Of a stretch of 59,263 bases of DNA, positions 1 through 59,263 are shown piece after piece. Under the pieces are notes generated by a model, which ran no database searches, was not told the DNA's origin, and worked only from the letters and a program-made list of their open reading frames with translations. The stretch is taken from assembly GCA_009379825.1 (NCBI GenBank), contig WHTA01000030.1, forward strand, positions 1 through 59,263, read 5' to 3'. The stretch's first letter is position 1, and each line of letters starts with the position of its first letter. The DNA is from Streptosporangiales bacterium (GTDB taxonomy: Bacteria > Actinomycetota > Actinomycetes > Streptosporangiales > WHST01). The position numbers were made by a program, and so were the translations under genes.

Positions 1-19
1 CGAGGTCACGACCGAGTAA
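1..19 (+). CDS. 3' end of an upstream gene (partial)
   Basis: Five sense codons (GAG GTC ACG ACC GAG) run into TAA at 17-19. A hairpin typical of a rho-independent terminator follows within 30 bases, which supports this being the true end of a rightward gene that starts outside the window. Nothing can be said about its product from five residues. Confidence 0.4.
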
Positions 20-44
20 GCACGACCCCGACACCCTGACCATC

Positions 45-74
45 AAGCCCCGCCGGCAACCGCCCGCGGGGCTT
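45..74 (+). terminator. Hairpin terminator of the upstream gene
   Basis: A perfect 9-bp stem, AAGCCCCGC at 45-53 pairing with GCGGGGCTT at 66-74, has a 12-base loop and ends in a short T/C-rich run. It lies just after the TAA at 17-19, so it probably ends that transcript. Confidence 0.6.
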
Positions 75-365
75 CCTCATAGCCACGCGACGTCCTCACC
101 CAACACGTCGCCATCGTCCTCATCCACAGCGTCGGGCAACAGCGGGTCGGTGTGCTCCGTGGCCGGTGTGTGGCGCGGGGTGGTGTGTCCTGTGGGCTGC
201 GCGCGGGCGGGCCGTGTGCGCTGCGCGGGCCGGTGTGCTCCGTGGCCGGTATGCGGCGCGCGAGCGGTGTGCCCTGTTGGGGCTGCGTGCGTGGGTGGGC
301 TGTGTGCTGCGCGGGCCGGTGGGGGGCCCAAGCTGGCCGGTCGAAGCGTTCGCGTCCTCAACACG
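75..365. repeat. GC-rich degenerate repeat spacer
   Basis: This gene-free stretch is built from variants of short G/T-rich units, for example GTGTGCTCCGTGGCCGGT near 150 and again near 233, and TGCGCGGGCCGGTG near 220 and 308. Open frames on both strands here are low-complexity (Arg/Pro/Gly/Ala-rich) and look non-coding. It lies at the 3' end of the leftward F420-type gene and resembles the longer spacers at 2.1-2.9 kb and 58.5-59.3 kb. Confidence 0.5.
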
Positions 366-794
366 TCATTGGCCGATGGGTTGGGCGGACCAGCCGCTCC
401 AGCGGTCGACGGTGAGTGCGATCACCGGGCCGGCCGGATACTGGTCCGCGTACTGCGGGTACTTCGCCGCTAGCAGTGCACCCACCTTGGCGATCTCGTC
501 GGTGTCGGTGTGCACCGTGGCTGTGCCGTCGGCGCGTGCCCACCACAGGCTCGTCCAGTCCTCGGCGTAGCTGTCGACCAGCGCGCAGACGGCCGGGTTC
601 TCGACGATGTTGGCGATCCGCCGCAATGCGGTGGTCGTCTTGGGCTTGTCGTCGACCGCGTGCAGGATCTGGTCGCCGTCGACCACGAAGGTGAACGGCA
701 CCAGGTGTGGCTGGCCGTCAGCGGTCACGGTGGCCAGCCTGGCCACCCGCGCCGTACGGAAGCGTTCGCGCGCCAGCTCCGGGGTCAGCTTCAT
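366..794 (-). CDS. PPOX-class F420-dependent oxidoreductase, Rv0121 type
   Basis: A 142-residue single-domain protein of the pyridoxamine 5'-phosphate oxidase-like split-barrel fold. The N-terminal pattern (RFRTARVARLATVTADGQPH, then VPFTFVVDGD) is typical of the actinobacterial F420-binding subfamily represented by M. tuberculosis Rv0121c (TIGR03668). Family members are cytoplasmic flavin/deazaflavin reductases of mostly unknown substrate. The length is normal for the family and the ATG at 792-794 gives a complete domain. It stands alone, so its neighbours give no functional hint. The subfamily call is by recognition; the substrate is unknown. Confidence 0.8.
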   Translation of the reverse strand: MKLTPELARERFRTARVARLATVTADGQPHLVPFTFVVDGDQILHAVDDKPKTTTALRRIANIVENPAVCALVDSYAEDWTSLWWARADGTATVHTDTDEIAKVGALLAAKYPQYADQYPAGPVIALTVDRWSGWSAQPIGQ

Positions 795-972
795 CGCTTG
801 CTCAGTGTCTCACCCGCAGTGCCGGTATTGGAGCGCTGCGTTCTGACAATGTCACCGTACGTGCCGGTGGGTGGGTGGACGGGGCCCGGCAGGGCGTCAT
901 GGTGGCGTAACCTCGCCCTTCGATGGTTCGTTGATCAGGACCACCGTTGGTCCACAGGACGAGGAGCCGCCC

Positions 973-2094
973 GTGCACCGCGCGAAGCGCCTTGGCCGCC
1001 CGCGGCCGGCCGTGTTGCTGCTTGCGCTGCCGGCAGTGGCTGGCGCGCTGGTAGTCGGCACCGCCACGGCGCCGCCTGCGGACGCCGGCCGGGTGCAGGT
1101 GTCCGACACCAGGTTCACGTCAACCGGCCAGCAGGTGACGGTCAGCGTGCAGCTCGGTCCCCTGGAGAAGGGCAAGCTGGGGCTCACCCCGCCGGGTGGC
1201 AGCAAGCCGGTCGAGGTGGCTTCAGGCACCGGCCCGAAGAAGCTCTCGTACACGATGTCGCTGTCCTGTCCCGACTACGACGGGTCGTGCGTCGAGGACG
1301 GCCGGCGTACCCCCGCGAGCAACGGGAAGTGGACCGTAACCTTCGGTAGCCAGGTGCTCGTGCTCGGCAGCGGGTCCGAGTCGTCGTTCGTCGTGGACGC
1401 GCCGCCGCAGACGCCGCGCGGTGTCTCCGCCGACGCGTCGTCGAAGCAGGTCGCGGTGCAGTGGCGCAAGGGCGTGGAACCCGACCTCACGGCGTACAAG
1501 GTGTCCGTCGGCGGGCGCAGCGAGCAGGTCGCCGTCGGCCGCGCCTGTGGTGGCAGCAGTTGCTCCGCGTCGCTCCCGGCGCCGGGTGGCGGCGGCCGCA
1601 CCCCGGTGAAGGTGGTGGCCATCGGCGACGGCGCAGACGGCCAGCTCTCCTCCGGCGCCGCCGCGACGAAGGTGACCGTGCCGACGGCTGCGAAGACCCG
1701 GATGGCCGGCGACCGTAGGGGCACTGGCGGCAAGGCGGGTAGCAGTGGCGCCCGCAAGCCCGGTGGCAGCGGTTTCCCCAAGCCGGGCATCGGCGGCGAC
1801 TCGGCGAAGGGCGGTTTCCCCACCACCAGCGAGACGCCGGCCAGCGATCCGTACCCCTCGTTCGGGGTACGGCCGGAGGTGGCGCCGGTGAAGAAGTCCT
1901 CGCCTACGAAGCAGCGGGCGAGCGAGCCGGTCGCGTACGGACAGGCACGCGGTGACGTCGCGGTGCCGGTGGCCCTGGCTCTCGTCCTGGTGCTCGCCAG
2001 CTGGCACCTGTTGCTATGGAGCCGCGCCGGCAAGCTGCGCCCCGCCTTCGCCCGCGTCCGCCGAGCAGCCCGCGGACGACACAGCCGCCGCTGA
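973..2094 (+). CDS. Secreted, membrane-anchored Fn3-like protein
   Basis: A 373-residue protein. The GTG at 973 is chosen because GAGGAG lies 7 bases upstream and the protein then opens with a classical signal peptide: Arg/Lys-rich start, hydrophobic core LLLALPAVAGALVVG, small-residue cleavage region. Residues about 35-140 form a beta-rich extracellular segment. Residues about 145-240 (PQTPRGVSADASSKQVAVQW onward) read like a fibronectin type III domain. A Gly/Lys/Ser/Pro-rich linker follows, then one hydrophobic segment (VALALVLVLASWHLLLW) and a basic tail, as in a C-terminal membrane anchor. It is probably a cell-surface protein. I do not recognise a specific family and no enzymatic motif is visible. 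Confidence 0.7.
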   Translation: MHRAKRLGRPRPAVLLLALPAVAGALVVGTATAPPADAGRVQVSDTRFTSTGQQVTVSVQLGPLEKGKLGLTPPGGSKPVEVASGTGPKKLSYTMSLSCPDYDGSCVEDGRRTPASNGKWTVTFGSQVLVLGSGSESSFVVDAPPQTPRGVSADASSKQVAVQWRKGVEPDLTAYKVSVGGRSEQVAVGRACGGSSCSASLPAPGGGGRTPVKVVAIGDGADGQLSSGAAATKVTVPTAAKTRMAGDRRGTGGKAGSSGARKPGGSGFPKPGIGGDSAKGGFPTTSETPASDPYPSFGVRPEVAPVKKSSPTKQRASEPVAYGQARGDVAVPVALALVLVLASWHLLLWSRAGKLRPAFARVRRAARGRHSRR

Positions 2095-2990
2095 CCCGTC
2101 AGCCCGAGCTGTGCAGGACCACCCATTCCTGGTCGCCGCAGCCCGCGCCGAGCCACACCGCAGAGGTTGCCTGGCCATGTTGGCCGCCCTGAGGTGTCTC
2201 GCACGCGCCTGACCAGGCCGCGCCTGCTTGGTCACGTTGCCCGCAGGGGACTGTCTCGTACGCCGCTGACCGTGCCGGCGCGCTGGGCGACCGCGCACGT
2301 GCCTTGTCACGTTGTCACACCCGGGCCACCCCGCACACCGCTTGACCACGCAGCCTGTACTGCGCTGCTTCACGCGGACCGGGTCACCGGGGCCCACGCT
2401 GAGGCGCCGCTGCAGGCGGCTTCGTCATGCTGCTCGCACCGACCCACGCTGCACGCCGCCAACTATGCCGCGGCCGTCGCCTGATCCACGCCGTCTGACT
2501 GGCTGGCTCGCGCTGGGTCGCCTCGCGCGGCGCCTGGTCGGCCAAGCCACGCGCGGTCTGTGTGGCGTTAAAGCCATGTCCGCGGGGCGGCGGGCGCCCG
2601 CGCCTGGCCGGTTCGTGCCAAGTGGTCTGGGGCTGTCGAGGCATGCTGCGCTGCCTTGCGCGACGCCTGGTCGGGTAGCGCGCGTGGCCGCGGGCCCGTC
2701 GAAGGGTCCAGGTGTCGCCCTCGGCCGTTGGCTGGCTGGTATGTCGTCAGCCGGCGTGGCGTGACTGGGGCGGTCCGTGCTGCGCTGCCTTGCACGACGC
2801 CTGGTCGGGTAACCCGCGTGGCAGCGCGCGGTGTCAAGCTGCGCCGGTAGCCCACGGTGCCTGGTTATGGTCGCGGGTCGCTTGAGCGGTCGGCGCCGGG
2901 GTCGGCTCGTGCGTTGCTGAGCCGGCTTGGCGGTGGTGAGCTACGTCGCACCTGGCCGGTCGGTGGGTGGTGCGGGCCTAGCCTGGGTGC
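2095..2990. repeat. Gene-free GC-rich degenerate repeat region
   Basis: About 900 bases without a credible gene. The sequence is a run of related units around CGCCTGRYCRGG, GCTGCCTTGC and CCTGGTCGG motifs. Frames on both strands are low-complexity and lack ribosome sites. The region separates a rightward surface-protein gene from a rightward MFS gene. The right end, with GGAGGTGGGT at 2991-3000, serves the MFS gene. Confidence 0.5.
2644..2822 (+). repeat. Pair of 45-bp imperfect direct repeats
   Basis: Copies at 2644-2688 and 2778-2822 share TGCTGCGCTGCCTTGC, one differing base, then CGACGCCTGGTCGGGTA and CGCGTGGC with a few differences. They are 134 bp apart start to start. They are the clearest repeated units within the gene-free region 2095-2990. 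Confidence 0.7.
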
Positions 2991-3000
2991 GGAGGTGGGT

Positions 3001-4227
3001 ATGGCGCTCAGCTGGCGACCCGACCTGCCGACTGCGCGGGGGTGGACGCTCGTGCTCGGGGTGAGTGTCACCCAGCTCGTGTCGTGGGGTGTGCTCGTCT
3101 ACGCGTTCTCCGTGCTCGTGGTGCCGATGCGGGCCGAGCTCGGGTGGTCGCCGGCGCTCTTGAACGCGGGATACGCCGTCGCGATGGTCACCTCGGGGGT
3201 GCTGGCCGTGCCGGTCGGGCGTTGGCTGCAGGCTCGCGGCGCCCGCGGGCTGATGGTTGCCGGCAGCGTGCTCGCCGCCGCGGTGTTGGCGAGCTGGTCG
3301 GGAGTGCATTCGGTGCCCGTGTTCTTCGGGGTGTTCGTGCTCGCCGGGGTTGCCATGGCGATGTCGCTGTACGAGGTGGCGTTCGCGGTGACGACCGCCT
3401 GGTTCCGGCAGCTGCGGTCGCGTGCGGTGTTGGTCGTGACGGTGTTCGGCGGCTTCGCCAGCGTCGTCTTCATCCCCGTGACGGGTGCGCTGAGCTCCAC
3501 GCTCGGCTGGCGCCAGGCGCTGCTCGTGCTCGCGGTCTGGGTCGCGGCGTTCAACGTGCCCGTGCTCGCGCTTTCGCTACGCCGGCCCGCGCAGCCGGCC
3601 ACCGCCGCCCCGCTCGGGCAGCAGGCGAGCCGCGCCGACATCGTGCGCAGTGCCTCGTTCCGCTGGCTCACGGTGTGCCTGACCTGCTCGACCGCCGGAC
3701 GGGTCGCGGTCGCCGTGGTGTTCGTCGCGTACCTGGTGGATCGCGGCTTCTCGCTGAAGTGGGCGGCGCTGGTCGCCGGCACGATCGGCCTGACGCAGGT
3801 CGGCGGACGGGTGCTCGTGACGCTGCTGCGGCGGTGGGTCGCCGAGGCGCACACGACGTGCGCGGTGTTCGTCGCCCAGGGGCTTGTGATGGCGCTGCCG
3901 CTGGCGACCACCGGCCACGACCGGGCGGCCGCGGTCGCCATCTGGGTGTTCGTACTGGTCTTCGGGCTGGGCGTCGGCCTGTCCGAGCTGCTGCGCGGGA
4001 CGCTCGTCGCCGACTACTACGGCGCCGAGCAGTTCCCCAGCGTCAACGGCGTGCTCTCCACGTTCGTCGTCGGCGCTCGCGCCGCCGGACCGTTCGTCGC
4101 CGGGCTCGCGTACGCCGCGTTCGACAGCTACGCCCCGGTGCTCGTCGGCGCCGGCGTGACGGCCCTGGTCGGCGCCGGCAGCCTGCTCGCCGCCGGACGC
4201 GCCCGTAGGGCCGAGCTCGCCACCTAG
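3001..4227 (+). CDS. MFS transporter
   Basis: A 408-residue integral membrane protein with the alternating hydrophobic segments of a 12-helix major facilitator. The ATG at 3001 is chosen because GGAGG at 2991-2995 sits 5 bases upstream. A longer frame open to 2857 adds only low-complexity residues. The N-terminal half has the family's VPMRAELGWSPALLNAGYAV region, and a basic RLQ-RSRAV loop follows helix 5. Its last 4 bases overlap the convergent Ddn-like gene. The substrate cannot be inferred; the monocarboxylate/OFA-like look (VSWGVLVYAFSVLVVPM) is only suggestive. Confidence 0.85.
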   Translation: MALSWRPDLPTARGWTLVLGVSVTQLVSWGVLVYAFSVLVVPMRAELGWSPALLNAGYAVAMVTSGVLAVPVGRWLQARGARGLMVAGSVLAAAVLASWSGVHSVPVFFGVFVLAGVAMAMSLYEVAFAVTTAWFRQLRSRAVLVVTVFGGFASVVFIPVTGALSSTLGWRQALLVLAVWVAAFNVPVLALSLRRPAQPATAAPLGQQASRADIVRSASFRWLTVCLTCSTAGRVAVAVVFVAYLVDRGFSLKWAALVAGTIGLTQVGGRVLVTLLRRWVAEAHTTCAVFVAQGLVMALPLATTGHDRAAAVAIWVFVLVFGLGVGLSELLRGTLVADYYGAEQFPSVNGVLSTFVVGARAAGPFVAGLAYAAFDSYAPVLVGAGVTALVGAGSLLAAGRARRAELAT

Positions 4228-4661
4228 GCCTTGGCGAGGGCGACCACGGGGATCTGTCGGTCGGTCTTCGTGGCGTAGGTGTCGTAGCTGGGCCAGAACT
4301 GCGTCATCTGGCGCCAGCAGCGGTCGCGTTCCTCGCCCTCGAGCACCGTCGGGGTGACGATGAACGACTCGCCGTCCAGCTCTACGGTGCCGCGGCCGTT
4401 CGCGCGGAGGTTCAGCCACCAGGCGGGGTGCGAGTCGCTGCCGCCGTACGAGGCGATGACGACGAGCCGGTCGCCGTCGGCTACGTAGAACAGCGGGACG
4501 GTGCGCGGTTGGCCGGACTTGCGCCCCACGGTGGTCAGCAGCAGCTGCGGGTTCTTACCCGGGCCGCGCGCCTTGCCGCCAGACCGGCGGAACCTTCCCG
4601 CCTCGAACCGCATCATCAGGCGCATCAGCGCGCGGGTCGCCCTGCCGGGTGGTTTCGCCAT
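4224..4661 (-). CDS. Deazaflavin (F420)-dependent nitroreductase, Ddn family
   Basis: A 145-residue protein matching the nitroreductase/deazaflavin-dependent oxidoreductase family (TIGR00026; M. tuberculosis Ddn). Visible hallmarks are LLLTTVGRKSGQPRTVPLFY, then VVIASYGG, then HPAWWLNLRANGRGTVELDG. Members use reduced F420 to reduce quinones or nitro compounds at the membrane. The N-terminal stretch (ATRALMRLMMRFEAGRF) is an amphipathic helix consistent with membrane association. The gene is convergent with the MFS gene, with a 4-bp overlap of 3' ends. Substrate unknown. Confidence 0.85.
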   Translation of the reverse strand: MAKPPGRATRALMRLMMRFEAGRFRRSGGKARGPGKNPQLLLTTVGRKSGQPRTVPLFYVADGDRLVVIASYGGSDSHPAWWLNLRANGRGTVELDGESFIVTPTVLEGEERDRCWRQMTQFWPSYDTYATKTDRQIPVVALAKA

Positions 4662-4670
4662 AGCACCACT

Positions 4671-4937
4671 CTAGGCACGCCTCGGGGCCGGACCGCCGTT
4701 GTTGCGGGCCTGCTTGGCCTTGCGGGCGCGGGCCAGCCGGGCGAAGCCGCGGCGCGCCAGCCGCAGCCCGACGACGAGGACGAGCATGGTGATCAGGCCG
4801 GCGAGGAAGCCGTCGAGGCCGTCGAAGGTGTCCAGGGTGAGGCCGTACCACTGCGGGGTCGGCTCGCCTATCCCGGTGACGAAGCCGATGGCGAACGCCG
4901 CCGCCATGACGACCAGGATGAGCCCGAGCATGACCAT
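4671..4937 (-). CDS. Small two-helix membrane protein
   Basis: An 88-residue protein read from ATG at 4935-4937. A second in-frame ATG sits two codons later. It has two hydrophobic helices, MLGLILVVMAAAFAIGFV near the N-terminus and FLAGLITMLVLVVGLRLA at residues about 44-61, followed by a strongly basic, Arg/Lys-rich cytoplasmic tail. The overall plan recalls LapA/DUF1049-type small membrane proteins but I cannot assign it. It lies between the Ddn-like gene and the large helicase gene, all leftward. Function unknown. Confidence 0.6.
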   Translation of the reverse strand: MVMLGLILVVMAAAFAIGFVTGIGEPTPQWYGLTLDTFDGLDGFLAGLITMLVLVVGLRLARRGFARLARARKAKQARNNGGPAPRRA

Positions 4938-5004
4938 GCAGGTCCGCCTTTCACCGTGTCCACGGGCGCAAGTATGGCAATCCAGCCGTCGCCCGCGGAG
5001 CTGG

Positions 5005-7323
5005 CTACGACTCCAGCAGCAGGTCGAGCAACCGTACGGCGCCGCGCTTGTCGAGCGGGTCGTTGCCGTTGCCGCATTTCGGTGACTGGACGCAGGACGG
5101 GCAGCCGGTTTCGCACTCGCAGGCCGCGATGGCGTCCCTGGTGGCGGCCAACCACTCCCGGGCGGCCGCGTAGCCGCGCTCGGCGAAGCCGGCGCCGCCC
5201 GGATGGCCGTCGTAGACGAAGACGGTGGGCCGGCCGGTGTCCTCGTGCAGGGCCGTGGATACGCCGCCGACGTCCCAGCGGTCACAGGTGGCGAACAGCG
5301 GCAGCAGGCCGATGGACGCGTGCTCCGCGGCGTGCGCGGCGCCCGGGAGGTCGGCCGGTTCGATGCCCGCCGCGGTTATCGCGTCCGCCGGCAGCGTCCA
5401 CCACACCGCGCGGGTGCGCAGCGTGCGGGCGGGCAGGTCGAGCGGCTCCTCGCCGAGCACCTCGCGGGTGGCCAGGTGCCGGCGCAGGAAGCCGACGACC
5501 TGTTGGGTGACCTCGACGGTGCCGGTACAGAGCTGCGCGTCGCCCCAGTCGGTGCCGGCCTGCTGCTCGACGATGCTGATGTCGGTGAGCTCTCTGGCCG
5601 TCGTGGTGTACTCTGGGTCGGCGCGCTCCACGAACGCGGCGGCGTCGTCGAGGTCGAGCTCCTGCACGAGGTACGTCTCGCCCTGGTGGAGGTACACCGC
5701 ACCGGTGTGCACCTGGTTGTGTGCCGCCGCGGTGTCGACGGTGCCGAGCAGCCGGCCGGTGCCGTCCTCGACCAGGCTGACCGGCACACCCCCGGAGCCG
5801 CGCAGGTCGGCGAGGTCGTGGGCGCGACCGCGGCCGGTCCAGAACCAGCCGGCCTTACGGCGGCGCAGCTGGCCACGGCGCTCCAGCTCCGCCACCACCT
5901 CGGGTGCGGCGTCGCCGAACACCGCGAGGCCGGCTGGCGTCAACGGCAGCTCGGCCGCGGCCGAGCACAGGTGCGGCGCGAGGACGTACGGGTTGTCCGG
6001 GTCGAGGACGGTCTCCTCCACCGGCTGGCCGAACAGCGCCTGCGGGTGGTGCACGAGGTAGGTGTCGAGCGGGTCGTCCCTGGCGACGAGCACCGCGAGG
6101 GCACGCTGCCCGGCCCGGCCGGCCCTGCCCACCTGCTGCCACAGCGACGCGCGGGTGCCCGGCCAGCCGACGATGAGCACCGCGTCCAGGCCGGCGATGT
6201 CGATGCCGAGCTCGAGCGCGTTCGTCGTCGAGACGCCGAGCAGCGAGCCGTTCGCGAGGCGCCGCTCCAGCTCGCGGCGCTCCTCGGGCAGGTAGCCGCC
6301 GCGGTACGCGGCGACCCGGCCCTGCAGCTGCGGCACCGCGGCGCCGACGTGCCGCTTGGCCTCCATCGCCACTACCTCCGCGCCGCGGCGGGAGCGTACG
6401 AACGCCAGCGTGCGCACCTCCGTGCAGACCAGGTCGGCGAGCAGGTCAGCGGCCTCGCCGGTGGCGCTGCGGCGTACCGGCGCGCCGTTCTCGCCGGTGA
6501 GCTCGGTCAGCGGCGGCTCCCACAGCGCGAACGAGGTCGCGCCGCGCGGCGAGGCGTCGTCGGTCACGGCGGCCACCTCGACGCCGGTGAGCCGGCCGGC
6601 GGCGTGCGCGGGCGACGAGACGGTGGCGGACGCGAGGGCGAACACCGGCTCGCTGCCGTACTTCGCGCACACCCGGCGCAGCCGGCGCAGCACCTGGGCC
6701 ACGTGCGAGCCGAACACGCCGCGGTAGTGGTGGCACTCGTCGACCACCACGTACTGCAGCCGGCGCAGGAACGCCGCCCACTGCTCGTGCCTGGCGAGCA
6801 GGCCGTGGTGCAGCATGTCCGGGTTGGTGAGCACGTAGTTCGCGTGGCGCCGCACCCACTGCCGTTCCTCGTAGCTGGTGTCGCCGTCGTAGACCGCCGG
6901 CCGCAGGCCGGGCAGCTCGAGCTCGTGCAGGGAGCGCAGCTGGTCGCGGGCCAGCGCCTTGGTGGGGGCGAGGTAGAGACCGGTACCCGCGTCCGCGGCC
7001 GCGGTGGCGCTGACCGGCAGCAGGTAGGCGAGCGTCTTACCGGACGCCGTGCCGGTGGCCACCACGACCGACCGGCCGGACCACGCGTGCTCCGCGGCGT
7101 CGACCTGATGCTGCCACGGCCCCGGTACGCCGGCCGCGACGAACTGCTCCCTGCACTCCGCCGGCAGCCAGGCCGGCCACCCGGTGGTGGTGCCAGCGCG
7201 CGCCGGCACCTCCTCCAGGTGGGTGAGCGTCGGGTGCTCGGCGGTGCCCCGGCTGGCGGCCCGCTGCCTGATCAGGTCGGCCGGGTCGGCGGATGTCGTC
7301 TGTGGTTCCACGGTGGGAACCAT
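5005..7323 (-). CDS. DEAD/DEAH-box helicase with C-terminal DUF1998 Zn cluster (MrfA/SftH type)
   Basis: A 772-residue superfamily 2 helicase. Motifs in order: Walker A GTASGKT, motif II DECH ([11 protein letters not shown]), motif III SAT ([10 protein letters not shown]), motif V region [15 protein letters not shown], and motif [13 protein letters not shown]. The C-terminal region carries four clustered cysteines ([10 protein letters not shown], then [13 protein letters not shown]), the DUF1998 zinc site. This arrangement matches Bacillus YprA/MrfA, a mitomycin-lesion repair helicase, and mycobacterial SftH, a 3'-5' helicase. ATG at 7323 gives [15 protein letters not shown] longer frame to 7458 would run into the divergent STAS gene. 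Probable role: nucleotide-excision-independent DNA repair. Confidence 0.9.
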
Positions 7324-7417
7324 TCTCTCCGTACGCGCCGACACATGGTTGAATGCCAGGCGGGGGCCGTGGCCGATCCCCGGCGTGGCACCGCTGGCGT
7401 CGACCGATGGAGGATCT

Positions 7418-7759
7418 GTGGACCTGTCACTGACGACCAAGGCCGAGGGTGACCGCACGGTCGTGGAGGTCGTCGGCGAGATCGACGTCTACACCGCGCC
7501 CAAGCTCCGCGAGGCGTTCATCGACCTGGTGGCCCAGGGCGCGTACCACCTGGTGATCGACATGGAACAGGTGGAGTTCCTCGACTCCACCGGTCTCGGC
7601 GTGCTCGTCGGTGGGCTCAAGCGGGTGCGCGCCCATGACGGCACGCTCCGGCTGGTCTGCTCGCAGGAGCGGATCCTGAAGATCTTCCGGGTGACCGGTC
7701 TCACGAAGGTGTTCCCGATCCACAGCTCCCTGGCCGACGCTCTGACCGTCGAGTCCTGA
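7418..7759 (+). CDS. STAS-domain anti-sigma factor antagonist
   Basis: A 113-residue single STAS domain. The GTG at 7418 follows GGAGG at 7409-7413. The signature [15 protein letters not shown] at residues 20-34 and [15 protein letters not shown] at 56-70 are diagnostic. Ser57 in D-S-T-G-L is the expected phosphorylation site, at the position equivalent to SpoIIAA Ser58. When dephosphorylated such proteins bind an anti-sigma kinase and free its sigma factor. No RsbW-like kinase or sigma gene lies next to it, so it is an orphan partner. It is divergent from the helicase gene. Confidence 0.9.
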
Positions 7760-8109
7760 CGGTGGCGCGCTCGTCACCCACGGTGAGGTATGCGTGTGGT
7801 CGCGGAGAGAGAGGTCGTGCGCGATCACCACTGGCACTCGTCGGCCATGTGATCTTCCTCTCCTGGGAACCCTCTCCGCGCTGGCGGCGCAGAGATCATC
7901 GCCGTGCGGGTAGGCGATGTGGGGCGTATGTCGGTATCCCCGGTTGGTAGTTGATCTTGCTCGGCCGCTACACTCACCGCGCAGCCGCCTGTATGTGCGG
8001 CCTCTACGCCTACCAAAGCCCTGGCACCACGTTCGTGACCCGAACGCGCTAGGTGTGCACCACAGGTCGGCGGGGGTGGGATACGAAGTGCCTTACCAAG
8101 GAGGACGGG
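7760..8109. other. Upstream region of hppA, no gene seen
   Basis: These 350 bases lie between the STAS gene and hppA. No open frame has a plausible ribosome site or composition. The segment is somewhat less GC-rich than its neighbours around 7930-8000 (AGTTGATCTTGCTC, TACACT), where the hppA promoter may lie, but no -35/-10 pair with normal spacing is convincing. AAGGAGG at 8098-8104 is the hppA ribosome-binding site. Confidence 0.5.
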
Positions 8110-10389
8110 ATGTCCGGCCTGACCGTCAGCGCCGAAAGCTTTGACCTGAGCGGCGCTTACGTCACCGTAGTCGTAATCGTCGGGGTAGTAGCCCTACTCG
8201 CGTTGGCCGTCGCCGGCGCGCTCGCCCGCGAGGTTCTCCGCGCGGGCCAGGGCACCGAGCGCATGCAGAACATTGCAGGTGCGGTGCAAGAGGGTGCGGC
8301 TGCGTATCTCAAACGCCAGTTCGTGACGCTGGCGCCGTTCGTGGTGCTCCTCGTCATCTTGCTTTCGTTGCTTCCCGCGGAGTCGATGACCGTACGCATC
8401 GGGCGTTCGGCCTTCTTCGTCGTGGGCGCGTTGTTCTCGGCTGTCACCGGGTTCGCCGGCATGTGGCTGGCTGTGCGCGGCAACGTGCGGGTCGCCGCGG
8501 CCGCGCGCGAGGCAGGTGGCGAGCGGAAGGCGATGCGGATCGCGTTCCGCACAGGCGGCGTCGCGGGCATGTTCACCGTCGGCCTTGGCCTGCTCGGTGC
8601 CGTGATCGTCGTGCTCGCCTACAACTCCGACGCCCCGACCGTGCTCGAAGGCTTCGGCTTCGGTGCCGCGCTGCTCGCCATGTTCATGCGGGTCGGCGGC
8701 GGCATCTACACCAAGGCCGCCGACGTCGGCGCGGACCTGGTCGGCAAGGTCGAGCAGGGCATCCCCGAGGACGACCCGCGCAACGCCGCCACGATCGCCG
8801 ACAACGTCGGTGACAACGTGGGTGACTGTGCCGGTATGGCCGCCGACCTGTTCGAGTCGTACGCGGTCATGCTGGTCGCGGCGCTGATCCTCGGCAAGAT
8901 CGCGTTCGGCGCGGAGGGCCTGGTCTTCCCGCTGATCGTCCCGATGATCGGTGTGATCACCGCGGTGATCGGCATCTTCGTGGTCTCGCCACGCACGAAG
9001 GACCGCAGCGGTATGACGGCGATCAACCGCGGCTTCTTCGTCTCCGCGATCGTCTCTGCGGTGCTCGTCGTGATCGCCTCGTTCGTCTTCCTGCCGAGCA
9101 GCTTCGACCAGCTGAGCGGCTCCGAGGTGAGCAACTTCGACGGCAACCCGCGCTACATCGCGATCGGTGCGGTGATCATCGGTCTGCTGCTGGCGAGCGT
9201 CATCCAGGTGCTCACCGGGTACTTCACCGAGACCAACAGGCGTCCGGTGCGGGAGATCGGGGAGAGCTCACGCACCGGCCCCGCGACGGTGATACTCTCC
9301 GGCATCTCGGTGGGCCTGGAGTCCGCCGTCTACACCGCGTTGCTGATCGGCGCCGCGGTCTACGGCGCGTTCCTGCTCGGTGACGGCAACGCGCAGGTGG
9401 CGCTGTTCGCCGTCGCGCTGGCCGGCACCGGCCTGCTGACCACGGTCGGCGTCATCGTGTCGTCCGACACCTTCGGCCCGGTCTCCGACAACGCGCAGGG
9501 CATCGCGGAGATGTCCGGCGACGTCGAGGGCGAGGCCGCCGAGGTGCTCACCAGGCTGGACGCCGTGGGCAACACCACGAAGGCGATCACCAAGGGCATC
9601 GCGATCGCGACGGCCGTGCTCGCGGCGACCGCGCTGTTCGGGGCGTTCAAGTCGGCGGTGGAGGGCGCGCTGCCTGAGGGCGAGACGTTCGGTCTGTCCA
9701 TCGACAACCCGAACGTGCTCGTCGGCCTGATGATCGGTGCCGCGGTGGTGTTCTTCTTCGCCGGCCTGGCGATCATGGCGGTCAGCCGGGCCGCCGGCCA
9801 GGTGGTGTACGAGGTGCGCAAGCAGTTCCGCGAGCACCCGGGGATCATGGACTACAGCGAGCGCCCGGACTACAGCCGCGTGGTCGACATCTGCACGAAG
9901 GACTCGCTGCGCGAGCTCGCCACGCCTGGTCTGCTCGCGGTGCTCGCACCGATCGCAGTCGGCTTCGGTCTCGGCTACGCGCCGCTGGGTGCGTACCTGG
10001 GCGGCGCGATCGCGGCCGGCACGCTGATGGCCGTCTTCCTCGCCAACTCCGGTGGCGCCTGGGACAACGCCAAGAAGCTCGTCGAGGACGGCTTCCACGG
10101 CGGCAAGGGTTCCGAGGCGCACGAGGCGACGATCATCGGTGACACCGTCGGTGACCCGTTCAAGGACACCGCGGGCCCGGCGATCAACCCGCTGCTGAAG
10201 GTGATGAACCTGGTGTCGCTGCTGATCGCGCCGGCCGTCGTCGCGTACGCCGACAACGTGCCGCTGCGTATCGGCGTGGCACTCGTCGCCGTGGCGGTGC
10301 TCGTCGCCGCCGTGGTGATCGCCAAGCGGCGCTCGGTGTCGGTCGCCGACAACGACAGCGAGGAAGAGCAGCAGACCGCCGCTGCCTGA
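8110..10389 (+). CDS. hppA: K+-independent proton-pumping membrane pyrophosphatase
   Basis: A 759-residue polytopic membrane enzyme that couples hydrolysis of pyrophosphate to proton export across the cytoplasmic membrane. The ATG at 8110 has AAGGAGG just upstream. Substrate-site motifs are visible: KAADVGADLVGKVEQGIPED, then DDPRNAATIADNVGDNVGD, then a C-terminal DTVGDPFKDTAGPAINPL. Lys491 in GNTTKA occupies the position that is Ala in K+-dependent enzymes, which marks this as the K+-independent H+-pumping class. Length and about 16 hydrophobic segments fit the family. A strong hairpin at 10405-10440 ends the gene. Confidence 0.95.
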   Translation: MSGLTVSAESFDLSGAYVTVVVIVGVVALLALAVAGALAREVLRAGQGTERMQNIAGAVQEGAAAYLKRQFVTLAPFVVLLVILLSLLPAESMTVRIGRSAFFVVGALFSAVTGFAGMWLAVRGNVRVAAAAREAGGERKAMRIAFRTGGVAGMFTVGLGLLGAVIVVLAYNSDAPTVLEGFGFGAALLAMFMRVGGGIYTKAADVGADLVGKVEQGIPEDDPRNAATIADNVGDNVGDCAGMAADLFESYAVMLVAALILGKIAFGAEGLVFPLIVPMIGVITAVIGIFVVSPRTKDRSGMTAINRGFFVSAIVSAVLVVIASFVFLPSSFDQLSGSEVSNFDGNPRYIAIGAVIIGLLLASVIQVLTGYFTETNRRPVREIGESSRTGPATVILSGISVGLESAVYTALLIGAAVYGAFLLGDGNAQVALFAVALAGTGLLTTVGVIVSSDTFGPVSDNAQGIAEMSGDVEGEAAEVLTRLDAVGNTTKAITKGIAIATAVLAATALFGAFKSAVEGALPEGETFGLSIDNPNVLVGLMIGAAVVFFFAGLAIMAVSRAAGQVVYEVRKQFREHPGIMDYSERPDYSRVVDICTKDSLRELATPGLLAVLAPIAVGFGLGYAPLGAYLGGAIAAGTLMAVFLANSGGAWDNAKKLVEDGFHGGKGSEAHEATIIGDTVGDPFKDTAGPAINPLLKVMNLVSLLIAPAVVAYADNVPLRIGVALVAVAVLVAAVVIAKRRSVSVADNDSEEEQQTAAA

Positions 10390-10404
10390 CAGCTCCGCGT
10401 CGTC

Positions 10405-10440
10405 AGCCCCCGGTTGCGCCGATCGGCGTGGCCGGGGGCT
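10405..10440. terminator. Hairpin terminator downstream of hppA
   Basis: A perfect 9-bp stem, AGCCCCCGG at 10405-10413 with CCGGGGGCT at 10432-10440, has an 18-base loop and is followed by TCGTCGTCG. It sits 16 bases after the hppA stop. It probably also serves the leftward membrane-protein gene that ends here, since the stem is symmetrical. Confidence 0.7.
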
Positions 10441-10455
10441 TCGTCGTCGCACCCT

Positions 10456-11049
10456 GCCACCAGGTCGGGTTACCGCCGCGGCCAGTGAGAGCAAATGCAC
10501 GGCGAGCGTGCACGGGACGCCGAACGTCGGGACCAGGCTCATCGGCAGCTGCGACATCAAATCGGTGTCGCCGCCGGCGGCGAGCAGCCCGAGCGGGCTG
10601 TTCGAGTGGAGCACGCCCAACGACACCGCGGCGACCAGGTCGAGCACGCCGAACGCCGTCCAGCCGAGGTGCCCGAGCCTGGCCGGGCCGCCGCGCCCGA
10701 CGAGGTAGGTCGCGACCAGCGGCGCCGTGACGCCGACGAGTACGTCCCGTACCCGGCCGGCAGTGCGTCCACCGCGAGCAGGCCGAGGAACGCCAACCCC
10801 GCTACGCGCCACGCCTGCAGGAGGGTGAGGAACCGCAGGTCGAGCTCCCGTGCCCAGGTCCGCAGCCGGGGTGACGCGGCGAGCGCGGCAAGCAGGAGCA
10901 GCGGTGGTCCGAGCGCGGCAAGCAGGAGCCACCGGCGGCGCGTCCGCATCGAACGCACCGCGAGGTTCGCCAGCAGGATCACGGCGAGCCAGGCGAGGGG
11001 CGAGCGACACGGCGACCAGGTCGCCGCGCGCCGATCGTTGCCGAGACAT
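10456..11049 (-). pseudogene. Frameshifted small polytopic membrane protein
   Basis: The leftward reading starts at ATG 11049 (AGGGG 8 bases upstream) as MSRQRSARGDLVAVSLA. It must change frame at the C-run near 10997-11000 (one extra base) to give WLAVILLANLAVRSM and RELDLRFLTLLQAWRVAGLA. It changes back near 10750-10757 (one base missing) to give DVLVGVTAPLVATYLVG, DLVAAVSLGVLHSNSPLGL and LMSQLPMSLVPTFGVP. Joined, this is a coherent protein of about 200 residues with four or five helices. It resembles conserved actinobacterial membrane proteins of unknown function. The 3' end has no in-frame stop, so its end is unresolved. The compensating shifts may be assembly errors or real decay. Confidence 0.6.
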
Positions 11050-11071
11050 CGCGTCACCCCTCTGTAGGCAC

Positions 11072-11092
11072 GTCGCTTGTAATGCAAGTGAC
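11072..11092. promoter_or_regulatory. Inverted-repeat operator for the HxlR regulator
   Basis: GTCGCTTG at 11072-11079 and CAAGTGAC at 11085-11092 form an inverted repeat (7 of 8 pairs) around TAATG. It lies between the leftward membrane gene and the rightward HxlR gene and overlaps a possible ATG at 11082. HxlR-type regulators bind palindromes of this kind in divergent spacers. The role is inferred from position and symmetry. Confidence 0.5.
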
Positions 11093-11093
11093 C

Positions 11094-11447
11094 ATGCATG
11101 AGAAGAACTCGGGTGGGCGGCGGCGCTCCGACTGCGCGATCGCCGGCACGCTGGACGTGGTGGGCGACAGGTGGTCGCTGTTGATCGTGCGTGACCTGCT
11201 GTTCGGCGGCCAGCTGCGGTACGGCGAGCTGGCCGCCTCGGAGGAGGGCATCCCCACGAACGTCCTCGCCGCCCGGTTGCGCAGGTTGGTCGACGCCGGC
11301 ATCGTGGCGCGCGAACAGTACAGCGAACGTCCTCCGCGACACGCGTACCGGCTCACCGAGCGTCGCCGTGCTCTCGGCCCCGTCCTCGACGCGCTGGGTA
11401 CCTGGGGCGTGGACCACCTGCCGAACACGCGACGCCTCTACGGCTGA
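11094..11447 (+). CDS. HxlR-family winged-helix transcriptional regulator
   Basis: A 117-residue protein with the HxlR signature: Cys near the N-terminus (RRSDCAIAGTLDVVGDRWSL), LLFGGQLRYGELAASEEGI as the helix-turn-helix entry, LAARLRRLVDAGIVAREQYS as the recognition region, and YRLTERRRALGPVLDALG. The ATG at 11094 is preferred over 11082 because the earlier codon sits inside an inverted repeat that looks like the operator. It is divergent from the frameshifted membrane gene, which is probably its target. The conserved N-terminal Cys suggests thiol or electrophile sensing, as in YodB/HypR, but this is inference. Confidence 0.85.
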   Translation: MHEKNSGGRRRSDCAIAGTLDVVGDRWSLLIVRDLLFGGQLRYGELAASEEGIPTNVLAARLRRLVDAGIVAREQYSERPPRHAYRLTERRRALGPVLDALGTWGVDHLPNTRRLYG

Positions 11448-11501
11448 CCGCTTCCGCGGAGTCTTGTGTGCACCACGGGGAAGCGCTCTAACTTGGGTGT
11501 C

Positions 11502-11642
11502 ATGGTCGATGACGACGAGGGCGGCGACCCCGCCTGCTGGGCCGAACGGGTGTGTCCGGACTGCGGACGGCTGGCCGACGACGACCCGCCGACGCGATGC
11601 GAGGGCTGCGGTGCCGAGGTCCTCGGCAGCGACGCGCAATGA
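11502..11642 (+). CDS. Short zinc-ribbon protein
   Basis: A 46-residue frame from ATG 11502 to TGA 11640-11642. It is acidic with two C-x2-C knuckles (VCPDCGRL and RCEGCGAEV) spaced like a rubredoxin-type zinc ribbon, plus an upstream Cys in DPACWAERV. No strong ribosome site is visible (AACTTGGGTGTC precedes the ATG). It fills the gap between HxlR and sugE with coding-like composition and ends 2 bases short of the sugE stop. The Cys spacing makes chance unlikely. Function unknown. Confidence 0.6.
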   Translation: MVDDDEGGDPACWAERVCPDCGRLADDDPPTRCEGCGAEVLGSDAQ

Positions 11643-11643
11643 G

Positions 11644-11958
11644 CTAGTGCAGCAGCTTCAGCCCGACGATGCCGCTGACGATCAGCCCGAGGCAGACGAT
11701 TTTTGCGGCGCTGACCGGCTCACCGAACCACGTCATGCCCGCGACCGCGGTGCCGACCGCGCCGATGCCCACCCACACCGCGTAACCGGTGCCGACCGGT
11801 ATGGCACGCAGGGCGACGGCCAGTCCGCCCATGCTCAACGCCAGCGCCACCACGAACACCAGGCTCGGGACCAACCGGCGGAAGCCGTTCGATGCGGACA
11901 ACGCGGTCGCCCATGCGGTTTCCAGCAGCCCGGAGACGACGAGAACGAGCCAGGCCAC
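11644..11958 (-). CDS. sugE: SMR-family guanidinium exporter (Gdx/SugE)
   Basis: A 104-residue four-helix small multidrug resistance protein. The GTG at 11958 follows AAGGAGG at 11964-11970. The sequence (SGLLETAWATALSASNGF with the essential membrane Glu, then VGTGYAVWVGIGAVGT, then GLIVSGIVGLKLLH) matches the SugE/Gdx branch, which exports guanidinium in exchange for protons, rather than the EmrE drug-exporting branch. A guanidine-III riboswitch immediately upstream supports this assignment. The gene is read from its own promoter at about 12050-12078. Confidence 0.9.
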   Translation of the reverse strand: MAWLVLVVSGLLETAWATALSASNGFRRLVPSLVFVVALALSMGGLAVALRAIPVGTGYAVWVGIGAVGTAVAGMTWFGEPVSAAKIVCLGLIVSGIVGLKLLH

Positions 11959-11977
11959 GACAACCTCCTTCGGGTCC

Positions 11978-12018
11978 GCGTCGTCTTGTCGTGACCGGGT
12001 ACGACGCTCCTCGTCCGG
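11978..12018 (-). promoter_or_regulatory. Guanidine-III riboswitch (ykkC-III) controlling sugE
   Basis: Read leftward, the 41 bases begin CCGGACGAGGAGCGTCG, continue TACCCGGTCACGACAAG and end ACGACGC. This reproduces the ykkC-III aptamer layout almost base for base. The helix GCGTCG at its positions 12-17 pairs with CGACGC at 36-41. Compared with the aptamer sequence I recall, C-G has become T-A within that helix, a compensatory change. The 3' end lies 7 bases before the sugE Shine-Dalgarno, so translational control by free guanidinium is likely. Confidence 0.88.
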
Positions 12019-12049
12019 AGGCCGGTGGACTACCACCTCGCCCAACGCC

Positions 12050-12078
12050 AGGATAGGGTGCCCGGTGCGGCCGGTCAG
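12050..12078 (-). promoter_or_regulatory. Probable promoter of the sugE riboswitch transcript
   Basis: Read leftward, CTGACC (12078-12073) and TATCCT (12055-12050) are separated by 17 bases. Transcription would then start near 12043, about 25 bases before the riboswitch. Each box matches the sigma-70-type consensus at four of six positions. Confidence 0.5.
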
Positions 12079-12439
12079 GTGAGCTTCGTCACCCCGACGA
12101 GTCGGCGGCCGCAGTCGCGAGCGGTAGTAGCGCCGGACAAGGTATCCTGGTCGGGCCGTGTTCCACTGCGAGTGGACGCGCAATTCGCCGGCCGCCACGC
12201 CCCATCCAGGATGACCTCCGGATCCGCCGACGTCAGGAACACCTGGCCAGCAGTGTGACGTTCCGCCAGTAGTGCCCCGGTGCGGCAGGATTCGTTCTCC
12301 GCGAGATACCGTCTCGGTGCCAGCCGGGGAAGCGGGCAAGCAGGACAGGAGCGAGAGTGGCCAGTTCAGCGCAGCTGACGGACAAGTCGGCGGCAGGGAC
12401 AGTACGGCCTGCCGACGACACGGGAGGAAACGGGCGCCC
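12079..12439. other. Spacer upstream of topA, no gene seen
   Basis: About 360 bases hold the 5' region of topA. Frames that stay open here are out-of-phase shadows or extensions with low-complexity composition. A small hairpin (CCACT at 12162-12166 with AGTGG at 12171-12175) is present but has no terminator tail. GGAGG at 12423-12427 is the best topA ribosome site, with a rather long spacing of 12 bases. Confidence 0.4.
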
Positions 12440-15304
12440 ATGACATCGTCGGGCCAGAGCAACGGCGCTGGTCAGCGACTCGTCATCGTGGAGTCGCCGG
12501 CCAAGGCGCGGACCATCGCCGGGTACCTCGGCGAGGGCTACGTCGTGGAGTCCAGCGTCGGCCACATCCGCGATCTGCCGGACACGGCCGCGGAGATCCC
12601 TGCCAAGTACAAGAAGGAGTCCTGGGCGCGTCTCGGGGTGAACGTCGACGACCACTTCGAGCCGCTCTACGTCGTCAACAGCGCCAAGAAGCAGCAGGTC
12701 AGCCGGCTGAAGGAAGCGCTGAAGGAGTCCGACGAGCTCTATCTCGCGACGGATGAGGACCGCGAGGGCGAGGCCATCGCCTGGCACCTGTCGGAAGTGC
12801 TGAAGCCGAAGGTGCCGGTGCGCCGGATGGTGTTCCACGAGATCACCAGGGACGCCATCCACGAGGCCATCCAGAACCCGCGCGAGATCCACCAGGGCCT
12901 GGTCGACGCCCAGGAGACCCGTCGCATCCTGGACCGGCTCTACGGCTACGAGATCTCGCCCGTGCTGTGGCGCAAGGTGATGCCGCGGCTGTCCGCCGGC
13001 CGCGTGCAGTCGGTCGCCGTCCGGTTGATCGTGGACAGGGAACGCGAGCGGATCGCGTTCCGTGAGGCCTCGTACTGGGACCTGCAGGCCACCTTCGACA
13101 CCGGCAGGGACGAGCAGCTGCACGCGTTCGAGGCGACGCTCGCGACCATCGACGGTGACCGGGTGGCGACCGGCCGCGACTTCGACAGTCTCGGCCAGCT
13201 GAAGAACAGCGGCGTGCGGCACCTCGACGAGCAGGCCGCCGGCGAGCTCGCCGAGCGGTTGTCCGGCGCGCAGTTCCACGTCGCCAGCGTCGAGCGCAAG
13301 CCGTACCGCAGGTCGCCGTACGCGCCGTTCCGCACGACGACCATGCAGCAGGAGGCCGCCCGCAAGCTCGGGTTCAGCCCCGCACGAACCATGCAGGTCG
13401 CGCAGCGGCTGTACGAGAACGGCTACATCACCTATATGCGTACCGACTCGGTCACGCTCGCCGACCAGGCGATCACTGCGGCCCGCCGGCAGGCGGCGGA
13501 GCTGTACGGCGGCGAGTACGTGCCGGACAAGCCGCGCAAATACCAGTCGAAGGTGAAGAACGCGCAGGAGGCGCACGAGGCGATCCGGCCCGCCGGTGAC
13601 TCGTTCCGCACCCCCGCGGAGACCGGCCTGCACGGCGACGAGTTCCGCCTCTACGAGCTGGTCTGGAAGCGTACGGTCGCGTCGCAGATGAAGGACGCCA
13701 CCGGGCACTCGGTCTCGGTGCGTGTCGAGGGAGCGAGCAGTGCCGGGGAGAACTGCGCGTTCAGCGCGTCCGGCAAGGTGATCTCGTTCCACGGCTTCCT
13801 GCGCGCGTACGTCGAGGGCTCCGACGACCCGAACGCCGACCTCGACTCCAGCGAGCGCAGGCTGCCCGACGTCGCCGAGCACGACCCGGTCACCGCGGTC
13901 GGCCTGGCCGCCGAGGGGCACCAGACCAAGCCGCCCGCGCGCTACACCGAGGCGACCATCGTCCGGGAGCTGGAAGAGCGCGAGATCGGTCGGCCGTCGA
14001 CCTACGCGTCGATCATCGCGACCATCCTCGCCCGCGAGTACGTCTTCAAGAAGGGCACCGCGCTGGTGCCCAACTGGCTGGCGTTCGCCGTGGTGCGGTT
14101 GCTCGAGGAGCACTTCGGGCACCTGGTCGACTACGCGTTCACCGCGCGGATGGAAGACGTGCTCGACGAGATCTCGCGCGGCGAGGCCGGCATGGTCGAG
14201 TGGCTGACCAAGTTCTACTTCGGCGACGACGACGCCGGCGAGGGCCTGAAGGAGATGGTCTCCGACCTCGGCGACATCGACGCGCGGGAGATCAGCTCGT
14301 TCCCGATCCCCGACTCCGACATCGTCGTGCGGGTCGGCCGTTACGGCGCCTACCTGGAGCGCGACGGCGAGCGGGCGAACATCCCCGACGGCATGCCGCC
14401 TGACGAGCTCGACAAGGCGTTGGCCGAGGAGCTGATCAGCGTCGGCAACAGCGGCCGGGAGCTGGGCAACGACCCGGACACCGGGCGGCCGATCGTGGTG
14501 AAGAGCGGCAGGTACGGGCCTTACGTCACCGAGGTGCTCCCCGAGGACGCCAAGGAGAAGCCGCGTACCGGGTCGCTGCTGCGCAACATGACACCGGACA
14601 CCGTCACGCTCGACGACGCGCTGCGCATCCTGTCGCTGCCGCGGGTGGTGGGCACGACCGACGACGGCGAGGAGATCACGGCGCTCAACGGCAGGTACGG
14701 GCCGTACCTGCGCAAGGGCAGCGACTCGCGGTCGCTGGACAGCGAGGAGCAGCTGTTCACCATCACGCTGCCAGAGGCCGTGGCCATCTTCGCGCAACCG
14801 AAGCGCCGTGGTCGCCGCGCGGCCGCGCCGCCGCTGCGTGAGGTCGGCGACGACCCGGCCACCGGCAAGCCGGTGGTGATCAAGGACGGCAGGTTCGGTC
14901 CGTACATCACCGACGGCGAGACGAACGTGACCGTGCCGCGTGGCGACGACCCGGCGAGCATCACCGTCGAGCAGGCCTTCAACCTGCTCGCGGAGAAGCG
15001 GGCGAAGGGCCCCGCGCCGCGTAAGCGGGCGGCGAAGAAGACGGCGGCCAAGAAGGCGGCGAAGAAGACGGCCGCGAAGAAGACCACCAAGAAGTCGACC
15101 GCCAAGAAGGCGGCGAAGAAGACGGCCGCGAAGAAGTCGACCGCAAGCACCAACGGCGCGAAGAAGACCGCGGCGAAGAAGGCCACCAAGAAGTCGACCG
15201 CCAAGAAGGCGGCGAAGAAGACGGCCGCGAAGAAGTCGACCGCAAGCACCAACGGCGCGAAGAAGACCGCGGCGAAGAAGACCACCACGGCCAGCACCAA
15301 CTAG
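12440..15304 (+). CDS. topA: DNA topoisomerase I (type IA)
   Basis: A 954-residue enzyme that relaxes negative supercoils. The ATG at 12440 puts the Toprim start LVIVESPAKARTIAGYLG at residue 14. Acidic metal residues are in ATDEDREGEAIAWHL. The catalytic tyrosine is Tyr332 in GYITYMRTDS. Four or more C-terminal GRYGPY-type repeats (GRYGAYLERDG, GRYGPYVTEV, GRYGPYLRKGS, GRFGPYITDG) occupy residues about 630-840 in place of zinc fingers, as in other actinobacteria. From about residue 857 a nearly pure Lys/Ala/Thr tail follows. In mycobacteria and Streptomyces such tails raise processivity and DNA binding. Confidence 0.97.
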   Translation: MTSSGQSNGAGQRLVIVESPAKARTIAGYLGEGYVVESSVGHIRDLPDTAAEIPAKYKKESWARLGVNVDDHFEPLYVVNSAKKQQVSRLKEALKESDELYLATDEDREGEAIAWHLSEVLKPKVPVRRMVFHEITRDAIHEAIQNPREIHQGLVDAQETRRILDRLYGYEISPVLWRKVMPRLSAGRVQSVAVRLIVDRERERIAFREASYWDLQATFDTGRDEQLHAFEATLATIDGDRVATGRDFDSLGQLKNSGVRHLDEQAAGELAERLSGAQFHVASVERKPYRRSPYAPFRTTTMQQEAARKLGFSPARTMQVAQRLYENGYITYMRTDSVTLADQAITAARRQAAELYGGEYVPDKPRKYQSKVKNAQEAHEAIRPAGDSFRTPAETGLHGDEFRLYELVWKRTVASQMKDATGHSVSVRVEGASSAGENCAFSASGKVISFHGFLRAYVEGSDDPNADLDSSERRLPDVAEHDPVTAVGLAAEGHQTKPPARYTEATIVRELEEREIGRPSTYASIIATILAREYVFKKGTALVPNWLAFAVVRLLEEHFGHLVDYAFTARMEDVLDEISRGEAGMVEWLTKFYFGDDDAGEGLKEMVSDLGDIDAREISSFPIPDSDIVVRVGRYGAYLERDGERANIPDGMPPDELDKALAEELISVGNSGRELGNDPDTGRPIVVKSGRYGPYVTEVLPEDAKEKPRTGSLLRNMTPDTVTLDDALRILSLPRVVGTTDDGEEITALNGRYGPYLRKGSDSRSLDSEEQLFTITLPEAVAIFAQPKRRGRRAAAPPLREVGDDPATGKPVVIKDGRFGPYITDGETNVTVPRGDDPASITVEQAFNLLAEKRAKGPAPRKRAAKKTAAKKAAKKTAAKKTTKKSTAKKAAKKTAAKKSTASTNGAKKTAAKKATKKSTAKKAAKKTAAKKSTASTNGAKKTAAKKTTTASTN
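15083..15280 (+). repeat. 99-bp tandem duplication in the topA lysine tail
   Basis: Two in-frame 33-codon copies lie at 15083-15181 and 15182-15280 and differ by one base at the start (ACC against GCC). They encode TKKSTAKKAAKKTAAKK followed by STASTNGAKKTAAKK. Within each copy smaller AAGAAG-rich units recur. Confidence 0.9.
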
Positions 15305-15318
15305 CCGGTCGCCGTGGG

Positions 15319-15918
15319 TTACGCGTCGCGGCGGGCGCGCAGCACGACGTCCGGTACGTTCCTGGCGTCGGCCGCGGGCGGGTTCGCCCTGGCGCGCTTC
15401 TCGTCCACCTCGATCGTCCAGCCGTCGTCGAGCAGCGCCGTGATCTCGTCCGGTCCGTAGTAGTCGGCCGGGTCGATCTCCGGGTGGTGGTGGTGTTCGG
15501 TGAACGCCGCCAGGTCGTGGCTGACGAAGAGCAACCTGCCGCCCGGCGCGACCGCGGCCAGCAGCCGGCGCAGCGCGGCATGGTCCGGCTGGTGCGGCAG
15601 TGGGTAGTACTGCACCGACACCAGGTCGAACACCCCCGCAGGCGGCGGAGCGACGGTCAGGTCGGCGCGCACCCGCGACACCTTGTCGCCATCGGGCAGC
15701 GCGGCCGCCCGCTCCAGCGCCACCCGTGAGATGTCCACGGCCGTCACGTGCCAGCCCTGCCCGGCCAGCCAGAGCGCGTCCGCACCCTCACCGCAACCCA
15801 CGTCGAGCGCCTGTCCCGGCGTCAGCCCAGCCACCTCGGCGACCAACGCGCCGTTCGGGTGGCCGCTGAACAGCTGCTCCTCGGCGCCGTACCTCTCGTC
15901 CCAGTACCTGTCATCCAT
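15319..15918 (-). CDS. Class I SAM-dependent methyltransferase
   Basis: A 199-residue protein from ATG 15918, preceded by GGAGGTGAC. Motif I is ALDVGCGEGADALWLA at residues about 37-52, followed by VTAVDISRVALERA for the adenosine-binding acidic loop and LRRLLAAVAPGGRLLFV for motif III. The opening WDERYGAEEQLFSGHPN is shared with TehB/thiopurine-type small-molecule methyltransferases. It converges on topA and precedes the LysR gene. Substrate unknown. Confidence 0.85.
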   Translation of the reverse strand: MDDRYWDERYGAEEQLFSGHPNGALVAEVAGLTPGQALDVGCGEGADALWLAGQGWHVTAVDISRVALERAAALPDGDKVSRVRADLTVAPPPAGVFDLVSVQYYPLPHQPDHAALRRLLAAVAPGGRLLFVSHDLAAFTEHHHHPEIDPADYYGPDEITALLDDGWTIEVDEKRARANPPAADARNVPDVVLRARRDA

Positions 15919-15966
15919 CCCGTCACCTCCACGGCAAGCATGGCCACACCGTCCCCAGGATGACAA

Positions 15967-16923
15967 CTAACTTTGCCGGAACGGCAAGCCGCGGGCTTGG
16001 CGCCATTGGGGGCCGGCAGCGAGTGACTCGCGGAACGTGCGGGCCGCCGTGGAGAGCTGGCGGCGGCTGTTCCAGTACACCCGGATCTCACGGTGCCACA
16101 TCGGGTCGGCCAGCGGTTGCGTCACGACGTCGCCGAACGCGGTGATGGTGGCGGCCATCTCGCCGATCAGGCCGACGCCGAGCCCAGCGCGGACGAGCGC
16201 GATCAGCGTGGTCGGCTGGGCGACGGTGACGACCCGTGGTGGTCGGACGCCGGCGGACTCCAGCCGTTCGAGGAAGTCCGTCCACCCTTCCGCCGGCGCC
16301 CCCGTGACGACGAGCGCGTGCCCGGCGAGCGCGTGCCCGGCGAGCGCGGCGGTCTCGACTGGGTTGACCGTCGCCAGCGGGTCGTCCTGTGGCACTACGA
16401 CGAGCACCTGCTCATCGAAGAGATGCTCGGACGCGACGTGCGGATGGCGCTGCGGGGTGTCGGCGCAGCGGACGGCGATGTCGACGTTGACGTCCGCGAC
16501 CGCGTCCTCGAGCCAACCGGGGTCGCCCTCGTGCAGCTCGATCGAGACGCCGGGGTGCGTCTCCTTGAACGACTTGATGAGCGGTGCGATCAGCACGCCG
16601 CTCGCCCCCGGGAAGCTGCCGACGACGACCGTGCCCTGCAGTTGGCCGGACAGCGACTGCACGCCGTCCATGCCGGAGCGCACCTCGGCGATCGCGGCCC
16701 GGGCGTGCGGGAGGAACCTGCTGCCTGCCTCGGTGATTTCCACGCCTCTGGTGTCGCGGTCGAGCAGCCGCACGCCGAGCGCGGCCTCGAGGGACGCGAC
16801 GTGGGCGCTCACCCGCGGCTGCGACCGGTGGGTCGCCCGTGCCGCGGCGGTGAAGCTGCCGTGGTTGGCCACCGCGATGAACGACATCAGCCAGGCGAGC
16901 TGCACATCGTCGGGCTTGCTCAT
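15967..16923 (-). CDS. LysR-family transcriptional regulator
   Basis: A 318-residue regulator. The N-terminal helix-turn-helix is clear: LAWLMSFIAVANHGSFTAAA, then THRSQPRVSAHVASLEAALG and LLDRDTRGVEITEAG. The rest is a type 2 periplasmic-binding-like effector domain. A 15-bp perfect tandem repeat gives LAGHALAGHA near residue 202. It is divergent from the MHS transporter and sulfatase unit, with a 102-bp spacer (16924-17025) containing an AT-richer segment (GTATAACTCTC), where its binding site probably lies. Such layouts usually mean activation of the divergent genes by a substrate-derived inducer. Confidence 0.9.
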   Translation of the reverse strand: MSKPDDVQLAWLMSFIAVANHGSFTAAARATHRSQPRVSAHVASLEAALGVRLLDRDTRGVEITEAGSRFLPHARAAIAEVRSGMDGVQSLSGQLQGTVVVGSFPGASGVLIAPLIKSFKETHPGVSIELHEGDPGWLEDAVADVNVDIAVRCADTPQRHPHVASEHLFDEQVLVVVPQDDPLATVNPVETAALAGHALAGHALVVTGAPAEGWTDFLERLESAGVRPPRVVTVAQPTTLIALVRAGLGVGLIGEMAATITAFGDVVTQPLADPMWHREIRVYWNSRRQLSTAARTFRESLAAGPQWRQARGLPFRQS

Positions 16924-17025
16924 GCGCCGATCGTATAACTCTCATGTGATTTACGTGTTAGACGGATCAACGGCGGCTCCCTACCTTGGTGGCATTCATC
17001 CTGCGTTTCCCGAGGGGACCTGCCG

Positions 17026-18367
17026 ATGTCGTCAGCACGCCCCGGCGAACCGACCGCCGCCGAGACCACCACGACACCCACGAAGCCGGCCACCATGCGG
17101 CGGGTCGCGGCCGCCGGCCTGGCCGGCGCCACCCTGGAGTGGTACGACTTCCAGCTCTACGCGTGGATGGCCACGCTGGCGTTCGACGAGCTGTTCTTCC
17201 CCAACCGGCGACCCGCGGATCAGCACCCTGGTGGCGCTGGTCACCTTCGGTGTCGGGTTCGTGGCCCGCCCCATCGGTGCGTTGGTGTTCGGACACCTCG
17301 GTGACCGGGTCGGTCGCAAGACGATCCTGCTGGCCACGCTGCTCATCGTCGGCCTACCAACGGTGCTGACCGGCCTGCTGCCGACGTACGAGTCGATCGG
17401 CATCTGGGCGCCGATCCTGCTCGTGTTCTTCCGGCTGCTGCAGGGCTTCGGGCTCGGCGGCGAGTTCGCCGGCGCCTCGCTGGTGATCGTGGAGCACGCG
17501 CCGCCGAAGCGCCGCGGGTTCTGGGGCACCTGGGCGGGGATGGGCAACCCGGCCGGGCAGCTGATATCCATCATCGTGGTGTTCTCGGTCCTCGCGTCGG
17601 TGTCCGACAACGAGTTCCTGCAGTGGGCGTGGCGGGTGCCGTACCTGCTCGGCGTGATCATCCTGCTCGCCGGCCTCTACGTGCGGCTGCGGATCAACGA
17701 GACGCCCGCCTTCCGGGAGCTGAAGGAGTCGCAGGACGAGACGAAGGTGCCGCTGAAGGAGCTGTTCAGCCAGTACCCGCTGACGATCCTCAAGGCGTGG
17801 GGTGCCAGGGTGGCGGACGCCGGTACGTGGGCGGTGTTCGTCGTCTTCAGCATCGGCTACCTGACCGACGAGCTCGGCATGGCCAAGTCGGACGCGACCA
17901 TCGGCGTCGCGCTCGCGTTGACCATCCAGCTGATCATGATCCCCATAGCCGGGGCGCTCTCCGACCGCTACGGCCGCCGCCCGGTGGTGATGACCGGCGC
18001 CGTCATCGTGGGGCTGGCGATCTTCCCCAGCTTCGTGCTGATCAACACCGCACAACCGTCGCTGGTGTGGCTGGCCATGATGACCGGGTTCCCCGTCGGC
18101 ACCGGCTTGATCTTCGGGCCGGTCGGTGCCTACCTGCCCGAGCTGTTCAAGGCGAGCGTGCGGTTCAGCGGCACCTCGGTCGTGTTCCAGCTGTCCGCGC
18201 TGGCAGCCGGTTTCGTGCCGGCCATCGCGGCGACCCTCTACGTGCTCGGTGGCGGTACGCCGTGGCTGGTCTGCGCCTTCGTCGTCGTGCTCGCCGTCCT
18301 GACGCTCGGTTGCACCTATCGGCTACCGGAGACCTCGAAGCGAGAGCTCGGACAGGGGACCAGTTGA
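17026..18367 (+). pseudogene. MHS-family (MFS) transporter with a +1 frameshift
   Basis: The start at ATG 17026 (GAGGGGACC upstream) gives a typical metabolite:H+ symporter opening, ATLEWYDFQLYAWMATLAF. At 17200-17206 the run CCCCAACC carries one extra A. Removing it restores FFPTGDPRISTLVALVTFG and the rest of the protein, including GHLGDRVGRKTILLATLL, GLGGEFAGASLVIVEHAPP and SDRYGRRPVV. Corrected length is about 446 residues, normal for ShiA/KgtP/ProP relatives. As read it would be truncated after about 92 residues. It ends TGA at 18365-18367, overlapping the TTG start of the sulfatase, so the two form one unit. Confidence 0.85.
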
Positions 18368-20610
18368 GCAGCAGCGAACCGCACTTCGAAGGGCGTATCG
18401 GCCGCACGTACCAGGACTCCACGCCGTGGTGGCCACCCCGCAACGAGCCACCCGCGGGCAGCCCGAACGTCGTGCTCGTGCTGTTGGACGACGCCGGTTT
18501 CGCCAGCCTCGGTTGCTACGGCGGCGCCGTCGCGACTCCGACGCTGGACGCCCTGGCACAGCGCGGCCTGCGCTACACGAACTTCCACACCACGGCGCTG
18601 TGTTCGCCCACGCGCGCTTCGCTGCTGACCGGACGCAACCACCATGCGGTGGGCATGTCAATCATCTCCAACGCGGACAGCGGTTACCCGAGCAAGCGCG
18701 GTGCGGTCAGCAACCATGCGGGCACGATCGCGGAGATGCTCAGGCAGGAGGGCTACAGCACGCTGGCCGTCGGCAAGTGGCACCTCGCGCCGGCCGACCA
18801 GACGTCGGTCGCCGGGCCGTTCGACCAGTGGCCGCTCGGCCGCGGCTTCGAACGGTTCTACGGGTTCCTCGACGCCGCCACCGATCAGTTCTACCCTGAG
18901 CTGACGTACGACAACCACCCGGTCGACCCGCCGCGTACCCCGGAGGAGGGCTACCACCTCACCGAGGACCTCGTCGACCACGCGATGTCGTTCGTGACCG
19001 ACCAGGTGTCGCTCGCTCCCGACCGGCCGTTCCTGCTCTACCTGGCCACCGGCGCTGCGCACTCGCCGCACCAGGCGCCGCGGGCGTACCTGGACAAGTA
19101 CCGGGGCGTCTTCGACGACGGCTGGGACGTCGCCAGGCAGCGCCAGCTCGCCAGGCAGATCGAGCTCGGCATCGTGCCACCGGACACCCGGCTACCGCCG
19201 CGCAATCCCGGCGTGCCGGCGTGGGACGAGCTGTCCGCGGAGCAGCAGCGGCTCTACGCCAGGTTCCAGGAGGCGTACGCCGCGTTCCTCGAACACACCG
19301 ACCACGAGCTCGGCCGGCTGGTCGCACACCTGGAACGCCTCGGCGAGCTGGACGACACGGTGTTCGTGCTGCTCTCCGACAACGGCGCGAGCCAGGAGGG
19401 CCAGCACCACGGGTCGGTGAACATGGCGTTCTACGAGAACGGTGCGACCGACCCGTTCGACTACAACCTGGCGCGGATCGACGACATCGGCAGCTGGCGG
19501 GTGCAGAACAACTACCCGCTCGGGTGGGCGATGGCCGCCAACACGCCGTTGAAGAGGTACAAGCAGAACACCCACGCGGGTGGCGTCCGCGACCCGCTGA
19601 TCATCAGCTGGCCGCGGCGGATCCGTGACGCCGGGGGGATCAGGCGCCAGTACCACCACGTCACGGACATCGTCCCGACCATCCTCGAGGCACTGGACGT
19701 GCCCGCACCGGCGACCATCGGTGGCGTGCCGCAGCTGCCCGTGCACGGCACGAGCATGCTGTACACGTTCGACGCGGACGGGCCGTCCCACAAGGGCGTG
19801 CAGTACTTCGAGATGTTCGGCCACCGGGCGCTGTGGGCGGACGGCTGGAAGGCCGTCGCGTACCACGAGCGCCGGAGCAGTTACGACGACGACGTCTGGG
19901 AGCTCTACCACCTCGACGACGACGTCGCCGAGAGCCGCGACCTCGCCGCCGAGCAGCCGGAACGGCTGCGCGAGCTGGTCGAGCGCTGGTGGGCGGAGGC
20001 GGGCAGGTACGACGTGCTGCCGCTCGACGACCGCGGTTTCGCCGAGCGCCGCGCGGACTCTGTGACCCGGCGCGAGGCCCCGCGCGCACGCGACGAGGTT
20101 AGGTACTGGGGCGGGCTCACGCACGTACCGAGCGGTGCCGCGCCGTTCGTGCTCGACCGGTCGTACTCGCTCACTGCCCATGTGCGCTGCGGTGCGGGCG
20201 ACGAGGGCGTCATCGTCGCGTGCGGCGCGGTGGGCGGCGGTTACTCCTTCTACCTGAAGGACGCCACCCTGTACCACGACTACAACTACTACGGCGAGAT
20301 CTACCGGGTGGCCGCACCGGTGCGACTGACGGCCGGCGAGCACGTCTTCTGCTACGCGTTCGAGAAGACCGGCACGCTCGCCGGCGTCGGCCGGTTGGTG
20401 CTCGACGACGTGCCCGTCGCCGAGGTGAAGATGCCGGCGACGTCGCGGTACTTCATGTCCTGGGCCGGCCTCGACCTGGGGCGGGACGCACTGTCCCCGG
20501 TGAGCCCGGCGTACGGCGGGGAGTTCCCTTTCACCGGCGAGATCGAGCAGGTGACGTTCCGCCTGGGCAGCGACACCGGTGCCGTAAGCGACTACGAGCC
20601 GGCCGACTGA
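18364..20610 (+). CDS. Arylsulfatase (FGly-type sulfatase)
   Basis: A 748-residue sulfatase. The TTG at 18364 overlaps the transporter stop (TTGA), which suggests translational coupling. The catalytic motif is C-S-P-T-R at Cys80 (TTALCSPTRASLLTGRN). This cysteine becomes formylglycine. Metal-binding LLDDAGFASLGCYGG precedes it and GKWHLAPADQT and LSDNGASQEG follow. The last roughly 200 residues form a beta-rich accessory domain. Length and layout match the mycobacterial AtsA/AtsD group. No signal peptide is seen, so the enzyme appears cytoplasmic and would act on sulfate esters brought in by the adjacent transporter. Exact substrate unknown. Confidence 0.93.
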   Translation: MSSSEPHFEGRIGRTYQDSTPWWPPRNEPPAGSPNVVLVLLDDAGFASLGCYGGAVATPTLDALAQRGLRYTNFHTTALCSPTRASLLTGRNHHAVGMSIISNADSGYPSKRGAVSNHAGTIAEMLRQEGYSTLAVGKWHLAPADQTSVAGPFDQWPLGRGFERFYGFLDAATDQFYPELTYDNHPVDPPRTPEEGYHLTEDLVDHAMSFVTDQVSLAPDRPFLLYLATGAAHSPHQAPRAYLDKYRGVFDDGWDVARQRQLARQIELGIVPPDTRLPPRNPGVPAWDELSAEQQRLYARFQEAYAAFLEHTDHELGRLVAHLERLGELDDTVFVLLSDNGASQEGQHHGSVNMAFYENGATDPFDYNLARIDDIGSWRVQNNYPLGWAMAANTPLKRYKQNTHAGGVRDPLIISWPRRIRDAGGIRRQYHHVTDIVPTILEALDVPAPATIGGVPQLPVHGTSMLYTFDADGPSHKGVQYFEMFGHRALWADGWKAVAYHERRSSYDDDVWELYHLDDDVAESRDLAAEQPERLRELVERWWAEAGRYDVLPLDDRGFAERRADSVTRREAPRARDEVRYWGGLTHVPSGAAPFVLDRSYSLTAHVRCGAGDEGVIVACGAVGGGYSFYLKDATLYHDYNYYGEIYRVAAPVRLTAGEHVFCYAFEKTGTLAGVGRLVLDDVPVAEVKMPATSRYFMSWAGLDLGRDALSPVSPAYGGEFPFTGEIEQVTFRLGSDTGAVSDYEPAD

Positions 20611-20667
20611 CGTTCACAGGCCGTAGACTGGCGTGGTTCGTACTCGCCGGCAGGCACCCAGGTCGGA

Positions 20668-21224
20668 TCACCGGGAACTCAGCACGGCAAGTGCCGCGAT
20701 GGTTGCCAGCTTGTGTTCCTTGCGCCAGCGCCCGCCTCGTGGCGCATCGCTTCGGCCAGTTCGGCGTGCTCGGGTTCGTGTGGCCCCTTGGGCGCGAGAT
20801 AGTGCACGGGCAGCCGGGCACGCTCGGCCGCCTCCGCCAGCACCTCACGGGCGAGTTGGCCTTCCGCAGTGTGCAGCAGCGGATGTGACCGCAGCACGGT
20901 AGCGAGCGCGGGAACCTCTCGGACGGTGGCCACGATGCCCACACCTACGACCCGGTACCCCTTCGCCGGTCCCGACAGGACGTCGGTGATGCCGCGGTCG
21001 GCTGCGGTCGAGGCAGCGGTCGCCCACTGTTGGATCACCCGGCTCGCCTCGTCGAGATCGAGCGTGGCGGCCGCATGGTAAGCCTGCGCCGGCAGCTGCT
21101 CCCCGACGAGTTCGAGCTGCCTGCGGTCGAGCAGGCACGGCGACTCCCGAGGTCCGCGGACGGCCACCAGCACCGCGGAGCTGCTCCGCGGCATGATGCC
21201 CAACGCCGCTTGGTGTGCGACCAC
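20668..21224 (-). pseudogene. Conserved hypothetical protein with a C-terminal frameshift
   Basis: Leftward from ATG 21224 the protein reads MVAHQAALGIMPRSSSAVLV and contains GYRVVGVGIVATVREVPALA and VLRSHPLLHTAEGQLAREVL, a coherent folded-domain pattern. After AEAMRHEAG the frame ends in an unlikely tail. Shifting one base near 20720-20735 gives RWRKEHKLATIAALAVLSSR and a TGA at 20668-20670, which is a far more natural C-terminus. I do not recognise a named family. It may start at the second Met (codon 11). A base lost in a GC run is the likely cause, either real or from assembly. Confidence 0.55.
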
Positions 21225-21260
21225 ACCAGCACGATACGGCCGCCCACCGACAGCCGTTGG

Positions 21261-22088
21261 CTACTCGCGCAGAGCGCCGGACAGCATGCCGGCGATGAAC
21301 TTGCGCTGCAGGGCCACGTACGCGATCACCACAGGCGCCGCGACGATCACCGACGCCGCCGAGAGCAGCGCGAAGTCGGAGGTGTGCTGGCCCTGGAAGA
21401 ACGACAGCCCGAGCGGTGCCGTACGCAGGTCCTCGGCGCTCGGCACCATCACCAGGGCGAGCAGGAACTCGTTCCAGGTCCACATGAACACGAGCAGCAC
21501 CATGGTGGTCAGCGCGGGCATGCCCATCGGTAGCAGCACCCGCCACAACGTGGTCCAGCTGGACGCGCCGTCCAGCCGTGCGGCCTCCACCACGCCGCGT
21601 GGCGTGCTGCGGAAGTAGGCGCGCATCCAGAACGTGCCGAACGACAGCGACTGCGCGATCTGCGGCAGGATCAACGCCCAGTACGTGTCGGTGAGCCCAA
21701 CGTCGCGAAGGTCGTAGAACAGCGGCACGACGATCGCTTCCTGCGGCACCATCAGGCCGACGAGGAACAGGTAGAACAGCGGCTGCGCGAAGCGGAAGCG
21801 CATGCTTCCGAACGCGTAGCCGGTCATCGTCGCCAGCACGGTGGTGGCGCCCACCACGCACGCCGCGACGATCAGGCTGTTCAGCAGGTACTGGCCGAAG
21901 TGCCCCTGGTGCCAGGCGTCCACGAAGTTGGCCAGCCGGACGGAGCTCGGCAGGCTGAAACCACCGAGCGCGTCCTCGGGCGGGGCCACGGCGGACAACA
22001 GGATGCCGACGATCGGGAACAGCGCGAAGACCGTGAAGACACCGAGGATGGTGTAGGTGGCGACCTGCTCGAGCCTGGACGTCCTCAT
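21261..22088 (-). CDS. Carbohydrate ABC transporter permease (MalG type)
   Basis: A 275-residue inner-membrane permease with six helices. The cytoplasmic EAA loop (VEAARLDGASSWTTLWRVLL) that docks the ATPase is at residues about 167-186. It overlaps the upstream permease gene by 4 bases, so the pair is translationally coupled. The order binding protein, MalF, MalG is standard for CUT1-family sugar importers. No ATPase gene is present nearby, so it probably uses a shared MsiK-type ATPase encoded elsewhere, as in many actinobacteria. The sugar is not predictable from sequence. Confidence 0.92.
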   Translation of the reverse strand: MRTSRLEQVATYTILGVFTVFALFPIVGILLSAVAPPEDALGGFSLPSSVRLANFVDAWHQGHFGQYLLNSLIVAACVVGATTVLATMTGYAFGSMRFRFAQPLFYLFLVGLMVPQEAIVVPLFYDLRDVGLTDTYWALILPQIAQSLSFGTFWMRAYFRSTPRGVVEAARLDGASSWTTLWRVLLPMGMPALTTMVLLVFMWTWNEFLLALVMVPSAEDLRTAPLGLSFFQGQHTSDFALLSAASVIVAAPVVIAYVALQRKFIAGMLSGALRE

Positions 22089-23014
22089 GACTTGCCCTCC
22101 GCGAGCCTGGTGACCACGATCGTCACGAACAGGATCAGCACGGCGAGCGTCACGCCGATGGCGCAGGCGGAGCCGACCTCGTTGGTCTCGAACGCCCGGT
22201 GGTACACCTCGAACGCGGGCACGCTGGTCTCGTTCGCCGGGCCGCCGCGGGTGGCCACGTACACCAGGTCGAACGTACGCAGCGCGGCGATGATGGTCAG
22301 GCTCAGCGCCACGCTGATCTCGCCGCGCAGCGAGGGCAGCGTGATGGCGAAGAACTCCCGCACCGGTCCTGCACCGTCCAGCCTGGCGGCCTCGTACAGC
22401 TCGCGCGGGATCCGCTGCACACCGGCCATGAACAGCACCAGGGCGAGGCCGATCTCCACCCAGGTGCCGATCAGGCCGACCGAGGGCAGCGCCCAGGTGA
22501 AGTCACCCAGCCAGGCACGGGTGATGCCGTCGAGACCGATGGCGCGCAGCACGGTGTTGAGCACGCCGTCGGGCGAGTAGATCGAGCTCCACGCCGTCGC
22601 GACGACCACCATGGCGATCACCTGCGGCATGAACAGCGCCGTACGGAAGAAGGTGAGCCCGCGCACCTTGGCGCGCGACATGGCCGCCGTCAGGCCGAGC
22701 GCGAGCACGATCGGTATCACCGAGTAGAACATGATCAACGTGGCGGCGTGCCCGAAGGCCGCGCGCAGCTCGTCGTCCTGCACGATGGCGACGTAGTTGT
22801 CGATGCCGGCCCAGGTGCCGAGCGTCTGCCCGTCCCAGTCGAACAGCGACAGCCAGAAGCTGTGGCCGAGCGGGAACAACAGGAAGAGCCCGTAGATCGC
22901 CAGGCCGGGCAGGATGTACAGGTAGCCGACCCTGCGGGGCTCGCCCGGCGGGGTCGCGGACGGCGTGACAGGCGCCGTGCGCGCGCGTGCGCGATGCGAA
23001 CCGCGGTTGGCCAT
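22085..23014 (-). CDS. Carbohydrate ABC transporter permease (MalF type)
   Basis: A 309-residue partner permease. After a basic, Pro-rich cytoplasmic N-terminus the first helix is YLYILPGLAIYGLFLLFPLG. The EAA loop is YEAARLDGAGPVREFFAITL. Together with the MalG-type subunit it forms the channel of a CUT1-type importer. It lies 13 bases downstream of the binding-protein gene and so belongs to that operon. Confidence 0.92.
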   Translation of the reverse strand: MANRGSHRARARTAPVTPSATPPGEPRRVGYLYILPGLAIYGLFLLFPLGHSFWLSLFDWDGQTLGTWAGIDNYVAIVQDDELRAAFGHAATLIMFYSVIPIVLALGLTAAMSRAKVRGLTFFRTALFMPQVIAMVVVATAWSSIYSPDGVLNTVLRAIGLDGITRAWLGDFTWALPSVGLIGTWVEIGLALVLFMAGVQRIPRELYEAARLDGAGPVREFFAITLPSLRGEISVALSLTIIAALRTFDLVYVATRGGPANETSVPAFEVYHRAFETNEVGSACAIGVTLAVLILFVTIVVTRLAEGKS

Positions 23015-23027
23015 CGGAAGAGTACCG

Positions 23028-24416
23028 CTACTTCTTGCTCTTCTGGAACTCGCCGTAGTCCTTCTGGATCTCGGCGGTACATACCTGTGCCGAGGTGCGG
23101 CCGCCGAGCAGCTCCTGCAGCTGCACCGTCATGGTGTCGTAGAACCCGGGCGTGGTGTAGTCGAGGTACGGCACCAGGCTGTTGGTCTCGTTGAGCTCGC
23201 GCCAGCTGGAGAAGATCTGCTCAAGCGCGGTGCCGGACTCCGGCTTCGCCGAGGCCGGCTCCATCGCCGGCAGCCCGCCGGCCTTCGTGACCACGTCGGC
23301 CGCATGGTGGCTGGTGATGAAGTCGATGTACGCGCCGGCGGCGTCCGAGTGCTCCGCCCGCGACGTGATCGCCCACGACAGCCCCTGGCCGCCGGTGGTG
23401 AACGGCGGGTCGCCCGCCTGCACGGGCGGTGGCGGCATGAACCCGAGGTTCTTGCCCATCACCTTCGCCAGGTCGGCGGTGATCCAGGTGCCGGTGAGCA
23501 GGAAGACGCCCTTGCCCTTGGCGAAGTCGGCGGCGGCCTGGTCGTAGCTCAGCCCGTTCGCGCCGGGGCTGAAGTAGGCCTTCTCCGCCCAGTCCTGCAT
23601 GGTCGCGGCCGCCTTGGCGTTGGCGCCGGTGTCCCACTTCTTGCCTGGCTTGGTGAAGACGGTGTCGACCACGTCCTGCTTGCTCGTACTGCGGTTCTGG
23701 AACATCCCGTATGTGTGGATCGCGGGGAACTGGTCCTTGTTCCCGAACGCGATCGGCAGCTCACCGGCGGCCTTGGCCTTCTTCACCAGGCTGGTGAACT
23801 CGCCCCACGTTTTCGGCACGTCGCCGAGCTCGGCCAGCTTCTCCTTGTTGTAGTAGATGCCGACGATCTCGCCGGTCTGGCTGACGCCGTAGAGGTTGCC
23901 CTTGCCGAACGTCTGGCCGTTCGGGGTGAAGCTGTTCATGCCGAGCAACGTCTTCGAGTACTTCTTCCGCCAGTCGTACGCCTCCGCGTACGGGTCGAGC
24001 GGCTGCAGCATGCCGGCGTCGACGAAGATGCCCATGTCCGGATAGCCCTGGTTGGCCTGGATCACGTCGGGCGGGTTGCCGCCGGTTAGCGCCAGCTTGA
24101 GGGTGTTCTTGAGGTCGGTGAACTCCTTCGCCACCCGCTTGATCTCGACGTTCGGGTACTTCTCCTCGAACTCAGCGTTGAGCTTGGTCATCGCCTCGTT
24201 CTGGCTGCCCCTGACCTCCTGGTCCCAGACCTCGAGGGTGACCTTGCCCATCTTCGACGGGTCGGTGGAGACCCTGGACTTCGGCTGCCGAGTGGGGTCG
24301 TTGCCACTGGACCCGCCGGGCGTGCACGACGCGGCGAGGACGACGGCCATGACGCCCGCGACGGCCGCGAGGAGGCGTCGGGGGTGGCCAGATGTCGTTC
24401 TGACTATCCGAACCAC
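23028..24416 (-). CDS. Extracellular sugar-binding lipoprotein, copy 1
   Basis: A 462-residue solute-binding protein from GTG 24416, with AAGGAG upstream. Lipobox at Cys31 (VVLAASC) for lipid anchoring outside the membrane. The family 1 sugar-binding hallmarks VTLEVWDQEVRGSQN, PPDVIQANQGYPDMG and GKGVFLLTGTW are visible. It heads the operon with the two permeases. It is very similar along its whole length to the next gene (24670-26025), sharing runs such as FGKGNLYGVSQTGEIVG and SKQDVVDTVF, so it arose by duplication. The acidic and aromatic residues suggest an oligosaccharide ligand. Confidence 0.93.
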   Translation of the reverse strand: MVRIVRTTSGHPRRLLAAVAGVMAVVLAASCTPGGSSGNDPTRQPKSRVSTDPSKMGKVTLEVWDQEVRGSQNEAMTKLNAEFEEKYPNVEIKRVAKEFTDLKNTLKLALTGGNPPDVIQANQGYPDMGIFVDAGMLQPLDPYAEAYDWRKKYSKTLLGMNSFTPNGQTFGKGNLYGVSQTGEIVGIYYNKEKLAELGDVPKTWGEFTSLVKKAKAAGELPIAFGNKDQFPAIHTYGMFQNRSTSKQDVVDTVFTKPGKKWDTGANAKAAATMQDWAEKAYFSPGANGLSYDQAAADFAKGKGVFLLTGTWITADLAKVMGKNLGFMPPPPVQAGDPPFTTGGQGLSWAITSRAEHSDAAGAYIDFITSHHAADVVTKAGGLPAMEPASAKPESGTALEQIFSSWRELNETNSLVPYLDYTTPGFYDTMTVQLQELLGGRTSAQVCTAEIQKDYGEFQKSKK

Positions 24417-24611
24417 GACGAGACTCCTTCGACGGTCCTGCTCGACGGCTCGCGGGGAGGTCGATGTTCACGCCGGATCCGGTCCCGCCGGTCAGCGCGG
24501 GTAGCTGGTAACGCTCGCCAGCGTAGGGTATCGCGCCTGATGAACCCCAACCGGCGGCCGCTGGCGCCGTCGGTGCTGCCTCGCCGTGACGACGAGGTCA
24601 CGCTGGGAAGC

Positions 24612-24657
24612 GCAACGGCCCGGCGACGCACCAGGTAGCGCGTCGCCGGGCCGTTGC
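24612..24657. terminator. Very strong hairpin terminator between the two binding-protein genes
   Basis: A perfect 18-bp stem, GCAACGGCCCGGCGACGC at 24612-24629 and its complement at 24640-24657, has a 10-base loop. It is just after the stop of binding-protein copy 2 and ahead of copy 1, so copy 2 is transcribed alone and the copy 1-permease operon needs its own promoter. Confidence 0.8.
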
Positions 24658-24669
24658 TCATCGGGTTGC

Positions 24670-26025
24670 CTACTTGCTCTCCTGGAACTTGGCGTAGTCC
24701 TCGTCGATGGTCTGCACGCACGACTTCGGCGTGGTCTGCGAACCGACCAGTTTCTGCAGCTCGGCGGCCATCGTGTCGTAGAAGTCCGGCGTCGTGTAGT
24801 CGAGGTACGGCACCAGGTTGTTCGACTCGTTGAGCGACTCCCACTCGCTGAAGATCTGTGCCAGCGCGGTGCCCGACTCCGGCTCCGCGGACTTCGGCGG
24901 CATGGCCGGCAGGCCGCCGGACTCCGTCACCACGTCGGCCGCGTGCGAGTTGGTGATGAAGTCCAGGTACGCGGCTGCCACGTCCTGGTTCTTCGACTTC
25001 CCCGTGATCGACCAGGACAGGCCCTGCCCACCGGTGGTGTACGGGTCGCCCCCGGCGGCGGCCGGCGGTGCCATGAAGCCGACGTTCTTTCCCATCGAGT
25101 CCATCAGGTCGCCGGCGAGCCAGGTGCCGGTGTTCAGGTAGACGCCCTTGCCCTTGCCGAAGTCGGCGGCGGCCTGGTCGTAGCCGTACCCGTTCGCGCC
25201 CTTGCTCAGGTAGCCCTTCTTCGCCCAGTCCTGCATGGTCGCGGCGGCCTTCTCGTTGGCCGGCGTGTCCCAGCTCTTGTCCCCGCGGCTGAAGACGGTG
25301 TCCACCACGTCCTGCTTGCTGCTGCTGCGGTTCTGCAGCATGCCGTAGGTGTGGATCGCCGGGTACTGGTCCTTGTTGCCGAAGACGATTGGCTGCTCGC
25401 CCTTGCTCTTGATGGTCTTCAGCTGGGCGGTGAAGTCGGCCCAGGTCTTCGGCTCCTCCAGGCCCAGCTGGTCGAGCTTCTTCTTGTTGTAGAAGAGGCC
25501 GACGATCTCGCCGGTCTGGCTGACGCCGTACAGGTTGCCCTTGCCGAAGTTCTTGCCGTCCTCGCTGAAGCTGTTCAGCTCGAGCAGCGTCTTGGAGTAC
25601 CTGTCGCGCCAGTCGTAGACGTCCGCGTAGCTGTCCAGCGGCGCCAGGTAGCCGGCCTCGACGAACGCGCCCATGTCGCCGTAGCCCTGGTTGGCCTGCA
25701 CGACGTCCGGCGGCTTCTTGCCGCTCAGCGCGAGCTTCAGGGTGTCCTTGAGGTTGCCGAACTCCTTGGAGACCCGCTTGATCTTGACGTTCGGGTACTT
25801 CTCCTGGAACTCCTCGTTCAGCTTCGTCATCGCCTTGTTCTGGCTGCCGCGGACCTCCTGGTCCCAGACCGTCAGCGTGACGTCGCCGGCCTTGGCGACG
25901 TCGGTCGAGATGGATGACTTCGGCTTGTCCTTGGGCTGTTCCGTATTCGACCCTGGCGCACAGGCGGACGCCAGCGCCATGGACGCTGCCGCGATGCCCG
26001 CGACGGCGAGAACGGTCCGCTTCAC
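24670..26025 (-). CDS. Extracellular sugar-binding lipoprotein, copy 2
   Basis: A 451-residue paralogue of the gene at 23028-24416, starting at GTG 26025 with AAGGAG upstream. Lipobox at Cys22 (MALASAC). It retains VTLTVWDQEVRGSQN, PPDVVQANQGYGDMG and GKGVYLNTGTWLAGD. It differs mainly in a more Lys/Asp-rich surface. A strong terminator directly downstream makes it a separate transcription unit. It may supply a second ligand specificity or extra receptor to the single permease pair. The permease sharing is inferred. Confidence 0.92.
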   Translation of the reverse strand: MKRTVLAVAGIAAASMALASACAPGSNTEQPKDKPKSSISTDVAKAGDVTLTVWDQEVRGSQNKAMTKLNEEFQEKYPNVKIKRVSKEFGNLKDTLKLALSGKKPPDVVQANQGYGDMGAFVEAGYLAPLDSYADVYDWRDRYSKTLLELNSFSEDGKNFGKGNLYGVSQTGEIVGLFYNKKKLDQLGLEEPKTWADFTAQLKTIKSKGEQPIVFGNKDQYPAIHTYGMLQNRSSSKQDVVDTVFSRGDKSWDTPANEKAAATMQDWAKKGYLSKGANGYGYDQAAADFGKGKGVYLNTGTWLAGDLMDSMGKNVGFMAPPAAAGGDPYTTGGQGLSWSITGKSKNQDVAAAYLDFITNSHAADVVTESGGLPAMPPKSAEPESGTALAQIFSEWESLNESNNLVPYLDYTTPDFYDTMAAELQKLVGSQTTPKSCVQTIDEDYAKFQESK

Positions 26026-26176
26026 GGTGCTGATGCTCCTTCGCTCGGTCGCGATTCCCCCGCCAGCGGCCCATGGTATGTGCCCGGTGACCTGGCCCGA
26101 CCACCCGACCGGCCGGTTGCAGTCATTACGTCATGACATGGCGGCCCTCCGTGGCCTCGCCAGCGGCGATGCGGGG

Positions 26177-27088
26177 TCAGCTACCGGCCCGCGGAAGCGC
26201 GGACAGCAGCGCGAGCAGGGCCCGGTCGGCGTTGACCGGCACCCCGTGCTCGTCGCCGAGGCGGACGACGATGCCGGTCAGCCCGTCGTACTCCAGCGGC
26301 CGCCCGGCCTGCCGGTCCTGCAGCATGGACGTGGTGGAGCCGCTGGTCAGGCCCTGCAGCCAGCGCAGTGTCTCGGCGGCGTGCTCAGGGGTCAGGTCGG
26401 CCCCGACCGCGCGGCCGACGGCGACCGTCTCGCACAGCACGGCGGTCGCGAGCTCCGCGACGGCCGGCTCGGTGAGCACCTCCACCCGGCGCCCGGTGAG
26501 CGCCGTGATGGGGTTCGCCGCGACGTTGGCGAGCAGCTTGCGCCAGGCGGCCGTGTGGAAGTCCGGCGCGAGCTCCGGCCGTAGCGACGTGTCGCGGCAC
26601 AGCGCGGCGACGGCCCGGCCGCCGGCGTCGTCCGGCAGCACGAGGTTGCGGCCGCGGCTGCGCCTGGCCCGCACCTCACCAGGGCCGGTGCGCTCGGCGT
26701 TGAGGTAGACCAGCGCGGGGACCACCGTGGCGGGCCCGACCAGGGGCGCCACCCGTTCCCGCTGGTCGACGCCGTTCTGCGCGACGATCACGTGGGTCTC
26801 CGGGCCGGTGGTGGCCCGCAGCCAGTCGGCCGCGGCCGACGTCTGGTGCATCTTCGTGGCCAGCACCACCCACGGCACCTGACCGGTGCTCGCGGGGTCG
26901 GTGACGCACTGGACGGGGAACCTGCGGGTGTCGTCCCTCTCGGTCACGGCCACGGTGTGGACGGCCTGCCGGCCGCAGGCGAGCACCGGATGGCCGGCCG
27001 CGGCGAGCTCGGCGGCCAGCACCGTTCCCACGGCGCCCAGCCCGATGACGGCGACCGGCTCCCGGCCGCCACCCGTCGTCGCGTCCAT
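26177..27088 (-). CDS. 2-dehydropantoate 2-reductase family protein (PanE/ApbA)
   Basis: A 303-residue NAD(P)-dependent reductase. Rossmann motif VAVIGLGAVGTVLAAELAAAG at the N-terminus, VVLATKMHQT next, and the catalytic-lysine region WRKLLANVAANPITALTGRR in the C-terminal helical domain. E. coli PanE reduces ketopantoate to pantoate for coenzyme A synthesis. Many actinobacterial paralogues act on other 2-keto acids, so the exact substrate is open. ATG at 27088 is used; a GTG at 27118 is also possible and neither has a strong ribosome site. It is divergent from the Tmk gene. Confidence 0.85.
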   Translation of the reverse strand: MDATTGGGREPVAVIGLGAVGTVLAAELAAAGHPVLACGRQAVHTVAVTERDDTRRFPVQCVTDPASTGQVPWVVLATKMHQTSAAADWLRATTGPETHVIVAQNGVDQRERVAPLVGPATVVPALVYLNAERTGPGEVRARRSRGRNLVLPDDAGGRAVAALCRDTSLRPELAPDFHTAAWRKLLANVAANPITALTGRRVEVLTEPAVAELATAVLCETVAVGRAVGADLTPEHAAETLRWLQGLTSGSTTSMLQDRQAGRPLEYDGLTGIVVRLGDEHGVPVNADRALLALLSALPRAGS

Positions 27089-27171
27089 GGCGGCAACCGT
27101 ACGACACGGTGAGGTCACCGCCGGCCGCCAGACGTAGTGGGCCCGTGGCCGGCGGTATATACGCTGACCGG

Positions 27172-29223
27172 ATGAGCGAGACAGCGGCCGGGCCGAGCGC
27201 GGGGGTCATCGCCGCGCACGACCTGCGTGGGCTGCTGCGCATCACGCCGTTCCGCCGGCTGTGGGTAGCGCTGGGGCTGTCCAGCCTCGGCGACTGGCTG
27301 GGGTTCCTCGCCGTCACCGCGCTCGCCGCCAGGTACGGCGGCGAGAACTACGCGCTCGCCAACTTCGCCGTGGGCGGCGTGCTGATCCTGCGCATGCTGC
27401 CCTCGCTGCTGCTCGGCCCGGTCGCAGGGGCGCTGGCGGACAGGTTCGACCGGCGGATCACCATGGTCGTCTCGGACGTGGTGCGGTTCGGCATGTACGC
27501 GTCGATCCCGCTGGTCAACACCTGGTGGTGGCTGTTCGTCGCGACCCTCGTCACCGAGTGCGCCTCGATCTTCTGGACGCCGGCGAAGGAGGCCACCGTC
27601 CCGAACATCGTGCCCCGCAGCCGGCTGGAGGCGGCGAACCAGCTCGGCCTGGTCACGACGTACGGCACCGCGCCGATCGCCGCCGGCATCTTCACCCTGC
27701 TGGCCACGGTGAGCAGCCTGCTCGGCCGCACCTGGGTGGAGTTCTTCAAGGACTACCCGCTGCACATGGCGATGTACGTGAACGCGGTGACGTTCCTGTT
27801 CGCCGCGTACACCGTGCTGCGGCTGAAGGGGATACCTGCGCCAGGCGGCGCGTCCGACGGCAGCATGAAGCCCGGAGTGTTCCGGCAGATCGCCGAGGGC
27901 TGGGCGTTCGTCGGGCGCACCCGGATGGTGCGCGGGCTGATCTTCGGCATGCTCGGCGCGTTCGCCGCCGGCGGCGCGGTGATCGCCGTGGGCCGGGTCT
28001 TCGTGGCGTCCATGTACGCCGGTGACGCAGGGTATGGCGTGCTGTTCGGGGCGGTGTTCGTCGGCATGGCGGTCGGCATGTTCACCGGGCCGCGGCTGCT
28101 GCGCGGGTTCAGCCGGCGGCGGCTGTTTGGGCTGTGCCTGGCCGGTGCCGGCGTCGGGCTGCTCGGCATCGGGCTGATCGAGAACCTGGTGCTCGTGCTG
28201 CTGCTCACCCTCGTCGTCGGCTCGTTCGCCGGGATGGCCTGGGTGATCGGCTATACCCTGATCGGCCTGGAGGTCGACGACGCCGTGCGCGGGCGTACGT
28301 TCGCGTTCCTGCAGATGATGGTCCGCATAGTGCTCATCGCCGTGCTCGCCGTCGCGCCGCTGATCGCCGGTGCGATCGGGACGCACGAGCTGCGTCCGTT
28401 CGACTTCCTGCTGCACTTCGACGGGTCACATGCGGTCATCCTGTTGGCTGCTGTGCTGATGCTGGTGATGGGGATCGTGTCGTTTCGACAGATGGATGAC
28501 CGGACCGGGGTGCCGGTGCTGCGTGAGCTCGCCGACGCGTTGCGCGGCAAGCTGACCGGGCCGCAGGGCGCGCCGCGTACCGGTGTGTTCGTCGCGTTCG
28601 AGGGCGGCGACGGCGCGGGGAAGTCGACCCAGGTGCAGCTGCTGACCCGGTGGCTGGAGGACCAGGGCCAGCAGGTCGTCGCCACCAGGGAGCCGGGCAA
28701 CACGCCGATCGGCGCGCAGCTGCGTGCGATGCTGCTCGACCCGGGTAACGGCGGCCTGGACGCACGCGCGGAGGCCATGCTCTACGCGGCCGACCGCGCG
28801 CAGCACGTAGCCGAGGTGATCCGGCCCGCGCTGGCGCGCGGCGCCGTCGTGGTGACGGACAGGTACGCGGACTCCTCCCGCGCCTACCAGGGCGCCGGCC
28901 GGGAGCTGGCGGAGGAGGACATCGGCCGCCTGTCCACCTGGGCGACCGGCGGCCTGGTGCCCGACCTCACCGTCGTGCTCGACCTGCCCCCGGACGTCGC
29001 GGCGTCCCGCCGTACGGCCGCCGCCGACCGCCTGGAGCAGGAGTCGCTCGACTTCCACGAGCGGGTGCGCCGCAGCTTCCTCGACCTCGCCGGCCGCGAT
29101 CCGGACAGGTACCTGGTGGTGGACGCCACCCACCCACCCGAGCAGGTCGCCGAGCAGATCCGCACCCGCCTGGGCCCGCTGCTGGCACGCGCCGGTACCG
29201 CACACTCCGTCCCCACCAGCTAG
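27172..29223 (+). CDS. tmk: MFS membrane domain fused to thymidylate kinase
   Basis: A 683-residue fusion. Residues about 20-435 are a 12-helix MFS-like domain (TPFRRLWVALGLSSLGDWLG, then ALADRFDRRITMVVSD, then RGRTFAFLQMMVRI). Residues about 465-675 are a complete dTMP kinase: P-loop EGGDGAGKST at about 477-485, TREPGNTPIG, the DRYADSSRAYQGAGRE substrate loop and LID residues AADRLEQE. It phosphorylates dTMP to dTDP. The same fusion is known from Streptomyces and relatives. Placing it upstream of holB is also the usual actinobacterial order. The transport role of the MFS half is not established. Confidence 0.93.
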   Translation: MSETAAGPSAGVIAAHDLRGLLRITPFRRLWVALGLSSLGDWLGFLAVTALAARYGGENYALANFAVGGVLILRMLPSLLLGPVAGALADRFDRRITMVVSDVVRFGMYASIPLVNTWWWLFVATLVTECASIFWTPAKEATVPNIVPRSRLEAANQLGLVTTYGTAPIAAGIFTLLATVSSLLGRTWVEFFKDYPLHMAMYVNAVTFLFAAYTVLRLKGIPAPGGASDGSMKPGVFRQIAEGWAFVGRTRMVRGLIFGMLGAFAAGGAVIAVGRVFVASMYAGDAGYGVLFGAVFVGMAVGMFTGPRLLRGFSRRRLFGLCLAGAGVGLLGIGLIENLVLVLLLTLVVGSFAGMAWVIGYTLIGLEVDDAVRGRTFAFLQMMVRIVLIAVLAVAPLIAGAIGTHELRPFDFLLHFDGSHAVILLAAVLMLVMGIVSFRQMDDRTGVPVLRELADALRGKLTGPQGAPRTGVFVAFEGGDGAGKSTQVQLLTRWLEDQGQQVVATREPGNTPIGAQLRAMLLDPGNGGLDARAEAMLYAADRAQHVAEVIRPALARGAVVVTDRYADSSRAYQGAGRELAEEDIGRLSTWATGGLVPDLTVVLDLPPDVAASRRTAAADRLEQESLDFHERVRRSFLDLAGRDPDRYLVVDATHPPEQVAEQIRTRLGPLLARAGTAHSVPTS

Positions 29224-29604
29224 CCGCGCACCCCGACCCGGTCGCGCACCCAGTCGCTCCGACCGCGGCGTTGAAAGAGCTCGGCGTGGGGGTCGGCGAG
29301 GTCGGCATCGCGACCAAGCGGGCGCCGCTCGGGCGTACGGCGGGCAGCATCGTGCGCACGGGAAGAACCGGCGCGAAGGACGCGTTCCAGGCGGCCGCGG
29401 AGGCGTTGGCCGTCGCCGCACGGGCACGCCGCCATGCTCCAGGTCGGTCTCTTCGGTAGCGGCGAGGACGCGGTGGAGTCGGCCGTGGACCGCGCCGGCC
29501 GGACGGCGCTCGCCATCGTCGCCGGCCGTGCGGGCCGCACCGCCGCCGGCGACTGAGGATGGACCATCGTCGGCGGTGACGGTGGTCGCAGCTACGCTGA
29601 TCGG
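29224..29604 (+). pseudogene. Spacer with a possible broken small gene
   Basis: This 381-base gap between tmk and holB holds coding-like sequence in two rightward frames. One, from about 29273, gives KELGVGVGEVGIATKRAPLG and TGAKDAFQAAAEALAVAA. The other, from about 29420 to TGA 29554-29556, gives LQVGLFGSGEDAVESAVDRA and GRTALAIVAGRAGR. Joined by one frameshift near 29420 they would make about 95 residues, but there is no clear start or ribosome site and no recognised family. It is probably a decayed gene or a fragment. I hold this weakly. Confidence 0.25.
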
Positions 29605-30792
29605 GTGCCTGCCACGGAGACCGCGCACCACGGGGTGTTCGACGACCTCGTCGGGCAAGAGCCCGCCGTCGAGGAGCTGCGCGCCGCGGTCGCCGCGGCC
29701 ACCGACGTGCTCGCCGGCGACGACAACCGGGGCATGACGCACGCGTGGCTGTTCACCGGACCGCCGGGGTCCGGCCGGTCGACGGCGGCACGGGCGTTCG
29801 CCGCCGCGCTGCAGTGCGACCGCGGCGGCTGCAGCAGCTGCGAAGCCTGCCGTACGGTTCATACCGGCACGCACGCCGACGTCGAGGTGGTACGGCCGGA
29901 GGGGCTCTCGTTCTCCGTGGCCGAGGCGCGTCAGCTCGTCCACCGTGCGGCCATGTCGCCGTCCGGCCGCCGGTGGCAGGTGGTGTTGTTCGAGGACGCC
30001 GACCGGATGACCGAGCAGGCCGCGAACGCGCTGCTCAAGGCGATCGAGGAGCCGGCGGCGCGTACCGTCTGGCTGCTGTGTACGCCCGCTCCCGACGACC
30101 TGGTCGTGACGATCAGGTCGCGGTGCCGGCTGGTCACCCTGCGAAGCCCGTCGGCCGCCGCGGTGGCCGAGGTGCTGGTCCGCCGCGACGGCGTCGACCG
30201 CGAGATGGCGGCGTTCGCCGCCCGCGTCGCGCAGGGCCACGTCGGCCGGGCCAGGCGGCTCGCGACCGACGAGCGGGCCAGGAACCGGCGTACCGACGTG
30301 CTGCGGCTGCCGCTTTCGCTGGACGAGGTCGCCAGCAGCCTGACGGCCGCCGCCAGCCTGGTCACCGCGGCGCAGGACGACGCCACCGTCACGGCGGAGG
30401 AGCTGGACGCGCCGGAGACGGCGGCGCTACGCAGGGCGCTCGGCGAGGGCACCGAGGGCCGCGCGATGCCCCGCGGCAGCAAGGGCGTGCTGAACGACCT
30501 GGAGCGGCAGCAGAAGTCCCGCGCGACCCGGGTGAAGCGCGACAGCCTCGACCGCGCGCTGCTCGACCTGGTGTCGTTCTACCGGGACGTGCTGATCCTG
30601 CAGCTGGGCGCGGACGTCGGGCTGAGCAACGAGGACATCCGCGACGCCGTACGCTCCGTCGCCGAGTCGTCCACCCAGGCGGCCACGCTGCGCCGGCTGG
30701 AAGCCATCATGCACTGCCGTGAACGCATCGACGGCAACGTCAACCCGCTGCTGGCGATCGAGTCGCTGACCATGGCACTGCGGACGGCCTAG
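29605..30792 (+). CDS. holB: DNA polymerase III, delta' subunit
   Basis: A 395-residue clamp-loader AAA+ subunit starting at GTG 29605. N-terminal DDLVGQEPAVEELRAAV, degenerate P-loop GPPGSGRST, a four-Cys zinc module (CDRGGCSSCEACRTV), Walker B-like VVLFEDADRMTEQAANALLK and SRC sensor (IRSRCRLVTL). The C-terminal helical domain is full-length. With the tau and delta subunits it opens and loads the beta sliding clamp. It follows tmk, as in other actinobacteria. Confidence 0.93.
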   Translation: MPATETAHHGVFDDLVGQEPAVEELRAAVAAATDVLAGDDNRGMTHAWLFTGPPGSGRSTAARAFAAALQCDRGGCSSCEACRTVHTGTHADVEVVRPEGLSFSVAEARQLVHRAAMSPSGRRWQVVLFEDADRMTEQAANALLKAIEEPAARTVWLLCTPAPDDLVVTIRSRCRLVTLRSPSAAAVAEVLVRRDGVDREMAAFAARVAQGHVGRARRLATDERARNRRTDVLRLPLSLDEVASSLTAAASLVTAAQDDATVTAEELDAPETAALRRALGEGTEGRAMPRGSKGVLNDLERQQKSRATRVKRDSLDRALLDLVSFYRDVLILQLGADVGLSNEDIRDAVRSVAESSTQAATLRRLEAIMHCRERIDGNVNPLLAIESLTMALRTA

Positions 30793-30799
30793 CCGCGGG

Positions 30800-32068
30800 T
30801 CAGCTGCCGAGCTGTTCGCCGAGCCAGGCGACGGTGGCGAGCAGCGTCTCGTCGGCACCGTGTGCCGCGACGAGCTGGACGCCGAGAGGGAGCCCGTCGA
30901 CGGTGCCCGCCGGCAGCGTCGCCTCCGGCATCCCGAGCAGGTGCCAGGGCCGGTTCATGATCGGGTCGCCGGTGCTGGCCAGCCCGGCCGGCGCCGGCCC
31001 GGGTGCGGCCGGCGCGAGCACGACCGTGTCGTGCACCAGCCGGCCGTCCAGCTCGTCCCGTGCGGCCGCCGCCACCTCGAGTGCGCCGCGGTAGTCGGCC
31101 TCCGGCATGGCGGCGCCGCGCTCGACGAGCTCGAGCAGGGCGTCGCTGAGCTGCGCACGGTGCTCGGCGACCTCCCCGGCCAGCGTCTGCGCCGCGTCGT
31201 ACGCCATCACCAGTTGCTGGGCGGTGACGCAGCGGCGTTCCAGCTCGTGCTCGTCCAGCGGCTCGACCGGCACGCCCTGCTCGGTCAGCACGTCCGCCAC
31301 CCGGCGCAGTGCGTCGCGCATCGCCGGGTGGACGTCGGCGAGCGCGGAGCCGTCGGTGAGCAGCACCCGCGCGGGCGGCCTGGCCTGCAGCGGGCCGACG
31401 CCGTCGACAAGCGCCCGGTACAGCAGGTGCAGGTCGGCGGCCGCGGGCGCGAAGAAGCCGAGCCGGTCCAGCTCAGGTGCCAGGTGCTGCACACCGGTCA
31501 AGGGGATCCGCCCGAACGTGGGGACGAACCCCGCGACGCCGCAGAACGACGCCGGCCGGATCACCGAGCCCGCGGTCTGGGTGCCGAACGCGCACGGCGC
31601 CATGCCGGCGGCCACCGCGGCCGCGGAGCCGCTGGACGAGCCGCCCGGCGTGTGGCCGTGGACGTGCGGGTTGTGCGTCTTGCCCGGCGAGAAGTACGCG
31701 AACTCGGTCGTGACGGTCTTGCCGAGCACCACCGCGCCCGCGTCGCGCAGCCGTTGCACGCACCACGCGTCGGCGGTGGCGACCCGGTCGGCGCGTACCG
31801 GGGTGCCGCACCTGGTCGGCAGCCCGGCGACGTCGATGATGTCCTTCACCGCGAGCGGCACCCCGTGCAGCGGGCCGGTCGGCGGCGCACCGTCGCAGGC
31901 GGCCGCCTGCTGCTTGGCTGGACCGTCGTCGAGGTACTCCCACGCGTGCACGTCGGGTTCGCGCTCGGCGATCCGGGCGAGGCAGTCGTCGAGGAGTTCG
32001 GTCGGGCGGAGCTCGCCGGCGTCGATCCGGCGCGCGATTTCGGTGAGGGTCAGCTCGTTCGACGCCAT
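30800..32068 (-). CDS. Amidase (amidase-signature family)
   Basis: A 422-residue hydrolase of the Ser-cisSer-Lys class. Lys in PLAVKDIIDVAG, the Gly/Ser-rich core GGSSSGSAAAVAAG with the cis-Ser, and the nucleophile in TQTAGSVIRPASFCG. ATG at 32068 gives MASNELTLTEIARRI, a normal start for the family. It is slightly shorter than GatA and lacks its partner genes, so it is a small-molecule amidase rather than the tRNA amidotransferase. It lies 55 bases downstream of the cupin gene in the same direction and may be the last gene of the operon led from 35343. Confidence 0.88.
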   Translation of the reverse strand: MASNELTLTEIARRIDAGELRPTELLDDCLARIAEREPDVHAWEYLDDGPAKQQAAACDGAPPTGPLHGVPLAVKDIIDVAGLPTRCGTPVRADRVATADAWCVQRLRDAGAVVLGKTVTTEFAYFSPGKTHNPHVHGHTPGGSSSGSAAAVAAGMAPCAFGTQTAGSVIRPASFCGVAGFVPTFGRIPLTGVQHLAPELDRLGFFAPAAADLHLLYRALVDGVGPLQARPPARVLLTDGSALADVHPAMRDALRRVADVLTEQGVPVEPLDEHELERRCVTAQQLVMAYDAAQTLAGEVAEHRAQLSDALLELVERGAAMPEADYRGALEVAAAARDELDGRLVHDTVVLAPAAPGPAPAGLASTGDPIMNRPWHLLGMPEATLPAGTVDGLPLGVQLVAAHGADETLLATVAWLGEQLGS

Positions 32069-32123
32069 ACGCACACCGTGCCACATCCCGTCCGTACCGT
32101 GACTGCGGTCTCCATGCTCGCGG

Positions 32124-32495
32124 TCAGGGTGCGTGCAGGATCGGGTGGTCGAGCTCCTCCCTGTTGGTCGCCAGGTCGGGGTCGGGGAAGAAGCAGACCA
32201 GGGTCAGCCCGGCCGGTCCCGGCAGCGTGGCGTGCGGCACGCCGGTCGCGACGACCACCAGGTCGCCGGCCGTGACGGGGGTGGTCACGCCGTCCTCCCA
32301 CGCGTGGCCGGCCCCCGCGGCGACCCAGATGACCTCCGCGCTGCGGGGATGGCGGTGCGGGGTGCGTACGGCACCGGGCGCTATCCGCACAATGCGGACG
32401 CTGCCGGCGTCGTCGGTACCGGCCGGCAGCGGGTCCGCGGACTTCCGCCCTGGCAGCTCGGCGAACCGCAGCGAATCACTGGAAACGACAGGCAA
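32124..32495 (-). CDS. Cupin-domain protein
   Basis: A 123-residue single cupin. TTG 32495 is chosen because TAGGAG, which includes the stop codon of the upstream gene, lies 5 bases before it. Cupin motif 1 is PHRHPRSAEVIWVAAG with His-x-His and Glu for metal, and motif 2 is GDLVVVATGVPHATLP. Small stand-alone cupins of this kind serve as isomerases, dioxygenases or sensors. The tight spacing to the Gfo/Idh gene indicates a shared pathway. Specific activity unknown. Confidence 0.8.
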   Translation of the reverse strand: MPVVSSDSLRFAELPGRKSADPLPAGTDDAGSVRIVRIAPGAVRTPHRHPRSAEVIWVAAGAGHAWEDGVTTPVTAGDLVVVATGVPHATLPGPAGLTLVCFFPDPDLATNREELDHPILHAP

Positions 32496-32503
32496 CGTGA
32501 CTC

Positions 32504-33550
32504 CTATGCCGACTCGATGACCTCCTGCAGCGTGACGGCGGTGCCACCGCGTTCTGACGACAGCAGCGCCGCGTGCACCACGGCCAGGGCACGGGTCGCC
32601 TCGGCGGCGCCGACCTCCACCTTCGCCTGCCCGCGGATCGCCAGCGCGAACTCGTCCAGCTGCTCCCTGAACATGTCCGTACGCGGCGGCGTGAGTGCGG
32701 TGCGCTCCGACTCGCCGTAGAACTGCGCCTCGAGCTGCGCCCAGTCGTCGGCCTGGTGCGACTCGTCCCACTTGGTGAAGTCGAGGTCGTAGTTGAGCGC
32801 GGCCTTCGTGCCGAGCACGCTCATCCGGTAGATGCCCGGCGACGCCCACCCGGTGCCCAGGTAGCCGAGCGCGCCGGACTCGAACTCGCAGATCGCCATC
32901 ACCGCGTCCGGCACCTCGGCCGCGGTGTAGAGCCTGCGCACCTGTGCGGTGACGCTCTTCACCGGGCCGAGCATCGCCTGCAGGGTGTCCGCGTGGTGCA
33001 CGCCGAGTTGGATGAACGCGCCGCCCGGGCTCTTCGCCGCGAAGTAGCGCCACGTCTTCGGCGTGAGCTCGAGCCCGCGTTCGTTGGAGAAGTTCGCCTC
33101 CGTCAGCGAGACGTCACCGAGCCGGCCGTCGGCTACCCAGCGGGCCATCTCGCGGTGGCCGGCGAGCCGGCGGGCGCTGTGCCCGACGGCGAACACCTTG
33201 CCGGTGGCTTCGACGGCCGCCGCGATCGCGTTCGCGTGCTCGAGGGTGTGCGCGATCGGCTTGTCCGTGTACACGGCCTTGCCCGCCTCCAGCGCCTGCA
33301 CGCACACGTCGCGGTGGGTGTCGTTCGGCGTGGTGATGATGACGCCCTCGATCTCGGGGTCGGCGAGCAGCTCCTCGTACGAAGCGGCGGAGCGTGGGAT
33401 GCCGAAGTCCTGTTGGAACGCCGCCCTACGCTCTTCGTCGCGGCTGAAGCAACTCGCCAGCTCGACGACGTCCCCGCGTTGCGCGCCGCGCGCCAGCACC
33501 CGCGCCCATCGCCCGAGCCCCACAGGGGCTAGCCGCACCCGGTTGTCCAT
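32504..33550 (-). CDS. Gfo/Idh/MocA-family NAD(P)-dependent oxidoreductase
   Basis: A 348-residue dehydrogenase from ATG 33550. N-terminal Rossmann region LAPVGLGRWARVLARGA, then IEGVIITTPNDTHRDVCVQA and the conserved EKP-type motif here as YTDKPIAHTLEHA (Asp in place of Glu). Central GHSARRLAGHREMARWV and the C-terminal beta-sheet domain with SPGGAFIQLGVHHADTL, where His residues near the substrate site are conserved. The family oxidises or reduces sugars, inositols and similar polyols. It sits between creatininase-family and cupin genes with 7- and 8-base gaps, in one operon. Confidence 0.9.
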   Translation of the reverse strand: MDNRVRLAPVGLGRWARVLARGAQRGDVVELASCFSRDEERRAAFQQDFGIPRSAASYEELLADPEIEGVIITTPNDTHRDVCVQALEAGKAVYTDKPIAHTLEHANAIAAAVEATGKVFAVGHSARRLAGHREMARWVADGRLGDVSLTEANFSNERGLELTPKTWRYFAAKSPGGAFIQLGVHHADTLQAMLGPVKSVTAQVRRLYTAAEVPDAVMAICEFESGALGYLGTGWASPGIYRMSVLGTKAALNYDLDFTKWDESHQADDWAQLEAQFYGESERTALTPPRTDMFREQLDEFALAIRGQAKVEVGAAEATRALAVVHAALLSSERGGTAVTLQEVIESA

Positions 33551-33557
33551 CGCTGCC

Positions 33558-34352
33558 TCACTTCTGCTCCGTACCCTGCCTGGCACGTACGACTGCTTGC
33601 ACCTGGCTCACCACCTCCGCGGCGACCGTGCCGGCGAAGCTCTTCGCCAACCCCGCGTCCGCCCAGTCGGGGTTGCCGTACCAACCGGCTTCGGTGAGCT
33701 CGGCGACGTCGGTGACGAACCCGTAGACCTCGTGCGAACGACGCATCTGGTCGAGCTCGGCCGCGCCCGGCGGCCGGGACGGTTGGCCCGCCCGGTCGAC
33801 CTTCGCCAGCGCGGGGTCGTGTGCGAGCACGGCGAGTGTCTCGATGCCGCCGCCATGGGTCAGCTCGCCGCCGAGCTCGCGGTAGATGCGCTGTGCCACG
33901 TAACACGCCTGGACGGCGACGAACGTGGTGTCGTGCTCCGCCTGCAACCTGATGGCGACGGCGTTCATCGACGGGATGTTGCCCTCGTGCCAGTTGACCA
34001 ACACGACCGTGTGCACGCCGTGGCCGATCAGCTCGCGGCAGATGTCGGTGAGCAGTGCGTCGAACGTCTCTTGGCGGAGGCTGATGGTGCCCGGCCAGCC
34101 GGCGTGCAGCGGCGTCACCCCGTACGGCGCGAACGGTACCCGCAGTGCGTCGAGGCGTTCGGCCACCGCGTCCGCGACGAGGTTGGCGGCCATGATGTCG
34201 GTGCCGTTGGGCAGGTGTGGGCCGTGCTGTTCGACGCTGCCGAGCCCGACGACCGCGGTGCCGCTGCGCCGTACGAGCGCCTCGGTCTCCGGCGAGGTGA
34301 GCTCCACGAGCCGCCTGCCTGCCGACGCCAGCTCGTCGTGCTGGTCAGGCAT
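33558..34352 (-). CDS. Creatininase-family amidohydrolase
   Basis: A 264-residue metal-dependent hydrolase. Ligand motif 1 is GSVEQHGPHLPNGTD (Glu, His, Asp) and motif 2 is VVLVNWHEGN with His, followed by HGGGIETLAVLA. Compared with creatininase itself (NGHYEN) the second Glu is shifted by one (WHEGN). Relatives include creatininase, MftE and 3-dehydro-scyllo-inosose hydrolase (IolN), so C-N or C-C ring opening is possible. It overlaps the 3' end of the dehydrogenase gene by 8 bases and is followed by the Gfo/Idh gene. An IolN-like role with the Gfo/Idh enzyme is an inference. Confidence 0.88.
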   Translation of the reverse strand: MPDQHDELASAGRRLVELTSPETEALVRRSGTAVVGLGSVEQHGPHLPNGTDIMAANLVADAVAERLDALRVPFAPYGVTPLHAGWPGTISLRQETFDALLTDICRELIGHGVHTVVLVNWHEGNIPSMNAVAIRLQAEHDTTFVAVQACYVAQRIYRELGGELTHGGGIETLAVLAHDPALAKVDRAGQPSRPPGAAELDQMRRSHEVYGFVTDVAELTEAGWYGNPDWADAGLAKSFAGTVAAEVVSQVQAVVRARQGTEQK

Positions 34353-35343
34353 CGGCCCCTCCTCGCCCGGCCGGAGCTGGCTCGACGACCGGCTCGCGCA
34401 AGGGTTCGCCGCGCAGCATGCGCAGGGCCTCCTGCGCCGCCTTGCGTCGCAGGTCCGCCTCGGACTCCTCGGTGTACCAGGCCATGTGCGGCGTGGTGAT
34501 CAGCCGATCGGCCACGTCGGCGAACGGCGCCAGGTCCGGCGGCTCGGTGGGGAAGACGTCGAGCGCGGCGAACGCCGGACGCCCCGCGCGCAGGCCCGCG
34601 GTGAGTGCGTCGGTGTCGACGAGCGAGCCACGCGCGGTGTTCACGAGCACGGACCCGTACTTCATCCCGGCGAGCTCAGCGGACCCGAGCAACGGGGCGC
34701 CTGTCGGCTCGCCTGGCACGTGCAGCGACACCACGTCGCTGGTGGCGAGTAGCTGGTCGAGGCCCACCGCCCGGACGCCGCGCACCGGTACGTACTCGTC
34801 GTACGCCTGCACGGTGAAGCCGAGCCCGGCGAAGTTCCGCGCCGTCTGGGTACCGATCCGGCCGTAGCCGACCACACCCGCGGTCATGGCGCTCGGCAGG
34901 TGCAGCGGACGCAACGACGACACCCCCCAGCTCCCGCCGCGCACCACGCGGTCGGCCTCGACGAGTCGGCGCAGCGCGGCGGTGGCGAGGCTCACCGCGT
35001 GGAAGGCCACCGCCTCGGTGCCGTAGTCGGCCACGCGCGCGACCGCGATGCCCAGCCGCTCCGCGGCCGCCAGGTCGATGTTGTCGGTGCCGATCCCGCT
35101 GCGGACCACACCGCGGCAGTTGAGCTCTGCCAGCACGTCGGCGTCCAGCTTGGGCAGTGACCCGACGAGGATCACCGCCGCGTCGCGGGCAGCCGCGACG
35201 ATCCGGTCGCTGCTGCTACCTGGATCGGTGACCAGCCGGGCCCCGAACGGGTGGAACAGCTCCTCCTCGATGGCAAAGTCGGCGTACCGGGTGCCGAGTA
35301 CGGCGACCAGTGGTTGCGCCGCGTTCCGCCGGGTCGTGGGCAT
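34345..35343 (-). CDS. D-2-hydroxyacid dehydrogenase family protein
   Basis: A 332-residue NAD-dependent dehydrogenase from ATG 35343 with GGAGG upstream. Nucleotide-binding GVVGYGRIGTQTARNFAGLG, then catalytic-region DVVSLHVPGEPTGAPL, LVNTARGSLVDTDALTAGL and the C-terminal ITTPHMAWYTEESE with the catalytic His. This C-terminal motif marks the CtBP/phosphoglycerate dehydrogenase-like branch. It is the first gene of the leftward operon and is preceded by a LacI-type operator and a good promoter (35359-35415). Confidence 0.9.
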   Translation of the reverse strand: MPTTRRNAAQPLVAVLGTRYADFAIEEELFHPFGARLVTDPGSSSDRIVAAARDAAVILVGSLPKLDADVLAELNCRGVVRSGIGTDNIDLAAAERLGIAVARVADYGTEAVAFHAVSLATAALRRLVEADRVVRGGSWGVSSLRPLHLPSAMTAGVVGYGRIGTQTARNFAGLGFTVQAYDEYVPVRGVRAVGLDQLLATSDVVSLHVPGEPTGAPLLGSAELAGMKYGSVLVNTARGSLVDTDALTAGLRAGRPAFAALDVFPTEPPDLAPFADVADRLITTPHMAWYTEESEADLRRKAAQEALRMLRGEPLREPVVEPAPAGRGGADA

Positions 35344-35358
35344 CGGGCCTCCGATGCG

Positions 35359-35415
35359 ATGCAAACGACTGCATGAATTTGCAGTCACGGTAAGACCAGC
35401 CGTCGTGGCTGTCAA
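35359..35415 (-). promoter_or_regulatory. Promoter and LacI-type operator of the dehydrogenase operon
   Basis: Read leftward, TTGACA at 35415-35410 and TACCGT at 35392-35387 are 17 bases apart. The operator ATGCAAACGACTGCAT (35359-35374, as written on the + strand) lies just downstream, where a bound repressor would block RNA polymerase. The sequence matches five other operators in the window. It also sits 99 bases ahead of the divergent MFS gene and may control both. Confidence 0.8.
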
Positions 35416-35472
35416 TGTCCGGCGGTCGCTCGATAGCTGGCGCCGCATGTCGCGGGCGCTATCCTCGACCTG

Positions 35473-36711
35473 ATGCCGAAGCGGTGGCGGGTGGGACGAG
35501 TGCCTCCAAACGTTTGGCGGTCCTGGACCCGCTACGCCACTCCGTCGCTGGTCGCCGCCGGTGTCGGGGTGTTCCTCGTCTCCGTGATGGCGTTCTCCCG
35601 CATCCCGCTGCTGCCCGCGATCGGCACCACGCTGTCGCTGTCCGCGACCGAGCTCGGCCTGCTCACCATGGCCTTCGGCGTCGGCAGGCTCGCGGCCGAC
35701 CTGCCCGCCGGCGTGCTTGCGGGCAAGGTGTCTGCGGCCACCGCGTTCGCGCTCGCGTGCGGGCTGGTAACGACTGGTTGTGGGCTACTGGCCACCGCTG
35801 GGCAGGGCGCGCAGGCCTACGTCGCGGCGTTCGTGCTCGGGACGGGGTCCGCGCTGTCCAACACCGCAGGTATGACGACCTTCTCCGGGGTGCCGAGCGA
35901 GCGCCGCGGGCGGGCGCTCGCGATCTTCTCCGCCTGCCTGCTGTGCGGTCAGTCGTTCGGTCCGGTGCTCGGCGGTGCCCTGGTTGCGGGTGATTCGTCC
36001 TGGCGGGTGGCGCAGGGCGTTGCCGGCGCGCTCGGCGTGCTCGGGGTGCTCGCGTTCGTGGTCGTCAACGTGCGGTCGGCCAGCCAGCGTGCGGTGCGGC
36101 GGGAGGCGCGACAGTCCGCGACGGGCGGCGGCACGCCGATCCCGTTCGTGCAGCTGCTAATCCTCTACGCGGTGCCGTTCGTGGTCTTCTTCATGCTCGC
36201 GGCGATGCCGCAGACGCTGGTGCCGATCATCGGTGCTGAGTCGCTGCGGCTGAGCGCCGGGGTGGTCGGGCTTGCGCTCGGCGTGGGCGGGGTCTGTCGC
36301 CTGGTGGGCACCCTGATAGGCGGCTACGTGAGCGATCGGTTCGGCCGCAAGATGGCCCTCATCCCCGGCCTGGCGACGATGGCGGTGGGCATCGCCCTCG
36401 TCGCCGTACCCGAGTCTGTGGTGATGTGGCTGGCCGGCATCGCGCTGATGTCGGTGGGCTCGTTCGGGGTCTCGGTGGCCGCGACGATCCTCGCCGACCG
36501 CAGCCGCTACGGCGCCGTCGGGCGCAGGCTGGGTAGCTTCCGGTTCTTCGGCGACATCGGGATGATCATCGGCCCGGTACTCGGCGGCTGGCTCTACAGC
36601 GTCCACGGGCAGGCGGTCGCCGTGCTCGTCGTGGCCGCGCTGCCCGCAGCGGTCGCCGTCGCCGCTGCGGCGGGGCTGCAGCAGGTGAGGACCCGGCAGG
36701 CGGAGAGCTGA
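35473..36711 (+). CDS. MFS transporter
   Basis: A 412-residue 12-helix major facilitator. Visible features are SRIPLLPAIGTTLSLSATEL, the loop GVGRLAADLPAG, PSERRGRALAIFSACLLCGQ, and GGYVSDRFGRKMALIPG with the conserved DRxGRK motif after helix 8. It is divergent from the dehydrogenase operon and followed by a LacI-family gene. The LacI-type operator at 36710-36725 overlaps its stop codon. Probably moves the pathway substrate or a product. Specificity unknown. Confidence 0.85.
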   Translation: MPKRWRVGRVPPNVWRSWTRYATPSLVAAGVGVFLVSVMAFSRIPLLPAIGTTLSLSATELGLLTMAFGVGRLAADLPAGVLAGKVSAATAFALACGLVTTGCGLLATAGQGAQAYVAAFVLGTGSALSNTAGMTTFSGVPSERRGRALAIFSACLLCGQSFGPVLGGALVAGDSSWRVAQGVAGALGVLGVLAFVVVNVRSASQRAVRREARQSATGGGTPIPFVQLLILYAVPFVVFFMLAAMPQTLVPIIGAESLRLSAGVVGLALGVGGVCRLVGTLIGGYVSDRFGRKMALIPGLATMAVGIALVAVPESVVMWLAGIALMSVGSFGVSVAATILADRSRYGAVGRRLGSFRFFGDIGMIIGPVLGGWLYSVHGQAVAVLVVAALPAAVAVAAAAGLQQVRTRQAES

Positions 36712-36748
36712 TCAAACGATTGCAGTTCTGTTGCAGCGGCCGTACTCT
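36710..36748 (+). promoter_or_regulatory. Promoter and operator of the first LacI gene
   Basis: The operator GATCAAACGATTGCAG (36710-36725) overlaps a possible -35 TTGCAG at 36720-36725. A -10 TACTCT follows at 36743-36748 after 17 bases. The operator half GATTGCAG is intact and the left half has TC in place of GC. The position suggests autoregulation of the LacI gene starting at 36832. Confidence 0.65.
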
Positions 36749-36831
36749 CAGCTCGTGACACGACCGTGACCCACGGCTGTGTCCGCTGCACTCGTGCGAC
36801 GGCTGCGCCGTCCCACCCGGGAGACAGGTCC

Positions 36832-37890
36832 ATGACGCGCCGCCAGACGCCGGTCGACGCGAGCCGCCGCCGCGGCAAGCCGACCATCATCGACGTCGCC
36901 ACGCTGGCTGCCGTGCACCCGTCCACGGTGTCGCGCGCGCTGAACCCGGACGCGCAGAGCAAGGTCAGCCCGGCCACGGTCAGCCGGGTGCTCGAGGCCG
37001 CCCGGCAGCTGGGTTACCAGCCGAACCCGCTCGCGCGGGGGCTGAAGGTCGGCAGCACGTCCACCGTCGGCATGCTGATCCCCGACCTGACGAACCCGCT
37101 GTTCCCGCCGATCGTCAGGGGGATCGAGGATCGGCTGCGGGAAGCCGGCTGGACGTTGTTGATCACCAACACCGACAACGACGAGGAGAAGGAGGGCGAG
37201 CTGTTGGGCAACATGCTCGCCCAGCGCGTCGACGGCCTGATCCTCGCGACGGCACGCCGCGACTACCCGCTGCTCGACGAGGTGCTCGAGACCGGCCTGC
37301 CGCTGGTGCTCGTGAACCGGACAAGCGAGCGACCGTCCGCGTCCTCGGTGACCCCGGACGACTACGCGGGCATCGGTGCTGCGGTCGGCCACTTGGTTCG
37401 CCTCGGACATCGCGAGATCGCCTATGTCGGCGGACCCCGGACCCTGTCGACGGGCCTGAACAGGTACCAGGCGTTCGTGTCGTCCCTGCACAACGAGAAC
37501 CTGGAGCTCGACGACCGCCGGATCTGCTTCGCCGAGGAGTTCCAGGAGGAACGCAGCGTGGCGGCGTTCGAGCAGCTGCTCGACCGGGGCGCAAAGTTCA
37601 CTGCAGTCGTGTGCGGCAACGACCTCATCGCACTCGGCGGCTACGACGTGCTGACCGCCCGCGGCCTGTCCATCCCCACCGACGTGTCGATCGTCGGCTA
37701 CAACGGCATCCCGTTCTGCGACAAGTTCTCACCGCCGCTGACCAGCGTGCAGGTGCCGCAGTACCACATCGGCGTCACCGCGGCCGACCTGTTCCTCGAA
37801 CTGACTGCGAACCGAGACCGCCCACCCCGCTCGGTCTCCCTACGCCCCGAACTCGTCGTCCGCAAGTCCACCGCGCCACCCCACCCCTGA
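36832..37890 (+). CDS. LacI-family transcriptional regulator 1
   Basis: A 352-residue regulator from ATG 36832. DNA-binding domain PTIIDVATLAAVHPSTVSRA with recognition helix HPSTVSRALNP and hinge helix YQPNPLARGLKVG, then a periplasmic-binding-like effector domain (VGMLIPDLTNPLFPPIVRGI). Its recognition segment shares HP-T-SRALNP with the second LacI protein in the window, which fits both reading the same operator. Full family length. The effector is unknown; it is probably a sugar-like or organic-acid metabolite of the surrounding pathway. Confidence 0.93.
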   Translation: MTRRQTPVDASRRRGKPTIIDVATLAAVHPSTVSRALNPDAQSKVSPATVSRVLEAARQLGYQPNPLARGLKVGSTSTVGMLIPDLTNPLFPPIVRGIEDRLREAGWTLLITNTDNDEEKEGELLGNMLAQRVDGLILATARRDYPLLDEVLETGLPLVLVNRTSERPSASSVTPDDYAGIGAAVGHLVRLGHREIAYVGGPRTLSTGLNRYQAFVSSLHNENLELDDRRICFAEEFQEERSVAAFEQLLDRGAKFTAVVCGNDLIALGGYDVLTARGLSIPTDVSIVGYNGIPFCDKFSPPLTSVQVPQYHIGVTAADLFLELTANRDRPPRSVSLRPELVVRKSTAPPHP

Positions 37891-38040
37891 GCCGCCGCCT
37901 CGGCTCTGTTCACCCCGCCCCTGAGCCCGCCCACTTCCGCCCTGATCACCCCGCCCCTGAGCCCGCCCACTTCCGCCCTGATCACCCCGCCCCTGAGCCC
38001 GCCCACTTCCGCCTTGATCATCCCGCCACTGAGTCGCGCC
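37875..38040 (+). repeat. 36-bp tandem repeat array at the 3' end of lacI 1
   Basis: Three nearly perfect 36-bp units occupy 37911-37946, 37947-37982 and 37983-38018. Each has CCCCGCCCCTGAGCCCGCCC then ACTTCCGCCCTGAT. A degenerate copy at 37875-37910 includes the LacI stop codon, and a partial unit follows at 38019-38040. In one frame it would code HPAPEPAHFRPD repeats, but no start or ribosome site supports translation. Confidence 0.9.
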
Positions 38041-38141
38041 CTCGGCCGTGTCCCGGATGGCTGACCTGCGCGCACGCGTCTCGGCCCCGGCCGGCCGCGG
38101 TGGCGCACGGTGGGGGCGGGTGCGCGTGGCGGTCGGCGGTC

Positions 38142-38189
38142 TTTACACCTGCCTGGGTCGTTCCTATACTCCGATGCAAACGATTGCCC
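38142..38189 (+). promoter_or_regulatory. Promoter and LacI-type operator of the taurine/nitrate-type ABC operon
   Basis: TTTACA at 38142-38147 and TATACT at 38165-38170 are separated by exactly 17 bases, an unusually good sigma-70-type promoter for this GC content. The operator ATGCAAACGATTGCCC (38174-38189) covers the expected start site. The first gene begins at 38232. Confidence 0.85.
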
Positions 38190-38231
38190 TTTTGGGGCCC
38201 ATCATCCCGAGCAACGCCGCCGGGAGGAGGG

Positions 38232-39062
38232 GTGAGGTCCTTGCCGGACGACATGCAGGAGACGCCGCCCGCTGTACGGGTGCGGGGTGTGACGGTCGAG
38301 TTCGAGCGGGCCCGCGAGAAGGACACCCTGGTTGCCCTGCAGGATCTCGACCTCGACATCCAGGCGGGCGAGTTCCTCGCGATCCTCGGGCCGAGTGGCT
38401 GTGGCAAGAGCACGTTGCTGAACGTCGTCGCCGGGCTGGTGTCCCCGGCGGCCGGCGAGGTGTACGTGGAGGGTGAGGCCGTCCGCGGCCCCGGCATTGA
38501 GCGCGCGGTGGTGTTCCAGGACTACGCCTTGATGCCCTGGCGCACCGTAGAGGCGAACGTACGCTTCGGCCTGGAGATGCAGCGACGTGTCGACGCGTCG
38601 ACGCCCGAGAAGATCGCTCACTTCATCTCCATGGTCGGCCTCAGCGGCTTCGAGCGCGCGTATCCACGTGAGCTGTCCGGCGGCATGCGGCAGCGCGTCG
38701 GCCTGGCGCGGGCGCTTGTTACAGATCCCCGCATCCTGTTGATGGACGAGCCGCTCGCCGCCGTCGACGCGATGACCCGCGAGCTCATGCAGGACGAGCT
38801 GGCGAAGATCGTCGCCAAAGCCGGGCCCGCCGTCATGTTCATCACGCACAGCGTGGACGAGGCGATCACGCTGGCCGACCGGATCGCCGTCGTGACGGAC
38901 CGGCCCGGTCGGATCAAGGAAACGCTGGCGGTAGACATCCGGCGCCCCAGAGGCCGGGACATCAGGAACCTCGACGAGTACACGAAGTTGCGCGAACGGA
39001 TCTGGTCGTTGCTGGGGAACGACACGCCGTCCAGCGACCCTCAGGTGGAAGCAGGCGTGTAG
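38232..39062 (+). CDS. ABC transporter ATPase (SsuB/TauB/NrtD type)
   Basis: A 276-residue ATP-binding subunit. GTG 38232 is chosen as the earliest start next to the AGGAGG run at 38222-38230; TTG 38241 and ATG 38253 are alternatives. Walker A GPSGCGKSTLLN, Q-loop VVFQDYALMPWRTVEANV, signature LSGGMRQRVGLARALV, Walker B ILLMDEPLAAVDAMTR, H-loop MFITHSVDEAI. The Q-loop sequence is characteristic of importers for taurine, sulfonates, nitrate or pyrimidine precursors. It is the first gene of an operon running to 43972 and is preceded by a LacI-type operator. Confidence 0.92.
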   Translation: MRSLPDDMQETPPAVRVRGVTVEFERAREKDTLVALQDLDLDIQAGEFLAILGPSGCGKSTLLNVVAGLVSPAAGEVYVEGEAVRGPGIERAVVFQDYALMPWRTVEANVRFGLEMQRRVDASTPEKIAHFISMVGLSGFERAYPRELSGGMRQRVGLARALVTDPRILLMDEPLAAVDAMTRELMQDELAKIVAKAGPAVMFITHSVDEAITLADRIAVVTDRPGRIKETLAVDIRRPRGRDIRNLDEYTKLRERIWSLLGNDTPSSDPQVEAGV

Positions 39063-39064
39063 CT

Positions 39065-39886
39065 GTGGTCACGGCGCCGGAAAGGTTGCGGGCCCGTCCG
39101 ATGCGGAGCGGTGCCAGCTGGCGCCGCCTCGCGGCCGTCCGGTTGCCCAGCCTCGTCCTGCTCGTCGCCATCGCTGTGTCCTGGCAGTTGGTGGTGACGG
39201 TCGGCGACATCAACCCGACGCTGTTACCCGGGCCTGCTGGGGTCGTCGAGCAGCTCGGCGAGGTATGGCAGGTCGGCCTGTTGCAGAGCGCGTTCGTCTC
39301 CACCATGTACGCGTTGGGGGTCGGGCTGCTGCTCGGTGTCGTGGCGGGCATCCTGCTCGGACTGCTCATCGGCCTCCTCCCGCGCGTCGACCTGGCGACC
39401 TCGCCGTACATGTGGGGCCTGTTCTCCACGCCGGACATCGCGTTGGTGCCCATCGTCATCCTGTGGTTCGGCTTCGGTGACACGACGAAGATCGGCATGG
39501 TGTTCCTCGCGGTCACGATCCCGTTGGCGTTGAACTGCAAGGACGGCGTGCGGATGATCGACCAGTCGCTGCTTCGTGCGGCGGCGTCGTTCTGCGCCAA
39601 CCGCCGCGACGTGTTCGTCAAGGTGATCATGCCGAGCACGATCCCCTCGATAGCCACCGGGATACGCAACGGCATCTCGCGCGGTTTCGTCGGTGTGCTG
39701 GTCGTCGAGATGACGGTGGGTACGACAGGTCTCGGTCGCGAGGTCATGTACGCGATGCGCCAGTTCAACACGGCACGGATGTTCGCGTTCGTCATCGTGC
39801 TCGTCGCGATCGCGGTCGTGCTCATCACGATCTCCAAGCGGCTGGAGTCTTACGCCTCCAGGTGGCGTGAGGAGGTGTCGCTGTGA
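39065..39886 (+). CDS. ABC transporter permease A (SsuC/TauC type)
   Basis: A 273-residue permease with about six helices from GTG 39065, two bases after the ATPase stop. The EAA-like loop is LLRAAASFCANRRDVFVKVI MPST, with conserved Gly in GIRNGISRGFVGVLVVEM. It overlaps the next permease by GTGA, so the pair is co-translated. The two distinct permeases form a heterodimeric channel. The substrate class is small organic or inorganic anions or heterocycles. Confidence 0.9.
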   Translation: MVTAPERLRARPMRSGASWRRLAAVRLPSLVLLVAIAVSWQLVVTVGDINPTLLPGPAGVVEQLGEVWQVGLLQSAFVSTMYALGVGLLLGVVAGILLGLLIGLLPRVDLATSPYMWGLFSTPDIALVPIVILWFGFGDTTKIGMVFLAVTIPLALNCKDGVRMIDQSLLRAAASFCANRRDVFVKVIMPSTIPSIATGIRNGISRGFVGVLVVEMTVGTTGLGREVMYAMRQFNTARMFAFVIVLVAIAVVLITISKRLESYASRWREEVSL

Positions 39887-40704
39887 CGGCCGTGCGCAAC
39901 GAGGAGCGACGGGTTCCGCGCGCTGCGAAGATGCTGAGCCCGCGCAAGTTCACGCGCAGGCAGAAGGTGCTGCTGACGGTCGCGAACCTCGCGTTGTTCT
40001 GCGTCGCATGGGAGGTCTTCGTACGTGTCACGGGAATGCCGAGCCTGCTGGTGCCGAAGTTCAGCGCGGTGCTCGCCGAGATCCCGGAGATGCAACGCCA
40101 GGGGATCCTGCTCCCGAACATCTGGATCAGCCTGAAGCTGTACCTGTTCGGGATGGCGATCTCCATCGTGGCCGCGGTGCCTCTCGGGCTGATCATCGGT
40201 GGCGTACAGGTGATCGACCGGTTGCTCGCTCCGTACATGTGGGCGTTGTACACGCTGCCGCGACTGATCCTGATGCCCCTCATCCTGCTGTGGGTCGGCA
40301 TCAACGACGCGGCGCGCGTGACGTTGATCGTGTTGAGCGCCGTCCCGGCAATCGTGGTTGTCGTGATGGACGGCGTGAAGACCGTCGACGGCAGCCTGCT
40401 ACGTGCCGCCCGTTCGTTCTGCGCGAATCGGTTACAGGTCCTGACTCACGTGGCGATGCCTGCCACGGTCCCGTTCATCGCAACGGGGATACGGATGGGT
40501 GTCTCGCGGGGGCTCATCGGCCTCTTCATCGGTGAGCTGTTCACCGCGGCAAACGGGGTTGGCTACATCATGGTGACGGCAGGAAGGAGCTTCGACTCGG
40601 CTCGGGTCTACCTCATGCTGTTCATCTTCGTCGGCTTCAGCGTCGCCGTCGTTGGTCTCACCCAATGGCTGGAAGGCAAGGCGTCGTTGTGGCGATCGAC
40701 GTGA
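39883..40704 (+). CDS. ABC transporter permease B (SsuC/TauC type)
   Basis: A 273-residue second permease from GTG 39883. Helices include FVGFSVAVVGLTQWL near the C-terminus. The EAA loop is LLRAARSFCANRLQVLTHVA, close to that of permease A, so they are paralogues. TGTRMGVSRG-like sequence follows (ATGIRMGVSRGLIGLFIGEL). Part of the operon 38232-43972. Confidence 0.9.
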   Translation: MTAVRNEERRVPRAAKMLSPRKFTRRQKVLLTVANLALFCVAWEVFVRVTGMPSLLVPKFSAVLAEIPEMQRQGILLPNIWISLKLYLFGMAISIVAAVPLGLIIGGVQVIDRLLAPYMWALYTLPRLILMPLILLWVGINDAARVTLIVLSAVPAIVVVVMDGVKTVDGSLLRAARSFCANRLQVLTHVAMPATVPFIATGIRMGVSRGLIGLFIGELFTAANGVGYIMVTAGRSFDSARVYLMLFIFVGFSVAVVGLTQWLEGKASLWRST

Positions 40705-40737
40705 CTCATACAAGACCAGTGGACTAGGTAGGTCGAC

Positions 40738-41778
40738 ATGCCCGGGAGCAAGAGTCTGAGAGTCATCGGATTGGCGTTCGTGGTCGCCCTGTTCGGGGCG
40801 TCGTGTGGCGGTGGTGGTTCCGACGAGGAAGGGGAGCTGTCGCTGGACCAGGTCCGGATGGCGATGGACAACGAGGACTACATGAACCAGATCGGCTGGA
40901 TGGCAGCCGAGAAGCGGTACTGGGAGAAGGCCGGGTTCAGCGAGAAGGCACATGTGGTGGCGACGTCCGACTACATGGCCGGTCTGATCGGCGGTGACGT
41001 CTGGGTGGCACAGGGCGAGAGCTCCGACATCTGGCCGGCGACCGCGGAAGGCAGCGTGAACCTGAAGATCGTCGGCGTCGAGAAGGACACCGAGGCCTGG
41101 TTCCTCGGGATTCGCAAGGGCGTCAGCGAGGACGACCTCGAAGGCAAGCGGATCAGCGGTGGGCCACCAGGTGACCGCAACATCACCGTGGGCAGAGAGA
41201 TCCTCGACGACATGGGCGTCGACCCGGACAAGATGAACTGGAAGTCGGTCGCCGGCGGTTCCGACGAGCGCCTCCAGACGTTGTTGGCCGGGAAGATCGA
41301 CGCTGCCGTGCTCCAGCCGCGGCACGTCGCGGAGCTGGAGAAGGCCGGCGGCGAGATGATCTACGAGGAGTACAACGTCGTGCCCCAGGAGGCCTGGGTC
41401 GTCACGGCGAAGACCTTGAAGGAGAACAAGGACGCCGTCTGCGCCTACGTCGAGGGCAGGGTCGGAGCCAAGCAGTGGCTGTCTGCGGGCAAGAACCACG
41501 ACGCCAACCGGGAGAAGGCCATCGAGCTCGGCAAGGAGTACGGTCGCGAGCCCTCCCAGGGTGAGATCCAAGAATGGGAGAACGAGATGACCAAGAACTG
41601 GTCACTCGACGGCGGCGCTCCCGCGGACACGTTCGACGAGTGGACGGACTACATGATCGAAGCGGGCGATGTGCCGAAGAGCTACGAGTGGACCGACCAC
41701 GTCGACTTCAGCTGCCTGTGGCAAGCCCAGAAGAAGCTCGATCTGAAGATGAACCCCGCGCGGGACGAGGTGAAGTAG
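40738..41778 (+). CDS. NMT1/TauA-like substrate-binding lipoprotein
   Basis: A 346-residue extracellular binding protein from ATG 40738. Lipobox at Cys23 (LFGASCGGGG). The mature protein has NQIGWMAAEKRYWEKAGF and DYMAGLIGGDVWVAQGESSD, the pattern of the NMT1/THI5/TauA class that captures small nitrogen- or sulfur-containing compounds. It is rich in Trp and acidic residues. It is the receptor of the permease pair upstream. Its last base is shared with the GTG of the next gene. Confidence 0.88.
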   Translation: MPGSKSLRVIGLAFVVALFGASCGGGGSDEEGELSLDQVRMAMDNEDYMNQIGWMAAEKRYWEKAGFSEKAHVVATSDYMAGLIGGDVWVAQGESSDIWPATAEGSVNLKIVGVEKDTEAWFLGIRKGVSEDDLEGKRISGGPPGDRNITVGREILDDMGVDPDKMNWKSVAGGSDERLQTLLAGKIDAAVLQPRHVAELEKAGGEMIYEEYNVVPQEAWVVTAKTLKENKDAVCAYVEGRVGAKQWLSAGKNHDANREKAIELGKEYGREPSQGEIQEWENEMTKNWSLDGGAPADTFDEWTDYMIEAGDVPKSYEWTDHVDFSCLWQAQKKLDLKMNPARDEVK

Positions 41779-42947
41779 TGACAGACACCGCGGATGCCAG
41801 CGGATTGCGGACCATCGGGCACAGCGACCTCTGTGGGTACGGCGACGGCATGCAGGTCAGCTGCGTCGGCGACGTGCTCTACGTCGGTCACTTCGGCCCG
41901 ACGGGAATGGGTACGTCGGTGCTCGACGTCAGCGATCCTTCGGCGCCCGTGGTGGTGGAGCAGTGGCCGTCGCCGACCGGCACCCACACGCACAAGGTGC
42001 AAGTCGGCGACGGGTTGCTCCTGGTGAACCAGGAACGCTTCCGCGGCGGCGATCCGTACGCGGCCGGGATGGCGGTCTACTCGCTGGCCGATCCGTTGCA
42101 CCCGCGGCAGATCGGCTACTTCAGGTCGACCGGTCTCGGCGTGCACAGGATCGTCTGGACAGGCGGCGACTACGCGTACGTCTCGGCGATCCCGGACGGC
42201 TTCGACGACCGGATCTGGGTCATCGTCGACATGCGCGACCCGGAGCAGCCGCGCGAGGCGGGCCGCTGGTGGTGGCCGGGAACATGGCGCGGCGGCGGCG
42301 AACATGCCGACGTACCGGAGGGGAAGCGTTACGCGGCACACCATGCGCTCGTCGACGGCGACCGCGCGTACCTCGGTTACGGGGACGCGGGCATGGTGAT
42401 CCTCGACATCGGTGACCGTACTGCACCGAAGGAAGTGTCCAGGCTCAACTGGTCGCCCGGCGGGGACACACATACGGTCATGCCGTTGCCCGGACGTGGT
42501 CTGGCCGTCGTGACCGACGAGGTGACGTACGACGGCACGGCCGGCGAACCGCACTACGTGCACGTCGTCGACATCGGCGACGAGCGTGCGCCTGCCGTGG
42601 TCGGTACGTGCCCGGTACCCGAGGGCGACTTCGCCACCAGGGGCCTGCGGTTCGGGCCGCACAACCTGCACGAGAACCAGCCCGGCAGCTACCGCAGTGA
42701 GCAGGTGGTGTTCACGACGTACTTCAACGCAGGGCTTCGCGTCTACGACCTCGCCGATCCGGCGAACCCGGTCGAGATCGCACACTGGGTGCCGGCGACC
42801 CCGGCGGGCCAGCGGGCGGCGCAGATCAACGACGTGTTCGTCACCGCCGACTTGCGCATCTTCGTCTCCGACCGGGTGTCGGGCGGCGTCTACGTGCTCG
42901 CGCCCGACGACGAGCTCGCCGCGCGCCTGCGGACGGCTGCCCTATGA
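41778..42947 (+). CDS. LVIVD-repeat beta-propeller protein
   Basis: A 389-residue protein from GTG 41778, overlapping the previous TAG by one base. It consists of repeated blades with the LVIVD-type pattern (GTSVLDVSDPSAPVVVEQW, then MAVYSLADPLHPRQIG, then MVILDIGDRTAPKEVSRLNW, then LRVYDLADPANPVEIAHW). It is His-rich (THTHKV, HADVPEG, AAHHAL, PHNLHENQPG), which could bind metal, as in selenium-binding-protein-like propellers. No signal peptide is seen. The tight overlap on both sides shows it belongs to the importer/amidohydrolase operon. Enzymatic role unknown. Confidence 0.75.
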   Translation: MTDTADASGLRTIGHSDLCGYGDGMQVSCVGDVLYVGHFGPTGMGTSVLDVSDPSAPVVVEQWPSPTGTHTHKVQVGDGLLLVNQERFRGGDPYAAGMAVYSLADPLHPRQIGYFRSTGLGVHRIVWTGGDYAYVSAIPDGFDDRIWVIVDMRDPEQPREAGRWWWPGTWRGGGEHADVPEGKRYAAHHALVDGDRAYLGYGDAGMVILDIGDRTAPKEVSRLNWSPGGDTHTVMPLPGRGLAVVTDEVTYDGTAGEPHYVHVVDIGDERAPAVVGTCPVPEGDFATRGLRFGPHNLHENQPGSYRSEQVVFTTYFNAGLRVYDLADPANPVEIAHWVPATPAGQRAAQINDVFVTADLRIFVSDRVSGGVYVLAPDDELAARLRTAAL

Positions 42948-43972
42948 CGACGGATGTGCACGCGCACTGCGTGCCACTCGGGTTCCTCGACGCACTGCGC
43001 GGCGAGGGCGACCGCTACGGCGTCGAGGTGCTCGACGCCGAGGCGGGCACCACGGTGCGCATCGCCGGACGCGTGGACGCGGGACCACTGCGCGCCGACT
43101 TCGCCGACGTCGACGCCAGGCTCGCCGCCATGGATCGAGCTGGCGTGCAGACCCAGTTCCTTTCGAGCTGGATCGACCTCAGTGCGTATGCCCTGCTGGC
43201 GCATGAAGGCGCGCGCTACGCGCGGCTGTTCAACGAGCTGCTCGCCCAGACCGTGGCTGCGCACCCGACCCGCTTCCGTGCGCTCTGCACGGTGCCGTTG
43301 CAGTCGCCGGCGGACGCGGGCAGGGAGCTCCGGTATGCCGTGGACAGGCTCGACGCGGTGGGCGTAGAGATCGCGACGACGGTCGACGGCCGGGAGCTCG
43401 ACGACCGGTCGCTGGACCCGTTCTGGGCGACCGCGGCGGAGCTCGGTTGCCTCGTCGTCGTACATCCGTACAACGCGCTTGCCGGGCGTGAGGTGTCGCG
43501 CTACTTCCTCAACAACCTCGTCGGCAACCCGGCAGAGACCACGATCGCCGTTGCGCACCTGATCTTCGGTGGCGTGCTCGAGCGCCATCCCGACCTGCGG
43601 GTCTGTGTGGTGCACGGCGGGGGTTTCCTGCCGTACCAGAGCGGTCGGCTCGACCGCGGGTATACGGCTGCTGCGGGACGTACGGCCGGCAACCTGACGT
43701 GTCCCCCGAGTGCGTGGCTGCGGCGGCTGTACTTCGACACGGTCATGCACGCGCCGGCGCTGCTGGCCGCCCTGGTCGACTTCGTCGGTGCGGAGCACGT
43801 CGTGATGGGCAGCGACTACCCGTTCGAGATGGGCGACCCCGACCCGGTCGCGACCGTGGACGCGATACCCGGGCTGTCTGCCGGTGACCGCAACCTGATC
43901 ATGCAGGGCAACGTCGACCGCCTCCTCGCCCACCTACCGGGCGCCGCCGGCCAGCATGCTGCGTCGCCGTAG
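42944..43972 (+). CDS. ACMSD-like amidohydrolase/decarboxylase
   Basis: A 342-residue TIM-barrel metalloenzyme of the amidohydrolase 2 family. Metal ligands: H-x-H in TDVHAHCVPLG at the N-terminus, His in VVVHPYNALAG, His in CVVHGGGFLPY and Asp in MGSDYPFEMG. ACMSD and its relatives decarboxylate or hydrolyse aromatic and ring-opened acids. The DPFWATAAELG sequence is typical. Its ATG overlaps the TGA of the LVIVD gene. Last gene of the operon; the second LacI gene converges just beyond it. Confidence 0.88.
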   Translation: MTTDVHAHCVPLGFLDALRGEGDRYGVEVLDAEAGTTVRIAGRVDAGPLRADFADVDARLAAMDRAGVQTQFLSSWIDLSAYALLAHEGARYARLFNELLAQTVAAHPTRFRALCTVPLQSPADAGRELRYAVDRLDAVGVEIATTVDGRELDDRSLDPFWATAAELGCLVVVHPYNALAGREVSRYFLNNLVGNPAETTIAVAHLIFGGVLERHPDLRVCVVHGGGFLPYQSGRLDRGYTAAAGRTAGNLTCPPSAWLRRLYFDTVMHAPALLAALVDFVGAEHVVMGSDYPFEMGDPDPVATVDAIPGLSAGDRNLIMQGNVDRLLAHLPGAAGQHAASP

Positions 43973-43974
43973 CT

Positions 43975-45030
43975 TCAGCTGCGGCGCGAACGACTGCTGT
44001 TGCGTTTCGACAGTGCTGCCGTGGACGCGCGCACGACCAGTGTCAGCGGCAGGGTGACCGACCGCGGGGGTCGGTCAGGTTCGCGTAGCTCCTCGAGCAG
44101 CAGCCGCGCGGCCTCGGCGCCGATCTCGTACTGCGGGATGTGGACGGTGGTCAGCGGCGGCTTCAGCTTGTCCATCACGGGGATGTCGTTGAAGCCGACG
44201 ATGCTCACGTCGGCCGGGCAGCGCAGCCCCCGGTCGGCGAGCACGTCGTAGCAACCCAGTGCGATGAGGTCATTGCCGGCGAGCACGGCGGTGAAGTCGG
44301 CGCCGGAGTCGAGCAGCGCGGAGAGGCTCGCCGCGCCGGCCGACTCTGTCCACGACTCGCATTCCACGACGAGGTCGGCCGAGTGTTCCAAGCCGTGGTC
44401 GTCGAGTGCCTGGCGGTACGCGCGCAGCCGTTCGACCCCGGTGGACAGGCTCTGCGGGCCGGCGAGGTGGGCGATCTTGCGGTGGCCGAGCTCGACCAGG
44501 TGGCGCATCGCCAACGCCACACCGGTCGCGTCGTCCGCGGTGACCGCAGGGATGCCGGCCTTGGCGACCTTGCGGTTCACCAGGACCATCGGCGTACGCG
44601 CGTCGGCGAGCTTTTCGAGCAGCGGGTGGTCAAGCCGCGCGGTCGCGAAGACGAAGCCGTCGACGTTGCGGTCGCGCAGCGACTCCACGACACCGATCTC
44701 GCGTTCGCTGTCGTTGTCGGTGTTCACGATCCAGGCGTTGTAACCGACCGTCGCGAGCACGTCCTCGACGCCGCGGACGATGGGTGGGAACAGCGGGTTG
44801 GTCAGGTCGGGCACCACCAGGCCGATGCTCGCCGACCGGGACGTCTTCAGGCTGCGTGCGATCGGGTTCGGCCGGTAGCCGAGCGTCTCGGCGACGTTGT
44901 TGACCCGGTTCGCCGTCTCTGCGTTGACCAGGTGGCGGGTGTTCGGGTTGAGGGCGCGCGACGCCGTCGCGGGGTGCACTCCGGCACGGTCCGCCACGTC
45001 TCGCAGTGTTGGCCTTCCCACGTCCGGCAT
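43975..45030 (-). CDS. LacI-family transcriptional regulator 2
   Basis: A 351-residue regulator from ATG 45030. DNA-binding domain PTLRDVADRAGVHPATASRA with recognition helix HPATASRALNP and hinge YRPNPIARSLKTS, then effector domain IGLVVPDLTNPLFPPIVRGV. The last stretch is Ser/Arg-rich. It is clearly a paralogue of LacI 1. It is divergent from the branched-chain-type ABC operon, whose promoter carries a perfect copy of the operator at 45118-45133. It is probably the local repressor, with cross-talk to LacI 1 likely. Confidence 0.93.
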   Translation of the reverse strand: MPDVGRPTLRDVADRAGVHPATASRALNPNTRHLVNAETANRVNNVAETLGYRPNPIARSLKTSRSASIGLVVPDLTNPLFPPIVRGVEDVLATVGYNAWIVNTDNDSEREIGVVESLRDRNVDGFVFATARLDHPLLEKLADARTPMVLVNRKVAKAGIPAVTADDATGVALAMRHLVELGHRKIAHLAGPQSLSTGVERLRAYRQALDDHGLEHSADLVVECESWTESAGAASLSALLDSGADFTAVLAGNDLIALGCYDVLADRGLRCPADVSIVGFNDIPVMDKLKPPLTTVHIPQYEIGAEAARLLLEELREPDRPPRSVTLPLTLVVRASTAALSKRNSSRSRRS

Positions 45031-45081
45031 CGTAATCGGTCGGCGTCGGTGCAACCGACAGCGCGTACCGGGGCGACGGCC

Positions 45082-45133
45082 TTGACAGACGATGAGGTCC
45101 GTCACATGATACGGGGAACGCAATCGATTGCAA
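45082..45133 (+). promoter_or_regulatory. Promoter and perfect-core operator of the Liv-type ABC operon
   Basis: TTGACA at 45082-45087 and CATGAT at 45105-45110 are 17 bases apart. The operator ACGCAATCGATTGCAA (45118-45133) contains the perfect palindrome GCAATCGATTGC at 45120-45131 over the expected start site. The divergent LacI 2 gene begins 52 bases upstream. Confidence 0.85.
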
Positions 45134-45178
45134 TGAGTCTCGGTTGTCGGGCGGTTAGCCAACGAAGGAGGCCACCCC

Positions 45179-46408
45179 ATGCCACTGACACGGCGCGACG
45201 TGCTGCGGGCCGGGACGGCCGGCGCGGCCAGCATGGTGGTGCTCGCCGCATGCGGTACGCCGCAGAGCGAGCGGGCCAACGACTCCGACAAGCCGATCAC
45301 CATCGGCATCTCGCTCCCCCTGACCGGCGACTTCTCTCAGCCGGGCAAGGAGGCGAGGCGTGGCTACGAAGTCTGGGCGAAGCTGGTCAACGCGAACGGT
45401 GGACTGCTCGATCGCAAGGTCGAGCTGAAGATCACCGACGACGCCAGCAACCAGGACACCGTGGTCAGCGACTACACCAGGCTGATCAACCAGGACAAGG
45501 TCGACCTGTTGCTCGGCACCTTCTCCTCGCTGCTGAACTACCCGGCGTCCGCGGTGGCGGAGAAGAACCAGATGCTCTACGTGGAGCCGGCCGGCGGTGA
45601 TCCGAAGATCTTCAAGCGCGGCTTCAAGTACCTCATCTATGCGCAGCCAGCCATCGCGCCGAAGCAGGCCGACGTACTGGTGGACTGGGTGAAGTCGCTG
45701 CCGGAGGCGGAGCGGCCGAAGACGGTTGCGTACGCCACGCAGGACGACCCGTTCACCAAGCCGGTGATCGACACCATGCGCAAGCAGCTCGAGGATCTCG
45801 GCGTCCGTACCGTCTACAACACGGTGTATCCGCCGGACGCGACGAACTTCCAGAGCATCGCCAACTCGATAGCGGCGAAGAAGCCCGACATGATCGCGCA
45901 GGGCGCGGTCTTCGAGGACGGTGTCGGTCTCGTCCGGTCGCTCAAGCAGCTCGACTACTCGCCGGATCTCCTCTTCCAGACCTCTGCGCCGAGCAACGCG
46001 GGGCAGTACAGCGACGGCGTGGGCGTCGAGAACACCGAGGGCGTCTTCTACACGGTGAGTTGGAACGAGAAGGCGACCACCCCGAAGAACAAGGAGTTCG
46101 TCGAGCAGTACGCGAAGATGTACGACAACGCCACGCCGGCCGAGGACGCCGCAGACGCGTTCTCCGCGGCGCAGGTGTTGCAGGCGGCCGTGGAGAACGT
46201 CGGCAAGATCGACCAGAAGGCGCTTGCCGACTGGCTGCACGCGAACTCGGTGCAGACCATTCTCGGCAAGCTCAACTGGGACGAGACCGGTGCACCGCAG
46301 TCGAAGTTCCTGTTGGCGCAGTGGCAGAGCGGAAAGGTGCAGATCGTGGCGCCGTCCGGTCGGGCCACCACGGAGAAAGTGGTGCATCCCAAGCCCGGCT
46401 GGAAGTGA
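45179..46408 (+). CDS. Branched-chain-amino-acid-type ABC binding lipoprotein
   Basis: A 409-residue receptor with AAGGAGG upstream of ATG 45179. The N-terminus has a twin-arginine-like TRRDVLRAG and a lipobox at Cys25 (VVLAAC). The mature protein opens ITIGISLPLTGDFSQPGKEA and includes NANGGLLDRKVELKITDDAS, typical of the LivJ/Peripla_BP_6 class. Such receptors bind branched amino acids, amides, urea or aromatic acids. It heads the operon to 50369. Confidence 0.93.
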   Translation: MPLTRRDVLRAGTAGAASMVVLAACGTPQSERANDSDKPITIGISLPLTGDFSQPGKEARRGYEVWAKLVNANGGLLDRKVELKITDDASNQDTVVSDYTRLINQDKVDLLLGTFSSLLNYPASAVAEKNQMLYVEPAGGDPKIFKRGFKYLIYAQPAIAPKQADVLVDWVKSLPEAERPKTVAYATQDDPFTKPVIDTMRKQLEDLGVRTVYNTVYPPDATNFQSIANSIAAKKPDMIAQGAVFEDGVGLVRSLKQLDYSPDLLFQTSAPSNAGQYSDGVGVENTEGVFYTVSWNEKATTPKNKEFVEQYAKMYDNATPAEDAADAFSAAQVLQAAVENVGKIDQKALADWLHANSVQTILGKLNWDETGAPQSKFLLAQWQSGKVQIVAPSGRATTEKVVHPKPGWK

Positions 46409-46414
46409 TCGTCC

Positions 46415-47296
46415 GTGGCGCAGCTCGTCCAGACGGTGGTGCTCGGCCTGCTGATCGGCGGTGTCTACGCGCTGCTCGCTGCCGGGTTGACGCTGATATT
46501 CGGCGTGATGCGCATCGTCAACGTGGCACACGGCGCGTTCTTGGTGCTGGTCGCCATGCTCACCTGGTGGATGTGGCGGATGACGGGGCTCGACCCGATC
46601 CTCGGCGCGGTGATCACCACCCCGCTGATGTTCGGCTTCGGTTGGCTCGTCTACCGCACCCTCGTCCTGCGGCTGACGGGTTCTTCGCCGTCGATGTACG
46701 TGCTGCTCACGTTCGGTCTGGCGCTGACCATCGAAGGTGCCCTGAACGTGACCGCAGGCAACAGGTTCCGTTCGGCGACCCCGTCGTACTTCGAGGAGTC
46801 GTTCCGGGTGGCGGGCATCGCACTGCCGAAGGCGCAGGTCTACGGTTTCCTCGCTGCTGTTGTGGTGTTGGCGATCTTCTACGTCATGTTGTCGGTGACC
46901 TGGACCGGCAGGGCGTTGCGTGCGACGGCGCAGAATCCGTCCAGCGCCGCGCTCGTCGGAGTTGGCGCGACGACGACCGCGACCCTGGCGTTCGCGTTGG
47001 GTACGGCCACGACGGGCGTCGGTGGCTCGATCATGTCCGTGCTGTACCCGTTCTTCCCCGCGTCGCACTACGACTGGATCGCGCGGCTGCTCGGCATCAT
47101 CGTGCTCGGCGGCATGGGCAGGTTGCCGGGTGCGTTGGTCGGTGCGCTGATCCTGGGCATGGCGGAGACGCTGACCGCGACGTACTGGTCGTTGCGGTGG
47201 TCCACGCTGGTCTTCTACATCGTGATCATGCTCGTGTTGTTGGTGCGGCCGCAGGGCTTGTTCGGTACTCGATTGCGGGAGGACATGGCAACGTGA
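46415..47296 (+). CDS. ABC permease, LivH type
   Basis: A 293-residue permease from GTG 46415. Starts QTVVLGLLIGGVYALLAAGL and includes FGVMRIVNVAHGAFLVLVAM, hallmarks of LivH. It continues with GGMGRLPGALVGALILGMAE near the C-terminus. It forms the channel with the LivM half of the next gene and overlaps it by GTGA. Confidence 0.93.
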   Translation: MAQLVQTVVLGLLIGGVYALLAAGLTLIFGVMRIVNVAHGAFLVLVAMLTWWMWRMTGLDPILGAVITTPLMFGFGWLVYRTLVLRLTGSSPSMYVLLTFGLALTIEGALNVTAGNRFRSATPSYFEESFRVAGIALPKAQVYGFLAAVVVLAIFYVMLSVTWTGRALRATAQNPSSAALVGVGATTTATLAFALGTATTGVGGSIMSVLYPFFPASHYDWIARLLGIIVLGGMGRLPGALVGALILGMAETLTATYWSLRWSTLVFYIVIMLVLLVRPQGLFGTRLREDMAT

Positions 47297-49116
47297 CGTC
47301 CCTGCGGCGGCTCCTGCGCTCGCGGCGGATCCTCGTCGCCGCGCCCCTCGTCGTGCTCGGACTGTTCCCCGTCATCCGGCCGTACGACAGCTACCCGCAG
47401 GCCGTCTTGCTGTTGGCCTTCCTGCTGGCGATCCAGGCTGTCAGTTGGAACATCATCTCCGGCTACGCCGGTTACATCTCGCTCGGGCACAGCGCCTATC
47501 TCGGCATCGGTGCCTACACCACAGGCATCGTCGGACTGCACACCGGTGTGAACCCGTTCATCGTCGCGCCGGTGGCCGGCCTGGTGGCCGTCGTGACCGC
47601 GTTCGTGGTGGGCATTGTGGTGCTTCGGACTCGTGGCCCTGCGTTCGTGATCATCACCATCGCCGTGCTGCTTGCGGCACAGATCGTTGCGTTGAACTGG
47701 TCGGGGCTGACGAGCGGCTCCGAGGGCATCACGCTGGAGATGCCGTTCTGGTCGAGCGACATCCAGAACCTGCCGTTCTACTACTTCTTCTTCGTGTTGC
47801 TGCTCGCAACGATTGCCGTGAGCGCTGCGATCAGACGCTCCAGGTTCGGTGCGGGACTCGTGGCGATACGTGAAGACGAGGGCAAGGCTGCCGCGATCGG
47901 CGTGAACACGACGCGCTACAAGGTGCTCGCCTACTGCGTGAGTACGTTCTTCATCGGGGTGGCCGGTTCGGGATACGCGTACTTCCAGACGTTCCTGAAC
48001 CCGATCGGAGCGTTCAACATCCTGGCGAGCGTCATGATCGTGCTGGCGGCGCTCGTCGGTGGGCGTGGGACGTTGTGGGGGCCGGTAATCGGCGCGTTCA
48101 TCGTGCAGGGCGTGAACGAGCTCGCCACGGTGACCGGTGGCGGCTCGAACGCCCGGGTGCTGATGTTCGGCGTGCTGCTCGTCGTGGTCGTTCTCTTCCT
48201 GCCGGCCGGATTGCTGCCGACGATCGAACGCTGGTGGCGTGCCAGGCATCCGGCGGAGGTCAAGTACATCGAGCAGAGCGAGGCGCTGGCGCCGACCCGG
48301 TTGGAGGTGGCGGCTTCGCCGCGTACGGACGCGGACGCTGCGTCGGAACGTCCGTTGCTCGAGGTGCGGGGAGTCAGCAAGCGCTTCGGCGGTCTCAGTG
48401 CGGTTGCGGATGCCGACCTGACCGTCGCCAGGGGCAGCATCACCGCGGTCATCGGTCCGAACGGCTCGGGCAAGACGACGTTGTTCAACCTGGTCACCGG
48501 TGCGATGCGCGCGGACGCCGGTGAGATCTGGTTCGACGGGCGCCGTATCGACCGGCTGCGGCCGTGGGCCCGCGGTCACCTCGGGCTCGGCCGAACTTTC
48601 CAGACCACCCGCCTGTTCAAGGAAATGCCCGTACTGGAGAACGTCGTCGCTCCACCTCCGGACGGGCGTTGGCGCACCATGTACGCGGGAGCGCGCGGTG
48701 GCAAGGCCGTCGATCGAGCGCGCGAGCTGCTCGCGTTCGTCGGCCTGGAAGGGCTGGCCGATGACCCGGCCGGGTCGCTCTCCTACGGCCAGCAGAAGCT
48801 GGTCGAGCTGGTGCAGGTGCTCATGATGGAGCCGAAGCTGATCCTGCTCGACGAGCCCGCCGGTGGGGTGAACCCGAGCCTTGTCGCCCGGCTGGCCGAC
48901 ATCGTGAGGGACCTGAACCAGCAGGGCGTCAGCTTCCTCGTGGTCGAGCACAACATCCCCATGGTGCTCGAACTCTGCGACCCGGTGGTCGTCTTCGCGC
49001 GCGGTGCGCCGATCGCCGTCGGGCCGCCGGACACCATCAGGAACGATCCGGCGGTGCTGGATGCGTACCTGGGCGAGGACTACTCGGCCGAGCAGGGATC
49101 GGTGCGGTCATGCTGA
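47293..49116 (+). CDS. Fused LivM-type permease and LivG-type ATPase
   Basis: A 607-residue fusion. Residues about 1-320 are the LivM-like permease (NIISGYAGYISLGHSAYLGI, then GAGLVAIREDEGKAAAIGVN). Residues about 355-600 are a LivG-like ATPase with Walker A IGPNGSGKTTLFN, Q-loop GLGRTFQTTRLFKEMPVLEN, signature LSYGQQKLVELVQVL and Walker B LILLDEPAGGVNPSL. The linker is Ala/Thr/Asp-rich. Fusions of these two subunits are known in some importers. It overlaps livF by 7 bases. Confidence 0.93.
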   Translation: MTSLRRLLRSRRILVAAPLVVLGLFPVIRPYDSYPQAVLLLAFLLAIQAVSWNIISGYAGYISLGHSAYLGIGAYTTGIVGLHTGVNPFIVAPVAGLVAVVTAFVVGIVVLRTRGPAFVIITIAVLLAAQIVALNWSGLTSGSEGITLEMPFWSSDIQNLPFYYFFFVLLLATIAVSAAIRRSRFGAGLVAIREDEGKAAAIGVNTTRYKVLAYCVSTFFIGVAGSGYAYFQTFLNPIGAFNILASVMIVLAALVGGRGTLWGPVIGAFIVQGVNELATVTGGGSNARVLMFGVLLVVVVLFLPAGLLPTIERWWRARHPAEVKYIEQSEALAPTRLEVAASPRTDADAASERPLLEVRGVSKRFGGLSAVADADLTVARGSITAVIGPNGSGKTTLFNLVTGAMRADAGEIWFDGRRIDRLRPWARGHLGLGRTFQTTRLFKEMPVLENVVAPPPDGRWRTMYAGARGGKAVDRARELLAFVGLEGLADDPAGSLSYGQQKLVELVQVLMMEPKLILLDEPAGGVNPSLVARLADIVRDLNQQGVSFLVVEHNIPMVLELCDPVVVFARGAPIAVGPPDTIRNDPAVLDAYLGEDYSAEQGSVRSC

Positions 49117-49847
49117 CGTTCGAAGGCGTGTACGCGGGGTACGGCGGTGGTGACGTCCTGCAGGGCGTCGACTTCCACTGCACCGAAGGTTCGATCACCT
49201 GCATCGTGGGGCCGAACGGGGCAGGCAAGTCGACGGTGCTGCGCGTGATCTCCGGGCTGTTGTCGCCGCGATCCGGTGAGGTGCGGCTCGGTACACGTGC
49301 CATCGGTGGCGGCAAGCCCGACGAGATCCTGCGGCTTGGCGTCGCCCAGGTGCCGCAGGCACAGGCGTTGTTCCCTTCCATGTCGGTGCGCGAGAACGTG
49401 CTCATGGGTGGCTTCCTCATCCGCCGCGAGCGGGCGCTCCTGCGCAGCCGCTACGCGGCGGTGGAGGAACTGGTGCCGCTGGTCAAGGAGCGCCGCGGCG
49501 AGCCGGCGGGCAACTTGTCCGGTGGACAGCGCCGGATGGTCGAGATCGGCCGCTGCCTGATGCTGGAGCCCACGCTGTTGCTCCTCGACGAACCGTCCCT
49601 CGGCCTCGATCCGCGCAGTCTCGCGGCCGTCACCGAGCTGATCCGGCGCCTGAACGAAGCGGGCACCACGATGCTGCTGGTGGAGCAGAACCTGCGGCTG
49701 GGCCTCGGCTTCGCGTCGCACGGTGTGGTGATGGAAGGCGGTCGGGTGCGGTTGACCGGTCCGGCCGGCGAGGTCGCGGCCAACCCTGAGATAGCCACGC
49801 TCTACCTCGGTGGAGCACCGGCAGCTGCGACGACGGACTCGACGTAG
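49110..49847 (+). CDS. ABC ATPase, LivF type
   Basis: A 245-residue ATPase. Walker A VGPNGAGKSTVLRVISG, Q-loop AQVPQAQALFPSMSVRENV, signature LSGGQRRMVEIGRCLML, Walker B LLLLDEPSLGLDPRSL, H-loop replaced by TTMLLVEQNLRLG as usual in LivF. It pairs with the ATPase half of the fused subunit to energise the importer. Confidence 0.93.
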   Translation: MLTFEGVYAGYGGGDVLQGVDFHCTEGSITCIVGPNGAGKSTVLRVISGLLSPRSGEVRLGTRAIGGGKPDEILRLGVAQVPQAQALFPSMSVRENVLMGGFLIRRERALLRSRYAAVEELVPLVKERRGEPAGNLSGGQRRMVEIGRCLMLEPTLLLLDEPSLGLDPRSLAAVTELIRRLNEAGTTMLLVEQNLRLGLGFASHGVVMEGGRVRLTGPAGEVAANPEIATLYLGGAPAAATTDST

Positions 49848-49877
49848 CCAACTACGAGACGAGAGGCGGTGCGACCG

Positions 49878-50369
49878 ATGAGCAGCGCAGTCGCTGGGCG
49901 CGCTGACACGGACGAAGGTTTCATCAGGCGCAAGGCGCTCATCGCACACAACGACGCCACGATGCGGACCGTCGTCGACGCCGGTGAGTACGGCACGTTC
50001 ACGATGGACGAACCAGAAGCGCACGGTGGCACCGGCGCCGGTCCTTCGCCGCTGCAAACGGTGCTCGGCGCGCTGTGCGGTTGCGAGGCGGTGACCTTCT
50101 ACCGCACCGCGGCCGAGTACGGTTTCAGCTATACGTCGATCGACTTCGAGGGCTCGTTCACCATCGACATCCGAGGCCGGTCCGGTGACCGCGCCGTGCG
50201 GCCGCACTTCCGTACCGTACGGGTGCGCGCCATCGTCGTCACCGAGGAACCGATCGAACGGTTGGCCGAGGTGGTCGAGGAGACCGAGGCCAGGTGCCCG
50301 GTCTTCAACCTCGTACGGGACGCGGATGTCGACGTCGCAGTGCAGTGGGTCCACGAACCTCCCACGTGA
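49878..50369 (+). CDS. OsmC-family protein
   Basis: A 163-residue protein from ATG 49878 with GAGAGG upstream. OsmC fold features: GTGAGPSPLQTVLGALCGCE, with the first catalytic Cys in LCGCEAVTFYR, then the second in EARCPVFNLVRD. OsmC proteins reduce organic peroxides or modify small molecules. Last gene of the Liv-type operon, 30 bases after livF. It may detoxify or process an intermediate. Specific role unknown. Confidence 0.82.
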   Translation: MSSAVAGRADTDEGFIRRKALIAHNDATMRTVVDAGEYGTFTMDEPEAHGGTGAGPSPLQTVLGALCGCEAVTFYRTAAEYGFSYTSIDFEGSFTIDIRGRSGDRAVRPHFRTVRVRAIVVTEEPIERLAEVVEETEARCPVFNLVRDADVDVAVQWVHEPPT

Positions 50370-50383
50370 CCGGCCGATGTCGG

Positions 50384-51919
50384 TCAGTGTGCGGGCATGA
50401 CCGTGGCCGGTTCGATGCCGAGGTCCTCGAGGACGCAGCGCGCGGCGTTGCGGCCGGGGCGGCCGGAGACCGAGCCGCCCGGATGCGTCGTGGCGCCGGT
50501 GAGGTAGAGCCCGGGAATCGGCGTACGGTGCGTCGGCCAGCCCGGGACGATGCCGTCGTCGCCGAGGTCGAACTCGCCGCCGTGGCAGGAACCGCCGACG
50601 TTGTGCGGGTTGCGCCTGGCGAGGCTCGCGGGCGACTCGGGTACGACCGCGAGGACGTCGGACGACTGCAGCCCGATCACCCGCTTCCGTGCGACGGTCA
50701 GCAACCGTTCGGCGTACGCCTCGGTGGCGTCGTCGTCCCACGGCCGGTCGTCGGACAGTCGGGACGGCGCAGCGGTGAGCAGCTTGAGCACGCCACCAGG
50801 TGCGCGTGCCGGGTCGACGGCCGTGGCGGAGACGAGTAGCAGCCAGGGGTCGTCGGTCTCCGCGTGCCCCGCGTAGCAGCCGTCGACCTGTCGTCGCAGC
50901 CCCGCCGGTGTGCCGAGCGCACCAGCCACGGCTGTGGTAGCTCCGTCTGCCGTGCGGTAGCGGATGTCGGTACGCAACGCGACGTGCACGGCGAACAGCG
51001 CCAGTCCAGGACGCCAAGTTGCGGCCGCCTGCTGTAGGGGCGCCGGCACCGGTGTCGGCAAGAGCTCGGGCAGGTGTGCCAGGTGCGCGGACGACACCAC
51101 GCCGACCGAAGCCGTAAACCTACGCCCGTCGGTGGTCTCCACGCCGACCGCGCGGCCGGCGTGGATGAGGATCCGCGCGACCTGTGCGGACGTCACCACC
51201 GTGCCGTCGTGGTCGGCGAGATGCCGGGCGAGTGCGTCCGGGAGCGCACTCGACCCGCCTACCGGTGTGGCCCACCCGTACTGCAGTCGGCCACCGGTGA
51301 TGGCGGCGGGCAATGCGCCCGTCCCTGGGCGCTGCGGCGGCTGGATGGTGGCGAACGCCAGCCAGGTCATGAGCGCGCGGCTCACCGGATGGCTGAACGT
51401 GTCGTGCACGACGTCCCACGCGCTTCGCCTGCGCAGCTCCTCGTAACGGCGGCCGGCGTCGCCGGTCGGCGGGAGGCCGGCGGACCACCGGGCGTGCTGG
51501 CCGGCGAGGCAGTCGCGCCAGTCGGCCATCATCGTGCGCAGGGCGGCTGCGTCGGCAGTCGACCAGCGCGCCAGCTCGTCGGCGGTGGCGTCCACGTCGC
51601 GGTGCATCACGACCGCTTCTTCGTCCAACGGCATGACGACCGCTGGATCGGTGTGGATGTACTGCAGTCCGTAGCGGGCGAGCAGCCCCAGCTCGTCGTC
51701 GCGGATCAGTGGGTTCGACTGGACGACGACGTGGGCGCTGGAACACGAGTCGTGCCGCCAGCCGGGGAAGGTGAGCTCCTCGGTGATGGTGTCGCCGCCG
51801 AGCTGCGCGCCCGCTTCGACGACGAGCACCTGCAGGCCTGCCTCCGCGAGGTATGCCGCGCACGTGAGCGCGTTGTGGCCGCCGCCGATCACCACGATCT
51901 CCGCATCCGCCGCGGTCAT
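50384..51919 (-). CDS. FAD-dependent oxidoreductase of the phytoene-desaturase-like family
   Basis: A 511-residue flavoprotein. N-terminal dinucleotide-binding GGGHNALTCAAYLAEAGLQV, followed by VVEAGAQLGGDTITEE, and C-terminal FAD-binding GLYLTGATTHPGGSVSGRPG with ARCVLEDLG. This C-terminal motif is shared by the CrtI/NAD(P)/FAD-dependent and PYROXD2-like groups. No carotenoid genes are near, so a desaturase or oxidase role on the pathway substrate is more likely. Its ATG overlaps the TGA of the upstream M24 gene by 4 bases (51916-51919), so they are co-translated. Confidence 0.87.
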   Translation of the reverse strand: MTAADAEIVVIGGGHNALTCAAYLAEAGLQVLVVEAGAQLGGDTITEELTFPGWRHDSCSSAHVVVQSNPLIRDDELGLLARYGLQYIHTDPAVVMPLDEEAVVMHRDVDATADELARWSTADAAALRTMMADWRDCLAGQHARWSAGLPPTGDAGRRYEELRRRSAWDVVHDTFSHPVSRALMTWLAFATIQPPQRPGTGALPAAITGGRLQYGWATPVGGSSALPDALARHLADHDGTVVTSAQVARILIHAGRAVGVETTDGRRFTASVGVVSSAHLAHLPELLPTPVPAPLQQAAATWRPGLALFAVHVALRTDIRYRTADGATTAVAGALGTPAGLRRQVDGCYAGHAETDDPWLLLVSATAVDPARAPGGVLKLLTAAPSRLSDDRPWDDDATEAYAERLLTVARKRVIGLQSSDVLAVVPESPASLARRNPHNVGGSCHGGEFDLGDDGIVPGWPTHRTPIPGLYLTGATTHPGGSVSGRPGRNAARCVLEDLGIEPATVMPAH

Positions 51920-53100
51920 GATGTGGCTCCCAAGGCGACGAGGCCGGTTGGGAACCGGTGCAGCGATTCGTAACCATGTTCCGTGATGACGACCATCTCG
52001 CCGGTCTGGACGCCGGCCTTGAGATCGGGTGTGCACACGTTCGGCTGCACCACGAGAGTGGTGCCCACCCGCAACGGCTCCGCGTGCAGTCCCGCCGGCT
52101 CGGCGTGGCGTTCGCTGAGCACCGGGGGCAGGTAGCCGCCGCCGAGCCCGTGCACTAGGTCGTCGACCGTCACGAGACCCGCCGACCGTACGGGTGCCAG
52201 GGCGGCGAGCAACTCCGCCGGCACAGCGCCCGGGCGCAGCCGCGCCAGTGCCTCGTCGCGCACTGCCTCAGCAACCTCGTGCAGTCGGTCGTAGAGCGGT
52301 GTGGGTGGCGCCGCGATGGTTGCCGTACGCAGCAGCTGTGCCGGGTAGTCGGCGCCCCATCCCGCGCTGAGCTCGAAGACGACCACCGAGCCTGGACGGG
52401 CGCGGCGCGCGGACGGCCACTGCGCCGGCACACACCGATCCGGCGCGTCCATGGCGGTCGTGGTGACGTAGCAGATGTGGTGCGTGCCACCGGCGCGCCG
52501 GTACGCGAACTCCGCTGCCGCGACCATCTCCTGTTCGCTGGCGCCGCCCGCGGCCGTGTCGAGCAGTGCGGTGGCGGCGTGGTCGGTCAACGCGGCCGCA
52601 TGCCGCAGCCAGCCGAGCTCTTCTGTCGACTTGGTCATCCGGAGCCTGGTGTACGCGGTGTCGAGGCCGACGACGTCGGTGGCCCAGACGCAGACGGCGT
52701 CGCGCACCGGCCGCGGTAGCGGCCCGACCAGAGCCACTGTGCATGGTTGCCTGCCGCGGGTGAGCGCGTCGACGGTCGCCGTGGGGGTGTTGCCGTCCAG
52801 CTGCGCCACGCGGTCGCCGAGGCCCGCGGCTGCGGCCGTCCTGCGGGCGTCCGGCACGTGGTTGGGGAAGCCGACGAGCAGGTCGGCCGTCAGGTCGGGA
52901 TGCAGCACCACCACCGCCTCCCTGGTGACCGGCCAGGTGGTCAACCACGGAATCGCCGTACCGGAGCGGTTGGCGCCGTACGCGACCACTGTGTCGGCTC
53001 CCGCGGCGGCCGCAGCCTCGACGAGCCGGCGCCGGCGAGCGAGCAACTCGCCGCGGCTGAACGGCGGAGGTGCGCTCGGCAGTTGGGACGTCGTTGACAC
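51916..53100 (-). CDS. M24-fold protein with altered metal site (creatinase-like)
   Basis: A 394-residue pita-bread-fold protein, N-terminal creatinase-like domain plus C-terminal M24 domain. GTG 53100 is the earliest start, without a clear ribosome site. Metal peptidase ligands are mostly lost. The first Asp region reads VVVFELSAGWGADYPAQLLR, where the usual Asp pair is Glu/Leu and Gln, and the first Glu motif is VVQPNVCT instead of xxEPG. The His in VHGLGGGYLPP and an acidic residue in GEMVVITEHG remain. Creatinase shows that such metal-free folds can hydrolyse other C-N bonds. It is divergent from the alpha/beta hydrolase with a LacI-type operator between them. Confidence 0.82.
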   Translation of the reverse strand: MSTTSQLPSAPPPFSRGELLARRRRLVEAAAAAGADTVVAYGANRSGTAIPWLTTWPVTREAVVVLHPDLTADLLVGFPNHVPDARRTAAAAGLGDRVAQLDGNTPTATVDALTRGRQPCTVALVGPLPRPVRDAVCVWATDVVGLDTAYTRLRMTKSTEELGWLRHAAALTDHAATALLDTAAGGASEQEMVAAAEFAYRRAGGTHHICYVTTTAMDAPDRCVPAQWPSARRARPGSVVVFELSAGWGADYPAQLLRTATIAAPPTPLYDRLHEVAEAVRDEALARLRPGAVPAELLAALAPVRSAGLVTVDDLVHGLGGGYLPPVLSERHAEPAGLHAEPLRVGTTLVVQPNVCTPDLKAGVQTGEMVVITEHGYESLHRFPTGLVALGATS

Positions 53101-53136
53101 AACGTCGATGATCGGCGACTATGCACACGATTGCAA
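53094..53136 (+). promoter_or_regulatory. Promoter and LacI-type operator of the alpha/beta hydrolase gene
   Basis: TTGACA at 53094-53099 and GACTAT at 53117-53122 are 17 bases apart. The operator ATGCACACGATTGCAA (53121-53136) begins at the -10 and covers the start site. It lies between the divergent M24 gene (start 53100) and the hydrolase (start 53151), so it may control both. Confidence 0.75.
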
Positions 53137-53150
53137 TAGGTGGGTGTGTC

Positions 53151-54215
53151 ATGGACGACCGGGTGGCGTCGGCGATCGCGAACTGGGCACCGCGGTTCAC
53201 CACGAACGGTGTGGCGGTCAGCGACTTCGAGCGGGTGACCCGCAGCGTCGGACGGTGGGACGACTGGTGTTCCGCATGGAGCGCCGTCGCTGCCGAACAC
53301 GAGGCGCTCGCCGCGGAAGCGCTGCACGAGCAGCGGTTGCGCTCGGCCGGGCAGCATTACGCGCGGGCCGCCGTCTACTACCACTTCGCCAAGTACCTCT
53401 TCGTGCACGACCGGGCGCAGCTGCGCGAGGCGCACCAGGCGGCCGTGCGGTGCCTGGACGTGGCGCTACCTTACCTGGACCCGCCCGGGCGGCGGATCGA
53501 GATTCCGTACCGCGGGTCGAACCTGGTGGGGATCCTGCGGTTGCCGTCCGGCGCCGACGGCCCGCAACCGTTGGTAGTGCTCGTACCCGGGCTGGACTCG
53601 GCGAAGGAGGAGTTCAGGTCGACCGAGGCGCTGTTCCTGGAGCGGGGACTGGCGACGTTCAGCGTGGACGGGCCCGGGCAGGGCGAAGCCGAGTACGACC
53701 TGCCGATCCAGGGTGACTGGGAGGTGCCGGGCGAAGCGATCCTCGATGCGGTCGCCGCTCTGGCCGAGGTCGACCAGGAGCGCATGGGCGTCTGGGGCGT
53801 GAGCCTCGGTGGCTACTACGCGCCCCGCATCGCCAGTGGTGACGACCGGGTGCGGGCGTGCGTCGCACTGGCCGGACCGTACGACTTCGGTGCCTGCTGG
53901 CCGGTGTTGCCCGCGTTGACCAGGGAGGCGTTCCGGGTGCGGTCGCGATCGGCGGACGACGGGGCGGCGCGTGAGGCGGCGCACGGGCTCAGCCTCGCCG
54001 GCCGTACGTCGTCGATCAGGTGCCCGCTGCTGATCGTCACCGGGAAGCTTGACCGACTGATTCCGTACCAACATGCGCAGCGGCTCGCCGCGGAAGCCGC
54101 GGGGCCGACCACGCTACTCCTGCTCGACGACGGCAACCACGGCTGCATGAACGTTGCGGCGAAACATCGCCAGAAGACGGCGGACTGGCTGGCCACTCGG
54201 TTGCAGGCCACTTGA
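53151..54215 (+). CDS. Alpha/beta hydrolase related to 2,6-dihydroxypseudooxynicotine hydrolase
   Basis: A 354-residue hydrolase from ATG 53151. A helical N-terminal cap (residues about 1-115, with HYARAAVYYHFAKYLFV) precedes the alpha/beta core. Nucleophile Ser218 in GVWGVSLGGYY, Asp301 in GKLDRLIP and His330 in DDGNHGCMN form the triad. The numbering is one off from the Ser217/Asp300/His329 triad I recall for the Arthrobacter nicotine-pathway C-C hydrolase, which this protein resembles overall. That suggests C-C or ester cleavage of a ring-opened keto compound. An earlier ATG at 53121 lies in the operator and is rejected. Confidence 0.85.
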   Translation: MDDRVASAIANWAPRFTTNGVAVSDFERVTRSVGRWDDWCSAWSAVAAEHEALAAEALHEQRLRSAGQHYARAAVYYHFAKYLFVHDRAQLREAHQAAVRCLDVALPYLDPPGRRIEIPYRGSNLVGILRLPSGADGPQPLVVLVPGLDSAKEEFRSTEALFLERGLATFSVDGPGQGEAEYDLPIQGDWEVPGEAILDAVAALAEVDQERMGVWGVSLGGYYAPRIASGDDRVRACVALAGPYDFGACWPVLPALTREAFRVRSRSADDGAAREAAHGLSLAGRTSSIRCPLLIVTGKLDRLIPYQHAQRLAAEAAGPTTLLLLDDGNHGCMNVAAKHRQKTADWLATRLQAT

Positions 54216-54259
54216 CGCTCTCGTCGCGTCTCGTCTACCGTCGTAGCAATCGATTGCAT
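54212..54259 (+). promoter_or_regulatory. Promoter and LacI-type operator of the dehydrogenase-M24-E1 operon
   Basis: TTGACG at 54212-54217 (overlapping the stop of the hydrolase) and TACCGT at 54236-54241 are 18 bases apart. The operator TAGCAATCGATTGCAT (54244-54259), with the perfect core GCAATCGATTGC at 54246-54257, follows directly. The -10 is identical to that of the leftward operon promoter at 35387-35392. Confidence 0.8.
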
Positions 54260-54298
54260 TCATCATCGTGCGAACGAACGGGGCAAGAGGTGGACTCG

Positions 54299-55243
54299 AT
54301 GGCCGACCGAACGCTGCCGCCGCTACGGGTCGGCTGGATCGGCACCGGCCGGATGGGCGCGCCGATGGCGCGTCGGCTCGCTCGCCGCGGGGTGGATATT
54401 ACGGTCTGGAACCGCACCCGTAGCAAGGCCGAGCCGTTGCAGGCCGACGGTGCCACCGTGGTCGACGACGTCCTCGACCTCGCCGACCGCGACGTGGTGT
54501 TCACCATGGTGGCCGCCTCGGACGACCTCGCCCAGGTGCTCACGGGCAAAGGTGGCTTGCTGACCGACGCCGACGCCAAGCCCGACATCGTCGTGGACTG
54601 CTCCACCGTCTCCATCGAGACGGCCGCGGCGATGCGCGTCGCCGCGCGGGACCGGGGCGTCGAGTTCCTCGCCGCACCGGTGAGCGGGAACGGCAAGGTC
54701 GTGGAGGCGGGCAAGCTCAGCCTCGTCGCCTCGGGCGCTGAGGACGTGTTCCAGCGCGTGCAGCCGCTGCTCGAGTGCATCGGCCGGGCGGCGACGTACG
54801 TCGGGGAGGACGAGGCGGCGCATCTGGTGAAGATCTGCCACAACCTCTTCCTCGGTGTGGTCACGCAGTCGATGGCCGAGATCACAGTGCTGGCGGAGAA
54901 GGGCGGCGTCTCACGTACGGCGTTCCTCGACTTCCTCAACAACAGCGTCATGGGCTCGACGTTCACCAGGTACAAGTCACCGCAGTTCATCAAGCTCGAC
55001 TACACGCCCACCTTCACGCCCGTGCTGCTCCGCAAGGACTTCGACCTCGGCTTGGCGGCGGCGAACGAGCTCGGTGTACCGATGCCGCTCGCCGCGCTGA
55101 CCAAGCAGCTGGTGCAGGGCACCATCGGCCGCGGGCGGGCCGACGAGGACTTCGCCGTGCTGCTGGACCAGCAGGCCGCCAGCGCCGGGCTCGACCTGAA
55201 ACCCGAGGAAGGCGACGTCGACGACGGCCTCGCAAGCGACTAA
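54299..55243 (+). CDS. Beta-hydroxyacid dehydrogenase (3-hydroxyisobutyrate/tartronate-semialdehyde type)
   Basis: A 314-residue NAD(P)-dependent dehydrogenase from ATG 54299 with AAGAGG upstream. Rossmann motif GWIGTGRMGAPMARRLARRG, then VWNRTRSKAEPLQADG, substrate loop VDCSTVSIETAAAM, GVEFLAAPVSGNGKV, and catalytic Lys178 in AAHLVKICHNLF. It interconverts a beta-hydroxyacid and a semialdehyde. The Gly-Asn pair in place of the usual Gly-Gly in the PVSGG motif may alter specificity. First gene of the operon to 58483. Confidence 0.9.
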   Translation: MADRTLPPLRVGWIGTGRMGAPMARRLARRGVDITVWNRTRSKAEPLQADGATVVDDVLDLADRDVVFTMVAASDDLAQVLTGKGGLLTDADAKPDIVVDCSTVSIETAAAMRVAARDRGVEFLAAPVSGNGKVVEAGKLSLVASGAEDVFQRVQPLLECIGRAATYVGEDEAAHLVKICHNLFLGVVTQSMAEITVLAEKGGVSRTAFLDFLNNSVMGSTFTRYKSPQFIKLDYTPTFTPVLLRKDFDLGLAAANELGVPMPLAALTKQLVQGTIGRGRADEDFAVLLDQQAASAGLDLKPEEGDVDDGLASD

Positions 55244-55255
55244 GGAGGCGATCGC

Positions 55256-56506
55256 ATGATTGTTCCGGCGACTGCGCTCACACCCTCGCCCGGACGCATG
55301 AGTGTCGACTTCGAGGAGCGCGTCGATTTCGGGCGACTGCGCGACTACCGTCTCGGCCGGGCGCGTGCCGCGCTGGACGCGTCCGAGCTCGGTGCGCTCC
55401 TGGTGTTCGACGTGAACAACATCCGCTACCTCACGTCGACCATGATCGGTGAGTGGGCCCGCGACAAGATGGCCCGCTACGCGCTGCTGGCGCGCGAGGC
55501 CGAGCCGGTGGTGTGGGACTTCGGTTCCGCGGCCAAGCACCACCAGCTGTACGCGCCGTGGCTGCGACCGGAGAACTCACGGGCGGGGATGCTCGGCTTG
55601 CGCGGCTCCGTCGCACCCCCCGCCGGGCTCTTCGAGCTCGCCGCCCGTGAGATCAAGGAATTGCTCGAGCAGGCCGGCGTGGCAGACATGCCCGTCGGTG
55701 TGGACGTCGGCGAACCGCCGATGATCTTCGAGCTGCAACGGCTGGGTCTGGACGTCCGCGACGGGCAGCAGGTGATGCTCGACGCCAGGCAGATCAAGTC
55801 GCCGGACGAGATCGCGTTGCTTTCGACCGCCGCCTCGATGGTCGACGGCACGTACCAGACGATCGTCGACGCGCTGAAGCCCGGGATCAGGGAGAACGAA
55901 GTGGTGGCGCTGGCCAACAAGCGCCTCTATGAGATGGGCTCCGACGACGTGGAGGCGATCAACGCGGTATCGGGCGAACGCTGTAGCCCGCACCCGCACA
56001 ACTTCACCGACCGGTTGATCCGGCCGGGCGACCAGGTGTACTTCGACATCATCCAGTCGTTCAACGGGTACCGCACCTGCTACTACCGCACGTTTGCGGT
56101 CGGCCGTTCCACGCAGATGCAGCGCGACGCGTACGTCAAGGCACGGGAGTGGATCGACGCGGCGATCGAAATGGTGAAGCCGGGCGTAGGTACCGACGAC
56201 ATCGCGCGGCTGTGGCCGCGTGCCGAGGATTTCGGCTTCCCCAGCGAGATGGCCGCGTTCGGGCTACAGTTCGGGCACGGTCTCGGGTTGGCGCTGCACG
56301 AGCGTCCGATCATCAGCCGGTTGAACTCGCTCGAGCATCCGGTGGAGCTGGAGGAGGGCATGGTCTTCGCGTTGGAGACCTACTGTCCCGCCACGGACGG
56401 CTACTCCGCCGCGCGCATCGAGGAGGAGGTCGTCGTGACCGCAGACGGCTGCCGTGTGCTCACCCTGTTCCCTGCAGAGGAGTTGTTCGTTGCCAACGCC
56501 TACTGA
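55256..56506 (+). CDS. M24-fold protein with Cys at a metal-ligand position
   Basis: A 416-residue pita-bread-fold protein from ATG 55256, with AAGGAGG 8 bases upstream. The first metal Asp is Asp264 (VYFDIIQSFNG). The second, 11 residues later, is Cys275 in RTCYYRTFAVG instead of Asp. The His in QFGHGLGLALHE, Glu in VFALETYCPA and Glu in ARIEEEVVV remain. It is therefore unlikely to be a standard dinuclear Xaa-Pro peptidase. It lies between the dehydrogenase and the E1 alpha gene, overlapping the latter by 17 bases. DddP and creatinase show that M24 folds can carry non-peptidase chemistry. Confidence 0.85.
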   Translation: MIVPATALTPSPGRMSVDFEERVDFGRLRDYRLGRARAALDASELGALLVFDVNNIRYLTSTMIGEWARDKMARYALLAREAEPVVWDFGSAAKHHQLYAPWLRPENSRAGMLGLRGSVAPPAGLFELAAREIKELLEQAGVADMPVGVDVGEPPMIFELQRLGLDVRDGQQVMLDARQIKSPDEIALLSTAASMVDGTYQTIVDALKPGIRENEVVALANKRLYEMGSDDVEAINAVSGERCSPHPHNFTDRLIRPGDQVYFDIIQSFNGYRTCYYRTFAVGRSTQMQRDAYVKAREWIDAAIEMVKPGVGTDDIARLWPRAEDFGFPSEMAAFGLQFGHGLGLALHERPIISRLNSLEHPVELEEGMVFALETYCPATDGYSAARIEEEVVVTADGCRVLTLFPAEELFVANAY

Positions 56507-57521
56507 GCTGGGTCTGCCAGCGACCCCCGCGTTCGCGCATCACGTCGACGCCGAGACGGGGCTCCGTCTCTACACCCTGATGGTGCGCCTGCGGCGCTTC
56601 GAGAAGCGCGCGTACGACCTGTTCATGCAGAACCTGGTGAAGGGCACCAGCCACCTCTCGCTCGGCCAGGAGGCAGTCGCGGCCGCGTTCGGCGAGGCGA
56701 TGCGCGCCGACGACTGGACGTTCGCGACGTACCGCGGGCACGCCCACACGCTGGCGCGCGGCACGGAGATGACGCCGGTGATGGCGGAGCTGCTCGGCCG
56801 GGGCAGCGGGCTGCTGGCCGGCAAGGGCGGCTCGATGCACCTGACCAGCGTCGAGCACGGGATGATGGGTTCGTACGCAATCGTCGGCGCCCACCTCACC
56901 ATCGCGAACGGTGCGGCGTGGTCGGCGCGGCTGCGCGGTACCGACCAGGTCGCCGTCTGCTTCTTCGGCGACGGCACCACGAACATCGGTGCCTTCCACG
57001 AGGCGTTGAACCTCGCCGTGATCTGGCGGCTGCCGGTCGTCTTCGTCTGCGAGAACAACCAGTGGATGGAGTACACGGCGATCGGCGACATCACCGCCGT
57101 GCCGCGGCCGGCGGCCGACCGCGCGGGGTCGTACGGCCTGACCGGCGTGGCCGTGGACGGCAACGACGTCACGGCCATGTACGAAGCGGCCACCACGGCG
57201 CTGGGCCGGGCGCGGGCGGGCAACGGGCCGAGCCTGATCGAGGCGCAGACGTATCGGCACGGCGGGCACTCCCGTGCCGACCCGGGGAGGTACCGGCCGG
57301 CCGAGGAGATCCAGGCCTGGCTCGACCGGGACCCGGTGCCGACGTACCGGCAGCACCTGCTCGACACGGGCGTACCGGAGCAAACGGTTGCGGCGATCGA
57401 CGACGACGCCACCCGCGAGATCGACACCGCGACGGAGGCCGCGAAGGCGGCGCCGGCCCCCGATGTCGCGCTGGTGGAGCAGGACGTGTGGGCGGACGGA
57501 GGCGCGGCATGGCGGAACTGA
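56490..57521 (+). CDS. TPP-dependent 2-oxoacid dehydrogenase E1, alpha subunit
   Basis: A 343-residue subunit. TTG 56490 is chosen since GAGGAG at 56477-56482 lies 7 bases upstream. The thiamine pyrophosphate motif runs from GDG at residues 160-162 to NN at 189-190 (FFGDGTTNIGAFHEAL, then VVFVCENNQW). The regulatory-loop region reads YRHGGHSRADPG. It forms an alpha2beta2 heterotetramer with the next gene and decarboxylates a 2-oxoacid. Pyruvate or acetoin dehydrogenase relatives are closest. No E2 or E3 gene is in the window. Confidence 0.9.
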   Translation: MPTPTELGLPATPAFAHHVDAETGLRLYTLMVRLRRFEKRAYDLFMQNLVKGTSHLSLGQEAVAAAFGEAMRADDWTFATYRGHAHTLARGTEMTPVMAELLGRGSGLLAGKGGSMHLTSVEHGMMGSYAIVGAHLTIANGAAWSARLRGTDQVAVCFFGDGTTNIGAFHEALNLAVIWRLPVVFVCENNQWMEYTAIGDITAVPRPAADRAGSYGLTGVAVDGNDVTAMYEAATTALGRARAGNGPSLIEAQTYRHGGHSRADPGRYRPAEEIQAWLDRDPVPTYRQHLLDTGVPEQTVAAIDDDATREIDTATEAAKAAPAPDVALVEQDVWADGGAAWRN

Positions 57522-58483
57522 CCTACCGGGAGGCGGTTGCGCGCGGCATCGCCCAGGAGCTGGAGCGCGACGAGCGGGTCGTCTTCCTCGGCGAGGACGT
57601 CGCCGCGGCCGGCGGGGTGTTCAAGACCACCGGCGGGCTGCTCGACCGGTTCGGGCCGGAACGGGTGGCCGACACACCGATCTCCGAGCAGGCGATCCTC
57701 GGCGCGGCGATGGGCGCGGCGATGACCGGCATGCGGCCGATCGCCGAGATCATGTTCTCCGACTTCCTCGCCGTGTGCTGGGACCTGGTCGCCAACGAGA
57801 TCGCGAAGACCAGGTACATGACCGGCGGCCAGGTGGACCTGCCGCTGGTGATCCGTACCGCGAACGGCGGCGGGTTGCGCTTCGGCGCACAGCACTCCCA
57901 GAGCGTGGAGAACTGGGCGATGGCGGTGCCCGGCCTGAAGGTGGTGGCGCCGGCGACGCCGGTCGACGTGGTCGGGTTGCTGGCCGCCGCGGTACGCGAC
58001 CCCGACCCGGTGATGTTCTTCGAGCACAAGGGCCTGTACGCGACCAAGGCCGAGGTACCGGACGGCGAGATCGTCGACGAACTGGGCACGGCACGGGTGC
58101 GCCGTACCGGCGGCGACTGCACGATCGTCGCACTGGCCGCGATGGTGCCCCGCGCACTGCAAGCCGCCGACGAACTGGCAGCCCTGGGCATCCACGCGAC
58201 GGTGGTGGACGTCCGGTCGCTGGTGCCGCTGGACACCCGCACCATCCTCGACAGCGTCGCAGCCACCGGCCGCATGTTCACCGTCGAGGAGAACCCCCGC
58301 CTATGCGGCTGGGGCGCCGAGCTGGTGTCGATCGCAGTAGCCGAGACCTGGTCGGACCTGACCGCCCCACCGCAACGGATCACCACCCCGCACGTCCCCC
58401 TCCCGTCGGCGGATGCCCTAGAGGACCACGCGATCCCCTCCGTCTCTCGCATCGTGGAGACCGTCCAGAAAACAATGAGCTGA
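57509..58483 (+). CDS. TPP-dependent 2-oxoacid dehydrogenase E1, beta subunit
   Basis: A 324-residue partner subunit from ATG 57509, overlapping E1 alpha by 13 bases. Sequence features: LTYREAVARGIAQELERDE, VFLGEDVAAAGGVFKTTGG, PISEQAILGAAMGAAMTGMR, and GGGLRFGAQHSQSVENWAM with the active-site His. The C-terminal transketolase domain (VVDVRSLVPLDTRTILDSV) is intact. Last gene in the window; the repeat array follows. Confidence 0.92.
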   Translation: MAELTYREAVARGIAQELERDERVVFLGEDVAAAGGVFKTTGGLLDRFGPERVADTPISEQAILGAAMGAAMTGMRPIAEIMFSDFLAVCWDLVANEIAKTRYMTGGQVDLPLVIRTANGGGLRFGAQHSQSVENWAMAVPGLKVVAPATPVDVVGLLAAAVRDPDPVMFFEHKGLYATKAEVPDGEIVDELGTARVRRTGGDCTIVALAAMVPRALQAADELAALGIHATVVDVRSLVPLDTRTILDSVAATGRMFTVEENPRLCGWGAELVSIAVAETWSDLTAPPQRITTPHVPLPSADALEDHAIPSVSRIVETVQKTMS

Positions 58484-58593
58484 CCCCGCCCTCCGCGCCC
58501 CGGTGAGTGCGGGCAGGCCATGACGTGCGGGAACCGTGCACCGCCCAGCGGCGTGGGTCGCCCGCTGACCGGCCCGCGGAAGTGGAGCCGTGC

Positions 58594-58800
58594 TTGACCC
58601 GGCCCGTCGCAGGGGCCCGGGCACCGACCGGCTCCGCCGGCGTGGGTCGTGCCCTGACCCGATTGCGCGGGCGTGGGCCGCGCGCACGACCTGGCCCGCC
58701 GAAGCGGGCCGTGTGCTGACCCGGTTCCGCGAGGGTGGGGTCGTGCGTTGACCCGGCCCGTCGCAGGGGCCCGGGCACCGACCGGCTCCGCCGGCGTGGG
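58594..58800 (+). repeat. Pair of 53-bp direct repeats
   Basis: Copies at 58594-58646 and 58748-58800 read identically from TTGACCCGGCCCGTCGCAGG through GGCCCGGGCACCGACC to GGCTCCGCCGGCGTGGG. Their starts are 154 bp apart, inside the larger array. Confidence 0.85.
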
Positions 58801-59137
58801 CCGCGCGCGCACTGCCCCGGCCCGCGGAAATGGGGCCGTGCGCTGACCTGGTCGGCGTGGATCGTGCGCTGACCCGGGTCCCGCCGGCGTGGGTCGTGCG
58901 CTGACGCGGTGTCGCGGCGTGGGTCGTGGCGGTCGTGCTTGACCCGGCCTGCATGGGGCCGTGTGCTGACCTGGCCACCCGCAGGGGGCCGGGCACCGAC
59001 CAGGTTCCGCTGGCGTGGGCCGCGCAATGACCCGACCTGCCGGAGTGGGAACCGTGGGCCATCTAGGTCCCTCCGGCGTGGGTCGTGCGCTGAGCCGGAT
59101 CCCGCTGGTGTGGGGCGTGGGTTGATTCGGTTCCGCC

Positions 59138-59263
59138 GGCGTGGGTCGTGTGCTGCCCCGGTCTGCGGAAGTGGGGGTCGTGCGTTGACCCGATTGTGCG
59201 GGCGTGGGTCGTGTGCTGCCCCGGTCTGCGGAAGTGGGGGTCGTGCGTTGACCCGATTGTGCG
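59138..59263 (+). repeat. Perfect 63-bp tandem duplication at the window edge
   Basis: The 63 bases at 59138-59200 (beginning GGCGTGGGTCGTGTGCTG, ending TTGACCCGATTGTGCG) are repeated exactly at 59201-59263, which is the last base of the window. Further copies may lie beyond. Confidence 0.9.

Follow-up and report, generated by a model that had tools for sequence, protein, structure and literature searches.

What does the short leader ahead of an SMR transporter gene sense in this actinomycete, and how could it control the gene? The locus lies on the minus strand of a 59,263-nucleotide contig from a Streptosporangiales bacterium (WHTA01000030.1), which was analysed at its full length and is called the window below. 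An earlier note, written from the sequence alone, had proposed that a 41-base leader is a guanidine-III riboswitch and had suggested a covariance search as a check. In an Rfam scan of the whole window, RF01763 (Guanidine-III) gave a high score of 60.2 bits (E 5.6e-10) at 12042-11975 on the minus strand, aligned over the full model (1-67) and set against a gathering cut-off of 36 bits. This was the sole Rfam match within the window, and a single RF01763 copy is present across the 6.15-Mb assembly. The proposed 41 bases, 12018-11978, prove to be exactly the conserved core. The leader and gene comprise the following parts.

12050..12078, minus strand: predicted promoter-like element CTGACC-N17-TATCCT (loose score 9.21, p 0.005 against 1000 shuffles)
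12042..11975, minus strand: whole aptamer including the P1 hairpin, from the RF01763 match
12024..12037, minus strand: P1 hairpin GGUGG/CCACC, from the RF01763 alignment
11978..12018, minus strand: guanidine-III aptamer core of 41 bases (RF01763 at 60.2 bits; pair counts over 34 distinct aptamers)
12018-12015 with 11998-11995, minus strand: pseudoknot CCGG/CCGG (RF01763, pair counts)
12007-12001 with 11984-11978, minus strand: P2 helix GCGUCGU/ACGACGC (RF01763, pair counts)
11964..11970, minus strand: Shine-Dalgarno AAGGAGG, read directly from the sequence
11644..11958, minus strand: gdx, 104 aa with a GTG start at 11958, an SMR gene of predicted guanidinium/H+ antiporter type (PF00893, Gdx-Clo match, residues)

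All seven P2 pairs and all four pseudoknot pairs can form and the conserved core is intact, giving the P2 helix and H-type pseudoknot by which class membership is judged. The fourth P2 pair is U-A, where most of the 34 distinct aptamers have C-G; this is the compensatory C-G to T-A change in the long helix that the earlier note had recognised. The Shine-Dalgarno (11970-11964) lies 7 bases past P2, also as the note had it, and gdx stands downstream, in keeping with the leader of a guanidine-related gene. The element is a guanidine-III riboswitch, an ordinary and well-made example of an established class, and this copy would be expected to bind guanidinium. The class has been described in the literature together with its ligand, structure and ON direction (PMC5696562, PMC12186494), and such riboswitches are reported to switch genes on by acting close to the ribosome binding site (PMC5696562). 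For this leader we regard class membership and ON direction, taken jointly, as close to certain. Guanidine-II gave no match in the same genome, and the one Guanidine-I match, at 34.3 bits, was rejected: it falls below the cut-off of 63 and adjoins a tRNA gene.

The 104-residue product belongs to the SMR family (PF00893, 89 bits), and among solved structures it is closest to Gdx-Clo (6wk5; E 1.5e-27, 45% identity). It carries G10, E13, W16, S42, Y59 and W62, the residues expected of the Gdx subtype; W16 separates Gdx from Qac-type pumps, which have Gly or Ala there, and the roles of the binding-site residues have been described (PMC7695847). Among the closest homologues scanned within the phylum, 10 of 10 have RF01763 upstream, and across the order the model exceeds its cut-off in 266 of 347 genomes. 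The residues including W16, the Gdx-Clo identity and the riboswitch shared by relatives bear out the placement of this gene on the guanidinium-exporting branch. By far the best NCBIfam model is SugE NF008512, labelled 'quaternary ammonium compound efflux SMR transporter SugE'; the product is not filed under it because 115.6 bits is below the strict cut-off (126) for that one equivalog. As this is the closest NCBIfam label, the remark that such exporters are often annotated as multidrug pumps is fair, and has already been published for the family. The riboswitch gives this pump, which NCBI models would name as a quaternary-ammonium exporter, a firm function. Position 16, whose Trp is taken to mark the Gdx branch, is instead Met (GLFEVAMAYSLK) in many SMR proteins linked to the riboswitch in this order (e.g. 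L154-L164, L171-L180). A 46-residue open reading frame (11502..11642, plus strand) with two CxxC pairs of zinc-ribbon-like appearance converges on gdx from the other side, and a single base separates the two stop codons.

No intrinsic terminator was found when one was looked for as an expression platform at the leader. Folding of the RNA draws attention to the start codon, and to two further segments.

11986..11996, minus strand: aptamer strand GGUCACGACAA (minimum free energy and ensemble folds, chance tests), which would pair with the start region in the ligand-free RNA
11953..11963, minus strand: putative anti-aptamer strand UUGUCGUGGCC, which includes the GUG start codon (folds and chance tests)

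In the minimum free energy fold of the leader with 13 codons, P2 is absent and GGUCACGACAA instead pairs with UUGUCGUGGCC over 11 bp. In the ensemble of the free RNA, the start codon has an unpaired probability of about 0.01 or less and the Shine-Dalgarno is mostly open. Without ligand, then, pairing of 11996-11986 with 11963-11953 would hide the GUG while leaving the Shine-Dalgarno mostly accessible. Guanidinium binding would stabilise P2, the CCGG/CCGG pseudoknot and the triplex, and because these use the same aptamer strand as the lock, the start region would be released and the exporter made. The sequestered fold is favoured by 16 kcal/mol over a forced aptamer fold, with the energy of pseudoknot, triplex and ligand uncounted. 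Because of this difference equilibrium switching is doubtful, and co-transcriptional timing would therefore have to decide; the choice between ON and OFF is probably settled during transcription. The forced aptamer fold frees the UUGUC spacer only to about one half, the start codon in the aptamer-locked model is still mostly paired (to coding sequence), and the fold of the leader overall has a z of only -0.93. We lean modestly towards a start-codon lock as the candidate off state of this gdx leader. The lock is the only new detail here, and the founding guanidine-III paper (10.1021/acs.biochem.6b01271) may already draw start-codon pairing. Such pairing gives the class, whose working mechanism the structure paper called 'less well established' (PMC5696562), a definite off state that can be tested.

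The complementarity itself exceeds chance. The 11-bp run has p of about 0.003 against dinucleotide shuffles, in a test made after the helix between GGUCACGACAA and UUGUCGUGGCC had been noticed, and a run of at least 11 bp occurs in just 1 of 753 real control start regions from the same loci. Across 134 non-redundant guanidine-III leaders, the duplex energy between core strand and start region has a mean z of -0.65 (s.e. 0.11) relative to real control starts, and 18% of the leaders fall below p 0.05, a modest excess. More pronounced is the trinucleotide GUC directly before the start codon, found in 46 of 134 leaders (34%) and in 22 of 753 controls (3%; Fisher p 3e-25, an optimistic value as the leaders are mutually related). 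It also precedes the start in 6 of 20 leaders whose genes are not of SMR size, so the enrichment is not confined to gdx. When start regions were swapped among leaders the pairing was no weaker (mean z -0.09), which does not show covariation between linker and start; the signal is therefore complementarity to the invariant core that the leaders have in common, and not leader-by-leader covariation. Covariation of the aptamer linker base with the third base of codon 2 or with the start codon was considered and rejected: there were single suggestive cases (GUG starts, C linkers), and the swap test was flat. It is conceivable, if somewhat doubtful, that the class commonly controls translation through a duplex between the conserved aptamer strand GACAAGACG and the region of the start codon itself (a GUC-AUG/GUG element), and not by masking of the Shine-Dalgarno alone. 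Were that rule true, the window might be among its clearest cases, a suggestion we hold equally tentatively.

A rather unlikely reading is that the same riboswitch acts mainly on mRNA stability: the guanidine-bound pseudoknot would be a compact obstacle to RNase E as it scans from the 5' terminus, and the helix at the start codon would be incidental. Such protection of mRNA by guanidine-III is reported in a review (PMC12186494, which cites Richards and Belasco 2021), and the predicted transcript start lies near P1, as an RNase E block would require. That start is supported loosely. The earlier note had placed a promoter at the right distance, and the CTGACC-N17-TATCCT site (12078-12050) does beat 99.5% of shuffles under a loose score, but no site, this one included, passes a strict sigma-70 scan; transcription from it is tentatively predicted to begin just ahead of P1. 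The RNase E block leaves the GUC enrichment and the excess complementarity unexplained, and it can coexist with a start-codon lock. An aptamer that no longer switches, as a decayed or constitutive leader, is very improbable given the intact P2, pseudoknot and conserved core, the compensatory change in P2, and the intact Shine-Dalgarno and gene. That GC-rich DNA matched the model by accident is already refuted by the E value of 5.6e-10, the single match in the genome, and the correct strand and distance to the Gdx gene. The best explanation, to which we give a probability of roughly 0.9, is a guanidine-III riboswitch in the leader of a Gdx exporter, acting as a translational ON switch.

We also see guanidine-III leaders at other loci, some with different genes behind them. 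In a congener (same genus; L002:1412-1900, plus strand; G001:C13:52765-53441), the riboswitch precedes two tandem small membrane proteins of the CBU_0592 family (NF047864), not gdx, and this family is also downstream of guanidine-III in Luteimicrobium (L059) and Nocardioides (L070). No paper among those consulted links the CBU_0592 family to guanidine; it may be an unrecognised guanidine-related membrane protein. Other downstream genes (L047, L055, L058, L084, L088-L091 and others; L043, L086, L096, L132) include, with family names assigned by eye, one in mycobacteria for an agmatinase/guanidine-hydrolase-like protein and one in Asticcacaulis for an EamA-like transporter. Variant leaders upstream of gdx (L194, L197, L201, L204, L210, L211) have a compensatory CCUG/CAGG pseudoknot and carry GAAAAGACGG or GCAAAGACGG where GACAAGACGG would otherwise stand; the scores of L194 and L197 are only 37.9 and 42.3 bits.

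Among known systems, the closest comparison is the Thermobifida fusca guanidine-III riboswitch (RF01763, ykkC-III), for which there is a crystal structure. The two share P1, P2, the CCGG/CCGG pseudoknot and a core of ACGAG and GACAAGACG, as well as a downstream gdx gene and a short distance to the ribosome binding site. The window differs in having U-A for C-G in P2, C instead of G (T. fusca, L065) as the one-base linker between GGUCA and GACAAG, and a GUG start codon embedded in an 11-bp stretch complementary to the aptamer strand. For the protein, the comparison is with the guanidinium/H+ antiporter Gdx-Clo (PDB 6WK5), to which it is 45% identical over its length, with the same E13, W16, S42, Y59 and W62; the window's protein differs in coming from an actinomycete, with a transport role predicted from these similarities.

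Follow-up and report, generated by a model that had tools for sequence, protein, structure and literature searches.

A Widespread M24-Fold Protein Family With a Replaced Metal Site, Encoded Beside a Putative LacI-Controlled Catabolic Gene Set

Gene Organization at the Locus

The gene under study is located on contig WHTA01000030.1 of a Streptosporangiales bacterium, whose 59,263 nucleotides were analyzed over their full length and are called here the window. It corresponds to an open reading frame of the minus strand (positions 51916–53100) which, in the ORF list of the window, has a GTG start and encodes a protein of 394 amino acids, M24A. A sequence-only reading of this DNA had described the product as an M24-fold protein that has lost metal ligands, and the three strings that it had singled out, VVVFELSAGWGADY, AQLLR, and VVQPN, are all present in the translation. 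M24A matches the Pfam family Peptidase_M24 (PF00557) with an E-value of 4.7e-20. The same domain was found in all the family members examined (58/58), and Creatinase_N was matched in 14 of these 58. Homologues and fold rule out a chance ORF.

The TGA stop codon of M24A overlaps the ATG of the next gene of the minus strand, which encodes a FAD-dependent oxidoreductase (amine oxidase or CrtI-CrtO-like, 50384–51919), in an ATGA sequence at 51916–51919. This overlap supports translational coupling of the two genes. On the other side, a divergent gene of the plus strand encodes a FrsA-like alpha/beta hydrolase (ABH, 53151–54215), for which the ORF list gives a start at 53121 and relatives match from 53151. 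The best solved relative of ABH is the 2,6-dihydroxy-pseudo-oxynicotine (DHPON) hydrolase 2jbw (E 2.5e-42), an enzyme that cleaves a C-C bond. Then come, still on the plus strand, a NAD-binding dehydrogenase resembling 3-hydroxyisobutyrate and tartronate-semialdehyde reductases (HIBDH-like, 54299–55243), a second M24 protein of the DddP-like type (M24B, 55256–56506), and the E1 alpha subunit of a pyruvate-type 2-oxoacid dehydrogenase (56454–57521). M24B keeps the Asp, the His, and both Glu ligands, and its bridging Asp is replaced by Cys275 in 18 of 18 rows, window included.

Operator-like palindromes of the LacI type are found at several of these genes. One copy, TGCACACGATTGCA, with two mismatches, lies between M24A and ABH (53122–53135, plus strand). 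A second, AGCAATCGATTGCA, precedes the HIBDH-like gene (54245–54258, plus strand), and a third, CGCAATCGATTGCA (45119–45132, plus strand), is found just upstream of a LivK-type gene. This gene encodes a branched-chain-amino-acid-type ABC substrate-binding protein (45179–46408, plus strand) and is the first of a Liv-type transporter set extending to 49847. The third palindrome also falls within the listed 5' extension of the ORF of a LacI-family regulator (43975–45309 as listed, minus strand). The HTH domain of this regulator begins at residue 101, and its true start therefore probably lies further in than listed. Overall, six sites are present in the window vs. 0.79 expected, with a pattern that was chosen after seeing the copy at 54245, one of the six sites being the seed itself. 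Co-translation with the FAD oxidoreductase and an adjoining LacI operator had both been proposed beforehand; the first agrees with the ATGA overlap and the second with the predicted site TGCACACGATTGCA.

The window also carries an OsmC-like gene and, further out, genes for an amidohydrolase, an LVIVD protein, an ABC set that includes an NMT1-like binding protein, a 2-hydroxyacid dehydrogenase, and a member of the creatininase family.

Predicted Fold and Family Assignment

The AlphaFold2 model of M24A was computed from 58 of the 81 rows available (L063 was left out for an internal stop and 22 others by choice). It shows the full two-domain creatinase/prolidase fold with a pLDDT of 95.8 and a pTM of 0.94. 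Pfam match and two-domain fold together place M24A in the M24 (pita-bread) superfamily, as had been read from the sequence. With VIA-align, the model matches prolidase 5cde (Z 37.5, rmsd 2.7 over 365 residues), creatinase 1chm (Z 36.7, rmsd 2.2 over 354 residues), and the ectoine hydrolase DoeA 6yo9 (Z 36.3, rmsd 2.8 over 357 residues). Structure prediction had been suggested as a check; its outcome supports the fold, but the tie of 5cde and 1chm (within 1 Z) means that it favors neither peptidase nor creatinase. By sequence, prolidase is the better match, the family profile finding prolidase 1pv9 with E 1.6e-32 and creatinase 1chm with E 1.8e-18.

Models of characterized M24 enzymes stay far from M24A. 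Its best score against an NCBIfam peptidase model (PepQ or other) is 38.1 bits vs. a curated cut-off of 630, and the two models of the ectoine hydrolase DoeA give 18.6 and 30.2 bits vs. cut-offs of 613 and 575. The NCBIfam DddP model has no match to the window protein at E 1e-3, and the DddP ligands are absent from it; this model matches 34 of the 58 family members, with a best E-value of 3.3e-15.

Replacement of the Metal Ligands

In Escherichia coli aminopeptidase P (AMPP), the metal ligands are Asp260, Asp271, His354, Glu383, and Glu406, essential roles are assigned to His243, His350, and His361, and Arg404 is engaged in hydrogen bonding (extracts of PMC5774706). All five ligands are changed in M24A, where Asp260 corresponds to E243, Asp271 to Q255, His354 to G321, Glu383 to Q352, and Glu406 to G367. 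Hence, the D, D, H, E, E set of metallopeptidases is replaced by E, Q, G, Q, G, of which an alternative register obtained with MAFFT (see below) would restore the His only. Among the other residues, His243 corresponds to A226 and Arg404 to Q365, and the counterpart of His350 is retained as H317, so that the His243/His350/His361 set is incomplete. The counterpart of His361 could not be confidently mapped.

The equivalences of E243, Q255, and A226 come from the family HMM on the E. coli AMPP sequence, in which the N-terminal half only was aligned. Those of Q352, Q365, G367, H317, and G321 come from a profile-profile alignment with metal-intact relatives. The metal-intact set comprises 17 prolidase-type proteins found by ligand motifs among 40 fetched loci, and the 16 with an HxxGHG motif were used for resampling. 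When resampled M24A rows were aligned with resampled metal-intact rows, the outcome was the same in all the alignments (30/30): the Asp-Asp pair faced E243 and Q255, the first and second Glu faced Q352 and G367, respectively, the Arg faced Q365, and the catalytic His faced A226. The same 30 alignments placed H317 on the first His of HxxGHG, which is not a ligand; therefore, the metal His position in M24A is G321. Alignments to PDB prolidases made with phmmer and hmmsearch agree with this mapping for most chains shown, that of 5cnx being unclear. In a MAFFT multiple alignment including very divergent outgroups, H317 falls on the metal His, so that four of the five ligands are lost, a register that we regard as less likely. 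An AlphaFold2 model of the neighbor M24B had too low a confidence to separate the two registers (pLDDT 68.4, below 50 at residues 336–349). As judged from the alignments, the dinuclear metal site of M24A is gone under either register.

The replacement of the Asp-Asp pair and of the first Glu had been recognized in the sequence-only reading. This was correct and understated the loss, since all five ligands are changed (four by the MAFFT register). The claim that the catalytic His region survives is borne out only at the HG motif that surrounds H317; at the AMPP His243 position, M24A has Ala. That M24A is an ordinary Xaa-Pro peptidase is ruled out by its sequence, metal ligands and catalytic His being absent.

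Conservation and Descent of the Altered Site

The site was followed in an alignment of 96 rows, made of the window protein, one row for each of 93 loci (L021–L113), and two extra hits. The window gene is counted twice, its second row being L101, some rows come from related genomes, and a single stop in row L063 was read as X. Q255, Q352, Q365, and H317 are identical in all 96 rows, E243 and G367 in 95. Three further columns behave in the same way (Q227 in 95 rows, R258 and N354 in 96). At the G321 position, 87 rows have Gly, eight Met, and one Ile; the E368 position has Glu in 82 of the 96. The column of AMPP His243 is variable (A 52, S 14, R 14, G 9, P 3, T 2, E 1), and the residues listed for the 96 rows include no His. 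Only 29 of the 394 columns are conserved in at least 95 rows, and six of the eight site columns that were mapped belong to them (hypergeometric 2.4e-6), a value to be read together with the two patterns used to gather loci L021–L100, which cover H317–G322 and Q352–N354 and bias those columns. E243, Q255, Q365, and G367 lie outside both patterns, and 4 of the 5 mapped columns located outside them belong to the conserved set (3.7e-5). At the level of sequence, these data argue for purifying selection on the new residue set. Decay of a single gene is ruled out, the replacements being near-invariant across the family.

One exception is row L109 (genome G412), which has Ala at the position of E243 and Ser at that of G367, and whose contig also carries ABH and M24B. 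E243 may thus not be essential and may be dispensable in one lineage.

In a tree of 60 rows, the 30 sampled family members form one group (100/97). Loci L011 and L018 and a Haloarcula protein join this group at 100/98, as does L020, on a long branch and with an unsure placement. The first three share the E, Q, Q, Q, G signature, and L020 retains Glu at the position of Glu383. From this distribution of residues, ligand loss in the M24A lineage is probably old and shared. M24A is a distinct and widespread M24-fold family.

Distribution and Gene Partners

M24A is rare in the class of its host, being encoded, at E 1e-40, in 12 of 394 genomes, one of them that of the host. In a sample of the phylum, 14 of 396 genomes match at E 1e-15, a loose set in which intact relatives are included. 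A scan of species genomes gave at least 594 pattern matches, from which at least 285 encoded relatives were obtained at E 1e-3 and 80 retained. The retained proteins include those of Nonomuraea, Streptosporangium, Planotetraspora, Blastococcus, Acidimicrobiia, Solirubrobacterales, Hyphomicrobiales, Burkholderiaceae, and Polynucleobacter.

Of the partners of M24A, ABH is the most constant. At E 1e-70 it is encoded in 11 of the 12 M24A genomes, host included, vs. 3 of the 382 others (Fisher 5.6e-18, kinship ignored) and, at the genus level, in 10 of 11 M24A genera vs. 3 of 127 others. In genome G595 the two genes are carried by different contigs, so that the link between M24A and ABH is not only a matter of gene order. 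In 15 of the 80 loci, no more than 600 bases separate ABH from M24A (7 divergent, 5 tandem, 3 convergent). Over the fetched flanks, which are unequal and reach at least 21 kb in only 29 of the 80 loci, matches of at least half-length, overlaps excluded, were counted for ABH in 31 loci, HIBDH in 22, LacI in 21, M24B in 17, and FAD in 16. In 8 of the 80 loci, the gene directly downstream of M24A on its strand is the FAD gene. Forty-seven genomes with an ABH-free M24A flank were also searched (48 of the 49 ABH-free loci, L038 being left out). ABH occurs elsewhere in 31 of them at E 1e-50 (30/47 at 1e-70) and is lacking at E 1e-50 in 16, so that the pairing is not universal.

Close relatives of M24B, defined by a cut set here at about 68% identity, which retains 20 of 48 matched genomes, are encoded in 10 of the 12 M24A genomes vs. 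10 of the 382 others. With all 48 matched genomes, the overlap with M24A is again 10 (Fisher 1.6e-8). Two of the 12 M24A genomes have no close M24B, and 10 of the 20 close-M24B genomes have no M24A; by these counts an obligate M24A-M24B heterodimer is disfavored.

Other neighborhoods bear on the pathway. On a Haloarcula plasmid, a relative of M24A (31% identical) is divergently adjacent to a relative of ABH (30%). Eight M24A loci also hold a gene of a molybdenum-hydroxylase large-subunit cluster, one member of which was identified by Pfam. Distant ABH relatives (33–36% identity) are annotated as a nicotine-pathway hydrolase or found near a molybdopterin gene. Of three plasmid M24B regions viewed, two sit with genes for E1/E2 2-oxoacid dehydrogenase and a semialdehyde dehydrogenase and one does not. 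The plasmid neighborhoods of M24B and ABH relatives are suggestive but name no substrate. The co-occurrence with ABH and the neighboring genes support the membership of M24A in a catabolic gene set, as had been proposed. Pilus or secretin genes at proteobacterial loci were judged to be chance neighbors.

Proposed Function

From the computed fold, ligand loss, conservation, and gene association, we infer a metal-free state, catalysis, and the residue roles, bond type, and LacI control described below. The reading that we favor, with modest confidence, is that M24A is an enzyme that needs no metal and takes a small organic molecule as its substrate, within a catabolic pathway under LacI control. 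The dinuclear site has been rebuilt as a near-invariant Glu/Gln/Gln/Gln/Gly set with one retained His, and M24A would most likely bind no catalytic metal. The substrate would occupy the old metal pocket, gripped by Gln and Asn residues, and N80-H81, a conserved pair in the N-terminal domain, would probably help to hold it, being supplied by the partner subunit if M24A dimerizes as creatinase does. With E243 and/or H317 as acid-base residues, a C-N, C-C, or C-O bond could then be cleaved or eliminated. C-N chemistry, toward which the sequence-only reading pointed, is possible; the best solved relative of the most constant partner, ABH, cleaves a C-C bond. Other partners would often include the FAD oxidoreductase, with the whole putatively under LacI control.

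A less likely alternative, and the main rival, is that M24A is a non-catalytic pseudoenzyme whose pocket binds a pathway metabolite, as a sensor, a scaffold, or a partner subunit, possibly of M24B. The loss of the metal ligands and of the His243 counterpart fits this idea, metal-less non-peptidase M24 proteins exist, such as PA2G4/Ebp1 (extracts of PMC3888471), and the conserved pocket residues are also compatible with ligand binding without catalysis. However, polar pocket residues that hardly vary between phyla, and are retained in an archaeon, are no less compatible with catalysis. The enrichment of close M24B in M24A genomes would suit a partnership, but genomes having one gene without the other, and the presence of M24B in only 17 of the 80 flanks, make an obligate pair unlikely.

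It is improbable that M24A is a C-N hydrolase with creatinase's own chemistry. Creatinase is among the closest folds, Creatinase_N is matched in part of the family, and the window contains a creatininase-family gene; however, the presumed catalytic His position is Ala in M24A and variable in the family, none of the residues listed being His, and prolidase 1pv9 outranks 1chm by family profile. Hence, of the earlier view of a metal-free enzyme like creatinase and not a peptidase, the loss of the dinuclear site and the exclusion of an ordinary Xaa-Pro peptidase by sequence stand, and creatinase as a mechanistic model does not.

Equally hard to credit is a metalloenzyme with a single metal on changed ligands, for example H317, E243, E368, or D313. 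The MAFFT register sets H317 on the metal His, E243 offers a carboxylate at a ligand position, E368 is Glu in most rows, and M24B, with Cys for Asp, shows that the gene cluster tolerates odd ligand sets; however, the 30 profile alignments all set H317 off the metal position, and two of the five ligand positions are Gln and one or two Gly, which are poor ligands.

Returning to the metal-independent enzyme, a broader proposal is offered tentatively. M24A may embody a separate metal-free catalytic solution in the pita-bread fold, unlike that of creatinase, built from a near-invariant Glu, three Gln, and one His and conserved from Actinomycetota and Alpha- and Betaproteobacteria to haloarchaea. 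It would be dedicated to an undescribed pathway for a nitrogenous or aromatic ring compound, with a C-C hydrolase of the DHPON-hydrolase type and, in some loci, a molybdenum hydroxylase. The catabolic pathway is apparently undescribed; among the matches listed in the open-licence PMC literature, a scope mostly outside subscription journals, no paper on the M24A family was found. Members of the family bear peptidase-type annotation (Pfam Peptidase_M24 and, in one annotated plasmid record of a member, “Xaa-Pro peptidase family protein”) although the residues for metallopeptidase chemistry are gone. The family offers a clean case of a metal active site rebuilt without metal, and its gene neighbors point to a catabolic pathway accessible to experiment.

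Comparison With Known M24 Systems

Creatinase (creatine amidinohydrolase; 1chm, 7yto) is not known to use a catalytic metal and has the same two-domain pita-bread fold as M24A, with 20% identity. Its catalytic residue, His232, would occupy the AMPP His243 position, an equivalence drawn through the AMPP alignment. M24A has A226 there and thus lacks the presumed catalytic His. Because of this difference, creatinase is a good structural model for M24A and a poor mechanistic one.

Prolidase (Xaa-Pro dipeptidase) and aminopeptidase P, which belong to peptidase subfamily M24B, also share the fold, prolidase 1pv9 being the closest by profile; they carry the five ligands, His243, and Arg404, whereas M24A has all of these replaced. 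The ectoine hydrolase DoeA/EutD (6twk, 6yo9) has the M24 fold in common with M24A and is a small-molecule catabolic enzyme, but M24A falls far under the cut-offs of its models. The DMSP lyase DddP (4b28, 4s00), whose fold matches that of M24A with Z 32.5, is likewise a small-molecule M24 enzyme; according to extracts of PMC4108388, it is a dinuclear enzyme that binds iron and has six ligand residues.

Finally, the comparison extends to non-peptidase M24 proteins. The SPT16 N-domain, which is not known to bind metal, matches the M24A model with Z 31.2, and PA2G4/Ebp1 is a non-peptidase M24 protein without a metal site (extracts of PMC3888471). Both are eukaryotic regulators, whereas M24A is found in a catabolic gene neighborhood of bacteria and archaea.

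Metal Ligands of the M24 Proteins

In M24B, the second, DddP-like M24 protein of the gene cluster (55256-56506), the position of the bridging Asp is occupied by a cysteine, Cys275, in all of the 18 aligned rows, that of the window included. The remaining metal ligands (Asp264, His341, Glu374, and Glu389) are retained in the alignment, and the metal site, as read from sequence, may possibly contain this cysteine.

Among the 96 rows of the M24A family, a single protein, L109 (genome G412), has Ala in place of E243 and Ser in place of G367, the positions aligned to the metal ligands D260 and E406 of E. coli aminopeptidase P. Despite these residues, its contig also carries genes for M24B and for ABH, the FrsA-like alpha/beta hydrolase. 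M24A-type genes also occur in pairs, at loci L051 and L073 and in genomes G009 and G542, and their spacing of less than 10 kb suggests duplication.

Other Features of the Window

A single uninterrupted reading frame (47293-49116) covers both the permease LivM and the ATPase LivG, an apparent fusion. A tandem array with units of about 31/62 bases reaches the window end (58548-59263) and is probably non-coding; it has overlapping open frames rich in arginine, proline, and glycine.

The LacI-type palindrome recurs, with 2-3 mismatches, at 35360, 36711, and 38175, close to MFS and NMT1-type ABC genes; these additional copies hint that the regulon may be larger. Finally, a creatininase-family gene adjoins a 2-hydroxyacid dehydrogenase gene (33558-35448), and homologues of both are located near the M24A gene in L035, L041, and L061.
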